The notes under the pieces: model-generated | What the model saw: only the letters and a program-made list of their open reading frames with translations | Told to the model about the DNA's origin: nothing | The model's database searches: none | DNA from: Patagioenas fasciata | Taxonomy: Eukaryota > Chordata > Aves > Columbiformes > Columbidae | Direction: 5' to 3' | Assembly (NCBI RefSeq): GCF_037038585.1 | Contig: NC_092520.1 | Location: 12,097,001 to 12,161,000 of the forward strand | DNA length: 64,000 nt | In this document: one piece after another, positions 1-64,000 of the stretch | How positions within the stretch are numbered: the first letter of the stretch is position 1 | Layout of the letters: the number at the start of each line of letters is the position of its first letter | Position numbers and translations under genes: made by a program

Positions 1-114
1 AGCCTTGTCAAGGGTTTTAATTGTGGGGTGACAATAAAACCATGGCAGATGTATTGTTAACCCCCTCTCCACCCTCATCCCCCCTTAGTCACTCCCTCTC
101 CCCCTTCCCACTCA

Positions 115-505
115 GGACAGGCGATCAGGAGGGAAAGAAGGACAGAGAGAAGAGAGCTGGAAAAATTAAAAATGTCTTACTAATGCTACTAATAAGAATA
201 GAGAAAATAATACAAAATATACAAAATCGATCTTGAAAGTCCCAGCAACTGCAGAGCTGGCACCCAAAGCCCTGGACTCTGCAGCCAACTGGAGCTGGAT
301 TCAGTCTGTCACTAGGCCTCAGTTCACAGGGACGACTCGCAAGGTCCTCTCCTAATGTCGGCCATAAGCAAAAGGGATGAGATCCTTGTGATCTCCCACT
401 TTTATATGAAGTATTCATGTGAATGGGATGTTATACTCTGTTGGTCAGTTTCTTGGTCACCTGTTTCTCATTGCCCCTCTTGCGAGATGTGAATCTCTCC
501 TAATC
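115..505 (-). repeat. Solo LTR of an avian endogenous retrovirus, antisense
   Basis: Reading the minus strand gives an LTR-like unit with a TATA box TATAAAAG (complement of 399-406). The segment aligns by eye over most of its length with 18770-19217: both contain an ATATACAAAA block, a Trp-codon-like GGA-rich middle, and a similar right end. I see no adjacent retroviral coding sequence. Borders are approximate and the family was not assigned. Confidence 0.55.
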
Positions 506-663
506 AATAACCTCGCATTCCATTGCTAAGTTTACAAAACATGTATCTGGTTCTCCAGGAAAATGCAGCTAATATGAAGGTTTTAGCTAACAGGCAAATT
601 CACTAAAAGAGAAACTTGTTTTTAACAAAACCAGGACAAACCTAAACCTCCTCTGGCACATCT

Positions 664-750
664 TCCTGCCATTCCCTCAAGTTCTGTCACTGGTCACCAG
701 AGAGAAGAGCTCAGCGCCTGTCCCTCCTCCTCCCATTGTGAGGAAGTTGT
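664..750 (-). mobile_element. CR1 LINE fragment, minus orientation
   Basis: The stretch with GTCACTGGTCACCAGAGAG and GAGGAAGTTGT matches remembered CR1 ORF2 C-terminal sequence read on the opposite strand. It directly precedes a CR1 3' tip in the other orientation. Confidence 0.5.
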
Positions 751-751
751 C

Positions 752-836
752 ATACACAGTGACAGGAATTTGAGTTGATGATCCTTGTGGGTCTTTTACA
801 ACTCAGGACATTCTATGACTCTATGATTCTATTCTC
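752..836 (+). mobile_element. CR1 LINE 3' end, plus orientation
   Basis: TTGATGATCCTTGTGGGTC and the terminal TTCTATGACTCTATGATTCT are the characteristic CR1 3' end with its short tandem tip. Confidence 0.7.
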
Positions 837-3800
837 TAAGTGCCAAAACCTCATCACAACATAGCAGTAATAGCGCAGTGAACTTTTACTATTTCTGCAG
901 GAGTTACAAAACCAGGGAAGTGCTATAACACGGCAGTGCAGGACTACTTTTTCCTCTTTTTTTGAAGCCTTTCCAATCTCACAGAAGACAATAAGATCTT
1001 ATTTTGGTGAATAAGATCATCTCTTACAGTAGTCTCCTTAACCTTTCCAATTAGATTTTTTTTCACAGCTTTGTTCTGTTTCAGGGACACAGTTTTAGTT
1101 ACACCTGCACAAAGTAATTTAAATGCTGCCACTCTGCTACACCCGTTAGATTATCCTCCTCCAGCTTCCCCTGCTTGGTCCCATGGTCTCTGAAAAAATT
1201 GCAGCCTCCACAATCATAAATGGAAACCTGAAAAAGCAAACATACACAGCAGTGTGAGCCATCCTGATTAAAACATTGGAGAAAAGATAGGAGAAAGCTT
1301 GTCATTTCAAAGGTCTCTGAGGAAGCCTTTAAAATAACCTCCTACAATTGTGCTGGTGGGGAAAAAACAAACAAAACCAAGATCAAAAAGTTTGTTTCTG
1401 TTTGGTCCATGATCAGCTGCTGTGCAGTAAAGGTGGCTTCGTAGTTTTCTGCTCTTACAGTTACAGCACCAGCATTGTCTATGACAAACTTGATATTTAC
1501 CCTCCCAGAAGTTTGGCTGGCTTTAGGGCAAAGAATAAGAAAATAAAGGAAATCCCTGTGAAATTATGAAAGCTTCATAAGGTATTCAGATGGAAATTCA
1601 GGAATGGCAAAGCTCCTTCTTATTTAAAAAGGACAGAAGGAGAGTGAAGCCAAGAAAGGGTAATCATGATTACTAATAAAGGGGTCCAGTTTATTCTAAA
1701 GGATGGCAAAAAAAAAGAGCTTAAAGATGACAGAGCATACAGACACAAAAGCATATATGGATATAAGATTGCAGACCACAGACACTATGGACAGGCAAAT
1801 ATTGATTAGGAGATAATGCCTCTACCTCCTTTTCCCAGAAGATGCAATAAACTCAAGGCTTATCAACTCTTCTGCTATAAACCCTCAAGAAGACATGCAT
1901 TAACTGACCCCCACCACAGTCCCACACCATAAATTGCTGCTGATGCATCCTGTGGATCTGAACTGCTAAGACCCAGATTTTAGGCTAATGTCATGTTGTC
2001 CCCAAATGTACAGGGCAAACCTGTCTGTAGCTATTATTCTCTTTGAATATGTCTGAGATTTCCTCAAGTTCTAATTCTGGCCAAAAGGTGAATGCCCTGA
2101 AACTTGCAGAGATTCTGCATTCTCTCCTCTGTGACTTTTACAAATGCCACCTCAACATATTGGTTGAGCGTGTTTCAACTTCTTTCCATTCACGTTCACC
2201 TTACTGTTCACAGCTCAATAGAAGGTTACAGCTTCTTCCAAAGGTCTCCCCTGAAATGCCTCTTCTAAGAGTGACTGACCTGGGTTTATGACTGGCAACA
2301 AAAGCAAAAAGACTCCTCTCAGCTCATTGTCCCCAAACCATTCTAACACCCTTAAACACGCAAAGGATGTTTTCTTGACGTAGTGTGGAGAGGACAAAAA
2401 TCAATCCAATGCAAGTCCAAAGCAGGACCTAGTGAGAGGAAAAGGCAGGTTAGAACAACCTGCCAGGCAAAGTTGTTACAAAGACCAGTCTGCTCTAGAA
2501 GCCTAGGCTAGAATTTCATAAATCAAAAGTGAACAAAGCGGTAAGACAAAATACTTTGAGGTACAGGTACTTGGGGACAGAAAGAGGGATCAGCAGCAGG
2601 GGAGAAAGAAAATGCAAGACTGATTGATATTGAACTGCAGGAAAAGGAGGGTGATACTGGGAAACCATAAAGTAGGGAAAAGGGTAAGATGAAACTTTCA
2701 CAGCAGCCAAAGGAGAACTGGACTTTGCCAGGTGAGGAGACTCCCTACGTATGAGGAAAGGGAGGTACTGGCATCTTAAAGAGAGATCCCAAAAGGGGAG
2801 ACAAGGATTGTCTGAGAAAGCAAATAGAAACAATGCAAGTTGGGTAAGAAAAAGAGATGAGAGTAGGAACGAGGTGTGGTCCAGCAGAAGGGAGAAAATA
2901 TGGAGGAACAGGGTAGGATAGAGCAGAAATCAACAAATAGAGGAGAAATAGACTGAAAGGTCAGAACCGTAAAAACAAATCTTTTCCCAGCTCCGGAATG
3001 AAATCCAGATTCCTAAGTATCTCCCGTCTTCTGCTGAAAGCCATGAAACTCAATAACCTCAGACTGATTTAATGCTGGTAAAAAAAAAAGAGAGAATGAC
3101 AACTAATTGTGACTAGTCATTATCTCATTAATTTGAACAGAAGAGAGCTGTAGAGAAAATTTAAATATATAATGTTCACTATCAGTGACAGTCCAGAGGA
3201 AGGTCAATAAATTCCAAATGACAGAATATTCAACTTCCAGTTTTCTTTCTTTAATTAAAAAAACCAGGACATGACATATGAAAAATGCCAGAAAACTGCA
3301 GCTTAAGTTTTCAAGTGAATAAAGTGTCAGACAAATAGCAAAGTTGAAGTTCGTAAAGTCTAAATTCAAACCTTTTTGTGTCACTGTATGACACAGTTTT
3401 GTATGATCACTCAATATCTGTAAGGGCTAGACTTGTTCCACAAGCTAATCAAGTTTAGTTCATGCCAAAAGTGGAGGAATTGATAATTAGGCTTCTCCTG
3501 TCAAAATAATTGCTTATGGCCAATTTGCATATCTCAGTAGCATATTGCTTTTTTTGAAAACTATTCTTCACTGAAAAAGACTGTTTATACACTATTTCTG
3601 TTTATATGCTATTTTCAGGACCTTAACTTTAAAAATTCGAATTTTTTTTGTTTTCCTTCCCTCCTGTGAAAAAACCTTAAATGTCAAATAGTTCTAATTG
3701 TCCATCCCCTTATGATACTCCAGACCTGTTTGTTCCTTCACACTAGTGCATTTTTCAAGTATCCTGTTTTCAGTAGTGTAGGATTGTCATCTCTTCTTTT

Positions 3801-6445
3801 CCTAATTTTCATCCATGTCCCATAACATTTGTCTATAATCCATGCAGCCCTTACGTACTTCAAGCCAAGCTAGACACACTAATTTTTCTTCTTTTCTTTA
3901 GTTTTAAAAGTAGTGCCAGCACAGCATATTCCAATTAGCTTCCTGAATTCCTAATTTTATGTTCTGCTTTCAGCCATATCCTTCATGTCAGCAATACCAA
4001 GTTTAGCAGAATTTCATTTCTTATTGTTTGAGTTAATAATCATACTGAGTTAAAAAACAATTCTGAAGCACTTTCACAAATATACCTCCAGGCATTTGTC
4101 CAGTTAATGAATTCCAGTCAATGCATGAATAGTTAACATTTACCATAAATATAACTTTGTCCTCTAATATGATTTTGTCCTTTGTGCTGGGAGAGTGCCA
4201 GAAGAAAAGCGTGATTACTGCACCTGAGATGAAAAAGTAGTTGGAGATTCTTTTTAACACTTTCTGAAACTGACACACTCAAAACTTAGTCTAGATAATT
4301 TCAACATTAAGTAGAAGAAGACTCTAGTGCAGTGAATGATATAATATGGGTAAAACCACACTTCACTTTGAAGACTTTAATAGGTGAAACTCACCTGTAA
4401 TGAAGATCATCACAAGAGCACTACAGCACTTCAGTTACTACAATAATGTTTCTCTCTTGAACACCATTACAGTATCTGAAGTGGTGTTTAGACTTTACAT
4501 TGGCTGTCACTGAAGAGAGATACATGGCTCTAAATGCATTACCCCCGAACAGGGTGGCAGATAATGCAGTGGGTCAGATTTTGTTATCCAGGCAAGGCAA
4601 TGAACCCAGGCATTAAGTTCCAATTCACACGATGCTCTATTGTTCTATCTTCCAATCTGTCTTACATTGCACCACACCACCAACCACAGTTGACTCACTG
4701 CTTACTCTTGTTAGTTATCAAAGTGAAAGGGCAAGACTGTTGGCTCTGAATCAGAGGCAACAGTGGAAAAACAAATCCAGCTAAGCTATTTGATAGGTGT
4801 GGTGGTGGTTATCAGAAAATTATCTATTCTAATCAAGCAATCACAAAGTCTAACTTGCTTTTTGTTACCATCAGTCCATCATGTTCCAGCTCCAGTCCTG
4901 ATTTCCCTGGCATACAAGAACCAAGTAGATGCAGCACTAGGTAGTCTAGATGGTGGCAACCTGAGTACTGGGGCACTCTAACCTAAACTTTCTATGGAAG
5001 TTGGACTTTAGATAATCAGGCCTTCTATCAACATATCTGTCCTTTTGTTAGCCCCTCCCAACAACTTTCAAATTTTCTGTGAACTCCACTGGAGTTGAGT
5101 CATGGCCTAAAGGTTTGAGGTTTTTATACTTCCAGAGGTTTTCTGAAAATCAGGAGTTGGCTAGAAATGAAAGAGCCAGACTTCTAACCCTTTGGTAAAA
5201 TGACAGTTGTAACTGTGTCTTGTGTGTATTGTGTCAGCCACTTGAGAGATCTCATGTGATACCCTCATATCTCAGGTGACAGCTTGACACTGTGTCAGAG
5301 CTCAAGACAGCACAATTCATACTGTCTTTGGGACAGCACTGGTGAAGTATGAAACTTGGCTCCTTTCTTTAAAAAAAAAATGGTATTTAAGTTGTGAACT
5401 AGTTTGATTCACCCAACCCAGTTATTCCTTTGTTCCAAATTTTAGCTCATGTTGAATTCATGGTCAACCCTGTGAAGCAGACCATCTGTTACTGCTGGTA
5501 TTGGCAGAGAGATACAGGCTGGTCTTTATGCAGCTTAGGCCATCCATGACAGCTCTGCATTAACTTAAACAAGACAATAAGCTGCATAGCAAAATTAAAT
5601 ACATTTTAAATCATTAACTGATTAACTCTCAATTCCCTCACAAGAAATACATAACAGAGTTTCTTTAGCCTCATTTTAGTGCGACAAAAGAAACAAAGAA
5701 ATGAAGTTAGTTATCCACAGTGCCATGGCAAATCCATGGGATGGTGACCAGTAGGACTTGGGGACCTCCTGATTGCCAGTGCTCACTCCCAGCCCATCTT
5801 GGCCTTCTGGCTGTGACAAAACTAGCAGCTGCTTGCAAAAACAAGCTGAAGGACAGAGATAACAGTACCTGAATGCTGCAGGAACAAGGGATTGTGCTAG
5901 CTCACTTTAATAAAATAAACCAATTATTTTCTTCTGGCTCGGTTTTCCATTTTAAACAGGATTAGTCAAAGGGTTATGTGGGATTATGGAAATAGCCTTT
6001 CACCCCTGGAAAATGTAAGCTCAAGTATTAGTTTGGGTCCTGAGTGAAAATCAGTTTCTTCCATTCCAGTCTAGCACTTATATGTTAGAAAAGCACGACA
6101 CAAATTGTAAAACAGTCCCAGTAGTGGAATAGTAACAGTAGTGCATATACAAGTAGACATAGACAGTGTGTGTGTGTATCTACCTACGCTAAAGAATAGG
6201 AAGGTGGAATAGGTAAGCATGTTTAGAGATAGGATGGCTTTCAAATGTTGACACTGAATCCAAATCAGGAGTCTGAGGTTTAGTTCTATCCTTGTTATGA
6301 TGCCTTGGAGTAATCTTCAGCAAGCGAGAATTACCTTTAATCACCTGATACTGAAGGATCTGGTCTAAGTCATCAAAGCTCCTCTTCAGTTTCAGCAGAA
6401 AGGCATGCACAAGGTTATCTATTCCGTCAGCCTTCCACACCTACC
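837..6445. other. Intergenic DNA without recognised features
   Basis: AT-rich unique-looking sequence. Open frames are below 110 codons, overlap on both strands and show no domain. I see no RNA gene or clear repeat. Confidence 0.6.
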
Positions 6446-6695
6446 ATACAATCATAGAATAATTTTAGGTGGAAAAGACCTTTAAGTTCATCAAGTCCAA
6501 ACATAAAACTGACACAGTCAAGTCCACCACTAAACTATGTCCCTAAGAAGCACATCTACATGTCTTTTAAATGCCTCCATGGATCGGAACTCAAACCGCC
6601 TCCCTGGGCAGCCTGTTCCAATGCCTGACAACCCTTTCCATGGATAGATTTTTCTTTATATCCAATCTAAATCTCCCCTGGAGTGACTTGAAGCC
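6446..6695 (-). mobile_element. CR1 LINE 3' fragment, minus orientation
   Basis: The left edge has ATCATAGAATAAT, the reverse complement of the CR1 tip, followed by the reverse complement of the 3' UTR and the end of ORF2 (CCTCCCTGGGCAGCCTGTTC). It is truncated at its 5' side, as most CR1 copies are. Confidence 0.8.
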
Positions 6696-9600
6696 AATGA
6701 TGAAAGCACAATGAACACACTGTCCTTTGGAAGTAGATCTCTCTCTGAAGTAGAGATGTACCCAACTGAAATCCCTTCCCACTCCCCATCTTTGTTTTGC
6801 CCAATCTATTTAAAGTTTCAAAACAAGATGACTCTTTTTATTGACAATTCCAAGCAAAAGGATCCTGTTATGTACCATGGAAATTCAATGTGACTAAAAA
6901 AACCCAATAAATTCTTGATAATTAAATGATAGATCTCAGTTTATGTAAAATTTCTAGCAGGAAAAAAATGGTTCAAAAATTATCACAACAAAATAACCCA
7001 CTAAAGCTTTGATTTTTACCTGAAAAACATTAACATTGCACGACAAAAGATGAAATGCAGACCGTAAAATGTTACTAAGTGAATCTTCTGTTCCTACAGA
7101 AAAGACAGACTCTTCTTTATTAAAGGAGATACTGCTTTTCTGTATGGGCTCATGACAGCAGTGGACAGGCAAACAGCCTTTCATTTATACAGTGGCTGAG
7201 CTTGAGTTGACAGAAATATACATAAAGAACTACTTTAAAAAAGTCAAGATTGGATAGAAATGGAAGTGGTACAGAAGTCCAAACTCCAGCTTCTGCCATG
7301 TGAAAACAGTCAGCTCAAATTGAGACAGTTAAAAGTAGGAACACTTTAGCTCTAATTGCCCTTTGGTCTTGTAGAAACAGGGGCTTCTGTAAAAGGGTGT
7401 GCTTCTTGTAGAAATGTGTGCTGATACAACGAACAGAGAAGAGACAGAATTTATCCTTCTGTTCTACTGGAACAGCCAAAATTCAAGAGATTTCACCAAT
7501 AGGAACCTCTGCCCTGAAATTTCATTCATGCTTATGTAAAATTTTGACTTCTGTGAACAATTAGAGATGGGTCCCTTCAGAAAAATCAAATGAACAAAAG
7601 AGAGAAAACAAAGTACATAAATGTATCTTGAGGAAGCAGGCAGTTGTCTTTGGAATGAAAAGAAAAAAAAAAGGGGGGAAGGAGGGAGGGCAAACAAGAG
7701 AGTACAGCCTCTGGCAGCAGAGCAATGCATGGAATATTGGATTGCTCCACCATCAAGGCAATTCCTGGTCTTACACTGCAACACAAATATAGTTTACCTT
7801 GGAAAACTTCGATTGCTCTCAAAAAGAAATATATAACAGTTACTTTTCCTTGACACAGAATTGGAAGAAAGTTTCCCAAACTGAAAAATAGAAAGGTCTT
7901 AACAACCCAACTGTGAAGAATATACCCTTTTCTTTGAGATTAAGTGCTCTCTGCAACAATCAGTTATTTCGTATTAACTATAACAATCAATAGGCTTAAA
8001 CATGCTTAAACACTTTCAAAGGGAATTTAGTTAATTTGAAATAACGCTACTATAAAGCCGAGCAAGAGCATCCATAGATTGTTTAATGCAGTTTAATCAA
8101 TCACTCTAAAGAGCAAATTTATAACATTTATAACTTATCCTTTTACAGATAAGTGTCAATAATAATTCTGACCTTTGTAACTGATGTAAATGAAGAGAGT
8201 GGGAACTCAGATCAGATGAAGAACCTGCCCTTTACAGGTTGCTGAGGCAGGACAGCTACCATTTTTATTCCTACCTACTTGTTTCCCTCCTGTCAAATGC
8301 CAGCACAGCCACAAAAGACAGACCAGTGTTACAAAACCAGCAACACTTATTTTATTTCACATTTTGTATCAGGCTCATACTTCAGGCCAAGTTGAGGCCA
8401 TAGTTTTCTAATTTTTTCTCTAAATCAGTTGGCGCACTTTTGGGAGCTGTAAAACAAAATGAGTGATGATACATAACAATTGTGTGTGATGGGAAATATA
8501 TAGCGTTCCTCTTGGGTGGATGAACTGCAAACCTGGAGAATGACAGGAGCAAAGCTTACCCTGAAAAGTTACATTTATGCTCAGAGACAGTTTAAGCTGT
8601 CTTTAACAAACAGTTAAAAATAAATCCTGTAGTAATAACAGAAAACAAAATTTGAATTTCTCCTAAAAGCACTTACACAGACTCTGGAAGGATGCCCAGA
8701 AAGAGCCCAAGACATAAAAATAAATGATAATATCTGTAAGTTTTCCATAATAAGGCAATGAGACTAAAGTAGTACATAGATAACAGGCAGTGAGGATACT
8801 AACTTTCTGAAAAGGGAAATCGCAGCAGAGGTAGATAAAGGGAGACACTGTAATGCAAAAGCTCTTCTTAAAGGTAGATTATTCACTGGAGAAAAATCCT
8901 TCTTTGCACTGATGAATACAGAAAATAGGCATTTCCTTGGATAAACTTACTTTAAATCTTCTGGAGAAAGAAAATCAAGTAAACTTTTGCTTCCATCAAG
9001 AACAAGCCTGTTCTGTCAAGTGTGCAATTATTACCTTCTTATGGCGGAACTACAAAATAACTATTCAGGAGTGATAATTCTCATAAGGCAGTCTGTCTTT
9101 GGTTTAAGCCATGAAGCCAATATAACTCATTCTGTAGTTTGAAAAAGATCATGATGTTTTACATATTGTCTACATTAAACAGAAAGCATGTGAAGTATGA
9201 TTTTTTTTAATCAGTATAAATAATACTGGTGCAAAAATCCATATGCACATTTTTAAGTTCATTCCAACCAGGATTATTTTAGTGTATCTAAAATTGATTA
9301 GGAATACATTAAAATTGAACAGCAATAAACTATTTTTAATTTGGAATAATAAGTCCACACAATAATTTGTAGTATTTTGATTACACAAGTGCACATTTCC
9401 ATAGAAGTAAGTCTCAAGCAATGTGCCATAAGTTATTTGCTGTTAGAAAGGACAGAAACTCGCCTCAGGTTATCAGGTTACCTCAAGATCTAAGTCTTGA
9501 AAAGCTACGGGGCATACCTATCTCTGTGTTGAACAGTCACAAAAAGGAAGACCACAACTACACAGTAACCTCTTCTACAGGTGTAGCCGCTGCATCGTTC

Positions 9601-10290
9601 TCAAAAGTGGGGCAAAAAAAGGACAATGATCCAGTGTGGCCTCTTTGGCCTGAAAACAATGCAAAACCCTTGCGAGTTATGTCTGCAGCTCTAATGGTCA
9701 GCACATGCTATGGGAACCCACTGGTCAACGTCAGTGGCACTGGGTCACTGTGCCAGCCCCACTGGAAGCCATGCACGGACACAGGCAGGGTCTGTCCCCA
9801 TGCCGCAGGCATCACAGTTATTTAACGCTTACTGACATATGGCATATGTCACTTCGGCATCCCAAATGAAGCTATCTGCTTCTAACTTAATTTCAGAGTG
9901 AAGTCCCTCGGTGCCCTACTGTCTGCTCCTGCAGCTTGAAAAGAAAAACCCCTGAAACACACACGTTTTCCAAAGCTGACATTGGTTCCGAGCATGATCT
10001 GTCTGTGACTTTCGTAGTTATCACCCTACGGGTGTTGTCCTTAGTCTTGATCTGACCCTGTTTCATTCAAACACGAAGCATAAGTCCGTGTCAATGTAAG
10101 CGTATAAACCTTTTTATTATAGCTCTGTAGCCCAGAGTAAAGGAGGGAATTAATCAGAAAAAAAACGGCTGGGTGCACCGAGTGCCTGGGGGCGGTCAGC
10201 GGAAGGGGGTCCCGGGTTTTGCACCGCCGGGAACACGCTGGGGTGAGCCTCGGGAAGCAAAACATAACCAAAACAAAGCAAACACAAACC
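6696..10290. other. Intergenic DNA upstream of MTNR1B
   Basis: No supported gene. The longest frame (9421-9825, 134 codons, + strand) has no recognisable domain. The last part grades into the CpG island. Confidence 0.6.
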
Positions 10291-10293
10291 CCA

Positions 10294-10328
10294 CAAACAA
10301 ACAAACAAACAACAACAACAACAACACA
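10294..10328 (+). repeat. (AAAC)n-(AAC)n simple repeat upstream of the MTNR1B CpG island
   Basis: Tandem AAAC units pass into AAC units just outside the GC-rich promoter region. Confidence 0.9.
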
Positions 10329-10822
10329 AAAAAGAGAAGAGAAAAACAAAACCATAAGGCTTGTGGCGGAGCCGGGCGCCGGGACGCCGCTGCACCCAGG
10401 CGGGGCCGGGGGCTCTGCGGGGATTCCCTTAGGGAAGGGGCTTCTCCGCCAGGCGCCCCCGCCCGGCCCTTCGCCGCTCTCGCCGATCCCCGCGGCTCTC
10501 CCGGGCTTTCCAGTCGCGCCAGCTGTCACCGGGGCTGACCGCGCACTGCCGCCTCCATTGCTCTGCCCTCGCCCCGGCACCGAGCGGCGCTCGCCTGCCC
10601 GGGATCCCCCGCCCCGCCGGGGACGCCGCTCCCGCCAACCGCCCCCGCACGCCTGCCTCCGCAGCCGCCTCCCGCGCAACGGGGCGGGGCCCAGCCGAAG
10701 TGCCCGCCCCCGGGCTTCCCCGTGCAGCCTGGGGGGGCGATAGCCGCGCCCTTGCCCCGCCCTTGGCCCCGCCCCGGCAGCTCCGCAGGGTGGAGGGCGG
10801 GGCAGAGCGCGCGGCGCGGCCG

Positions 10823-10829
10823 TTAAAAG
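10823..10829 (+). promoter_or_regulatory. TATA-like element of the MTNR1B promoter
   Basis: TTAAAAG lies 92 bases before the MTNR1B start codon inside the CpG island. GC boxes sit upstream (GGGGCGGGGC near 10680, and CCCCGCCC / CCCCGCCCC near 10755-10775). A cap site about 25-30 bases downstream, near 10855, would give a short 5' UTR of roughly 65 bases without an upstream ATG. The element is seen; its use as the TATA box is inference. Confidence 0.45.
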
Positions 10830-10920
10830 CCTTCCCGCTCTCCCGCCCGGCCAGTCAGCGGAGCTGCCGCGCTGCTGCCGGGGCAGCGGCCGCTCGGGGT
10901 GAGGAGGCGGCCGAAGCGCG

Positions 10921-11131
10921 ATGCTGGAGAATGGCTCCCTGAGGAACTGCTGCGACCCGGGCGGGCGAGGCCGCTTCGGCTTGGCAGAGCGGGAGGCGGC
11001 GGGCGCGCCGCGGCCCGGCTGGGTGGTGCCGGTGCTGTCCAGCGTGCTGATCTTCACCACCGTGGTGGACATCTTGGGCAACCTGCTGGTCATCATCTCC
11101 GTCTTTAAGAACCGCAAGCTCAGGAACTCAG
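10921..11131 (+). CDS. MTNR1B: MTNR1B coding exon 1 (melatonin receptor 1B, residues 1-70 plus first base of codon 71)
   Basis: This exon encodes the extracellular N-terminus, transmembrane helix 1 and the first intracellular loop of a melatonin receptor, a Gi-coupled class A GPCR of the plasma membrane. The N-terminus has an N-glycosylation sequon (NGS, Asn4) and an NCC near residue 9. These match the MT2/Mel1b type rather than Mel1a or Mel1c. TM1 spans about residues 35-61 and contains the conserved GNLLV. The start is the first ATG of the CpG-island transcript; I see no upstream ATG between the likely cap site and it. The exon ends after a single base of a Gly codon (phase 1) at a strong donor, CAG|GTAAGG. 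This is the position, just after the KLRNxG loop, where melatonin receptor genes carry their one coding intron. Confidence 0.96.
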
Positions 11132-12449
11132 GTAAGGGCTCGAGCCCCGGCAGGCGGTCAGGAGCACCCGGAGACCCACGGGCACCCTGGTCCCGATTCT
11201 CGCTGCCCTGCGGTGCCCAGCCCGCCCGTGCAGTTCGGGCAGGCCACCTGCTCAGGGCAGGGAACCAAAGGGTCCCCCTCTTGCCTTGTAACGTGTGCAG
11301 GGACCTCCAAGCCCTCAGTCCTTGGCAGCTGCCCCTGCGCTCCCCTTAGCCTGTTTTCTATCCTGCTCTAGCCCCTCAGGGAGGAATGCAGGTCATTAAC
11401 TGGCTCTTAATGAGGCATTGTCTAGTCTCTGTGGATTAGGGGAATCGGTGCCATCCGATTAAAATACCGGAGGCAAAAAGCGTGGCCAAAACGGTCGGAG
11501 AAAGAAAGAGGGAACTTTAAGACTTGCTGAAGAGGTTTCTTCTGAAGATGGGGCTCTGGGCGTGTGCAGGAAAGCGGCTGAGCCCTCGCTCCGGAATCTT
11601 CATCGGAGTTTGCAACAGCCTTTCTCAGCATCGGCTTTCTTGTTCCTCACCGAATGTCCTTCAACCAGAAAGCAGCAAATAAAGTGGGATATTTTCCTTC
11701 AGTCGTGTCTATATTTTTTTCTCTGTGTGTGTGTGCGCTAGAACGTGGCTCTGTGTGATTTATTTGCTAAACTTATTTGCTTTCTCTTTTCACCTTTGCA
11801 CGTGTCTTAAACTACAAAAACTCGGGAGTCAGCACCGACTTGTCCCGGCTGAGTTCTTATCTCATTCACGGCTGCCCCGCTCTGTGCGGATGCTCTGCCC
11901 GCCCCCCCGCGCTGATGCAGCTGTTGCCCCGGGTCGTTAACTGATGTGAAGCTCGGCTCTCTCTTGGGTGTTGCTGCAGTGCCAGGTGCTACCCCCGAAA
12001 TAGGGGTGTATCTACTCAAGTTCCCGTGGCACCAAACAGTTCCCCAAACTGCTCGCTTCTTCAAGCCTTGAATGTCATCTTTTTGCGGTGCACTCGCAGG
12101 TGGGGGTAACAAAATTTTGCCGGGAGCTGAGGAAGTCAGGCGCATGGCATCCCCTGCGCTACCGGACCGAGCGCGGTGTGTATCATACCGGTCCAGCTTC
12201 ACACCTGAGAGGCGGCAGGATGCTTCCTCACCAGGAGTCAGGAGGAAGAACTGGCGACTTGTTTTTCCCCGGGTGCTTTTTGTTTGTGGGTTTTTTTGAA
12301 CGGGTCTCGCTGTCCCAGCGCTATCATGTTTCACGTGTAGTGACTAGAGCCCCTGCTAACTGGAAATAGGCATTCACTGGCCCTTGTTTTAAATCAAATT
12401 ATGCTTAGGAACAGAAGCAGTTTATAGAGGGATGAGACTTCCTCTCCCT

Positions 12450-12990
12450 AGTCATTACAAGTCTAAATGCTGGAGGGATGCCAGCGGGGCAGCGCCGAAG
12501 TTGAGGACATCTGAAAGCGCGGTTTGGGTAAGCAAGGGAAGAAAAAGGGAGGGAGCTGCTCGGGGCACCGGGCACGGTCCTTTGGGTTGTACATCCGAGG
12601 CACCCAAGCCGCTGCTGAAGGTAGCGGAGCCATACCGAGGTCGGTAAAGCCTTACCCGGTGCCCCCCGTGAGCCGGCAGTGCCGGAAACCGGAGCTCTCC
12701 GCACGCAGACCGGCAGCAGCGGTCGCCGAGCGGAGCGGAGCTGATCTGCGCGCACCGCCGCGGAGGGGGGAGCTGCTCACCAGGGAGGCCCCTCAGTCTC
12801 CGACGCCCTCCCGGCCTCCTCGGCGCCGGGGCATGTGCGTTCCCGGGGGGATTCGCGCCTGGGCTCCGGGCAGGTGAGGGCCCAGGGAACTGGTGAGCGC
12901 GACCGGCTCGAGGTGTCAAATCCCGGCCGAGGAGGAGCAAGAGAGGAGCTCTCATCGGAACCCTTTCCTTCCTTCGAACGGCAGCGGAGA
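12450..12990. promoter_or_regulatory. Second GC/CpG-rich block inside MTNR1B intron 1
   Basis: About 1.4 kb into the intron the sequence becomes CpG-rich again and then drops sharply to AT-rich DNA after about 12990. It contains a perfect splice-donor consensus on the + strand, CAG|GTGAGG, after 12873. It may be the shore of the promoter island, an intronic enhancer, or the promoter of an alternative or non-coding transcript. Open frames on both strands (12524-12877 on +, 12455-13021 on -) show no domain and probably reflect base composition. Confidence 0.4.
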
Positions 12991-15900
12991 GGAGGGGTCG
13001 GACTGGAAGTGATTGGCGCATGGAAGAGAAAGTTTCAAGGTATTGATCAAAGTGCTTTGTGGAGTCCTAAGGCTGTTGCAATAAGACGTGGTCTTCTTAT
13101 CTAATTCAAATACCTACTAATTGATCTCCTTCTAGGTTCATCCTTAATGCGATGTCACTGACCCTGTCCCAAGGATCTCTTCATCTTCGATAACTATCAT
13201 GAAGAATAGCAGGGAGTTCCTTCTGGATAATCTTCATACAATTAAATACCTTTTAAATTGCCAGTTCTTAGTTTTCCATCAGGAAGAGATGGCTCTTGAG
13301 GATGAAACTGTAAGAGGATAGTTTGGTAAATGTCCACAGAGGTCTTTCAAGAGAAAATTTCCTAAGGAGCAGGGTGGAAGAGGACTGCAAATTGAAGTGA
13401 GTGAAGTGATGGAGGGAATGGGAAGGTAGGGGAAAGCTAAGGCAGTGCTTGGGAGCCCTTTGCCTCCAACAAGGAAAGAAGATGGACAAGCAGGTGGATT
13501 TACAGGTTTTCCTTTCTGAGCAAACCAGAAACATATATGTACACGCAAGGGGACCAGATGTGGCAGAAAGTAAAATGGTGAGGAAACATGGTATGAAAAG
13601 GGTTAGACTTGTGGTAGAGGATGTCAGAAAGAGAGAAGATGAAGCCAGTGAAATGGCTGTGACAAGATGGCGGGGGTCCAGCTGAATGGAGAAGAAACAA
13701 ACAGCTATAGTGCCATGAACACTCAATTATCTTTGAAGAAGCTAATGAGATATTTTCTTGGATAGGGATGAGAGTCTGGGACTTCAAATAAGCTGCAGGT
13801 GTATGAGGAATGAATTAAGCAGTTCTGCCCATTTCTGTAGTACAAATAATAATCTCTTCAGAAGGCAAAACAGGGCTTGAGCATATTTCTAGGTTTATCA
13901 ACATTATTCTGTCAGAGGCTTTACAAAGAAATCTGGTAATTGCAAACAGTGTGATTATGCATCACTCCTTAAAATTAAAGCATGATCAAAAGCAAATCTA
14001 TTTTAATGCTATTATATATTACGAGGTACAAGAATGGAGTGAAATAAGATGACCCTTTAGCCTTTATGTTGGTAAGTATTATTCTCAGCATGAGAAAAAT
14101 GGCGAATGAGTAGGATTGGTGCTTTTAAAGATTGCTCATTCACTCCTTAAACAGTGGGAATTTTGCCAGCTTTACAAGAGAAGGATTGTTTCATAGCATA
14201 CAGAAGCCTCTTTCCCACGTTTAAATTTGGTTTTGGAGGGGGAGGGGAAAATTTGTGAAGGCTCTTCCAAGTAATGCATAGCATAATTGGTATGAATCTA
14301 CATGCTTGTCTTCTTACATAATGGCACCCAGTCTTTCTGTGAGAGGCTGAGCAACTCCTGAGCTCTAAAAGTGATTTAATTTACAGAAATTAATGCTTTT
14401 GTCATTTCTAATTTGGGATAGGAATAACTTTGTCCAACACACTACAAAGTTAAATAAAACTCTGTATATGGAACTAATAAAATAAATTAGCCTGTCTTTC
14501 TATTTGAAATATCAAATGTGTTCTGAATTTTCCAAAGCAACTATTGATTTTGGGTGTCTTCAATTAAGCATGCCCAGTTGAAGGCAGCTCTTAAAATACT
14601 AAACTTTTGACATGCTAAAGTTTACATGTGCTCAATGGCTGCTGGATGGTCAAGTGTCCTGAAGGTGCATTAAGTCAATCAAAACCATTAGATGCTTTTA
14701 AGAATGTCAGGATGCATTTGTATAGCTGTAGCTATAACCATTACATTATGAGCTAGGCTAAGAACCCAGTAGGAAGCACTTCAGAAGGTGGGAACTGCCA
14801 AGGCATCTCCCACAGGAGAGAGGAGGTAAAGCAAACCATTTGTATTGCATTGGCCTTAAAGCCAGCATAAAATCATTGAGGGGTGAGAATTAGGCACATT
14901 AACTCAATCTCATTTCAAAGTGTAGTGAGGACTTGGGATCCTTTGACTTTTGGCAAAAGACCTAATATTAACCTTGGTGCACTGCCAAGGAATACATTAG
15001 CACTAAGTGATATTTTTAGTGCATCGTGTCAGTCCTCTTCATCGTCTCCACTGTTTTCCTTTCTATATATAAAAACTAACATAGGACAATGAGACTCTAA
15101 TTTCCATTCAAATAGCAAGGTGCTATTGCAACATAAATTAATTAAAAATTCATGTTTCTTTTACCTGTAAGCACATGGGTGTATTTGCATATTTAACTCT
15201 ATCTAATGTGTGTATGGCTGTAGAGATGGAAAATACTTCTTATATGAACATTTGTACAAAATAAAACATTCCTGCACATAGAATTGTAATTTTGGTAGTC
15301 ATCTGTCTACTAAATAAACATGTTTGGCAATATAACCAACACTTGTACTCTTTTTCCATGTTATTTCCCTTTCCATAGCCTTCCCTCCGCATCTCTGTAA
15401 TATAGCTGAGGGGAGGTTTTCTCCATTGTTATGTGCTGTTTTCAGTTATTCTTAATCTCTTTGGCCACAACAGTTCTCTTTCTCTTCTTTATTCCTCCTT
15501 TATTATTATTTCTGTCCACTGGGATAGAGGACAGTTGTCTCCTGGGTAAAATTCACCTTTTAGAAGACTACAGTGGTGATACCTGTTTCTGAACTTCTTC
15601 ATTTGGGCTCCCTTTATGATTAATGGAGAAAAATAAACATTTTCAGGGCATAACTAATCTAACTTATTTTTGACATCTACGTTAGGATGACCTGATTCAG
15701 CCCATAAAAGTGCTTATTTATTTCCACTAAAAATAAAGAGAATCAAGAAGAACCATCACAATGTAGTCACCTACATTTGGGTGAGAAGGAATCGATATAT
15801 GAAATCAGAAGTCATCATGTAATTCTTCCAGTAAATTTTCAAGTTCAGTTTTTAAATTAACATATTCTTTCTCCTCACTGCATGTCTTCCAAGATATCAT

Positions 15901-18769
15901 ATTGATCCCAATAAGGCTGGCATTAAAACAAACAAAAAAGTCATTACCAGTACAACTGAGATGTTCAAATGCTTCTTGTGTCCTGAAACCACTTGGAGAA
16001 CTTGTCTTGTAGTATCAGTAGTGATGCTGACACTAATATATTCTGATGAGCAGAGCCTGAGAGACCACTTTTATGGTTTCAGCTTTTGTATTCCCAATTT
16101 CTTGAACCCTGGATCCATGGAGTTCTTAGCCCTGGGAATGTGTGTGTTTTGCTTTCACATTTTCTCTCACCTTCAGGATTTCTAGCCTTGAAGCTGCTCA
16201 ATATTGAAAAATCAATGGGAACATGACTTCAACATTTACACAAGTTCATTGAACCCAACACTTAAAATAAAGCTCTTCTATCTCTTTACAATAATACTAG
16301 AATTCAAACATGTTTTTTATTCTAACTTTGTGCTTATTACTTGCTAATTTATAGTGGATGTTTTTATTTGTAGAACTATAATTGTTGTTTAACTTGGATG
16401 GATCATTTCTCTACCTGGTGAGAAGTCTTGTGTCATATTAATGGAGAATAAACACATATTTCCCTCTCAACCTGTGTTTTTCATGGTAAACAAGGCAAAT
16501 GCTTTTACTTTCCTCTAATTAACCAGGCTCTTCATTTCACTTGTCTTAGACCTTCCAGTTCACCTATCCCAGCTGAATTAATATGTCTTGAACAAGAGAA
16601 AACTGAACTGTTCACAGTAACACACGTGAGGTACCACCAATACCTTCCAAAAATAATATTGACATTCTTTTCTGCTCTGTCCTTCCCTGGATGGACAAAA
16701 TGAGCCTGATGTACCTTGGAGCCACATTTTCATTTTCTGTGATAACATTATATAGATGACTCTTCTTGGTGCAGTCACTTGCTAATGTAGCTCTTCTCTT
16801 TCTTTTGTCTTTTCAGTCCACACAATTATTATTCCTTCAGTACCTGACCTCATGCCTCATGCTGTTATACTCTATCCACTTTCTACTCTTTTAGTCCTAA
16901 TGGAAAACAAAGATCTTGACATTTCTCGGTATCAATGTGGGCTCTCAACTTTGTATTATCACAATATTTCATTAGTTCTCTTTGTGTTTTGTGACATAAT
17001 ACTTCTGAATCAGACAAAATTAGTTCAATCTAGGTTATCTCCCTCCAGTCCAACCATTTTCTTCTGTCACCATTCAGGCAGTGGTAGCAACAGACTGTGT
17101 GTGATACCCAAACATATGTGCTTCCAAGACTAGATGAGTTTAGAACAACCTCCCAGGTATAGAGAGTCGAAGTCCAGCTTTTATTGAGTAAAAATGATCT
17201 GATTAGTGGGTACAGCCACTTTGTATAAGCTCACATTGAATTTTATTCCATTTGTCTTCACTTGCATCTTTAATTTTCATTTCCTTCCAAATTTGTTTCT
17301 GCAGCCTTGCCTACAATTCAGATGAGATTAAAAAGCCTGAAGATTTCTCAATTCATTCTTCCTCTGCAACCAATTCACCACCTTAAATACAACTGCCACG
17401 TTAGCACATACTCTGTGGTAGACAGATAAATCTTCCAGACGTGGCAAAACTCTGTTAGCTTTCTCATTACTCCCTAATTGTTTTTCTGAATTTTTGCTAG
17501 CACCATTCATGCAAAAAGAAACAGCAGTTGTGCCAGCACCATAGCAAGGAAAGAGGAAATGAGTAGTAAAGTGTGAGAGCACCACAGCTGCAGGTGAGTC
17601 ATGGCAAAATTGCTCTTTGGGATGTGTGTGGGAGCCAAGCTCTGTGTGCCACAGTCTGAGAACAATCAGTGCCTCCCTACTGGCAATGAGAACCAGAGAA
17701 CACATTTGGCCCCTTTTTACAAGTCCCACATGTAGTTCTCTGTCCTTTCAGAACCCTTGGCACTACCTCTGAGAAAACACATTTGAAAATTCCTGCCACC
17801 TAGTATATTCAATCTCTCTGACATTTTTACTTTATTGTAGATATGTTAATTCCTTCCTTGCCAGACTGCCTTGTTCCCAAGTCCACCATTATTGTTCTTA
17901 CTAGAAAGTATAGTAAAATCTTTTTTCAGATAAATAACCAGTTTAAGTTGATTTTCAGATTCTCTGTCCCCCAGTAACTCTGATTTCCTTTTTCATTTTG
18001 TTAATGTGGTGAAAGGGCATTTTATTCATTTTAGAAGTTTTTGCAAAGCAAATGAAGTTTAGGATTTTTTTTGTCATTTCCCATTTTATCAATTTTGCTC
18101 GTGCCGGCAGTTTTCTTTGATGGACATATCTTGTGCTGTTTCTTCTAGCCTTGCTTCTTGCCCTGGTATCCATGCTGAGACAACTTTTTCTCCAGCTAGA
18201 TCTGGAACATTTTCCCCTCTCTTTTGGATGCAAGATCCAGAGAGCATTTTTGTATCTTCCATATAAAGAAATGCCAGGCTTCCTCCACTTTCAAATCCCT
18301 CAGCTCCTCAATACAGCAGACATCACTTTCCTAATTAGCTTCTTTTATTTATCGGAACATGCAAACCCCCTTCTTAGTTAGGTCTGGTTTGTCTATTCTT
18401 CCATTTAATTTAAACAAAATAATCTCATCTGCTTTCAATACAACCTTATTTTCTATGACAGGCTCTTTAGGGATGTCTTTGTTCTTTATCAAAACAAAGG
18501 CTGGGATATGTTGGCAAACAGACTCTATGTTGAAGAAATCTACTGGGTGTATGTCTGGAACTCAATACTCATTAGTATGTTTATTATCTCCTTTGCATAT
18601 GAGGAGCTCCAGTGTCCCACCTTAAATTGTTTCCATTAGTATTTCCCTACTAAGACAGAAGTGATCTCATCCTGCTGCAGGTTTCTGCATATTAATACTT
18701 TCCTGCACGTTGTCTCGTCACCGTTTAAGTCTGGGCTGGAGATTGAAATAGAGCACAGACACTCTCTTC

Positions 18770-19217
18770 TCCCAGAAGGGAAAGGGAAAGAAGAAAAGGG
18801 TGAGAGACTTAGGGGTTGAAAAATTGAAACAGCTTTAATAAAACAATAACAATGAGTATGATTAGCTATAATAAGAGAAATAATAGAAAATATACAAAAC
18901 CAATATTGAGCTTCCCTGATGATGGAACTGGCAATGTGGAGGCTCCCACTTCTGAGGCTGTGGGGCAGGCTCTGGGAAGTCCTGGACTGGACTCAGCAGC
19001 AGATGGGAACTGGATTGAGGAATACATGGATCAGGATTGGGGTTGGAGGCAGAAGAACAGGCAGAGTCCTCCTCAGACACCAGCCATGAAAGGAGAGCAA
19101 TCCTCATGATCCTTCAGCTTTAAACTGAGTGTGACATGTATGGCATGGAATACTTTGCTGGCCAATTTTGAGTTAACTGTTCTGTCTACTCCTGCCTGTA
19201 GGTTCGACTCTTTTACA
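18770..19217 (-). repeat. Solo LTR of the same family as 115-505, antisense
   Basis: The segment shares ordered blocks with the LTR near the window start (for example AGAAAATATACAAAAC here and ACAAAATATACAAAAT there). On the minus strand an ATTAAAGC polyadenylation-like motif lies near 18830. No gag or pol sequence adjoins it. The open frames on both strands within it have no domain. Confidence 0.55.
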
Positions 19218-22200
19218 CCCTCTCACTGTGGAACATAAGATACTTAACAGTGACCTTGGTTCCTGTAGAGATAAATATAAATATAAATATGGGTCTCTCT
19301 GCATGCCAATCCTACCATCACCTTGGTAACAACTGTAAACAGGTGTTATCAATTTTAGAAGCAGACACTGTTTGAAAAACATGTAGTCAACATCAGAATG
19401 TGTAGTCACTTAGGAGAAATTTAACTGGAAAGAAAACTTACTGAAAGAGAAATTGGTTCTGTCCTAGTCCAAACCAGATCAGACCTTACAACTCTTCCCC
19501 AATGTAATTTTTGCTTCCACCAGGACATCATCCTCTTTTTTTCTTTAATTTCCTTTTATGAAGTCTATACACCTTTCAGTTCTATATTTCTCTTCTCTGA
19601 TTGTTGATGCAATTCTATTCTAACAGAGTTATTTCCATAGAGTTTGATTTGAATTTTTCACTGTTTTTGGGTCCCCTATTTTGTTGCATCAGTTCCAGGC
19701 CTTCTTTTGCTGACTCTATGCACTTTTTATTACCACTCAGGTCAAACTTCTCAGTCTTTGAGCTCTTATTTTCCATATTGGTTGCCATCACCCTCCTGAA
19801 GCCAAAATTTCCCTTACCCTAGGTGTTATGATATGATTGCTTCTCAGGCTCTCTTCCCACCTCTCAATTTCAAGTTCTTTTTGTTCATTCTGCCAACTTG
19901 CATTGCCAGCTGGTTTCCCATATGGTGAAGTCTGTCCATGAAGATATGAAACCACTTCTCAGAGAATACCTCTGAATGATAGATACTCCAAGTCTTTCTA
20001 CATCACTTCTAGAATTATTAAGTCATGTGCCCATGACTCATCTCATACTTCTAATTAGAATCTCTTCTTGGAGAGGAAACAGAATAAGTTCATCACCAAT
20101 TTCATCCTCTTTTCTGTGAGACTTGGTTTAAACAGCAACCCGCTGAAAAAATAAATCTTCACAGTTACTTATAAAAGAATGACTTTAAACTTTGTTAACT
20201 TGTTGGTAGAAGAGAAAGTCAAATACCAATATTGTTCATCTGGAAATTAGGAAACTTATTTTAACAAAGGAGGTATCCTTCAGTGCAAGGAAGTAAACTT
20301 TCCAAGTAAATTCAGAAAAAGTGAAAATCAGAGGCCTAAGAATGTTCTAGATGAGAAGAAATCTAAAGAATACCAAATTTTGAAATATTTTGGAAGTAGA
20401 AAGTTTGTAAGGAAATTATGAGCTTAAAGGGACTGAAAGAAGCATTTAGGAGTACAGAAACATCATAAAGGAGAAAAATAATCTATGTATCAGTCTGCAT
20501 CACAGGGAATCCTGAGGAGATAAACAGTTTCTTCAAAAGCAATAGGAGATAGCTTTATATGACACTGTATATGAAAGAATGTGTAGCCTTAGTGTAGATA
20601 GACTAGAATAAACTTTTTTCATCATCCGGAGGATCATGACACAAGACCAAGGACATGTTCAGCATAATCTGGAGATGGAGAATACTAAAATGGAGGTCAC
20701 TTTCTGAAATGCTAAGTAAACTGTGGAAGTCAGGAAATTGTAAATTTAAAGATCTACTGGCTCTTCTGTGAATATTTTGAGTGTTCAAAGCCATAAAGGC
20801 TGATGCTACCAAAAACTGGAGAAAGTATGGAATATATTAGTGGCTGGTGTGAAACAAATTCTAGCACCTAAGGGTTACAGTAAAATTGCAATTTGAGGAA
20901 TCTTATTCTACAGCTATAAGATACTTTGTATCCTCCTTTGAAGCACGTAGCAATACCACATTTGATGATAGCTCTAAGTTATAATTTTCTTTTATCCTGT
21001 AGAAGATGTGGTCAGTTTGTTGATAAGTGAACAGGTAGTGCCAAGATCAGCTCCAAGACACTTTTATTTTAGAATATAATGATAGGTTCTATTCCACTTG
21101 GTAAAAGGAGATGTTGGTGTGCCTATCTTTAGAGGAATTGGAGTGATATGCATTTAGTTAGACTGAAGAAGTATAAGGGGCTTCTTGAACCAAATAATCT
21201 AATGGTATGTTTATGTTGTGTATTTCATTTGGCACAAGTCCACTCCACCCATGTTCTGAGCAAAAGGAAGAGCAGAGGGTGATGTTAGTGTGATGCTTTG
21301 TCTGCAACACCATAGCCAGGCTCTCTATAGGTGTAACACAGTCACAGAAGCTTTTTTCTTTTTTTTCTTTTAACTCACAGTTTTCTTTTATCTCCCTGAA
21401 ATAACAAATGCAAACATACCCTCAGATACAGGAAATTAGAAGGACCTTTTAGCAGCTGCATTATGGCAGCTTCAATGTGCCCTAGCAGCACTCCCTTTGC
21501 TGCCAGCTCTCTCCTGGGCTCTGGACTGGCATTGCTTTTGCAAGATTCACTGACTGCATGAGACATGACCTCTCTGCAGTAAAGCTCTGTTCTTGGATGG
21601 ACCAGCAAAAGCAATTCCAGGATTCATGGCGCTCTTCAACACAATGAGCCAAAGAGCTAAGAGATCAAATCTACTCACAGAGAGCCAGGACAGCTCATTT
21701 TAAAAGTCTAATTTTTTCATCTGTTCTTAGCAGATATATATTCACCAGGTAACATTGCGGATGTTATAGGAGAACACATTCATTACTTAAAATATGTAAT
21801 AACCTTTTTTTAACCTCTAGGAGTAAATTCTACTGTTATTTCAATCCATGTCTATTCTGAGTACCAGTATTTTCAGATATGCTCTAGATTTTAGCTTCTT
21901 ATAAGTTATCTTTTCGAAGCACATATTAGTACCTTGATGTAGACTGTCAAGTACATCACCTTGTTCCCAAGAATGCACATGAAAACAACTATGTTATCCT
22001 GAGCTGATAAAACAAAACCAAATTTTTCCTTTGCAGAAAAGAAGAAAAGCTATGGTAATTTTCATCTTCCTAAAAACTGATCTGAGTGGTTGTTTTAGTT
22101 TTTAAGCTACCGTCTTGATACGGTCATGAAACAGATTTCCTGACAGCAAATACTGACAGAAATATGTCTCGAACACTGTGGGTGCAACTCCATTGTCCTT

Positions 22201-22395
22201 CTTAACAACAGTAGCTGCTTTGGAATTTTCTAGTTTACTTTTGGTCTCAATACTGAAAAGGACTGAGCTATATCACAGACTCAGAATTTCCCTGACTCTT
22301 CCGCTGCATATGGGACAGTCACATCTTCATATGATAACACATAAAAACAGCCTAAACACATTCATCTAATGACTAGAATCTTGATTGCGGGGATC

Positions 22396-22447
<52 letters not shown>

Positions 22448-22451
22448 TTTT
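22396..22451 (+). repeat. (ATTT)n tetranucleotide microsatellite, about 14 units
   Basis: Uninterrupted ATTT units across 56 bases in intron 1, likely length-polymorphic. Confidence 0.97.
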
Positions 22452-23992
22452 CATTGTTGTTCATTCATTAATGTATTTATAATTATTTATTAGTTATGAA
22501 GGTATCTGTTTATCCTTTTTAATAAATGCTGCTTAAATTACATCTGAAATAAAAACCATAAACCTCACAAAGTTAATTTTTTCATCCGATTTTTATGGAT
22601 TTGGCTCATTTTCAATGTTTAGATGCCTGTATGAAGATTGTAATAATATGACATGACACATGTACAAACATTGTAATCTTTTTGCTATAGAACAACATCT
22701 GTTCATCTGTTGGTTTAGATTGCCATATTTACACAATGAGGGCAACTATTGTTGTCAGAAGATATCACATACAGCCACTGGAGCTGGCAGTCTGGCTAAC
22801 AGGAAAAATATCTGCTTAACACATCAGCCTTGCAAATATGTTAACTAATTATAAGCTCAGAGCTAGCATCAAATTGTAAAATATATCACTGCGAAACAGA
22901 CAGTGACCTATAAATAGCATCCTCATGTGTCTAAGGTATGCTCAAATCCTCCCTGGAATTCTCAGTATCCTCTCATTCTGAATTCAGTGCAAATTTTCTA
23001 ATTACCTCTGTATACACAGCATTTTATTTTAGTTCAGCTAAGGACAAGGACCTTATGTCAGATGTCTATCCCCTGTGAATATGTGTAATCTGTTGCAATC
23101 AATCCAGCTATTTTTATTTCCTACTCTTCAATCTAGTAAAATTAATCTACTTACTGAATATTATCTGCATAGGTGTTGTGTTTTTTTTAAATGTGTCTAT
23201 TCAAGATACTCATGCTGTGCAAACCCTGTCTATGGAGAAGTTAATCAGTGTTGTAGTCTTTAGGTGTTTTAAAAGATTTTCTTAGAAGTAGACAATCTAT
23301 TCAGTTTTGCTACTGACAAGTAAAAAGACATTATATTAAAACATGCTACTTTGCTTCAAGACAAGTAAAGACATGCAGGTGGCGTAGTCACTGCATGCAA
23401 ACTGGGAGTTATCCCATCCTTCCCTTCTGTGAAGTACAACTTACGGTTCTTTGAGACTCTTGGAAATCTATATTCAAAAGACTGAGAATTCCAGCCAACT
23501 CATTTTAAATCAGGTATTACTCAATGGAACAGATAGGGAGTAATTTTTTAATTGTTACAAATAAATAGTTTCACACATCACCTTAACAGGAATTTCCATC
23601 TTCACTCAGACAAACCTTCTGGTCTGCAAATTCAAGACAGCACGCACCTTTAACACACCTCTGTACTTTCTTCCATGTTGTCCTTCAAAAATAGATGACC
23701 ACCCTTTCTAGCTTCTCAGATAGAAGTTAATTCCTCAATTTTCTTGGAAGCACCTAAGCAAACCCATTCTGATGTATTATAGTAAACTACACAGTAACAT
23801 CTGCTGAGTGCTCTGAAGTGAAGCCACCTATTACTGATGGCATGTTTAGCCTAATTCATCGAGGCTGTTAAAAATTCTGAGTTCAGGCTTAAGAACTGCG
23901 TCCCATATGTATCCAAGAGCCAACAAGAATGGTGTGTGTTACCCACAGAGATACGCAGAGCCATCATGCTATTACTTCTACCTAAGTATGAA

Positions 23993-24285
23993 ATCACAGA
24001 ATCATAGAATCATATTTAGTTTAGAAGAGTTTGGGTTGGAAGGGACTTTCAAAGGTCACCTAGTCCAACCCCACTGCCATGATCTTCAACCAGATCAGGT
24101 TGCTCAGAGCCCCATCCAGCCTGGCCTTGAATGTCTCCAGGGATGGCGCATCCACCACCTCTCTGGGCAACCTGGGCCAGGGTTTCACTATCCTCCTTGT
24201 AAAAAATTTCTTCCTCATGTCTGGCCTGAATCTCCCCTCCTTTAGTTTTAAATCGTTAACCCTTGTTCTGTTGCAACAGGCCCTG
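23993..24285 (-). mobile_element. CR1 LINE 3' fragment, minus orientation
   Basis: Begins with ATCACAGAATCATAGAATCA (complement of the CR1 tip). It continues through GGTTGGAAGGGAC and the reverse complement of the conserved ORF2 C-terminus (GCATCCACCACCTCTCTGGG). Confidence 0.88.
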
Positions 24286-25094
24286 AATGAATGAAGTGAA
24301 AAGAACAGATTTCCCAAAGTGTTCACAAGCCAAGGAACTTACTGAACATCAAGCTGTTCAGGAACAGCTCCCACCTTACATCTATGTATAAAATTGATTA
24401 ATTGCATTATCTACAGAGTTAGAATTCACAAAAAGCTGATGTGAATTGCTTTACACAAGGAATACTTGTGAACATTCTGAAGAAAAGAGATGACCTTTCC
24501 TGAAGCTTTCCTATAGGAAGCAGCTAACTACTCTATTAAAGTGTACCTAACTACCAGATAAAACCGGCAACTTCACTGGTAACTACATTAAACCAGATAA
24601 CTATGCTATTCAAAGCTCTACCAGCACTGACCATGCATTCTCTTCTGAGTAGAATAATACGATTCAGATCCCCAGTGCTTCATTCCTGATATATAAATAA
24701 ACATAATCTGCAAAGGACTGAGAGATAAGTACTTTGGAAATGGTAAGAGATGCAGCTCTTTATTCCTTCTTTTACCCCCAAACACTATCAGTACCACTGA
24801 GGCCAAAAGAACTTATCTGGAGAGTTGAAATGTCTTCCACAACACTTCCAGGAAATTTCTTGTATAACTTATTTTCAAGACAGGATTTCAAGCTGTGGGT
24901 AGCCTCAGCCTACGCGACATGTTTCCAATTCATGTCTCAATCTCAGCTATTGCTTTTTATATCAATTATATCATAGCCTAAGCAAAAATTGACTTAATTA
25001 ATGGCTGGAAGACAAGCAGTTAGTAAAATTACAGGGCGCTGTAAGAAGGTACCACTTCCGATTCCTTAATAAAGTAATGAATACCTGATAGAGT

Positions 25095-26352
25095 AACTAA
25101 TCCTGGAAACCATTTCCAAAAACATGAAAGATAAGAAGGTGATTGGTAGTAATCAATGAGGCTTTACAAATAGAAAATCATGCTTAACCAATGTGATGGC
25201 CTTCTAGAATGACCTGATTAGCCTGATGGATGAGGGAGAAGCACTAGATATTGTTTACCTTGACTTTAGTAAAGCTTTTGACATTATTTCCTATAACATC
25301 CCCATAGACTAGCTGACAAAGTAGGGGTTAGATAAATGAACAGTGAGGTAGACTAAAAGCTGTCTGAATGCCTGGGCCCAGGGAGGGTGTGATCAGTGGC
25401 ACAAAGCCTAGTAGGAAGGCAAGCCACCAGTGGTGTGTCTCAGAGGTCAATACTGGGACCAATACTGTTTAACTTCATGAATGGTCTGATACAAAACTGA
25501 GTGGTTGCTAACTCAGGTCATGCTGCCATTCAGATGGACAGGCTGGAGAAATGGTCTGACAGGAACCTCATGAAGTTCAACAAAGGGAGTTGTGAAGTGC
25601 TGTACCTGGGGAGGAACAACCCCAGGCACCAGTATATGCTGAGGAACATACAGATTGAAAGCAGCTTGGCAGAAAAGGACCTGGGGTCCTGGTGAACAAC
25701 AAGCTGATCATGAGTTGGCAATGCACCCTTGCAGCAAAGAAGGTCAACAGCTTCCTGGGGTGCATGAGAGTGCTGCCAGCAAGCCAAAGAAGGTGATCCT
25801 TTCCCTCAGCACTGGTAAGGCCACAGCTGGAGTGCTGTGTCCAGTTCTGGGCTCCCCAGTGCAGAGAGGTATGGACTTATGGGGAGTGAAGTCCACTACA
25901 GGATCACTAATGTGATTAAGGGCTTGGAGCATCTCCTGTATGAGGACAGGCTGGGAGAGCTGTCACAGTTCAGCCCGGAGAAGAGAATGCTTGGGGGATT
26001 TTATCAACGTGTATAAATGCCTGGTGGGAGGGGTGAAGAAGAAGCAGCCAGATTCTTCTCAGTAGTGCCCACCAAGAGGATAAGAGGTAATAGGTACAAA
26101 TTAAAACCTGTGAAATTCCATCTGAACACAAGAAAACTGTTTTTGCTGTGTGAATGGTTAAACATTGGAGCAGTCTGCCCAGAGAGGCTGTGGAGTCCCC
26201 ATCTCTGAAGATATGAAAACTCAATTGGACACAGTCCTGGGGAACCTGCTCTCACTGATCCTGCTTGAGCAGGAGGGGTTGGACTAGTTATCCCAGGAGG
26301 TCCTTACCAACCTGAAAGAGTCTGTGATATGGTTATTCTGTAAGACTCTATC
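25095..26352 (+). mobile_element. Degenerate CR1 LINE copy, plus orientation
   Basis: The copy spans part of the reverse transcriptase to the 3' tip. It contains a decayed version of the GFT/S-KGKSC..TN region, YLDFSKAFD (near 25257-25283) and the end pattern TGGACTAG...TCTGTGATATGG. The frame is broken by several stops and indels, so this is an old copy. Confidence 0.8.
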
Positions 26353-28589
26353 ATGACACCATAATTTGCTGCAAAAAACTTGTCTTTTAACCTAAGTACC
26401 GGTGGAAAGATCTTTATTTGACATAATTGGCAGAACTCTATTAACAGCACTGGCTTACTGATGCATAGGTAGGTTTTGACGCATCCTAACTTCTGAGATT
26501 CCTGATTTCTGAAAAGCTTGCACTTTTGTTTTTATCAGTGCACAAATGTTTAAAAGTGGTAAATTTCCTGTGACTTTAATGTGGTCTGTTATTGTTTACT
26601 GCCACTAGTTTTTCACTCCTTCATTACTCCAGCTGGGAAAAGACCAAACAGGAAAGTGAAGTGAGGCTGGAAATATGTTTGTAGTAGTATTAGTATTAGT
26701 AGTTTTGGTTGCATGTCATATTTTAAGCAAGGGTTAGCCTTTTGATAAATAATTGGAAAATTATAGTTTGTGTTGGCAGAACTCCGCATTCGCAGTATAC
26801 AGCAATATTGAAAGCAGCCGGGAGGTAAACTCCCATGAATCTTCTGTATCAGTAAGTCCAACCATCAACTAAAACATAAAAATAATTTTCCAAAAGGGAA
26901 AAGAAAGCAACACACTGTCTCACACTTTTAATTACATCAGCACATTCACCTGACAGAAAATGGCATAAAGAACTTTCTGTTAAATTGAGAGGCCTCAGAT
27001 AATGCACCAATTATTTGATTAATAGGGGACTAGTATCTTTATATGCCTTTGTCTTGTTAAGTTAGAGGTCATGATAGAAAGAAAATTGAAAATTCAAGGT
27101 CCCCTGCCAAAAGTCAGTCAGTATACTGGCATATTCCAAGTATTTTACTGGCATAAAGTATTGTGGGAGAAAGTAACTTTTGTGCTGTGGAAAAATAGAG
27201 TAGTTCTACTCAAGGACACAAATCCTACCTGTGAGACCTCCAAAGTGACTGCAAAAATACTTGTTCTTAGATTCACAGGTGGGGTTAGAGCCCACAGACA
27301 ACAGATCTTTTTCTGAATCAGTTTTCATGCTAAGCAAAATTTTCCTTTATTTTTTATGCTTCCTTTTGCAGTCATTAGAAGCAAAATGGGCTAAATGTTA
27401 GTCAGATGTTGAAACAAGCCTTGTAAAAAGATGGTTTAACCATAGTGATCTGCCTAGAAAAAATGATCTACTGGTAAGTGGGTTGAAATAGTTTAAAAGA
27501 TTTTACCTATGATTGTGGTCCCAGATATAAAACACTAACTATACAATCCAGAGTCTAATTTCAACATGTATTGTTTTAAAGTTGAGCAAAAATTAATTGA
27601 TTTGAGGTCCTGTAATTGTGCCTCTGGTTAGATAAGCTCAAAACCATGTAATCTTCTTCAGTCACTCTTATGAAACATGTGGTAGGCTAGGACCATAAGG
27701 GTTGTAAAACTTGCTATACAGTCAGCTTCCTGGTCAAATATGAAGCAAGAATAACTGGTCTGCTTACAGAAGGCAAACAAAATAGTGAAATACATGACTT
27801 TCAAACACAACATTCTCATGTGATATTCAGTATATACGAAAGTGATTTCCATTTGAGCCTGATTTAGGAAAAATTATATTGGTATGACCCATTTTGCAGG
27901 TGTATTCACCCAGGTGTGACTCGGTACTTTATGCAAACAGAAGTCACCCACTGCTCTTTCTGGATTACAGGCCACCAGGTTGCTCACTTGGGTTACAGTC
28001 AGAACCCCCACAAGGAGTTAGTCTGAATGGCTGGTCGTAGTTCACAGTGCTCAAAGATCCTCAAAGTAACATGTGGAAAAGAATTCTGCAGCCTGGGTAA
28101 GATGGACCTAGTATTTAAGTATCTAGATAAGAAGGAAATTTCTGGCCTTGCTAAAGCTATTGAGAATTGCTTTCCAAAAATATTTTTGCTAGGATCTGGT
28201 GCCTCTTCCCTCTTTCCATGCAGCTTTTGCCACACTCCACCTTCCACCCCCAAGGTTTGTGAATGTTTGTTGATCCAGATTCTCTGTTTGGCTCAGACCT
28301 TTATGTCCAGTCAGAGGCAGTTCAGATCCTGCTACCACAAGGAATTTGAAGACACAACCATAAACAACACGAAGCCTCACCTCCTCTAATCTCTGCTGGG
28401 AACTATTCTTCTGAACAAGCAATTCTAGTTCGCTGTTGATGACCGTGTCTTTTCTCTATCTGCATAGTAGCAGGTATGAACTTAGATACCCTCTCCTATT
28501 TAGTAGATCAAGCAGAGCTCTCATCGGTTGGAAAACCAACTGCATCTTTCCCCATTCCCTAGTGAAACAGTAAATATCCTGTATGCCCA

Positions 28590-28762
28590 TTCCTTACTAG
28601 AACAGGCCACCCAGAGAAGTGGTTGAGTCTCCATGGCTGGAGATAATGAAAAGCTTACTGGATTTTGCCCTGAACAACCTACTGTAGTTGACCTCTCTTT
28701 GAATGGGAGGGCTGGACTAGATGATCTTCAGAGAACAATTCCAATATAAACTATCCTGTGAA
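28590..28762 (+). mobile_element. CR1 LINE 3' fragment, plus orientation
   Basis: Contains the ORF2 C-terminal pattern (AGGCCACCCAGAGAAGTGGT, then CTCCATGGCTGGAGAT) and the 3' UTR pattern GGACTAGATGATCTTCAGAG. Confidence 0.75.
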
Positions 28763-30282
28763 TATATTGGTTATATATCTATGCCTATCACCCTTCATTT
28801 AACTGTCTCACCACTATCACGAATCACAGGCCCAGCCAGAACAGAGTTTTTATGTAGTCATTTTGCAAGGCTTTTACTGGCTCTCAGAAAGACCTTAATT
28901 CAGGAAATGATCTTTACACACTTCATCTGTATTGAATTGAAACACAAACAAGCCAATACTTTAGAAGAGGACACACAATAATTTTCTGTAAAAGCAGTTT
29001 ATTTACTCATCTGTTTACAAACCTATGAGTATCATTATAAGATGAATCATGTTGGTGTACTTTGCTTTAAGACCTTGTTTCCAAAAGCAGCAGATGGCAC
29101 AGGCTGACAACAGCTTCTGAAGACATTCATCTCCCTGCGTATATACAGTTGTGCGTATATACAGAGGCCTTCCAAAAGCTCAGAACAAAAAGGGTAAGAC
29201 TTTTCCTCACTGAAAAATTGTAATGGACATTTTCAAGTATCGTCTGTTTTCTTCCCTGGCAAAGTAGGAAACAAGGGAAGGGAAAAGAAGATCATAATAA
29301 AGAGACTCCAGCAAGCGTTAGAAACATTAGCAATTTGTCAGCCTAAATATTCCCCGTATTAAATGTTCCTGTATGCTATATTTACTACAGTGTATCAGGT
29401 TCCATTTTATAGAATTACCAAGGCTGTCTTAGGACCCTGCACCATGTCTGGAAGTTGAACATGGGAACCTCTAAATGTAGATAGCAGTAATAATAGGCTT
29501 AGATTTGATTTCTTTTTGGAGCTGTGACTAGTTTACCTGTATGTGCTTTGCATCTACTTGTTTCTGGTTGTGCAGCTGTCACATGCTGTGGGTCCTTCAT
29601 CTTCTCTCACAGAACAGTTTAGTAAATCACCATGGAAGCTAGCACTTACAGGTCTTCATTTCCACAAGAGGAGAACCCAACATTTGTACTGGTCAAAATA
29701 CTCTGTTCTGTTTAAATGGGTCTACTGGGCAGAGCTAGAAGATGCAGCTGACCATAGCTAACCAAATCTCCTGGTGCTGAGTATGTCCCAAAGTCTGTAA
29801 CAGTCCCACTTTTATTCAGTTAATATATCTGCTTGATATTTTTACATATATTCTGTTATATCTTGGGCCTTATATTAGAAATATAATTATTTTATGTTCC
29901 GGGGTTTGTTGCGGGTTTGTTTCTGAGTTGGTTTGGTTGGTTTCATTTTTAATTCAACTGATCTGGTAGTGAATGCTCAAAAAACCTGCAAACCTACCAG
30001 CTTAACATCACAAAACATGGTTTTTGTTTGCACAAAATTATTTCATTCCTCAATTTCCTGTCCTGCTTTCTAAAAGAAGGTGGAAGATAAGCTGTTCTAA
30101 GGACCTGAATGCTGTTTTGTTGATGTAAGAGAGAAAAAAACCCAACATAATTTCCTTTGACACAAATTCAGCCTAAAGGCAGGAGCAAATATGAAGGTAA
30201 TAGCAGTGATATGTCCTTACTTGGTTTATTTCCACACCTCAGTCTTTTATAGCTGATCTGAACCAAGTTTTATTTTTTCTTC

Positions 30283-30296
30283 CCCCCCCCCCCCTT
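30283..30296 (+). repeat. Poly(C) tract
   Basis: A run of about 14 cytosines in intron 1; its length may be inaccurate in the assembly. Confidence 0.8.
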
Positions 30297-31561
30297 AAAA
30301 TAACATCCTATCCTACAAAATGCTACATATTTCATTCTTCTATGAGATGCAATGTAGTGTTGGGATCCTGAAAAAAAATGTTATTAGCAATAACAAGTTG
30401 CCTAGCTATTTATAAGATCTGACTAAATGGCACCTGTTGTGTTTTACAGCTTTTCATATTAGCCCCTTTGTCAGCAGTAAATGAGTTTTCTTACTTGCAG
30501 TTGTTCATGTAGGTTGCCTATTCTTCCTTGGCTGAAGCAATCAACAGCTGTGATTACTTCAAGTGAAGAAAATTAAGCTGATAAGTACTGACAGATACAG
30601 GAAACAAAACTTCTTTCATGAATTAGTGAAAAAAAACCAGTCTGTTTTTGTTGTTATTTAGTGATTGTGCTCAGCAACTAGAGGTTTTGAAGCTGGGCAG
30701 TCACTGGTGCCTGCAGTGGTGAGTACTTGGAGTAAATGTCTTGGCTTCATTCCCTGCATGAAAACCAGCAGTACCCTGGAGATATTCTTGCAGCAACGAC
30801 AGGGCCTTTTGCCACTGACTCCAGTGTGAGGGCATTGGTATAAGGGACCTTCAGCCCTTAGCCTGCTGCAAAATGCAGCACAGGTGCAGGTGGCTCGGCA
30901 TACAGAACAAGGTTATTGCCCCTTCCAGCCTTTTTGTCAACAAAATTGGGCTGGTTGTGTAGAGGAGTAGCTGGCAAGGACCCAAATGAGAATGCCACAT
31001 CATACCACTCAGATTACCACAACAAGGGAGACTGAAAAGAAGCTGTTCTTCTGAATGGTGCCACTGAAGCCTACTGTCTTCATCACAAAAGGAGTTGTAT
31101 AGTTACAGACCTATACAGGGCATACCCCACCTCATACTCTGTCTTTAAGTATAGATGTAAGCAGGCACTCAGGAAAAGAAGAAGGGAACAGAGCAACCCT
31201 ATATGATACTTCTCTCCTGCATTCTCTCAAGTTGTGATTCCTTCCAGTTCAAAGGGTTTCCTGAACCAAGCATGTTATATTTGTTTAGCAACCTTCAACT
31301 GATGTCTCTTTCAGGTATTTCCCCAGCCTTCCCTTGAATACAGATACATTTTTTTGCATCTGCTAGATTCGTTAAGGATTTCCACATGTTTACTACCTAT
31401 TGCAGCAACCACCCCAGCTTGTTTGCTTTGAATTTGACTAGCTCTGCTCAATAGCTCTAGGCTTTCTCTTAGTTCCAACACCCAGTACCACCATGCCACT
31501 ATGGTGTCATTTTGGAGCAGTGAGCTGGACAGGCACTGTCATTCTTTTCACGGTGTACCTA

Positions 31562-31768
31562 ATAGGATCATAGAATAGTTTTGGTTGGAAAAGACCTTTA
31601 AGGTCATCATGTCCAACTGTTAACCTAACACTGTCAAGTCCACCATTAAACCATGTCCCTGAGAACCTCATTTGTGCATCTTTTAAACGCTTCCAGGGAT
31701 GGTGACTCAACCACTTCCCTGGGCAGCCTGTTCCAGTGCTTGACAACCCTTTCTGTGAAGCAGAGGTG
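31562..31768 (-). mobile_element. CR1 LINE 3' fragment, minus orientation
   Basis: GATCATAGAATAGTTTTGG at the left, then GGAAAAGACCTTTAAGGTCA and the reverse complement of the ORF2 end. It is closely similar to the copy at 6446-6695 and probably of the same subfamily. Confidence 0.85.
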
Positions 31769-34700
31769 CTATTATCTAATAAAGAAGAGCAAGGCTCATG
31801 AATCTAGAGTGTTCTTCCTAATCTGTGTCTTGGTAGAGTCTCTGCATCTGTCTGTCTCAGTTTCTCTGTTTCCCACCTGTTAAATCATTAGACTTTTTTT
31901 TTTTTTTTTAATTTTTTTGCTTTTGCTTTGAAACATACTGATGAAGAGCACTCTACAGTATAAGTGAAAACCTGTGTGTTCTGGTTCTAGGGTGAAATTC
32001 TTGAACATAACCTATAAAGAGACAAACAGGCTAACCCCAGAAGAGCAGCAGGGTTGGTGAGTAGGGTAGTCTCTTGGGACTACGGGAGACATAGGCTCAA
32101 GTCTTTTCTCAAAGAAAAGCTTTTCTACCATGGAACTGTCCTAACCACTAGGCAATAGGGAATTCTCAGAAGAGCCTCTCTTGTCTCTTCTGCTTCCCCT
32201 TTTCTCTCTGAAAACACCCAGTAGCAGGAAAGTTCCTGCACTATCAGAAAGTATCAGGAGCCCAGAAAAGTATTTATCACCCCATAAACATATTCTCTGA
32301 TTAGTGATGAGATTTTTACATTAAAAGAACCAACCACTTGCTTTTGCTTTCTGCCCTGATTGATGATACAGTGTGTTGTTTCTGTTGTGGTTGGTGCACT
32401 AGGTACCAAGAGAGTCACCACTGCCCCTACCTGCACCAGAGAAAGCCATAGGTGAGTAAAATTACACACCTAGGAGTTAAAAATCTCAAACCTTTACTAA
32501 GTTTGTAACAGCACAGCATTAGAAATATTTTTTGCACTTGCAGTCTATTATGAAAGTCATGGTAGCAAACCCTCAACAAGTACCAGTGCTTCCATACTTA
32601 ACCACAGGGAGAAGAAGCCTGAGCACACAGAAAAAATTGAGGTTTTGTTCACTGGGTTATATCCATATCTGGCTGCCAAGCAAGCCAAAATCATGAACTC
32701 AAAAACGTATTAATCAACGGTGCAACTGAGGTGCCTCTTTTCACCAAGGCTATGTTGACATCTGAGAGCTGTGGCTTACAAGCCTAAAATTCAGCTCCTG
32801 CACATGTAGCTTCCAGCACCAACTCATATTTGCAGATGTAGGGCCAAGAACACAAGTCTGTCCCAGTCCAGCAGTCTGCAGGTCACTAAGCTACAGTCTC
32901 AAGCTCGTTTTTATACGGTAAGCTTTTATTCCTGTGAATCCCGCATTCTTTGCATTGCAGCACAGCCTGAACAAGGGACGTACAGAGCATCCTCCACTAA
33001 ACTATCCCACTGTAGGGTGTTTGTATTTTTTCATCTTAAAACAAAAAGTTCCTCTTCTCATCTTCTGCATAACAGCGTAGTGCTTTCATCCAGAAAGCGG
33101 ATGACTAAGGTTTAAACCCTATTTAGTCTGGATTCCAGACTTCTATGTGAAAACACAGACATCTGACTTTCAGGGTGCCTGGACTTCTTCTGAGCAGGAA
33201 GCTCTCCCAAAGCCTTTGGGGAGCTGCACAATAAAGGGATAATTACCCCAGTAAATACTCCCCTTCTGTTCTGCCTGTAGTACTACCAGCGGTGGTAGAG
33301 AATTTTCCTTTTACATATCATAGGATCAATATTTTCACTAAATATTTTAAACAGTTTCATAGAACATACGTTTTCTCAAAAGAAATAACCTGAATATTCC
33401 ATAGATCAAAGACCAGTCTTGATTCATTGTCTATGTTATATTTTTTGCTGGAGTCTCTAAAGTACTGTGGTTGTAATGAAAATACATTGCCAGTCCCTTT
33501 CCATTACATCAATGTCTGCAGTGTATCCCACTAACATCTGAAATAATGAAACATAACCACAAAGCAGTGTATCACCACTTTTAAACTGTCATATTCAAAA
33601 AAAAAAAACCCATCAGGCACTTTTTTTTAAGCATTATGTTAAACTTTCTGTTTAGTAACACATTGTTAAACATTATACTAGATTAACATGTCTCAGTAAA
33701 TCAAAGATTACCCTAGGTCTTGGCTTGTAGTGTCACAGGGAATTCATATGTCTGTGTGTGAAATACTTAATTCTCTGCTCTACCTGCTGCCGTTATCTAC
33801 ATCTGGTGGCTTCATTCCTGCTGACATGAATGGAGTTTCATCTGATTTAGGGTAGTAGGTTTTATTTTTCTGATGGACTATGAGAAAAAATAAGAGTCGA
33901 CACAGGTAATTTTAAACAGATTTAAAAGTTATATATTTAAACAAAGAATCAAGAACTACAAGAGCTTAAATACTGTAAAAAATTACCACTCTAGCCAAAA
34001 CAAGAGACAAAAATTAGTAGTGAAGAAGTAAGAAACATCAGCCTTTCTCCAGGAGCAGCTAACATCTCCCTGCGTGTCATTTGAGCCAAATACGCACAGC
34101 CACTCTGGAAAGAGAAACAAAAATCTATGTAGTCCTTAGTTCTGCCAGCCTACCTCATGCCAGTTCTTCAGTGCCTCCAGAGAAATGTTTTTCCTTCCAC
34201 ATTAAAGAGCAAACCTTAATAAGAACTCTCACAATCAAGCCTGAAATGAGCTGCAAGAACTGTAGGAACTGAAGCCCAGTAGAAAATACAATAGGTTGGA
34301 AAAGGTAGGTGTCACTGGCAGCTTCAAGAACCAGCAATAAAGTGGCCAGGGTTTCCATTTAAAAGCCACCACCTGGGAGTTTAGCAGAAGCCCTGGCTCT
34401 GATAGCATAGCCTTCTGTTTTATTATGCAATCCTTTCATAAAATATGCTAAAAACTAACTGAAATTTGGGGAAAGATTATCAGGTGAAGAAATAGCAAGT
34501 ATCCCTGTGTACATGGGCATATATATAATGCAGAAGTTTCAGGAGTGGGACCAGCTACACAGTTCCATTACAGTAATAATCTGTTTTGTCAAAATATTGA
34601 ACTCTCATCTGGAAAACCACTCATAACTAGCTTAGGTTTGCACTCAGTCTGGTGCTTAGAACAATCTGTGCTTAAATGGTTTGGCTGAGCAAATTGGTTC

Positions 34701-35445
34701 TTAGTTTCAGTTTCAGGATTGTTCTAACACAATCAGGAGTGGAGACATAGACACATGAAGTCACTTTTATACCAATTTGCTGTTAGTTGAGTATGCTCCT
34801 GGTTTGTCTGGTCTGACCTTGAGGCTCACTCTAATGAGAATTCTGTAGGCCTGGAAATTATATTTAAGCCTGGTTTTCAAAAGGTGATGTTGCACAGGAA
34901 ATCCAGGGAAATACTTCATCAGAGCTTCATGGTTTCTATTACTAATTAGTAGTTATAGACAAGGGGAGATTAAAGGGGAACAGCCTTCTTGACTGAAGGA
35001 CTGATTGCTTTCTTCAAGATGTTATATATGGCTCTTCCATCCTCATCCTGGTCTAGACTCAAACAGTAGATCCACTAAGCCACTTCTTGTAGTGAATCAT
35101 GACTAACATGTCTTGGGATTAACTCACTGCTATTTCTCTTTGTCTGAAAGTAAGATCTGCTCTTTTAAAAGTTGTAGGAACTAAGAAATGGATTTAGGCT
35201 TTGTTTTTTTTGTGTGTGTTTTTTTTGTTGTTTTTTATTTTTTTTAAAGCCAAATATAATTCAAGTGGTTCATTTTTTTTCATTGTTGTTGCTCTTGTTA
35301 TATGGATGAAATGTTTTCAGTATTTCATATTCTTATCAATAAGAGGTATTTATTTTCTTTAAAATAGTCTTCTTTAAGACTATAGCAACTCTGCCATTAT
35401 CTTCAGCAGTCATTAAAGAGGCCTAAAAGGCAGATAATTTGCACC

Positions 35446-35483
35446 AATATAATGTAATATAATGTAGTGTAATGTAATGTAAG
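35446..35483 (+). repeat. (TAATG)n-like pentanucleotide repeat
   Basis: TAATG units with TAATA and TAGTG variants in tandem. Confidence 0.8.
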
Positions 35484-35961
35484 ACAATAACATTAAGATT
35501 AAAACTATAAAAATAACATTTTGTTTCCACAAATTGCTGATAGTCAGAAACGCAAATTACAAGCCACCACCAGCACATTCCATACCAAGCCTAAGATCAG
35601 GATCAAGGTTGCCTTTACTAGAGAGAGGTGATGTCACAGCTGAGGAAGGATTTTGTATGCAGACCACTTTCTACCACTTGCAGAAATCTGGAATTATGAT
35701 CAAGACTGTAAAACGTTGGGGTTTTTTTACCTGTAATAACTTACAAGAAAGAACCATAAGATTAGACTCACCTTGTGTATTTTGTGAACATTTATTTTGT
35801 GAACACTTTAAAAACTAGAGCAAAAAAGCAGTTTGTATGCTTAGTGTTTGTATAAAAGTAACTAACAGAATGAATAACACCCTACATCCCTGAAGTGATA
35901 TCTTGTGTCTATGACTATGAGTCTGTCTAGAAACTGAGCACAGCTTCTCTCTTTATACATA

Positions 35962-37275
35962 CACACAGAATCACACACACAGAATTGGCTAGGTTGGAAA
36001 AGACCTCAGAGATCATCAAGTCCAACCCTTGGTCCAACTTCAGCCCATTTACTAGATCATGGCACTAAGAGCCATGTCCAATCTCAGTTTAAAAACCTCC
36101 AGGGACGGTGAGTCCACCACCTCCCTAGGCAGGCCATTCCAATGCCTGATCACTCTTTCCGTAAAGAACTTCTTCCTAATATCCAGCCTAAACTTCCCCT
36201 GGCAGAGTTTAAGCCCATGTCCCCTTGTCCTATTGCTAACTGCCTGGGAGAAGAGACCAGTTCCCACCTGACTATAACTTCCCTTCAGGTAGTTATAGAG
36301 AGTGATGAGGTCACCTCTAAGCCTCCTCTTCTCCAGGCTGAACAACCCCAGCTCCCTCAGCCTCTCACCATAGGTCATGTGCTCAAGTCCCTTCACCAGT
36401 CTTGTTGCTCTTCTCTGGACCCACTCCAGCACCTCAATATCTTTCCTGAACTGAGGGGCCCAGAACTGAACACAATACTCCAGGTGTGGCCTCACCAATG
36501 CAGAGTACAGGGGAAGGATCACTTCCCTTGTCCTGCTGACCACACTATTTTTGATACAGGCCAGGATACCATTGGCCTTCTTGGCCACCTGGGCACACTG
36601 TTGGCTCATGTTGAGCTTCCTGTCAATCAGTACCCCCAGGTCCCTTTCTGCCTGGCTGCTCTCCAGCCACTCTGTGCCCAGCCTGGAGCGCTGCAGGGGG
36701 TTGTTGTGGCCAAAGTGCAGGACCCGGCACTTGGCCTTGTTGAACTTCATCCCATTGGAATCAGCCCATTTTTCCAGTCTATCCAGATCTCTTTGCAGAG
36801 CCCTCCTGCCTTCCAGCAGGTCGACACTGCCCCCCAACTTGGTGTCATCAGCAAATTTGCTGATGGTGGTCTCAATCCCCTCATCTAAATCATCAATAAA
36901 GATGTTAAACAGGACTGGACCCAACACTGACCCCTGGGGGACACCACTAGTGACTGGCCGCCAGCTAGATGCAGCCCCATTTACCAGCACTCTCTGGGCC
37001 CGGCCCTCCAGCCAGTTCTTAACCCAGCAGAGAGTGCACTTGTCCAAGCCATGGGCTATCAGCTTTTGAAGGAGTATATTATGGGAGACAGTGTCAAAGG
37101 CTTTGCTGAAGTCTAGATAGATCACATCTACAGCTTTCCCCTCATCCACTAGGTGGGTCACCTGATCATAAAAGGAAATCAGGTTGGTCAGACAGGACCT
37201 GCCCCTCCTAAACCCATGCTGGCTGGGTCTGATCCCTGGTCCATCCTGGAGGTGCTGTGTGATTGCAAACACAAC
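35962..37275 (-). mobile_element. CR1 LINE, long young copy, minus orientation, 5' truncated
   Basis: This element carries the 3' tip at its left edge, a short 3' UTR and the C-terminal part of ORF2 on the minus strand. It has no internal stop over its coding part, unlike the other CR1 copies in the window. It is truncated inside the reverse transcriptase domain at about 37275. Confidence 0.93.
36052..37272 (-). pseudogene. CR1 ORF2 C-terminal part: reverse transcriptase, 406 codons open
   Basis: The frame encodes the non-LTR reverse transcriptase from the SQHGF region onward. Motifs in order are [13 protein letters not shown], the [10 protein letters not shown] block, the catalytic FADD at about residues 140-143, and the CR1 C-terminus with [11 protein letters not shown] and KRRLRGDLI. 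The endonuclease domain and the first RT motifs are missing, so the copy cannot transpose. It lies within intron 1 of MTNR1B on the opposite strand. Confidence 0.93.
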
Positions 37276-39499
37276 AAGAAAGCTATTGGAAGCCTTCTAG
37301 AACTCTTTTTTTTTTAAGTGAATTTTGAGTACAGGGGCTACAGTAGTCTGGCAGAGGAATGAAAAAGGGGTCTGAAGAGTGAGCTAGCACTAAAAAAATG
37401 CCTAGTTTTTAGTTCAACTCCTTCTTGAAGATGTCCATTATTGTGAACTCTGCAGAGGAATGATTTATATAATGATAGGACTCTTATTTACTTCATTAAA
37501 GTAAAAATCTTGCTCCTCTTCCTTTAGTACATAAAAATAACTACAGGTAGTTGGCAGAGTGATATCGTAGAGTTCTTATCATTCTCAACCAGTATAAAAG
37601 GCTATTTATTTATAAACATAGTACTGATAATTAGAGGGGTTTTTAAGCCTTAAGTCCAAAGAACTTTCCCGCTTACATTTGAACTGAAGGCATAATGAAG
37701 TAAGAAATTTGCAAGAGTGACTCTAGGTTTCCCTTAAGGTTAGGATATGGAAATGGAAGAATAAAACAGCTATCCTGAGTCATCAGTCACTGGTATTTTA
37801 AAAAATCTGCCAATAGATGCATATACTTTCTGCCTTTCCTGTCCCTACTCCTTGCCTGGGTTTCTCCACAGCGCCACAAGTTTGACAGTAGGAGAGGAAG
37901 AGACAAACAGTCTGTATTCAAATACTTTTCCTGTCTTGAAACCAGGCATCTGAATGTTAAAGAAGAAAACAGTGATGGATGCACAAGAATACATGAGGAC
38001 GAACATGACTGTGGCTGGGGGGAGAAACAGAGCTAAGAGGGTGACATCTTTTTGCAATGTGTCACGATTTCTTATTCAAATGTGTAATGATCAAAACAAC
38101 ACCTGATAAAAAATAAAACTTCATGATTTATATAATGATCCATTTCAGCCAGTTTGAAACCAAGAAGCAAAACCTTTTAAAAAGTGGTTGATGATTGCAA
38201 TTGTTTGGTTTTTGTAGAGATATTAGAACTCAATTGTCTTTGCAGAAGGCAGATGCTTATTTCTTAGAAGTCCAGACCTTACCAAACAGTTTGTTCTGTG
38301 ATTAAATTCCTACAATATCAAGTCACAGGATTGCATGAGGGTGTGAAAGTTCATTTTTTCCTGTTAACCGAGGTAAAAAAAAACTATGCAAGCATGCCTC
38401 ATGAAGTATTGATCCAGTTCCCTTGCACCCAAAGTGAAGATCAGAACTTATTTCCTTTTCTATGCACCCAGCTATCGATGTTTAGAACAGTGCAGATGTG
38501 TATCTTTTTGATTCCTTGGTTAGATATTTGGCTTTTAGTAGCAACTGCTTGTAATTAAGGAGCATTTCCATTTCAGTGAATTCATGTTTCTTCTAAATGA
38601 ATATAATCTTCTGCCTGATAAAACTAAAATCCAGGAACAAAGTCCATTGAGTAGATTATGGAAATAATGATAATCATTCCAACTAGATGAGCATTTGTGG
38701 TTTCTATTTTGTCACAGTTAGCAAAAAATTACCTCTTTGATTTCCTTGTTAATGTAATTATGACCACTCCAAACGGTGTGTCTTAGGTGTATCAAGGAAG
38801 ATTTACTTTCTCCAAGCACTTACAGGACTTCTAAGATCTTCAATTTCTCAAAATGTTGATTATGCATTTTTTATGAATTAGAACAGTTTCTCTCTACTTT
38901 TGTAGATTACTCATTGCAGTAATATAATGTTAAACTTCATCTTGCAGTCAGCCAAATCAAAAGAAAATAAACACCGGACCTTATTTTGCAGTGCATGGTG
39001 TGAACGCTTGACCCTGTAAACAGCCGTAAAAGTGACAAATCACTTGAGCCCTTTATAGATATTGCACCATTTTTCTTCTGTGTTGTAAAGTGATATATTA
39101 AGTTTTTGACAAGTTCATTGCTAACTCTCCTTATTCATTGCAGCTGGAATTTTCAATAAGTCCTAAATTACACACACAATTTTGAAATTCTCTTGCCAAA
39201 TGTACTTTACAATAAATTCCCAAATATGATTGAAAGACCTGAATGCCCACTTGATTTTAACTGAACAATTACATTTTATGTATAAACCAATGCTGGGAGG
39301 CCTTAGAGATTAGATTATTCTTAACACACACTCTGGACTAAACTCTGTCTTTCTCCAAAGGGCATTTTAAAACAGTACAAAGTATATTTTCTTTCTCCTG
39401 ACTTATCTATCTTCTAATGTCAAACACAGTGATGAAAAAACATAAGATAAATTCTTGTTGCCATGATGTAAACATGTTCTGATAAAGGTGCCCCTACTT

Positions 39500-40060
39500 C
39501 ATTGCTAGTCTTGTCCTTTATCTTATTTATCGTATGGCTGGAAAAGGCCTTCAAACTCATCTCATCCTTCCTGTGCTCAAAACAAGGATCAGGTGTATCT
39601 AGGCCAGTACTGACAAATGTTTATTTAACTTTTTCTTCAACCTCCAATTGCAAACCCAAACCAAGATGTTCCAGCACTTCCTTCTTCTTGCCTTTAAAAT
39701 GTTTTTTCTCAATGTCTACTCTAAAACCACCTTGTGACAGAAGCTTTTTTATGCCCACAACAGTGATAAGAATGGATAATATCCTTTCAGCTTCACTTAT
39801 CTGAGATTATCACGTCCCCCTTAATCCTCTCCCTAGTTTGTTCAATCTTTTCTCAGAGTTAGTAAAGTATTAGATATTTGCTTTCCTCTAGATTAGATCT
39901 CTTTAGGGTTTACTTCTTTCCTGAAGTGTGGAGCCCCAAACTGGAGACATTTTTCCAACAACTCAGCAATCCTGAGTAAGACAGAAAAATTAATTTATGT
40001 ATTTTCAAAGAGTTCCAGTTATGCATCTGAAAATTATATTCACCTTTTTTAGAACAGTTT
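39500..40060 (-). mobile_element. Ancient CR1 LINE fragment, minus orientation
   Basis: Weak but ordered matches by eye to the reverse complement of older CR1 subfamilies include TAATCCTCTCCCTAGTTTG, then TCTTTTCTCAGAGTTAG, then CCTGAAGTGTGGAGCCCC. Divergence is clearly greater than in the other copies. Confidence 0.5.
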
Positions 40061-41716
40061 AGCACGTATAAAGCTAGCAGGAAATGTTTCCTTGTGCAGG
40101 TCCAACAACATACCTAGATCCCCTCAACCTTAAAGCAGCGAGGGACAGTGATGTGGGAGGACACAAAAAACTGCAATGGTATTGGTTTTCCATCCTACTT
40201 CTAAGACAAATAGCATGGAAATGCCTCGCAGCAAACTGTAGCTATGATAACACTTGGCCTTTGAAGTATAAAGAGAGTGTGAGACGGACTGCTAAATGTA
40301 GAGCAAGGAACCATGTAAAATAAGTTGCACACCACTCCTGAGATGTGCTATATCTCTCTAGCTACAGATGGAAAACTGTGCGTTCTATGAAGTTCAGTTG
40401 CTGCTGCACAAATTCAGATGAGCTTGGTCTTCCTCTGGGAGAAAAAGAGTTCCCCATTCTTCAAGTCAGGTTAAGCAAGCTACAAATATAGAGCAGGTGG
40501 AGTGAACAGTTAAATCTTACAGAGTTGCTGGTTTTCTGGCTCCCAGATGAAGATATAATTATCCACAGCATTATTTCTGTGATTAAAATTAAGTGGAGAA
40601 ATTCTTTTATATATGTTTACTATAAAGCTCAGAATTTGTAGGACTGAGCATCTAATTGCTCTTTAAAAAAATAATTACGTTCTACACACAGTTTTAAAAG
40701 CTACTTGGGTTGTTTGCACTTCTATTCATACTGTGAAGGACTAAAAGCAAAAAAGTGAGTAAGCAAACCAGAAATGTGTTTTATGCTACCTAAATGTCAA
40801 GAATCTAAAGTTAGTACCTCTATTTTCTGTCTCCTGGGGAGTTCCTAGAGAATGATTTCATGTTTTTCTTAAAAAGCAAGGAAAGCACTACTTACCATGG
40901 TAAGAATCTAATTTTTCGGGAATATAGTTTACTATCTCAATATTTTATTAATATATCCTAGATACAATGTTCAGAAATTTCAAATTTTTGAAAATGACAC
41001 TGTTGAAAGAGAGACAATAGTGGCAACTACATCACTAAAAGTTCTTTAAACATCATCAGCAAAAAAATAATCTAAAGGTTCCTCCCATTAATTTGAATTC
41101 TTTATCTTGCATTCATGCATTTTTCCTTGGTATAATTAAAATGTGTTTCTGCAGAGGATGGTGAAGGCAATATCCACTTTCTTAGTCAATCGGGTGGAAA
41201 AATAACTGCAGTACAGGTAGGCCATTCATGCAGAAAATATCTATATAACAGACTATTGTGTAGCAATTTAGACATAAACCAACACATCCTTCTAATCCCT
41301 ACAGACCCAGTACTTGCATATCTCTTCCTTTGATGCCTGTTGAGCCTGTTGTATTTCAGGGACAGATTAGAATGGCATAATGGTCTGCCTACCTGCCACA
41401 ATTCAGACTTGCTTCTTTTTCACATTATTCAATCCAGCTGTGGAGTTAACTACACTGAAGCAACTCAACATATGCTTGCTGACGGTTGTTTATTAAAGAA
41501 GTAGAAAGGAGGGTACAATCAAGTCACCAACAGATTTGAAGTATCATGTTGCTGCAGATATTTCTGTGGTATTCTACCTATTGGTCCTATATACCTGCTG
41601 CGTGCTGACATCATCAAAAAATTAGCATTGCAGATAGCCAAAATAATATATTTACTTCTTCTTCACAACTATGCTTGCTTTCAGAATTATGCCTATATAT
41701 TTTTCTTTTTCCCCAG

Positions 41717-42585
41717 GTAATGCATTTGTGGTGAGCCTGGCTTTGGCTGATCTGGTGGTGGCCTTGTATCCATACCCACTGGTGCTCTTAGCTATTTTCC
41801 ACAATGGATGGACGTTGGGTGAAATGCACTGTAAAGCGAGTGGCTTTGTGATGGGACTCAGTGTAATAGGCTCTATTTTCAACATCACTGCAATTGCAAT
41901 AAACCGATATTGCTATATATGTCACAGTTTTGCCTATGAGAAAGTGTACAGCTGTTGGAACACAATGCTGTATGTCTCCTTAATCTGGGTATTAACAGTA
42001 ATTGCAATTGTGCCAAATTTTTTTGTCGGCTCTTTAAAGTATGATCCACGAGTCTATTCCTGTACATTTGTTCAGACTGCAAGCTCCTACTATACGATAG
42101 CTGTTGTGGTAATTCACTTCATCGTCCCTATCACCATTGTGAGCTTCTGCTACCTTCGAATTTGGGTTTTAGTGCTTCAAGTCAGAAGACGAGTCAAGTC
42201 AGAAACAAAGCCAAGACTGAAGCCAAGTGACTTCAGAAACTTTCTTACTATGTTTGTGGTTTTTGTGATTTTTGCCTTTTGCTGGGCACCTCTAAACTTC
42301 ATTGGACTGGCTGTAGCCATCGATCCTATGGAAATGGCACCAAAAGTTCCTGAATGGTTATTCATCATAAGCTACTTCATGGCTTATTTCAACAGCTGCC
42401 TTAATGCAATAATATATGGACTTCTTAACCAGAATTTTCGGAATGAATACAAACGAATTTTAATGTCACTGTGGACGCCAAGGCTTTTCTTCCAGGACAC
42501 ATCCAAAGGAGGGACTGATGGTCAGAAGAGCAAGCCTTCTCCTGCTTTAAACAACAATGACCAAATGAAAACTGATACCTTGTAG
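41717..42585 (+). CDS. MTNR1B: MTNR1B coding exon 2 (melatonin receptor 1B, residues 71-359 and stop)
   Basis: This exon carries TM2 to TM7 and the C-terminal tail. It starts after a pyrimidine tract ending CCCCAG and completes the split Gly codon. Joined to exon 1 it gives 359 residues, close to the 362 of human MT2. Visible motifs are Asp82 in TM2, Cys109 and Cys186 (the conserved disulfide pair), NRY at 133-135 in place of the usual DRY (a melatonin receptor hallmark), CWAP with Trp260 in TM6, and NAIIY at 300-304 in place of NPxxY. Asn171 and His204 align with the human MT2 ligand-pocket residues Asn175 and His208. No frameshift or premature stop is seen, so the receptor looks functional. 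The family mediates melatonin signalling in circadian and seasonal physiology; tissue expression cannot be read here. Confidence 0.97.
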
Positions 42586-44029
42586 ATGTGTGATAATCAA
42601 TGCAGGAGTCTGTCCTGGAGAACTCCAAGAATGCAGTTGTGATGTTCTGGTCATTCTTGCTTACTTTGTGGGGCTTTCCATTTGGATGAAACTTTGTGAC
42701 TGGAATATCATCTCCTTGACAAAGCTCGTGGCTTTCAATTCATGATTTGTGCAAGGTAGCAATTGAAAACGCATTTCAGAAGTAAAGCAGCAGGTGAGTG
42801 CAACTGTTTTAGTTCTGAGAGTTGAACTCTGCTCCCGGACATATAAATGAGGCATTTTTTTTTTACTTCAGTGATAGTTTTGTGTTCTTCTTACAAAGTC
42901 AGGACTCACTTTTTAGAAGATGTAGTGATGGTACTTGTCTGTGGGCACAGCAACTCATCAAGGCTGCAGGGTGAGTTTTTCCTCCTTCCTGTATCTGAAC
43001 AAAGAGGGTGAAGCAGATAGTGTTTTCCACACATAAGCCAAACCACATTTCTGTGCACGTACTGGTGGCAGTAGTAGTATCTTTAAATCAAACTGGTAAA
43101 TTGGAGAGAAGAATGTTTGTATAAAAGCAAATATTAACATATGAGCCTTTCCTCACAGGTTTTTAATACTTAAATACACTGAGATTAGGAATACAGGGTA
43201 TTTAGTCTGTTCATCTTCTGCAGCTGATTTTGTGGTAGATATCATAACATAAATGGTTGATTTCTTACACATTTACTTTATGCAATATTCTTCCTTTAAA
43301 GAGGACTGAATTTTAATTGCACTCCATTTATTCACCTAAACATTTACTAGCAGTGTCATTTCATGTACTTTAGCACACCTTATACCTTTACAACAGACTG
43401 GAAATTATGGCATACGACCTGTGACAACTGGCCGCCAGGTAGGATATCCTGCATCATCTCAAATGACACTAGATCAAAGAAGAAACCCTTTTGATGGTAA
43501 TGGTATCTGAGATACTTGCCTCACTTACCTACATCCAATTTTTAACAAAATCCACTGTTGGTGTCTAACTTTAATTGACCTGCAAGGTTCCCTGTAGTGG
43601 AGATATGCTTCCTTCCATCTGTTATAAATACACATCCAAGGATGAGATTAAATGCTTTGTGAAGATGCTGATCTCCTCTCATTGACTTTAGAATGAGCTT
43701 TCGTTACTAATTCAAACCTCTCACTTTGGATAGCTAGACAGGAATTAATCTTGCCTAATTTGGGATGTCTCCAGTGTAGGTGTTTGCACATAGTTTATTT
43801 TCTAAATTCCTGCTGTAGTCCATGGAGTAACAGGAAATTATTAATTTTATCTTGAAACAGGCATCCTTATCGGTCAGGGGAAGTGACTGACAGAACTCAC
43901 TGACTGTATCTTCATTAACTGTAACAGAGATTGGGCAGCTCATGTAGACACATTTCAGGCAAAGACAGGTGATCTCAATCCCATAACTAGTGTATCTGCA
44001 TATCATATTTACACAGTTCATAAAATAAA
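42586..44029 (+). other. Probable 3' UTR of MTNR1B with candidate polyadenylation signal
   Basis: The sequence after the TAG stop is AT-rich, without repeats or domains. An AATAAA hexamer lies at 44024-44029, about 1.4 kb past the stop, and an ATTAAA occurs earlier near 43645. Either could end the transcript. The choice is inference because no transcript data are available. Confidence 0.35.
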
Positions 44030-45320
44030 AGGATGTTTTTCCATTTTCTTTTCAAACTCAGCCCAAACCCAAACTGGATTTATTCTGCTTCAGGTAACAC
44101 ATTGTAGCAGTGACTGTACAGATCAGATTACAATTTGGGTTATGCTCCACAGCTTCATAGTTATTTGCACAGTGTGGTTTGCATTATCTCTAAACCAGAT
44201 TAGGGATCTATGTGCAAAGACACAGTCAGCAAAGTTATTTTGTCATTAGACCTGAAACGCACATTATTCTTAGTAGCACTGTTCAGGTATTGAAACAGGA
44301 AAAGAGGAATTCAGGTTGCTGTTACATTCCAGTTTGGGTTTCCTGATCTGGCTATTATGAAAAATATTTTTGTACTAATGTTAATTTGTACAGCCAAATA
44401 CTGCTCCTGAAGCCATAAAGACATATTAAACATCACCCTTTTGTTGCTATACTTACAGATAACCATCAAAGAACCAGTATTTTAAATGTTTAATTTACTT
44501 GCCAAAAATCTATGTAAACTACAACAAAGTAACAAATGTGATGATTCTTGTAGCTTCCTGTATGTTCCTCTAATAATTTCTGATGATCTCTGAAGTTCGG
44601 TACCCTGACACTCAGAGAGAGTAGTCTGATGAAAGCTGAAAACCTTGTGAATGGGGGTAGGAAAGAGATGGGACAAATTTAGCCTAGTGGTAGACAGTAA
44701 AAACATTGTAGCTAAAAGTAGCAACTACTATTAATGTAGTCTCTACTTGGAACATAATTTTGTAAGTCTGACACAGTTTTGATATATATTGTCTTTCCTC
44801 ATGACTTCCATACCAAGAGACAACACAGAGCTAATATATGCAATGTGAAAACTTCCCTCAGAATAAATAAGGTATTTAAAGAGTCTGGGAAACTTTTGGA
44901 AAAGGACATCAGGTTTGCTTCATTGATAATCCTGCTTTTTCTGACTTCTATGAGCAGTCAAAACTGTGACTTGGAAGACAAAATTTATTACCTGACTTGT
45001 AGATGAACTAGTATTAGAAGTAAATTGATCGACTGTGATTTATCACTTGCTGACATGGGTCAGAATAGACTACAGAATTTGGATCAAATTCCCATTAGTG
45101 TTTTAGTTCCATAAAACAAATCTAAACATTGTTACCACTTGCTTGGGCATAAAAGTGAGCAGCTATCATTCTGCATACTCATGGGAAGAAGATCTGAAAT
45201 TTTTATGAAGCCATTTTACAAATTACCTCTGCACATTAAAAACTAAAGCTCACTTAAAAGAATACTTGTGCTAGTACCTCCTCAACTATACTAAATGAAG
45301 CTCACATGAGTAATAGAATA
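44030..45320. other. Downstream non-coding DNA
   Basis: AT-rich, no recognised gene, RNA or repeat. Confidence 0.55.
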
Positions 45321-45321
45321 G

Positions 45322-45812
45322 AAACATAGAATCATACAATTGTTTGGGTTGAAAGGGACCTTAAAGATCATCTAGTTCCAACCCCCTGCCATGGGCAGGG
45401 ACATCTTTCTCTAGACCAGGTTGCTCAAAGTCTCATCCAACCTGGCCTTGAACACTTCCAGGGATGGGGCATCCACAGCTTCTCTAGGCAGCCTCACCAC
45501 CCTCACAGTAAATAATTTCTTCCTCATATCTACTCTAAATCTACACTCTTTCAGTTCAAAAGTGTTAACCCTCATCCTATCACTACATTCCCTGATAAAG
45601 AATCCCTCCTCATCTTCCTTAGATCCCCTTTAGGTACTGAAAGGCCGCAATAAGGTCTCCCTGGAGCCTTCTCTTCTCTAGGTTAAACAGTCCTAACTAT
45701 CTCAGCCTGTCATAGGAGAGATGCTCCAGTGCCCTCATCATCTCCGTGGATGGACCAACAGGTCCATGTCCTTCTTGTGGATCCCAGAGCCAAACACAGT
45801 ACTTGAACATAG
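45322..45812 (-). mobile_element. CR1 LINE 3' fragment, minus orientation
   Basis: Starts with AGAATCATACAATTGTTTGG and continues through the reverse complement of the CR1 3' UTR and ORF2 C-terminus (CCTGGAGCCTTCTCTTCTC region) to about 45812. Several stops and indels show moderate age. Confidence 0.85.
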
Positions 45813-48800
45813 TCATGCATTTTCAAAGAAAGAAGTGTTCCAAAAGTTGATCCTTCCTCAAAAAATATGGAAAATTTTTGGAACGGTGCTAAATTGTTCA
45901 GTGTGGATTATACCACTACAACATTTGTTCAATGGAATCCTGTTCTGTATGGTGTCTGCAAAGCCAGTGGAGCTACTTAGTGTGCCAGGTACTGTTGTTT
46001 CTTGAGTCCTGATGTTACTTCTTGAGTCCTGATGTACAGTCCCTGTCTGTCAAAGTAAGTTTTGTACCACATATTATTATAAAGCATTGCATTTGAGTTG
46101 ACCTGGAAATCAATCAAATTCATAAAATTTATGTTAATTTGCATGACTAAATGCAGCTCTTGCCTGGTGAAACCTCTTTATGTTGCAATTTTTTTTCCAT
46201 ATAGTAATGTATCCATCTGCCTATATCAAAAGCCTTAAATTAATTTTCTCCCTCTTTTATTGCAATTCAAAATCCATTTTCCTTGAATTTACATTTGAAG
46301 AAAAAAAATCTAAGTGCAATTTGAATTGTAACTAACCATCAATATAAGTGATACGATTATAACATGATTTGAAAGTATACTCAGGAAGAACATACCAGCC
46401 TTGCATCTTTTAGGAAATTATTAATACTATTTCCATTATATAAATGTATTTATACCAGTGTATCAGACATAGACACTTTAAGAAAAAGGAGAAAGAAAGT
46501 CAGGTAGAACCTGTGTTCTGCACAAGGTAACTAGTGAAGGCAAAACCAGGGCCTCAGGGATGAAGTCTGTTTCCAGAACATTTGCAGTATTTTCAAGTAT
46601 TTCATGTTATCTTGATTAAAAAAAAAAAAAAAGTGTTTTCTACTTATTAAAAGAAATGAATATATTCTAGAATTGTTCTTACAATAGAACTGAGTAGGAA
46701 AAATGCTTACCCTTATGTAGATGGGTGAAGACCACTTGTAAATTCTTTCAGTAAAATGAAGGTGTGGTAAAGTCTAAATGAGACTGAAGTGATGCATTAG
46801 CCTTATCCTGTCTCTCCATGCAAGTAAAAATTTCACTCTCAAGGAAGAATTAGAGCTAAGGGTTCAATCCTATTACTGTTGACTTCAGTGAGATCAGGTT
46901 TTCATACCAAATTATTGACAAAATAGAATAATTCTCATTCTCAGGGGCAGAAATACATTTCTGTCTCTCCACTTCTTCCTTTAAGGACACATTTAGATAA
47001 AACTGATTATTTTTATTTCCCAATTGTATTTTTAAAGAACAGCACAAGTCTGGGAATTTCACAATGAACAAATATCTATGGAAGATTGTATATATTTCTT
47101 AATGTGTATATAACACGGTTTTGGTCATCTGAACAATTTCTTGCATTTAAAGACATTTACAGATTCAATAGAAAATGTGGAAGATAATTTCTTTTCAGTC
47201 ATACGTTGATACGTTGCTATTTTAACTGAATCTTGCATACATGGTCTGTAATAAGAAATCAATATTTTGCCTCGAGTTATAATGAGCATGCAAAGAGACC
47301 ACTATGGATGTCAGCTGTAGAACACATAGTTGATTTCTGTTCATCCTCTTGTTAGTAAAACCTCAAGCTGTAGTAACAAAAATATTACTAAACCCATGTT
47401 TTAAATCTATATTTTTATATGTATTTTGTGGTATAAATTTACTCTGGGGTAAGAACCGCATTAAATGACTTGTCAAAAAAATGGATACTCTGAATTTAAT
47501 GACTGGAGCTAGAGGTTGAAACCACAAAGAATATGACCCACTATGTTGCCCACTGGACCTGGGATTGTCACATTCATCAATTGTAGAAATTCTTATGTTC
47601 AGTCCTGAAGTCTTTAGTCCTTGGGGACAGCTGGGAATGTCCTATGGAATATCGTTGATGTCCACTCACAGAACAAGTTAATCTCATGTCATTGTGCATG
47701 GAAAGCTCCAAATCGATCAATGACTACAGAAAGAAGCCTTGAAATTGCTGTATAAAGAATCATTCTTTGGGAGAATAAAGAAGAGCTGGCTACAGTAACA
47801 GCATTTTAAAAATCATATTTTATGTCTGAAATGCATATCAAATAATTTTACTCTTCTGTAAACTTACTGAGGTTCCTTTCTGCCTACAGTCATGTGATAA
47901 AATCAACTAAATGCATGCCAACAGAAATAATAGGCAGTGACAAGTGAGGTCTGTTGATGTCAGCTGTGTTGTTTTAATTGCAAGCTAATGAACAGCGGGG
48001 TTTTGTCCTTAGAAAAACAAAAAACAAAACAACAACAACAACAAAACACAAACAAACAAAAAAAAAACCCAACAATTTTTAAAAAGCCTGTGAAAGCAAG
48101 CCATGTGACCATAATTTTAAATTTCTTCACAAAGAAATCTTGTGGCAGATCACGTGTTTGCATGTGTTTAGTGTAAATGTAACCATTTCATCCTGGACAA
48201 AAACACACAAAAAAACACAAAACAAACCCCTACCAAACTAACAAGCTTTGCAAAATTAACAACAACAAAAAGAAATCTTGTTCCAAGGTGAAATATACTT
48301 TACTGCAGAAATGTGCATTTTGCGATTCCCAACTTTCAGCAGTCCCCATAAGATATTCCTCTCCACAGAGCTGCTCTCTGGCATCTCGTTGGGCCCCACA
48401 CTCCTTACCCTTCCTTTGAACATCAATGCAGTTATAGAGACCTTCCTTGTTGCCCTTCTCCTTGCTGCCTCCTGGACGATGTACCATGTGAAGGAGATTA
48501 TTGCATGGATTCGAGTCTTTGTGCTGCAAAGTCTGAAGAAACCTTTCCCTTTCCATTCCATTTGCAGCAGCCTGACCTTGCAACTGGAGAAGTGGATGCT
48601 ATTTAATGTGACTTCCTATAGTGAGAAAGGTCAGCTGGCACAGGATATTCTCGATGATCCGAAGTCAATGCATAGCTCAGTAGAAGAGAGAATGTATTGA
48701 CAAGTCATCTAATATCCCTTGACAATGACACTTTGATCGAATGCTGGAGCCTGTTGAGAAGTAAATCTTTCTGTGAAGGAATCAATCAATCAAAAAGAAA

Positions 48801-49735
48801 GATCAGGCTTTAGGGTTTTTTTCCTTTTATGTTTCAATACCAATCTAGGGACTTCTCAAATACAATATACTTTTGACATTGAAAGTGTTATTATCATATC
48901 CTGCACTTTTCATTATTCTCAAGCAGAACTTGACCAGAAGTCCATTTCATTAGCCTGGTTCAAGCAGTTGTATGCCCTTTCATGTTAAAGAATCCTTGTC
49001 AAAAGTTGCTCTTAGCCAGAGTAACTGCTGCATACCTTTTTTCTACTTTCTTTATCATTTACTTTGTTTAAAAAGGACCCATAAATATTTATGAAAGTAT
49101 ATGCAATATATATGTAATCTTAAAAATACAAGATAGATTTTCCTTTTTGCAATGTATTCACCAGTCCCACATGCCTGAGTTACATATGATAATTCCTAAA
49201 GCCAAGAACTAGTGATCCCAATGCTTTTCAAATACTAAACCCTAATTCAGTCTTTAATCAACTGCAGCTTTTTTGTCATTCTTTAATTACTATATCATTG
49301 GGAATCAATACAAATTTTGTGTTCATAAGCTTAGATTCCTGCAAGGGTTAATTAGTCTTAGTCCAACACTTCACACAATTGCACAGCAAGAAATAGGAAT
49401 TTGAAAAAGCATGATATCATTAAACATAGTGAATCAAAAGACTTTTTTCCCTTTGCTCTGAAGTGGGATGAATTTTAAATTAGGTGTCACTGCAATATCA
49501 TGAGCGCCTGTTCTGCTGCTAAATTTCAAGCAGACATTTAGTATTTTAAATTATTTTATATAATTAGCAGATATGAACTACAAAAAAGCTACTGCAACAA
49601 TTTATCTGCATACTCTTGGGCCATTGGTTACAATGCCTGACTTTCAGCTGGAAATACAAAAAGTTAACACAATAGCTCTAATAGTTCTCTCTGATGTATA
49701 TAATAAATTGATATGTCATTCAAGCCATCCGTATT
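45813..49735. other. Downstream non-coding DNA with one longer open frame
   Basis: No gene is supported. A 140-codon + strand frame (48278-48700) overlaps a 117-codon minus frame (48230-48583) in a somewhat GC-richer patch; neither shows a domain. A-rich AAC/AAAC repeats lie at 48010-48067. Homopolymer A runs occur near 46617. Confidence 0.5.
46001..46035 (+). repeat. Short tandem duplication, period 20
   Basis: CTTGAGTCCTGATGT occurs at 46001 and again at 46021 with TTACTT between. Confidence 0.9.
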
Positions 49736-49856
49736 AAAGCACATTCTGCATATGTTGGGGTTTTTTCTGTTTTGTTTTTGTTTTGGGTTTTTTTTTCACA
49801 GATTTGTTTCTGTAGAGAAAAAGAAAATTTAAAAACAAAACAAAACACGTCCCCCT

Positions 49857-49949
49857 AAACAAACAAACAAACAAACACACAAACCAACCAACCAACCAAC
49901 CAACCAACCAACCAACCAACCAACCAACCAACCAACCAACCAACCAACC
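49857..49949 (+). repeat. (AAAC)n followed by (AACC)n microsatellite
   Basis: AAAC units to about 49876, then about 17 AACC units from 49882. On the minus strand this reads as an artefactual WLVG repeat frame. Confidence 0.97.
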
Positions 49950-50911
49950 CACCACACAAGAAGACAATGTCTCATAAATAGAGACCATCTTTCAAACGCA
50001 TTACATGCAAGGAACTAGACAGCATCAAGTACCATTTCTTTGGGGAAAAACAATAGAGACCTTGGAGTGCTATACTCCATCTAATTCTCTAGCTATTTTC
50101 CAAAGAGGCACATTTGCTTGTTGAGCAACTTCTGCGATCATCTGACCTTTTCTAATGTAAGAAAAAAAAATGGCATGGATTGAACTGAAACCTATGAATC
50201 AAAAATGGTCTTATTTGAAAGAATCTGATGTGCTACTGATGCATTTTGTTCTGTGTCTACCCTGCTCCACCCCAGAGGACCACAGCTTTGTTATAACAAG
50301 GCTTTCATCCCATGCTCTTTTTAACCTTACTGATTTTTCCTTGTGCTCATTTTCTTGGAAAGAGGAGGAGATTTTACAGTAAATTTGAATGTGACTATCT
50401 CAGGTAAATATAATTAAAAATCATATCTGAAACGGTGATATCTTCTTTATAGCTTGTTAATTAAAAACATTTGAAGTTATAGCAATCACCAAAGAGCATG
50501 AATGCAAACCATGATCCATTCTGCCTGTCTTTAGCCCAGTATGCAGCAAACAGGAGACCGGATTTGTTGTTGTTGTTGCTCTTATTAAATAATACATTTA
50601 TGTTACTCAGATTCCTGCCCAGAAGGTTCTCTCTAATGATAAGAGTAATAAAATGTCTCATAATTTTGAATTATGACATATGAATAAAAATCATAAAATG
50701 TGTCTCTACAGCCATATAATTCAATCTATGGTATGGGGACCTGCTAGACTTCACACATCATGCACATGTGATTACTTGCATACATTGACTGCTCTCCAGA
50801 GCAGCAGGAATCTCTGTTAGCATAACAAGTCCTACATGGATCACTGAAAATGAAACCCAGGTAAGCAAATTTTCTGCCTGTGCTTTTGTTCATTGATCTC
50901 TACAGGTTTGC

Positions 50912-52128
50912 TGACACTACAAATCATACTGCCTTAGGGAGCAGAGATCCAAGTAAAAGGTCAAATTATACTGGCTGTGAGGACAAATTTGTTGTGAGCT
51001 GCTGTAAGATAAATGGTCAAACAAATGATATATTTCTGCTCCAGAGTAATGAGACTGTAGTTCTGGAAATGTTTCAAGACCATCTAAGGAACCTGACAGT
51101 GCACAAGTCAATGGGATCTGATGAGATGCATCTGTGGGTCCTGAGGGAACTGGCAGATGAAGTTGCGAGACCATTATCCATCATATTTGAGAAGTCTTGG
51201 CAGTCTGGTGAATTTCCCACTGACTAGAAAAGGGGAAACATATCCCTCATTTTTAAAAGGGAAAAAAAAGGAAGACATGGGAAACCACCAGCCAGTCTCA
51301 CATCTGTTCCCAGCAAGATTGTGAAGCAAATCCTCCTGGAAACTAAGCTAAGGCACATGGAAAATAAGGAGCTGACTGGTGACAGCCAACATGGCTTCAC
51401 TAAGGACAAATCATGTCTGCCAGCTTTGGTGACCTTCTATGATGGAGTTACAGTGTTGGTGGATAAGCGAAGAGGAACGAATGTCATCTGCCTGGACTTG
51501 AACAAAACATCTGACACTGTCCCGCATGAGATCTCTAAATTGGAGAGATGTGGATTCAATAGATTGACCACTCAGTGGATAAGGAATTAGCTCGATGGTT
51601 GCACTCAAAGAGTTGCAGTCAGCAACTAAGTGTCCAAGCAGAGACCAGTGACAAGCGGTGTTCCCCAAAAGTCCATATTGGGACCAGCTCTGTTTAGCAT
51701 CTTTGTCAGCAACATGGGCAGTGGGATTGAGTGCACCCTCAGCAAGTTTGCTGACGAGACCAAGCTGCGTGGTGTAGTCAACACACTGGAGGGAAGGGAT
51801 GCCATCCAGTGGGACCTTGACGGGCTTAAGCCATGGGCCTGTGTGAACCTGATGAAGTTCAAGAAGGCTATGTGCAAGGTCCTGCACATGGGTTGTGGTA
51901 ATTATGCTGGGCAAAGAATGGATTAAGAGCAGCCCTGAGGAGAAAGACTTGGGATTTTAGCTGACAAGAAACTCAATATTGGTCGGCGATGTGCATTTGC
52001 AGCCCAGAAAACAAACCATATTCTGGGCTGCATCTACAGGAGTGTGGCCAGCAGGTTGAGGGAGGTGATTCTGTTCCTCTACTCCTCTCTCATGAGACCC
52101 CACCTGTAGTCCTGTGTCCAACTCTGTA
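50912..52128 (+). mobile_element. Degenerate CR1 LINE copy, plus orientation, lacking its 3' end
   Basis: Decayed ORF2 blocks run in order: [15 protein letters not shown] (near 51135), a QHGFTKDKSCLPAL block (near 51390), an ICLDLNKTSDTVPH block and GVPQKSILGPALF (near 51660), SKFADETKL, and a degenerate C-terminus near 52000-52120. The copy stops around 52128 before the ORF end, with no 3' tip. Several frame changes are present, so it is old. Confidence 0.82.
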
Positions 52129-53860
52129 GTTAACACATTCTTTGTTTCCAAGTGTCTGACAGCTAACTTCTGTGACACATTAAGCAGTTTCTTTATAGTG
52201 TGAATTAGATAAATTGTAATGTATAGTATTATAAAATTAAGAAATATTATTTTTAAAAATCTCTTTAAAGACTCGGCAAGCTATTTTTTTATCATCTCAT
52301 ACTTAATGTATGGCTGATAGACCTCTTAGACTGCAGTGCGACACACCAAGAAAACCAGGAGCAGGCACCCAAGTGATGTTTAGGAAAGCAGGATAAACCA
52401 CTGTTTATTACATCCATATTTCTTCTCTGCTATATGATATCTGACAGCAATAAGGGCTGAATCATTTCCTGTGGTTCTTCAGAGACATTAGCTGCTGGAA
52501 GGATAATGGCTATCTCTTCATGAGGAGACAGATTGTTCAGATTTGACTGAGAATCTTCTGGTAACTCAAGTGTTAAACTAGCTTATTTATTCTTTTGAAA
52601 AAATGTGTAAACTAAACATAAGAGACCTTTTCAGATGCCTTCATTCAGGTAACTACTGCATAGCTTTTTATGGAGCCCCTGTACTTCTTTATCATAGCCT
52701 TTTAAATTCATATTTACTGGATTGTTGTAGGCTGCAAGATTTAGCTTACAAGTTTCAAAAGCCTGTGATTCTGTCTTTGAAGTTTTAAGTGCCCTTTGTA
52801 AAAAATTCACATCCTCAACTTTGAACTTCAGCAGCCATCTACTATGTTTACACTTTGTTTAAATGTTAATGTGTTATTTTCTAAACTTCAAACTTTTAAA
52901 CTGCTGCATGATTTCCAGACTTCACAATGAAGGTTCCCATGTTGGAATGGCATTTTCTCTAGATTATACAGAAAGAAATCTCCATAGTTACATAGAGAAA
53001 AGAAGAAGACAAGGATTTCAGCAGAAGAAAATATACCTGTGGTCACATCTGAGTTGTTAGCTCATTAACTACACAGAAATAGAGGCCATCCAGCCTCAGG
53101 TTGCACTTAGCGTTACTGAAAGGTGCTTGGAAAAGAACATTTAATTCTCCCATGCAGCCACAAAACAAGCAAGAAGCCTCATCCCATGCTGCATAAGTAC
53201 CAGCAATCTATGAGTACAGTTGATGCATTTATGCAAGACACATGTACAGTTTCCTGACCAAGGCAGATCAGAACTGCCAATGGTGCTCGTAATGGTGATG
53301 CTGCCTGATGGTGTAGTAGGGAGTCTCCTCCCTAAAGATTTCATTTTTTCAGTAGGGTAGCAGTAATCATACATGGCTAGTATACGGCATCTGTTCTGCT
53401 GCAAGTATATGTGCTAAGTAAATAAAAGGCAAAAAAAAAAAAATCCTGGGATTTCATCCTGTCATGGTTAAACGAGAAGGTGATCTTTTAACCAGGGCAG
53501 AATCAAGTAAAAATCTTCTGGATCTCAAAGACAATATATTAAAAAAAAAATCAGCTGCCTATTTCTTCTGTTATTTCCTGTTCCCTCAGTCAGTGCATCT
53601 ACAAAATTTCATCTCTGTTTTACTGGAAGAGAAACAAACAACAGGAGATGTATGGAAGATCCAGCTACACTCTGCATTTCTCCCCATATTCAGGGCTCAG
53701 CCAGAGGGGCACAATAGTTACGCTTACTACGCATATGTTATCCAAACGAGTGGATTCTGGAGCATCCATGAGCACAAGGTGCTTTTAGATTTGCCTGATT
53801 CCTGTACATAAGGTTGTCACATAAGCCTCCACCAAACAGCATGTTAATGTCTTTTTGCTA
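52129..53860. other. Non-coding DNA left of the provirus
   Basis: No recognised gene or repeat beyond short A runs (near 53430 and 53540). It ends at the retroviral target duplication. Confidence 0.55.
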
Positions 53861-53866
53861 GAGGTT

Positions 53867-54317
53867 TGTGGAGAGTTACTGGCTGTGTGCTGTGAACAAG
53901 CCAGGGCTTGATGCGGCTGTGCTACACGGAAGGATTTCCCTGAGACACCAGAGACAAAAGGAAAGTAAACACAAGCCGCTCTGCCCTCGACCCAGGCTGC
54001 AGGAGGGGCGTTGCCGCTGCGCATGAACAGTCTGTGAACAGTGCCCTGCAGCCAATCACCATAGTGGGGGGGGATGAGTGACTGTGAGTGTAACCAATTG
54101 TAGCCTGCGCTTGCCGCATGGCCTTTTGGTATAGAGTATATAAGGCTTGGAAAAACGTGGTCTCGGGGACATTGATATTCAGTGTTGTTTAAGAGTTCAT
54201 TAAAGAGTACGGATGGTAAATTCACATTGAATTAGACTCCTTACTCTCGCCCGGCCCGCCCGTTCGATCAAAGAGCTTATGCCGGCGTCTGGATTCGTCG
54301 AATTTGCTACCGCCACA
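53867..54317 (+). repeat. 5' LTR of the endogenous retrovirus
   Basis: This 451-base LTR starts TGTGG and ends CCACA, giving a 5-base perfect terminal inverted repeat. U3 has CCAAT boxes at 54052-54056 and 54094-54098 and a TATA box TATATAAG at 54137-54144. An ATTAAA polyadenylation signal is at 54199-54204. R would therefore begin near 54168. Compared with the 3' LTR it differs at 53957 (A versus G) and 53972 (C versus G) only. Confidence 0.96.
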
Positions 54318-54417
54318 TTTGGTAGCAGAGGATGGTTCGTTAGCAGAGCATAACGCTTCGGATCTACATATGGTAGCAGAAGGATGGATCGTTAGCAAAG
54401 CATATCGCTCCGGATCG
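54315..54417 (+). repeat. Tandem duplication of the primer-binding-site region in the retroviral leader
   Basis: Two adjacent units, 54315-54365 (51 bases) and 54366-54417 (52 bases), match at most positions. Each begins with ACAT and contains TGGTAGCAGA, GATGG, CGTTAGCA, AGCATA, CGCT and CGGATC in the same order. The second unit has a one-base insertion within its primer-site copy (54371-54389). The duplication starts on the last three bases of the LTR. Confidence 0.8.
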
Positions 54418-54555
54418 AAATTACTGCGGTGAGCAGCGTTCATAAAAACGGAGCCAAGCCGGGGTGTGGGATAGTGTGCTTAGTCCGGTATCAAAAGACG
54501 GGCACCAGTCGAGCTGGCCACTCGCATCCTACGTTAAGACCGCGCTGATAAGATA
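54318..54555 (+). other. Retroviral leader between 5' LTR and gag
   Basis: This 238-base untranslated leader has the primer binding site and its tandem copy in the first 100 bases. The remaining part would be expected to carry the splice donor and packaging signal, but I could not assign either with confidence. Confidence 0.6.
54320..54337 (+). promoter_or_regulatory. Retroviral primer binding site, initiator tRNA-Met type
   Basis: Two bases after the 5' LTR, TGGTAGCAGAGGATGGTT is complementary over 18 nt to the 3' end of vertebrate initiator-methionine tRNA including its CCA. This tRNA assignment rests on remembered tRNA sequence. Well-studied retroviruses use Trp, Pro or Lys tRNAs, so this primer choice is unusual. 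Confidence 0.85.
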
Positions 54556-56634
54556 ATGGATATTGAAACAGCCGCGGCACTGCTGACGACTATTCTCTCT
54601 AAGAGAGGTATTGAATCGTCACAGGAAAAGCTAATCACATTGATTTTTTTAGCTCAGAAGTGGGGACACTTTGGAGAAGTTCCACTTTTGTTTTCCCCAA
54701 CGGAATGGAGATCAGTGGGGGACACTATGTGGGACAAAACTATCAGAGGGGAAGAAGAGAAAGAAATTAAATCTGTGAGAGAATTGTGGAAAACCGTATT
54801 AGAATCATTAGAAATTATGAAATCGGAACAACGTGCCGCCCTAAGAGCCGCGGAGGCGCTTGTCCCAGAACAAACCTGGACTGATAAAACTTGTCGTCCA
54901 AAAGAAAAGAGGGGCCTGTGGGCTACTCTGTGGGGTCTGCCTGCCGTTCGGGGTGGTCGCGGGGTCCCGGCTCAGCCAATACTTTCACAATCCGATCTGC
55001 AACGCGGATTAGAAACTGCGCGGCTCGTAAACAAAGGACCGGAAGTTTCCCCCTCCGAGTCTCTGGGGCAATGTGCCAAGAAGGCGGAAGTGCAACTAGT
55101 CGACTGTCCGGATGTGGGAGGCCCTGAGTGCCGCCCTCCTCCTACCGCTCCGCCTCTGCCCTGCCCCGAGCCGGACGCCCCACCTCCCTCCGAGAAAAAC
55201 GTGGGGGCCCGTCCCGGACCGGCCGCGGCGCCGTCGCCGGGGCCGGGGCCGCCTCAAACTTTGCCTCCGCAAGCACCCGCGGAAGTTTTTTGTGAGCCTC
55301 CTCCTACATCATTGGGCTCACCCCAAGCAGTAGAGCAGTTACTGTAAGTCATTACCAACAAGCTTGAACAACTTAAGACTGTCAAATGTAGAGAAAAATA
55401 AGGAACAAATTGAGTTTCAAAAACCAGCTTGCCCTTCACAAACAATGCAATCAAAGGTGCCTATAGATTCTACTGACCAGCCACAGCCCCGACGTGGCAG
55501 ATGGTCAGGGGTCATCAAAGATGCCATTCTAGAAGGTGATTGGTCTCCAGCAAAATTAGCCCTACCGGTAATTCAAAATATGAACACTCAGCGGTATGGG
55601 AACCACACGATTGGAAAATTTTGCAGCAAGCAAAACAAACAATCACCAACTATGGTATACGTTCAGAAGCGACCAGACAAATACTGCATTGGATTTTTAC
55701 CGCTGACTTATTGTGTCCCATGGACTGTCAAAATTTAATGCGCCTATTATTAACTCCAGCGCAATTCCTCCTGTGGGAATCAGCTTGGTATCAACGAGCG
55801 CAGCAAGAAACAGCAAAACACACCAGTCCAAATGACCCATTAACCAATGTGGTACCTGATGCCTATACAGGTCGTGGACAGTATGCTACCATAGAAGTTC
55901 AACTGCGATTTACAGCTGAAATTCACCGAAAAGCTGCACAACTTGCCCTAGATGCCTTCTTAACCTTACCGGGACCATTAGCTCCCTCATTCAGCGGAAT
56001 ACGCCAAGGCACCACAGAAGATTTCTCACATTTTATTGACCGGCTACATGAGGGAGTAATGCAAAATCCGGACTTATCAGAAGAAATGAAAAATCAAATG
56101 TTTCGGCTGTTAGCTTTTGATAATGCAAATTCAAAGACTAAACAAATATTAGCAACTCTGCCGCCAGGATCATCAGTAGAACAAATGCTGACACGAGTAG
56201 CCAGATCAGAAGAACACCGAAGTGCAGAGGTGATGGCTGCCGCTTTCGAAGGGGTCATGCAGAGATCTCTCCGACAAGTTAGCCAGCAAGTCTCATCTAC
56301 AATGCAACCAGTTGTAGCAGCAGTTCAGCGATCAACAAATAAATTCTGTAAATCATCATACAATTCCTGTCATCGCTGTGGAAGTAAAGAACACGTCCGA
56401 ACGAACTGTACTGCAGCAGTTTGGTGTGACAGATGCCAGTCTAACACTCATGCTACAAAAATTTGCCGGAGATCGGGAAACGGTCAAGTGAGCGCGAACG
56501 GAGTGCGCGCGAGGACACAAAGAACATCTCCGAACCTGTATCACAATCAGCGACCAACTGTGAACCAGGCTTCTTTCACCTCAACAAGCCAAGCACCGCA
56601 GGAAGCCTCGGAGTTGATGTGGAGACAGCAGTAG
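54556..56634 (+). pseudogene. gag: Retroviral gag, broken by a stop and frame changes
   Basis: Gag is the structural polyprotein (matrix, proline-rich middle, capsid, nucleocapsid). The first ATG after the leader opens 263 codons. The N-terminus looks like a matrix domain without a Gly2 myristoylation site. A proline-rich part follows, with a PTAP late-domain motif at residues 196-199. A TAA at 55345-55347 ends this frame. The next coding-like stretch (about 55397-55570) lies in another frame, then the original frame resumes from about 55585 through capsid and nucleocapsid to 56634. Capsid has a major homology region (GIRQGTTEDFSHFIDRL). Nucleocapsid has two CCHC zinc knuckles (CHRC...C and CDRC...C, near 56371-56466). 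The breaks mean no full-length Gag can be made from this copy. The exact frame-change points were judged by eye. Confidence 0.88.
56475..56481 (+). promoter_or_regulatory. gag-pro ribosomal -1 frameshift slippery site
   Basis: GGGAAAC lies in the gag frame as G GGA AAC, which fits the X XXY YYZ rule and is the heptamer type used by betaretroviruses at gag-pro. The dUTPase-protease frame is open in the -1 frame across this site and gag ends 153 bases later. A downstream pseudoknot was not evaluated. Confidence 0.8.
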
Positions 56635-57332
56635 ATATAACATTGACCAATACTGCAATTCATAGAATACCAACTAATGCTAAAGGACCTTTATTTAGAC
56701 AAGATAGTCTCATTGGAGGCCTATTGATTGGCCGTTCTTCTGCTAGTATCAAAGGTCTTATAGTAATACCAGGTATAATTGATGCAGATTTCACAGGAAC
56801 TGTTCAAATCCTGGCCTACACTCTGCATCCGCCAATTTTTATTCCTTCTGGGAGTAGAATAGCTCAGGTAGTAGCACTAGAAAACTGCCTACCAATGCTT
56901 CCAGGAGTTCCTCCAGCATCCTCAACAGAAAGGCGTGATAAAGGATTTGGATCGACAGGTCCTGCAGTTTGCTTCACCTCATCAATGACTCAGCGTCCCA
57001 TGTTACGTGTGCAACTATTTCAGTCTGATTCTACTGTTGTTGTAGAGGTAAATGCAATGCTTGATACTGGAGCTGATGTCTCCATCATTAGTCAATTCAA
57101 ATGGCCACGAAATTGGAAACTTCAAAAATCAATCTCTTCCACTGTTGCTGGAGTAGGGGGTCAAACTACTCCAAATATAAGTGTTGATCCCATTTCCATT
57201 AGTTTCCCTGAAGGTCAATGTGTTACCCTTAGGGTGTATGTAATGGAATTGCCAAGCAGCCTTGAGGCGCTTATTGGCCGTGACGTCTTGGGGCAACTTG
57301 GTGCCGTGTTAACTACTTCACCTTTTCCTTAG
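56481..57332 (+). CDS. pro: Retroviral dUTPase-protease (pro) open frame
   Basis: This frame is entered from gag by -1 frameshifting and is open to its TAG at 57330-57332. The first half is a dUTPase-like domain, which hydrolyses dUTP and limits uracil incorporation. It has recognisable motifs including GRSSASIKG, PGIIDADFTG and IPSGSRIAQ. The second half is a retroviral aspartic protease with LDTGAD (active-site DTG codons 57063-57071), a glycine-rich flap region and the C-terminal GRDVLG. No G-patch extension follows. The dUTPase-before-protease order is betaretroviral. The frame looks undamaged, but translation depends on the damaged gag upstream, so production of active enzyme is doubtful. 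Confidence 0.87.
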   Translation, partial: RSSERERSAREDTKNISEPVSQSATNCEPGFFHLNKPSTAGSLGVDVETAVDITLTNTAIHRIPTNAKGPLFRQDSLIGGLLIGRSSASIKGLIVIPGIIDADFTGTVQILAYTLHPPIFIPSGSRIAQVVALENCLPMLPGVPPASSTERRDKGFGSTGPAVCFTSSMTQRPMLRVQLFQSDSTVVVEVNAMLDTGADVSIISQFKWPRNWKLQKSISSTVAGVGGQTTPNISVDPISISFPEGQCVTLRVYVMELPSSLEALIGRDVLGQLGAVLTTSPFP

Positions 57333-60022
57333 TGGTCACTGGAAAGCAGTTGCCCAACCCTCCATTGACCTGGTTAACAGATAGCCCAGTTTGGGTTGAC
57401 CAGTGGCCATTAACAGAAGAGCGACTGCAAAAGGCACGTGAATTAGTAGAAGAGCAATTAGTTGCAGGCCATATCAAGCCTTCTACTAGTCCATGGAATA
57501 CCCCAATTTTTGTAATACCAAAAAAGAGTGGAAAGTGGCGATTATTACATGACTTGCGAAAGGTAAATGATCAAATGCAAGCCATGGGTGCTTTACAGCC
57601 TGGATTACCATCACCTGTAATGTTACCAGAAAATTGGCATATTCTAATTATAGATTTAAAGGATTGTTTCTTTACCATTCCTTTACATGAGCAAGATACA
57701 CAGCGTTTTGCATTTACACTGCCTTCAGTAAACAAAGCGGAACCAGCTAAAAGGTATGAGTGGGTAGTGCTACCGCAAGGTATGAAAAATTCTCCTACAC
57801 TGTGCCAAATGTATGTTGCATGGGCACTTCAACCTATTCGTGCATCATGGAAACAAACAATTATTTATCATTATATGGATGATATTCTGTTCTGTCAACA
57901 AGCTGAGTTCACAGAAAATTCCATAGTCCAAATTACAATCAAACTCAAAGAAAAGGGGTTGGTCATAGCTCCAGAGAAAGTTCAAAAGTCTGCACCTTGG
58001 AAATACCTTGGTTGGTCCATTTGTGATGCACAGATTCGTCCACAAAAAATTGAATTACATACTGATTTACAAACATTAAATGATGTCCAAAAATTGTTAG
58101 GGGACATACAATGGATTAGAAATTGCGTAGGCATTACTAACAATGATATAGCACCTCTTACTTCACTTCTAAAAGGAGGTGATCCAGCTAAGAAAATAAG
58201 CTTAGAGTCCGTGCATCTCAAATGTCTTTCTGATATTATACAAAAAGTACAGACAAATTGGTCTAGCCGAAGACTTTCTGATCGACCAATTTCCCTCCTT
58301 ATTAGCAATCTAGAACATCCGTGTGCAATCATCTGCCAGTGGCAAAACAAAAACGGGGAATTCCCCATAGATGTTGCTACAGATTCTTCCTTTTGTGCCA
58401 CTGTCAGATTGAAAACAGAAAATGATTTACGATTATTAGAGTGGATTTTTCTCAGTGTCCAACCAAAATTCAGTATTCAAACGAGACCAGAAGCAATTGG
58501 AGAATTGATTCGAAAAGGAAGATCTCGAATACTAGAAATTAGCGGTCAGGAACCAGATGATATCAGTATTCCGATAAATGGAGCCGATTTAGAATGGTGG
58601 CTGAGACATTCGATGCCTATACAGAATGCATTATTAGGATTTATAGGCAAGGTACATTCACGACAACCAAAAGGTAAACTATGGCAATTCCTTAGAACAA
58701 ATCAGTGGTTAGAGAGAAGCAAAGTAAAAGCAAAACCTGTTGAAGGCCTTACAGTATATACAGATGCAGGAAAACGAAGACACCAGGCAGCATGTGTCTG
58801 GCAAGAGAATAGTCAATGGAAACAGCATTTAATTGAAGGTTCAAAAGAGGATTCATTGCAGACTTTAGAGCTCACGGCAGTGATATGAGCCTTAAATAAT
58901 TGGCTGAAATTTGCTTTAAATGTTGTCACAGATTCTTTGTATGTAGCAGGTGTAATACCCAGAATGGAAAATGCCCTGTTAAGACAATCGAATAATCCTC
59001 GATTAGGAAAATTGTTTGTACAATTGAGAGCTATTTTAAATCTAAGAAAAGAACCCTGTTGTGTGATTCACATCCGCAGTCATCAATGGAATCTTGGTCT
59101 AGGTGAAGGAAATCAAATTGCAGATAGTTTAGTAAGTTCAGTACAGCACATGCCTCCAACAGATAAATTCCAACAAGCGAGACAAAGTCATGAGAGCTTT
59201 CATCAGAATGCCAGAGGTCTCCAAAGACAATTTGATTTAACTTTAAATGAAGCAAGAAGTATTGTACAGGCATGTCCTCAGTGTGGAAGCCAGATGTTAG
59301 GTATAGGAATCGGTGTCAATCCTCGAGGTTTAAAAGCCTTAGAAGTATGGCAAATGGATGTGACACATGTGCCAGAATTTGGAAGACTTAAATATGTGCA
59401 TGTCACAATTGATACTTTTTCAAAAATGATATGGGCTACTGCTTTACCAGGGGAAAAAGCACTACATGTATGTAAACATCTTGCAGCTTGTTTTGCTGTA
59501 ATGGGTGTCCCAGAAAAGATTAAGACAGACAATGGCCCTGCCTATGTTAGCCAGAAAGTTAGAACTTTTCTAATGAAATGGGGAGTGAAACACATTACAG
59601 GTATACCTCATTCCCCAACAGGCCAAGGAATCATCGAGAGAGCACATCAAATGATTAAAGGGTATTTGAGCAAACAGAAGCAGGAAGAGTTAGATTGTCA
59701 ACAGCGTTTAGCAAAGGTGTTGTTTACCTTGAATTATTTATGTCTAACTGGAGATCATGAGGAGCCTCCTGTGATCATTCATCATTATCAGATCAGACTA
59801 GGAAGGAAAAACACTTTACCGGAATTCATGGTGAGATATCGTGATCCCACCACTGGATTGTGGAAGGGACCAGTACCTGTTATTTTTAATGGTAGAGGGT
59901 ATATGTGTCTCTCCACAGATCAAGGTCCATTATGGGTTCCAAGCCGAGCAGTAAAGCCGGAGTTGAAACAAACTCAACCAAGTCAATTCCCTGCAGCAGA
60001 ACCTTCGGAGGTCACAGAGTGA
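57284..60022 (+). pseudogene. pol: Retroviral pol (reverse transcriptase, RNase H, integrase) with one nonsense codon
   Basis: Pol is in the -1 frame relative to pro and open from 57284, overlapping the end of pro; no canonical slippery heptamer is evident in the overlap. RT has LPQG and the catalytic YMDD (57872-57883). RNase H begins with the YTDAG motif near 58757 and is interrupted by TGA at 58886-58888; the same frame then continues without further stops to 60022. The distal part has the RNase H residues in VTDSLY and NQIADSL. It then has an integrase with its HHCC zinc-binding region, catalytic residues in WQMDVTH, KTDNGPAY and QGIIERAHQ, and a C-terminal DNA-binding domain ending near WVPSRAVKPE. 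The single stop would give RT without integrase. Confidence 0.93.
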
Positions 60023-60348
60023 GGTGTAACCTTTGCATTGATTTAGCTGTGACATGTATGCGTACTATAGTTATATAAGTAGATCTTTAAACACCACTAC
60101 CTCTTGAGTAAGTTTATCAACACCCAGCACATCGTTTGTTATAAGTTGAGTATCTTTAAACCAAAGTTCTTGGAATTTGTTTAATCAATCCATTGCGATA
60201 TTTAAACGGCAATGGAATACCTCAGGTTTATTGCAAAGTACACTGTTTACGTTGATTGTTGTTGTTATTTATATGTTATGTATAAGTTGTTTTTTATCAC
60301 ATATCAAAAAAGGATTAGAACACACAGCTAATCAATCCTGGCTTGTCC
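60023..60348 (+). pseudogene. Residual env region: possible C-terminal transmembrane remnant
   Basis: Only about 350 bases separate pol from the 3' LTR, far too few for an envelope gene. The open stretch from 60177 encodes a hydrophobic segment of about 20 residues (around TLIVVVIYMLCISCFLS) followed by a short basic tail, like the membrane anchor and tail of a retroviral TM subunit. The surface subunit and ectodomain are missing. The env identity is inference from position and hydrophobicity. Confidence 0.5.
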
Positions 60349-60372
60349 AAAAAGAAAAAAAAAAAGGAGGAA
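60349..60372 (+). promoter_or_regulatory. Retroviral polypurine tract
   Basis: A purine-only run, A-rich and ending AAAAAGGAGGAA, lies one base before the 3' LTR. This is the expected position of the plus-strand primer of reverse transcription. The long A run is also prone to length error. Confidence 0.85.
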
Positions 60373-60373
60373 T

Positions 60374-60824
60374 TGTGGAGAGTTACTGGCTGTGTGCTGT
60401 GAACAAGCCAGGGCTTGATGCGGCTGTGCTACACGGAAGGATTTCCCTGAGACACCAGAGACAGAAGGAAAGTAAACAGAAGCCGCTCTGCCCTCGACCC
60501 AGGCTGCAGGAGGGGCGTTGCCGCTGCGCATGAACAGTCTGTGAACAGTGCCCTGCAGCCAATCACCATAGTGGGGGGGGATGAGTGACTGTGAGTGTAA
60601 CCAATTGTAGCCTGCGCTTGCCGCATGGCCTTTTGGTATAGAGTATATAAGGCTTGGAAAAACGTGGTCTCGGGGACATTGATATTCAGTGTTGTTTAAG
60701 AGTTCATTAAAGAGTACGGATGGTAAATTCACATTGAATTAGACTCCTTACTCTCGCCCGGCCCGCCCGTTCGATCAAAGAGCTTATGCCGGCGTCTGGA
60801 TTCGTCGAATTTGCTACCGCCACA
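60374..60824 (+). repeat. 3' LTR of the endogenous retrovirus
   Basis: This 451-base direct copy of the 5' LTR has the TATA box at 60644-60651 and ATTAAA at 60706-60711. The two differences from the 5' LTR are at 60464 and 60479. It is followed directly by the target duplication GAGGTT and then by unique host sequence. Its promoter elements are intact by eye, so it could drive transcription rightward from 60824. Confidence 0.96.
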
Positions 60825-62542
60825 GAGGTTTAAGCCACCTGTCAGCCATATTAATCCACCAAGCACACTAAGACATGCAGGGTCCTACAGGTTTCCTGAT
60901 GGGACCTCATAGGTGTCACAGTGCCACTTCTGTAAGCTGTGTGGTGCATTTCTAGACAGCCCTTGAGATGCAGCGAGTAGGTCACTGGTTTTAGCTTGAT
61001 TTTGGTCCACCTACACTCCTTCATCTTAAATTGTTGTTGATATAAAATGTCAGTTCCAGTTTTCCTCCACAGATGAGTAGAAAATCCAGGGAAGTAGATA
61101 ATTCTGGAATCATGTTGGTAGATATCCGTAATAAACAAACACTACCAATCCAGTAGGATCAAACTTGTTTCTTCCTTTCTTTTATCCTGATTTTCAGTTT
61201 TTAAATTAGTGGACAGAAATACTCATCTTCAGTCTTAAACTGAGGGTATTTCACAGGGCAAATGATATATCAGTTTCATGAAGGTGACTGGGTTTCCTTT
61301 CAGATTAAAATATTACTTAATATGATCAAGAAAGAGAGCTGAACCTTTAATTGCTGAAACACCTACTTAGTTGCTTATAGTTCTCTTTGTTTCTGTCAGA
61401 CAGAGGTGACATTTGCTATAGGCCATGCTCTTCTGACCTTTGCAATTAGTACCATAAAAATCCTTTCTAGGGGAGGACTGCACGCACACCATGTGACAGA
61501 GAAGCCCTCTCTTCAAGCTCCTGTGAAGCCTAAAGGGTGAGTCTGAAGTGTTCAGTGTTGAAGCCAACTTGCTCTAATACTACAAGACTTGGAAATTATC
61601 CCCTGTACAGCACGGCCTCTGTCACCACACTCAGTCACATGGAGATGCATCAGCAGAAAAGAGCTAGGCTGATTTTTCAAAGCAATACTCCTGGTATTTT
61701 TCAGCCACTTACGAGCTGGTGAACAATTCCAACTGCAATAAGCTAAAGCCACATATAGCCTGACTTGCTTCTCATCCCACTTTAATAACATAGGTCCTTT
61801 CTAGGGCCTGAAGCAAAATTATTACTCTCTATGGAAAGGGTAAGATATCAGTCTTAAGACATCTCAGTGCAGGGATTTTATGTACATATCTGCATGTGAT
61901 CTGAGTGTCCAAGGCCTTATCATACAGTAGAATCTGTGCAACACTTCAGCTGACCCTACAGTAGATAACCAAGATATCATCCAGTTACCTAGAAAGAAAT
62001 ATGCTGTTTTAAATAACCTGAGATATCTAAGGCATGTATGACAAAGGACCTGTGGGAAATGTGTACATTTCTGGAGAAACCCTAGGGCATTTCAGATAAT
62101 TTTAAAAGCCTTTGCATAGGTTGGTCAGTTGGGCCGTTTGTGTCTGATCAGCAAATTTGCTTTCAGTGCTCTGTGAGTTTTATGAGTGGATTTCTCATAG
62201 AGGTGAGCTTAGACACTTAGCTCATATATGAAAATTTTCATTTTTATGTCTTAAATTAGAACTGAACCCTACTGCTAGTGACTTCAGCTGATGCCAGATC
62301 TGATCCCACCAAACTGTCAGCTATCAGCTCTGATCTCACCGAAGCATCAGCACCATACCCAGCCCTGAAAACAAGGAGTTAAGCAACAACAAATTTTCTG
62401 TTGGGCAAGAGGGACTGAAGGGCAGGCAACAAGACCCTTCCTAGAGTTGTTTGTTTCCTTTAATAAAAAATTGCAACAGAAACAAACCAAAAACTCTTCA
62501 GAAGGGTAATTTTTGCACAGGAGTAATAGGGAGGTGTAGTCA

Positions 62543-62617
62543 TTATAAGCAGAATTACAGAGTCCTCTGGAAGGTAGTTATTATAAGCAGAATTACAGAG
62601 CCCTCTGGAAGGTAATT
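62543..62617 (+). repeat. Tandem duplication, period 38, two units
   Basis: TTATAAGCAGAATTACAGAG begins at 62543 and again at 62581, each followed by CCTCTGGAAGGTA with few differences. Confidence 0.93.
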
Positions 62618-63087
62618 AAATGTTTTCTGACATACTGTGCAGTTGTAATTGAGGTCTGCTGGGGCAAGAAGGCTTTGAGCAATTATTATTTACTCACTAA
62701 TTCAAAAAGGTCCTTTTTATTTACAGCCATTTGGGTTTATTAAGTAACTACATAGAATATTTATGGTATCTGCAGTCTGTTCACTATTCGTTTGGAAACA
62801 AATAGGACACATCCACAGTAGGTATGTTAAAACCCTGTATTATGTCATCAGGATGGAGGCAAGAGCCTTTTACACAGCATTTAGAGAAAATCCCACACAG
62901 ATCTGAATCATCCTATGTGCAAAGATGGGCAGCTCTGCCTGTTGCCTCCCCCTGGCTGACTCAGAGGGGCTGCTCACCCCCAGAATGTGGAGGATTTTCT
63001 GCAGGGAATCTAGCAAGGAATCAAACTAAATTAGATAGGCACTTGACACATAAAAATCAGTGGAAATGTTTAGGGTTTGAAAGCCTT

Positions 63088-63167
63088 GCAACATTAATAA
63101 TGAAAGAATGACTTTCATTAATTAGCAACATTGGGTAGCTTGGCAACATAAATAATGAAAGACTGAC
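63088..63167 (+). repeat. Direct repeat, 25-base units 55 bases apart
   Basis: GCAACATTAATAATGAAAG (63088) recurs as GCAACATAAATAATGAAAG (63143), followed by AATGAC and ACTGAC. Confidence 0.85.
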
Positions 63168-64000
63168 ACTGAAGAACACCTGGAATCTATCTTGCTGTCT
63201 TGTAGTGGGGTATAGAGATTTGGAAAGCAATGGGTAACTGCAGAGGCCACAGAACACTTAGTTCTGAGCATCGTCTCTACATATCTCAAAACCAGGTCTG
63301 TTTGATATGGTGTTTTCAAATTTCTCCGTATTTCTAAATGACCACTTTCCTTGGAAAAAGCAGTTCAGATAATGAGTAGTTCGTCAGCTTCATTTCACAC
63401 AAACATTTTTAAATATAAACACCTAGCAGTACAGCAACTACATTTAATAAGCTAGTGACTTAAAGAGATAAAATAAATTAAATGTATCAAAGTTAATTAA
63501 AATTATTGACAATAATAAATGTATCTAATGTAACTTAAAACAAGTCAGTGGGTTTTCTGTCTTATGAAAGAACCTCAAAGTTTTAAAACATTTTCCAAAA
63601 AATCTATGACCACTACAAAACCAGTTAAGCTCACTTTTGCCGACCATTTAGAAGTCTGTAGTCTCCAGTGCCGCAGAGACCTCAGGCTGAAAAATCACAT
63701 CCAAAAGAGAAACCATTCCCAAGGCGAAGAAGCAATTCCCAGGGCTGAGAAACACAACATGGGCTAAAAGCTTAATAAACTTCGGTGGAGTTTGTGAAGG
63801 ATTTGACACATAATTCAATAAAACAACAGCTCTCCGAGGAAGAAAAAATAATGGTTCACAAAACAACCAAAGGAAATATCTCTACTCTTATCAAGAAGGG
63901 AACTGTCTTGAAGCTGGACATGAGGTTTGTATCACTCATGTTCTCCCTTTAAACCATGTGTTAGGCTAGATTAAGTCCCAACAACCACTCAATTCTGACT

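What the first reader, a model, noticed from the sequence alone, without database searches (positions are those of the whole stretch)
53867..60824. Young betaretrovirus-like provirus with near-identical LTRs but a heavily damaged coding region
The LTRs differ at 2 of 451 positions, which implies a recent insertion (roughly a million years if a neutral rate near 2e-9 per site per year is assumed). Yet gag has a stop plus frame changes, pol has a stop and env is gone. That is more damage than the LTR divergence predicts. The simplest explanation is that the parent copy was already defective and was mobilised in trans by a helper virus. Assembly errors are the alternative.
Basis: partly seen in the sequence, partly recalled or inferred. 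Interest (0 to 1): 0.75.

Follow-up and report, generated by a model that had tools for sequence, protein, structure and literature searches.

The report
Pigeon virus fossil spread by helpers
This is one copy of a large, young family of virus-derived jumping DNA in a pigeon-like bird genome that lost its envelope gene before spreading, and whose commonest form also lacks its shell-protein gene and so must have been copied with borrowed machinery.

Summary
The provirus is real and exactly placed (53867-60824): 451-nt LTRs with 2 differences, a 6-bp target duplication, class II (betaretrovirus-like) gag-pro-pol in three frames, and env reduced to a short tail. The damage has two origins. (1) Env loss is shared by all 39 scored sister places (505 candidates). 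One gag frameshift (a 5-nt loss) is shared by 15 of 47 typed sisters. (2) The gag stop and a 4-nt gag loss occur in 0 of 47 typed sisters; an exact pattern for the pol stop matches only the window. These three private breaks fit the LTR age (1.2-2.2 expected; P of 3 or more 0.11-0.38), so "more damage than the LTRs predict" fails for them. Trans-mobilisation holds more strongly elsewhere: an 838-nt deletion removing capsid and the gag-pro slippery site is found at 329 places, against 164 with capsid. Of 12 such copies dated by both LTRs, 8 have identical LTRs, yet they cannot supply their own Gag or, normally, Pol. Verdict: an avian counterpart of MusD/ETn and bovine ERVK C/D pairs. The window copy belongs to the capsid-bearing minority; its helper was not identified.

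The parts
53861..53866 (+). target site duplication GAGGTT (left)
   Evidence: identical to 60825-60830; exact 6-bp duplications also at 11 of 14 and 10 of 11 sister copies
53867..54317 (+). 5' LTR, TG...CA, TATA-like box at LTR position 271, ATTAAA at 333
   Evidence: 2 differences to the 3' LTR
54320..54337 (+). primer binding site, 18 of 18 to the 3' end of initiator-methionine tRNA (tRNA sequence recalled)
54315..54416 (+). 52-nt tandem duplication that includes the primer binding site; second copy imperfect
   Evidence: both units present in 18 of 19 typed sisters, with small differences
54556..55347 (+). gag, first stretch, ends at a private stop codon; begins Met-Asp, no myristoylation glycine
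   Evidence: stop in 0 of 47 typed sisters
55370..55588 (+). gag, stretch coded in another frame, bounded by a 5-nt loss (shared by 15 of 47 typed sisters) and a 4-nt loss (0 of 47)
55589..56634 (+). gag, capsid (Gag_p24) and two zinc knuckles; most of it deleted in the short sister class
55680..56517 (+). stretch (838 nt: capsid and gag-pro slippery site) missing from the short sister class
   Evidence: 16 of 19 LTR-nearest typed sisters; junction pattern at 329 places genome-wide
56475..56481 (+). GGGAAAC slippery heptamer, in phase, gag to pro
56445..57332 (+). pro frame: dUTPase and retroviral protease (DTGA)
57284..58888 (+). pol, reverse transcriptase (YMDD) to a private stop in the RNase H region
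   Evidence: stop in 0 of 26 read sister pieces; exact pattern once in the genome
58889..60022 (+). pol, rest of RNase H and integrase (HHCC and DDE residues seen by eye)
60150..60373 (+). presumed env transmembrane tail and polypurine tract; rest of env absent in all copies compared
   Evidence: colinear in 14 of 14 sisters and 39 of 39 scored sister places
60374..60824 (+). 3' LTR
60825..60830 (+). target site duplication GAGGTT (right)

Best explanation
The window carries one copy of an env-less class II endogenous retrovirus family that spreads inside the germ line of a pigeon-like bird by retrotransposition. Env was lost before the family expanded. Capsid-bearing copies, some with an open gag, presumably supply particles and enzymes. 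Two defective kinds of RNA are copied by them: capsid-bearing copies with a 5-nt gag frameshift (the window copy's parent, probably) and, mainly, an 838-nt deletion form without capsid or slippery site. The window copy inserted about a million years ago (assumed rate) and then gained its own gag stop, 4-nt gag loss and pol stop by ordinary decay. Shown: shared versus private breaks, numbers of matching places, LTR differences, target duplications. Inferred: co-packaging, a helper within the family, intracellular life style.
For: Env: 14 of 14 LTR-nearest sisters and 39 of 39 scored sister places, of 505 candidates, are colinear with the window across the env site, as is a copy whose LTRs differ at 16 sites (L114/L123). 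838-nt deletion: same junction in 16 of 19 LTR-nearest typed sisters; 329 genome-wide pattern matches, reversed-pattern control 0, against 164 for the capsid-bearing sequence, window included, control 0. Of the 12 short copies with both LTRs read, 8 have 0 and 4 have 1 difference. Gag frames of the 16 short copies end at 71-408 codons; open capsid-bearing ones reach 657-700. 5-nt frameshift in 6 of 19 and 10 of 29 sisters (one copy is in both sets: 15 of 47), and in 7 of the 23 copies dated at 0-1 LTR differences. Gag stop and 4-nt loss 0 of 47; pol stop 0 of 26 read pieces, one exact match in the genome, the window. Private breaks: 3 seen, 1.2-2.2 expected. All four combinations of 5-nt allele and capsid deletion exist, as recombination between co-packaged RNAs would give.
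Against: On a tree of 30 capsid-bearing copies the 5-nt loss is scattered (9 changes; shuffled mean 9.1), so inheritance by the window's parent is not shown by descent; the loss contracts a short tandem repeat and may recur. No complete helper was looked for or identified. Sister copies were chosen by closeness to the window's LTR or gag, so age and share figures are not a random sample. The list of 329 places was cut at 100, so whether some are local amplifications was not seen. No expression or mobilisation data.
Confidence: 0.82

Rival explanations
1. All damage in the window copy, except env loss, arose after insertion; the parent was gag-pro-pol intact and moved by itself.
For: Three of the four small breaks are private; expected lesions match; 14 of 29 capsid-bearing sisters have an open gag; the 5-nt loss does not cluster on the tree and sits in a short tandem repeat.
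Against: The 5-nt loss is in 15 of 47 sisters and in 7 of 23 copies with 0-1 LTR differences, far too frequent for repeated post-insertion loss unless the repeat is hypermutable; the three best sister hits of the gag search (L087-L089) all carry it.
Confidence: 0.25
2. The private breaks in the window are assembly errors.
For: No reads could be examined; both small losses are at short repeats, where errors are common.
Against: Two of the three private breaks are single-base stops, not indels; the 5-nt loss recurs in other copies; private substitutions in the same copy are not unusual, 11 in 2875 compared columns, although 8 of them lie in the pol piece, the highest of its 15 rows.
Confidence: 0.05
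3. The short class is mobilised by a helper from another retrovirus family, not by capsid-bearing copies of this family.
For: Of the three capsid-bearing copies among the LTR-nearest set (window included), two carry the gag frameshift and one a pol stop; no complete copy was shown.
Against: 14 of 29 capsid-bearing copies keep an open gag; haplotypes mix between the short and capsid-bearing classes, which suggests shared particles.
Confidence: 0.15

Closest known systems
Bovine ERVK[2-1-LTR] competent (C) and defective (D) elements (PMC10924933; abstract and passages seen)
   Same: Same LTRs, minority with genes and majority without, defective form dominates, recombination between the two forms, trans-complementation inferred.
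   Different: Bovine D form has a different centre and no functional genes, C form keeps env; here the defect is a plain 838-nt gag deletion with pol left in place, and env is missing from every copy compared.
Mouse MusD / ETn (PMC6466679; passages seen)
   Same: Env-less class II family, intracellular amplification, non-autonomous partner causes more insertions than its coding partner.
   Different: ETn has no coding capacity; here pol frames remain. In MusD/ETn the helper is shown by experiment (as cited there); here it is inferred.
IAP I-delta-1 of mouse (named in PMC10924933 passages; structure recalled)
   Same: Internal deletion form of an env-less class II family that is moved by relatives.
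   Different: Deletion there spans gag-pol (recalled); host and primer differ.
Avian class II pol/gag records, e.g. Ciconia boyciana pol 71% over 97%, Pelecanoides urinatrix pol 75% over 68%, Caloenas nicobarica gag 71% over 55%
   Same: Nearest named protein relatives; the Caloenas gag also begins without the myristoylation glycine.
   Different: At least a quarter of residues differ; no record of the same family appeared in the two protein searches (the best 120 of 381 pol hits and all 17 gag hits were listed).

Membership tests
Class II (betaretrovirus-like) endogenous retrovirus | gag, pro and pol in three frames, each -1 to the last | tested here: met
   GGGAAAC in phase at gag-pro; no canonical heptamer found in the short pro-pol overlap
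Class II (betaretrovirus-like) endogenous retrovirus | dUTPase ahead of protease in the pro frame | tested here: met
   PF00692 and PF00077
Class II (betaretrovirus-like) endogenous retrovirus | closest solved relatives of capsid, RT and integrase are class II | tested here: met
   HERV-K capsid named by the record; best RT hit 7sr6 384 bits against 180 for HIV-2; integrase hits 7usf, 3jca, 5cz2, 5cz1 at 169-252 bits, next 7jn3 147. That 7sr6 is HERV-K and 7usf/3jca/5cz2/5cz1 MMTV is recalled
Class II (betaretrovirus-like) endogenous retrovirus | 6-bp target duplication | tested here: met
Genus Betaretrovirus in the strict sense | lysine tRNA primer (usual, not strictly defining; recalled) | tested here: not met
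   initiator-methionine match 18 of 18 (tRNA recalled)
Genus Betaretrovirus in the strict sense | G-patch at the protease end (recalled) | tested here: not met
   no G-patch family among the matches (E up to 0.01); pro frame ends right after protease
Genus Betaretrovirus in the strict sense | betaretroviral env | not testable with these tools
   env absent in all copies compared
Autonomous / non-autonomous ERV pair (MusD/ETn, bovine C/D kind) | shared LTRs and leader, gene-killing deletion with one common junction at many sites | tested here: met
Autonomous / non-autonomous ERV pair (MusD/ETn, bovine C/D kind) | recent separate insertions of the defective form | tested here: met
   11 of 12 short copies with both LTRs read have exact 6-bp duplications, all 12 have 0-1 LTR differences; the twelfth lies in a tandem array
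Autonomous / non-autonomous ERV pair (MusD/ETn, bovine C/D kind) | identified coding-competent partner | not tested
   open gag in 14 of 29 capsid-bearing copies; complete copies deliberately not sought
Autonomous / non-autonomous ERV pair (MusD/ETn, bovine C/D kind) | mobilisation shown in cells or pedigrees | not testable with these tools
   sequence only

The most novel reading that the evidence does not exclude
In a bird, a simple capsid deletion turned an env-less, initiator-methionine-primed retrotransposon into a parasite of its own family that outcopies its helpers and still exchanges segments with them, a gene-drive-like takeover caught in progress, with the gag frameshift and a second deletion from the same left breakpoint as parallel cheaters.
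Probability: 0.5. Interest if true: 0.65.

Novelty: new member of a known kind. Interest (0 to 1): 0.5.

Why it matters
The trans-mobilised retroviral cheaters listed in the bovine paper (passages) are from cattle, mouse, koala and possibly human; this would add a bird, where one small deletion with a junction that can be typed at hundreds of places has taken over. It also shows that damage in a young provirus should be split into shared and private breaks before age and decay are compared.

Tried and rejected
Excess damage over LTR age: rejected. With 2 differences in 902 LTR sites, about 12 coding substitutions are expected, 0.65 stops and 0.5-1.5 frameshifts (indel:substitution ratio 0.05-0.15 and mutation weights assumed); 3 private breaks have P 0.11-0.38, and 0.33-0.73 if the internal private rate (11 in 2875 columns) is used.

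Descent of the 5-nt loss by tree: no signal (1 of 26 inner branches starred; L104 is a misplaced long branch because its piece leaves the family at 56065). Association of the 5-nt loss with the 55215-55225 haplotype: 5 of 6 against 3 of 13, Fisher P 0.04, chosen after seeing the data.

Reading the capsid deletion as splicing was considered and dropped: the aligned ends overlap by a few bases at the junction and look like repeat-guided jumps, not intron ends. Two scans of viral contigs gave nothing. Rfam gave nothing. Whole-genome counts of the 5-nt alleles and the gag stop were asked for and not answered; one for the 4-nt loss was not asked. Those figures stay at 47 typed copies. Dating L107 failed (no match of its 3' piece). 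The set is not a random census: 19 gag-typed sisters came from the 40 best LTR places (window pair, 14 other pairs, 10 singles: 3 solo LTRs, 5 read in gag, 2 3' ends not read in gag), 29 from the 40 best gag places (window, 29 with loci, 10 without); one copy is in both sets. Both LTRs were read in 25 sisters. My first reading of the two gag frame changes as a compensating pair with a stop caused by the first shift was wrong: the stop is a break of its own.
Full report
Observation. The element spans 53867-60824 between 6-bp repeats. Pieces match Gag p24, dUTPase, retroviral protease, reverse transcriptase, RNase H (just under its cut-off) and integrase. Nearest solved sequences for capsid, RT and integrase are class II (several names recalled). 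For the pro frame the best hits are a dUTPase chain (2d4l, 48.9 bits) and proteases of myeloblastosis-associated virus and RSV (39 bits), all weak. The primer site matches initiator-methionine tRNA at 18 of 18 positions (tRNA sequence recalled), unusual for a vertebrate class II element as far as I recall.

Host. The window lies at G000:C1:12097001-12161000 in an assembly of 1,453,922,657 bases. It holds the melatonin receptor 1B gene; exon 2 is 100% identical to Columba guinea and at most 98% to the other 119 listed of 558 hits. Columba guinea is a columbid.

Sister copies by LTR. A search with the 5' LTR had 1328 first-look candidates, 40 scored. These gave 15 LTR pairs including the window and 10 single places. 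Pieces were read from the 14 other pairs and from both sides of the 10 singles. Of the singles, 3 are solo LTRs, 5 are 5' LTRs with gag readable and 2 are 3' LTRs. Gag was thus typed in 19 sisters: 16 lack 838 nt (55680-56517 in window terms, same junction), 1 lacks 190 nt from the same left breakpoint, 2 keep capsid.

Sister copies by gag. A search with 55200-55750 had 503 candidates, 40 scored including the window; 29 sisters gave loci and all keep capsid, as the query reaches into it. One of them is also in the first set, so 47 distinct sisters were typed in gag. The gag stop is in 0 of 47 and the 4-nt loss in 0 of 47. The 5-nt loss is in 15 of 47 (6 of 19, 10 of 29, one counted twice); a different, 6-nt loss at the same repeat is in one more. 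Gag is open for at least 657 codons in 14 of 29, and in one of the two capsid-bearing copies of the first set.

Pol and env. The pol stop is absent from 14 of 14 pieces, from 8 of 8 readable pieces of capsid-bearing copies plus the tandem neighbour (a ninth piece, L116, does not match the family) and from the three best hits of the gag search. An exact 31-base pattern for it matches once in the genome, at the window; a copy with another change nearby would be missed. Of the 14 pol pieces, two have other stops and one a 2-nt loss. Across the env site all 14 pieces are colinear with the window, 39 of 39 scored sister places (505 candidates) match end to end, and so does an older copy with 16 LTR differences (L114/L123). 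At an assumed 2e-9 per site per year that copy is about 8.9 My old and the window about 1.1 My, 95% range 0.13-4.0, so env loss long predates the window insertion.

Trans-mobilisation. Short copies lack capsid and the gag-pro slippery site, so they can make neither particles nor, by the normal route, protease and pol. Their gag frames end at 71 to 408 codons in the 16 read. Yet of the 12 with both LTRs read, 8 pairs are identical and 4 differ once, and 11 have exact 6-bp duplications. The one without lies in a tandem array. The junction pattern occurs at 329 places with up to 3 mismatches, reversed control 0, the capsid-bearing sequence at 164, window included, control 0. Of the 100 places listed for the latter, 28 are one variant spread over C47:9.7-22.8 Mb, probably a local amplification. 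The list for the short form was cut at 100 places on C1-C3, so whether it is amplified there too was not seen, and 2 to 1 is a count of places, not of separate insertions. These facts require that particles and enzymes came from elsewhere. That they came from capsid-bearing family members is inferred from open gag frames and from mixed haplotypes: both 5-nt alleles occur in both classes.

The window copy. Three private breaks are within what its age predicts. The 5-nt frameshift is probably inherited, since 7 of the 23 copies dated at 0-1 LTR differences carry it, but the tree does not show descent. If inherited, the window's parent could not make capsid and was itself moved in trans; if not, it was an env-less copy that may have moved alone. 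I put the first at about three in four. With 2 LTR differences the window is older than the 23 copies at 0-1 and younger than L108 (8) and L114 (16).

Way of life. Gag begins Met-Asp in the window and in all 29 typed capsid-bearing sisters of the second set, and Met-Glu in the Caloenas relative, while the Nyctibius grandis relative begins Met-Gly. Loss of the myristoylation glycine and of env is the pattern of intracellular mouse elements (env loss and other changes: PMC6466679 passages; glycine loss recalled). This fits spread by retrotransposition within cells; it is inference.

Literature. PMC10924933 (abstract and passages) describes 15% competent and 85% defective bovine ERVK elements with recombination and trans-complementation, and lists mouse, koala and possible human pairs. 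Ten paper searches were made; those with pigeon or columbid terms listed 15 of 24, 10 of 50 and 10 of 31 papers, none of whose titles describes this family. Only those listings were seen, so this is weak evidence of absence. The one passage seen of PMC2329609 says nothing of which tRNA primes chicken elements.

Noticed in passing
window 54315-54416: A 52-nt tandem duplication covers the primer binding site; 1 of 19 typed sisters (L009) has a single unit and several others differ by a base or two. A doubled primer site may offer template switching at the start of reverse transcription.
   Followed up: partly
G000:C47:9726484-22801470: 28 of the 100 listed capsid-bearing places are the same two-mismatch variant along 13 Mb of one contig, which suggests an amplified segment (sex chromosome or ampliconic region, untested).
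   Followed up: no
G000:C2:59585849-59594572 (L043, L044, L125): Tandem provirus: the 5' LTR is preceded by another internal region and polypurine tract.
   Followed up: partly
L019 (G000:C2:30036109-30042870): A separate 190-nt gag deletion starts at the same left breakpoint as the 838-nt one; the aligned ends at both junctions overlap by 3-5 bases, as in reverse transcriptase jumps.
   Followed up: partly
window about 10921-11130 and 41716-42582: Melatonin receptor 1B exons 1 (by eye) and 2 on the + strand; the provirus lies about 11 kb downstream in the same orientation.
   Followed up: partly
window 36052-37296: Open frame of 414 codons on the - strand that looks like CR1 LINE reverse transcriptase (by eye).
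   Followed up: no
G000:C1:21591912, C2:30549341, C2:6938784: Three solo LTRs with 99% identity to the window LTR and matching 6-bp flanks: young LTR-LTR recombination.
   Followed up: partly
window 57284-57332: No canonical slippery heptamer in the 49-nt pro-pol overlap.
   Followed up: no
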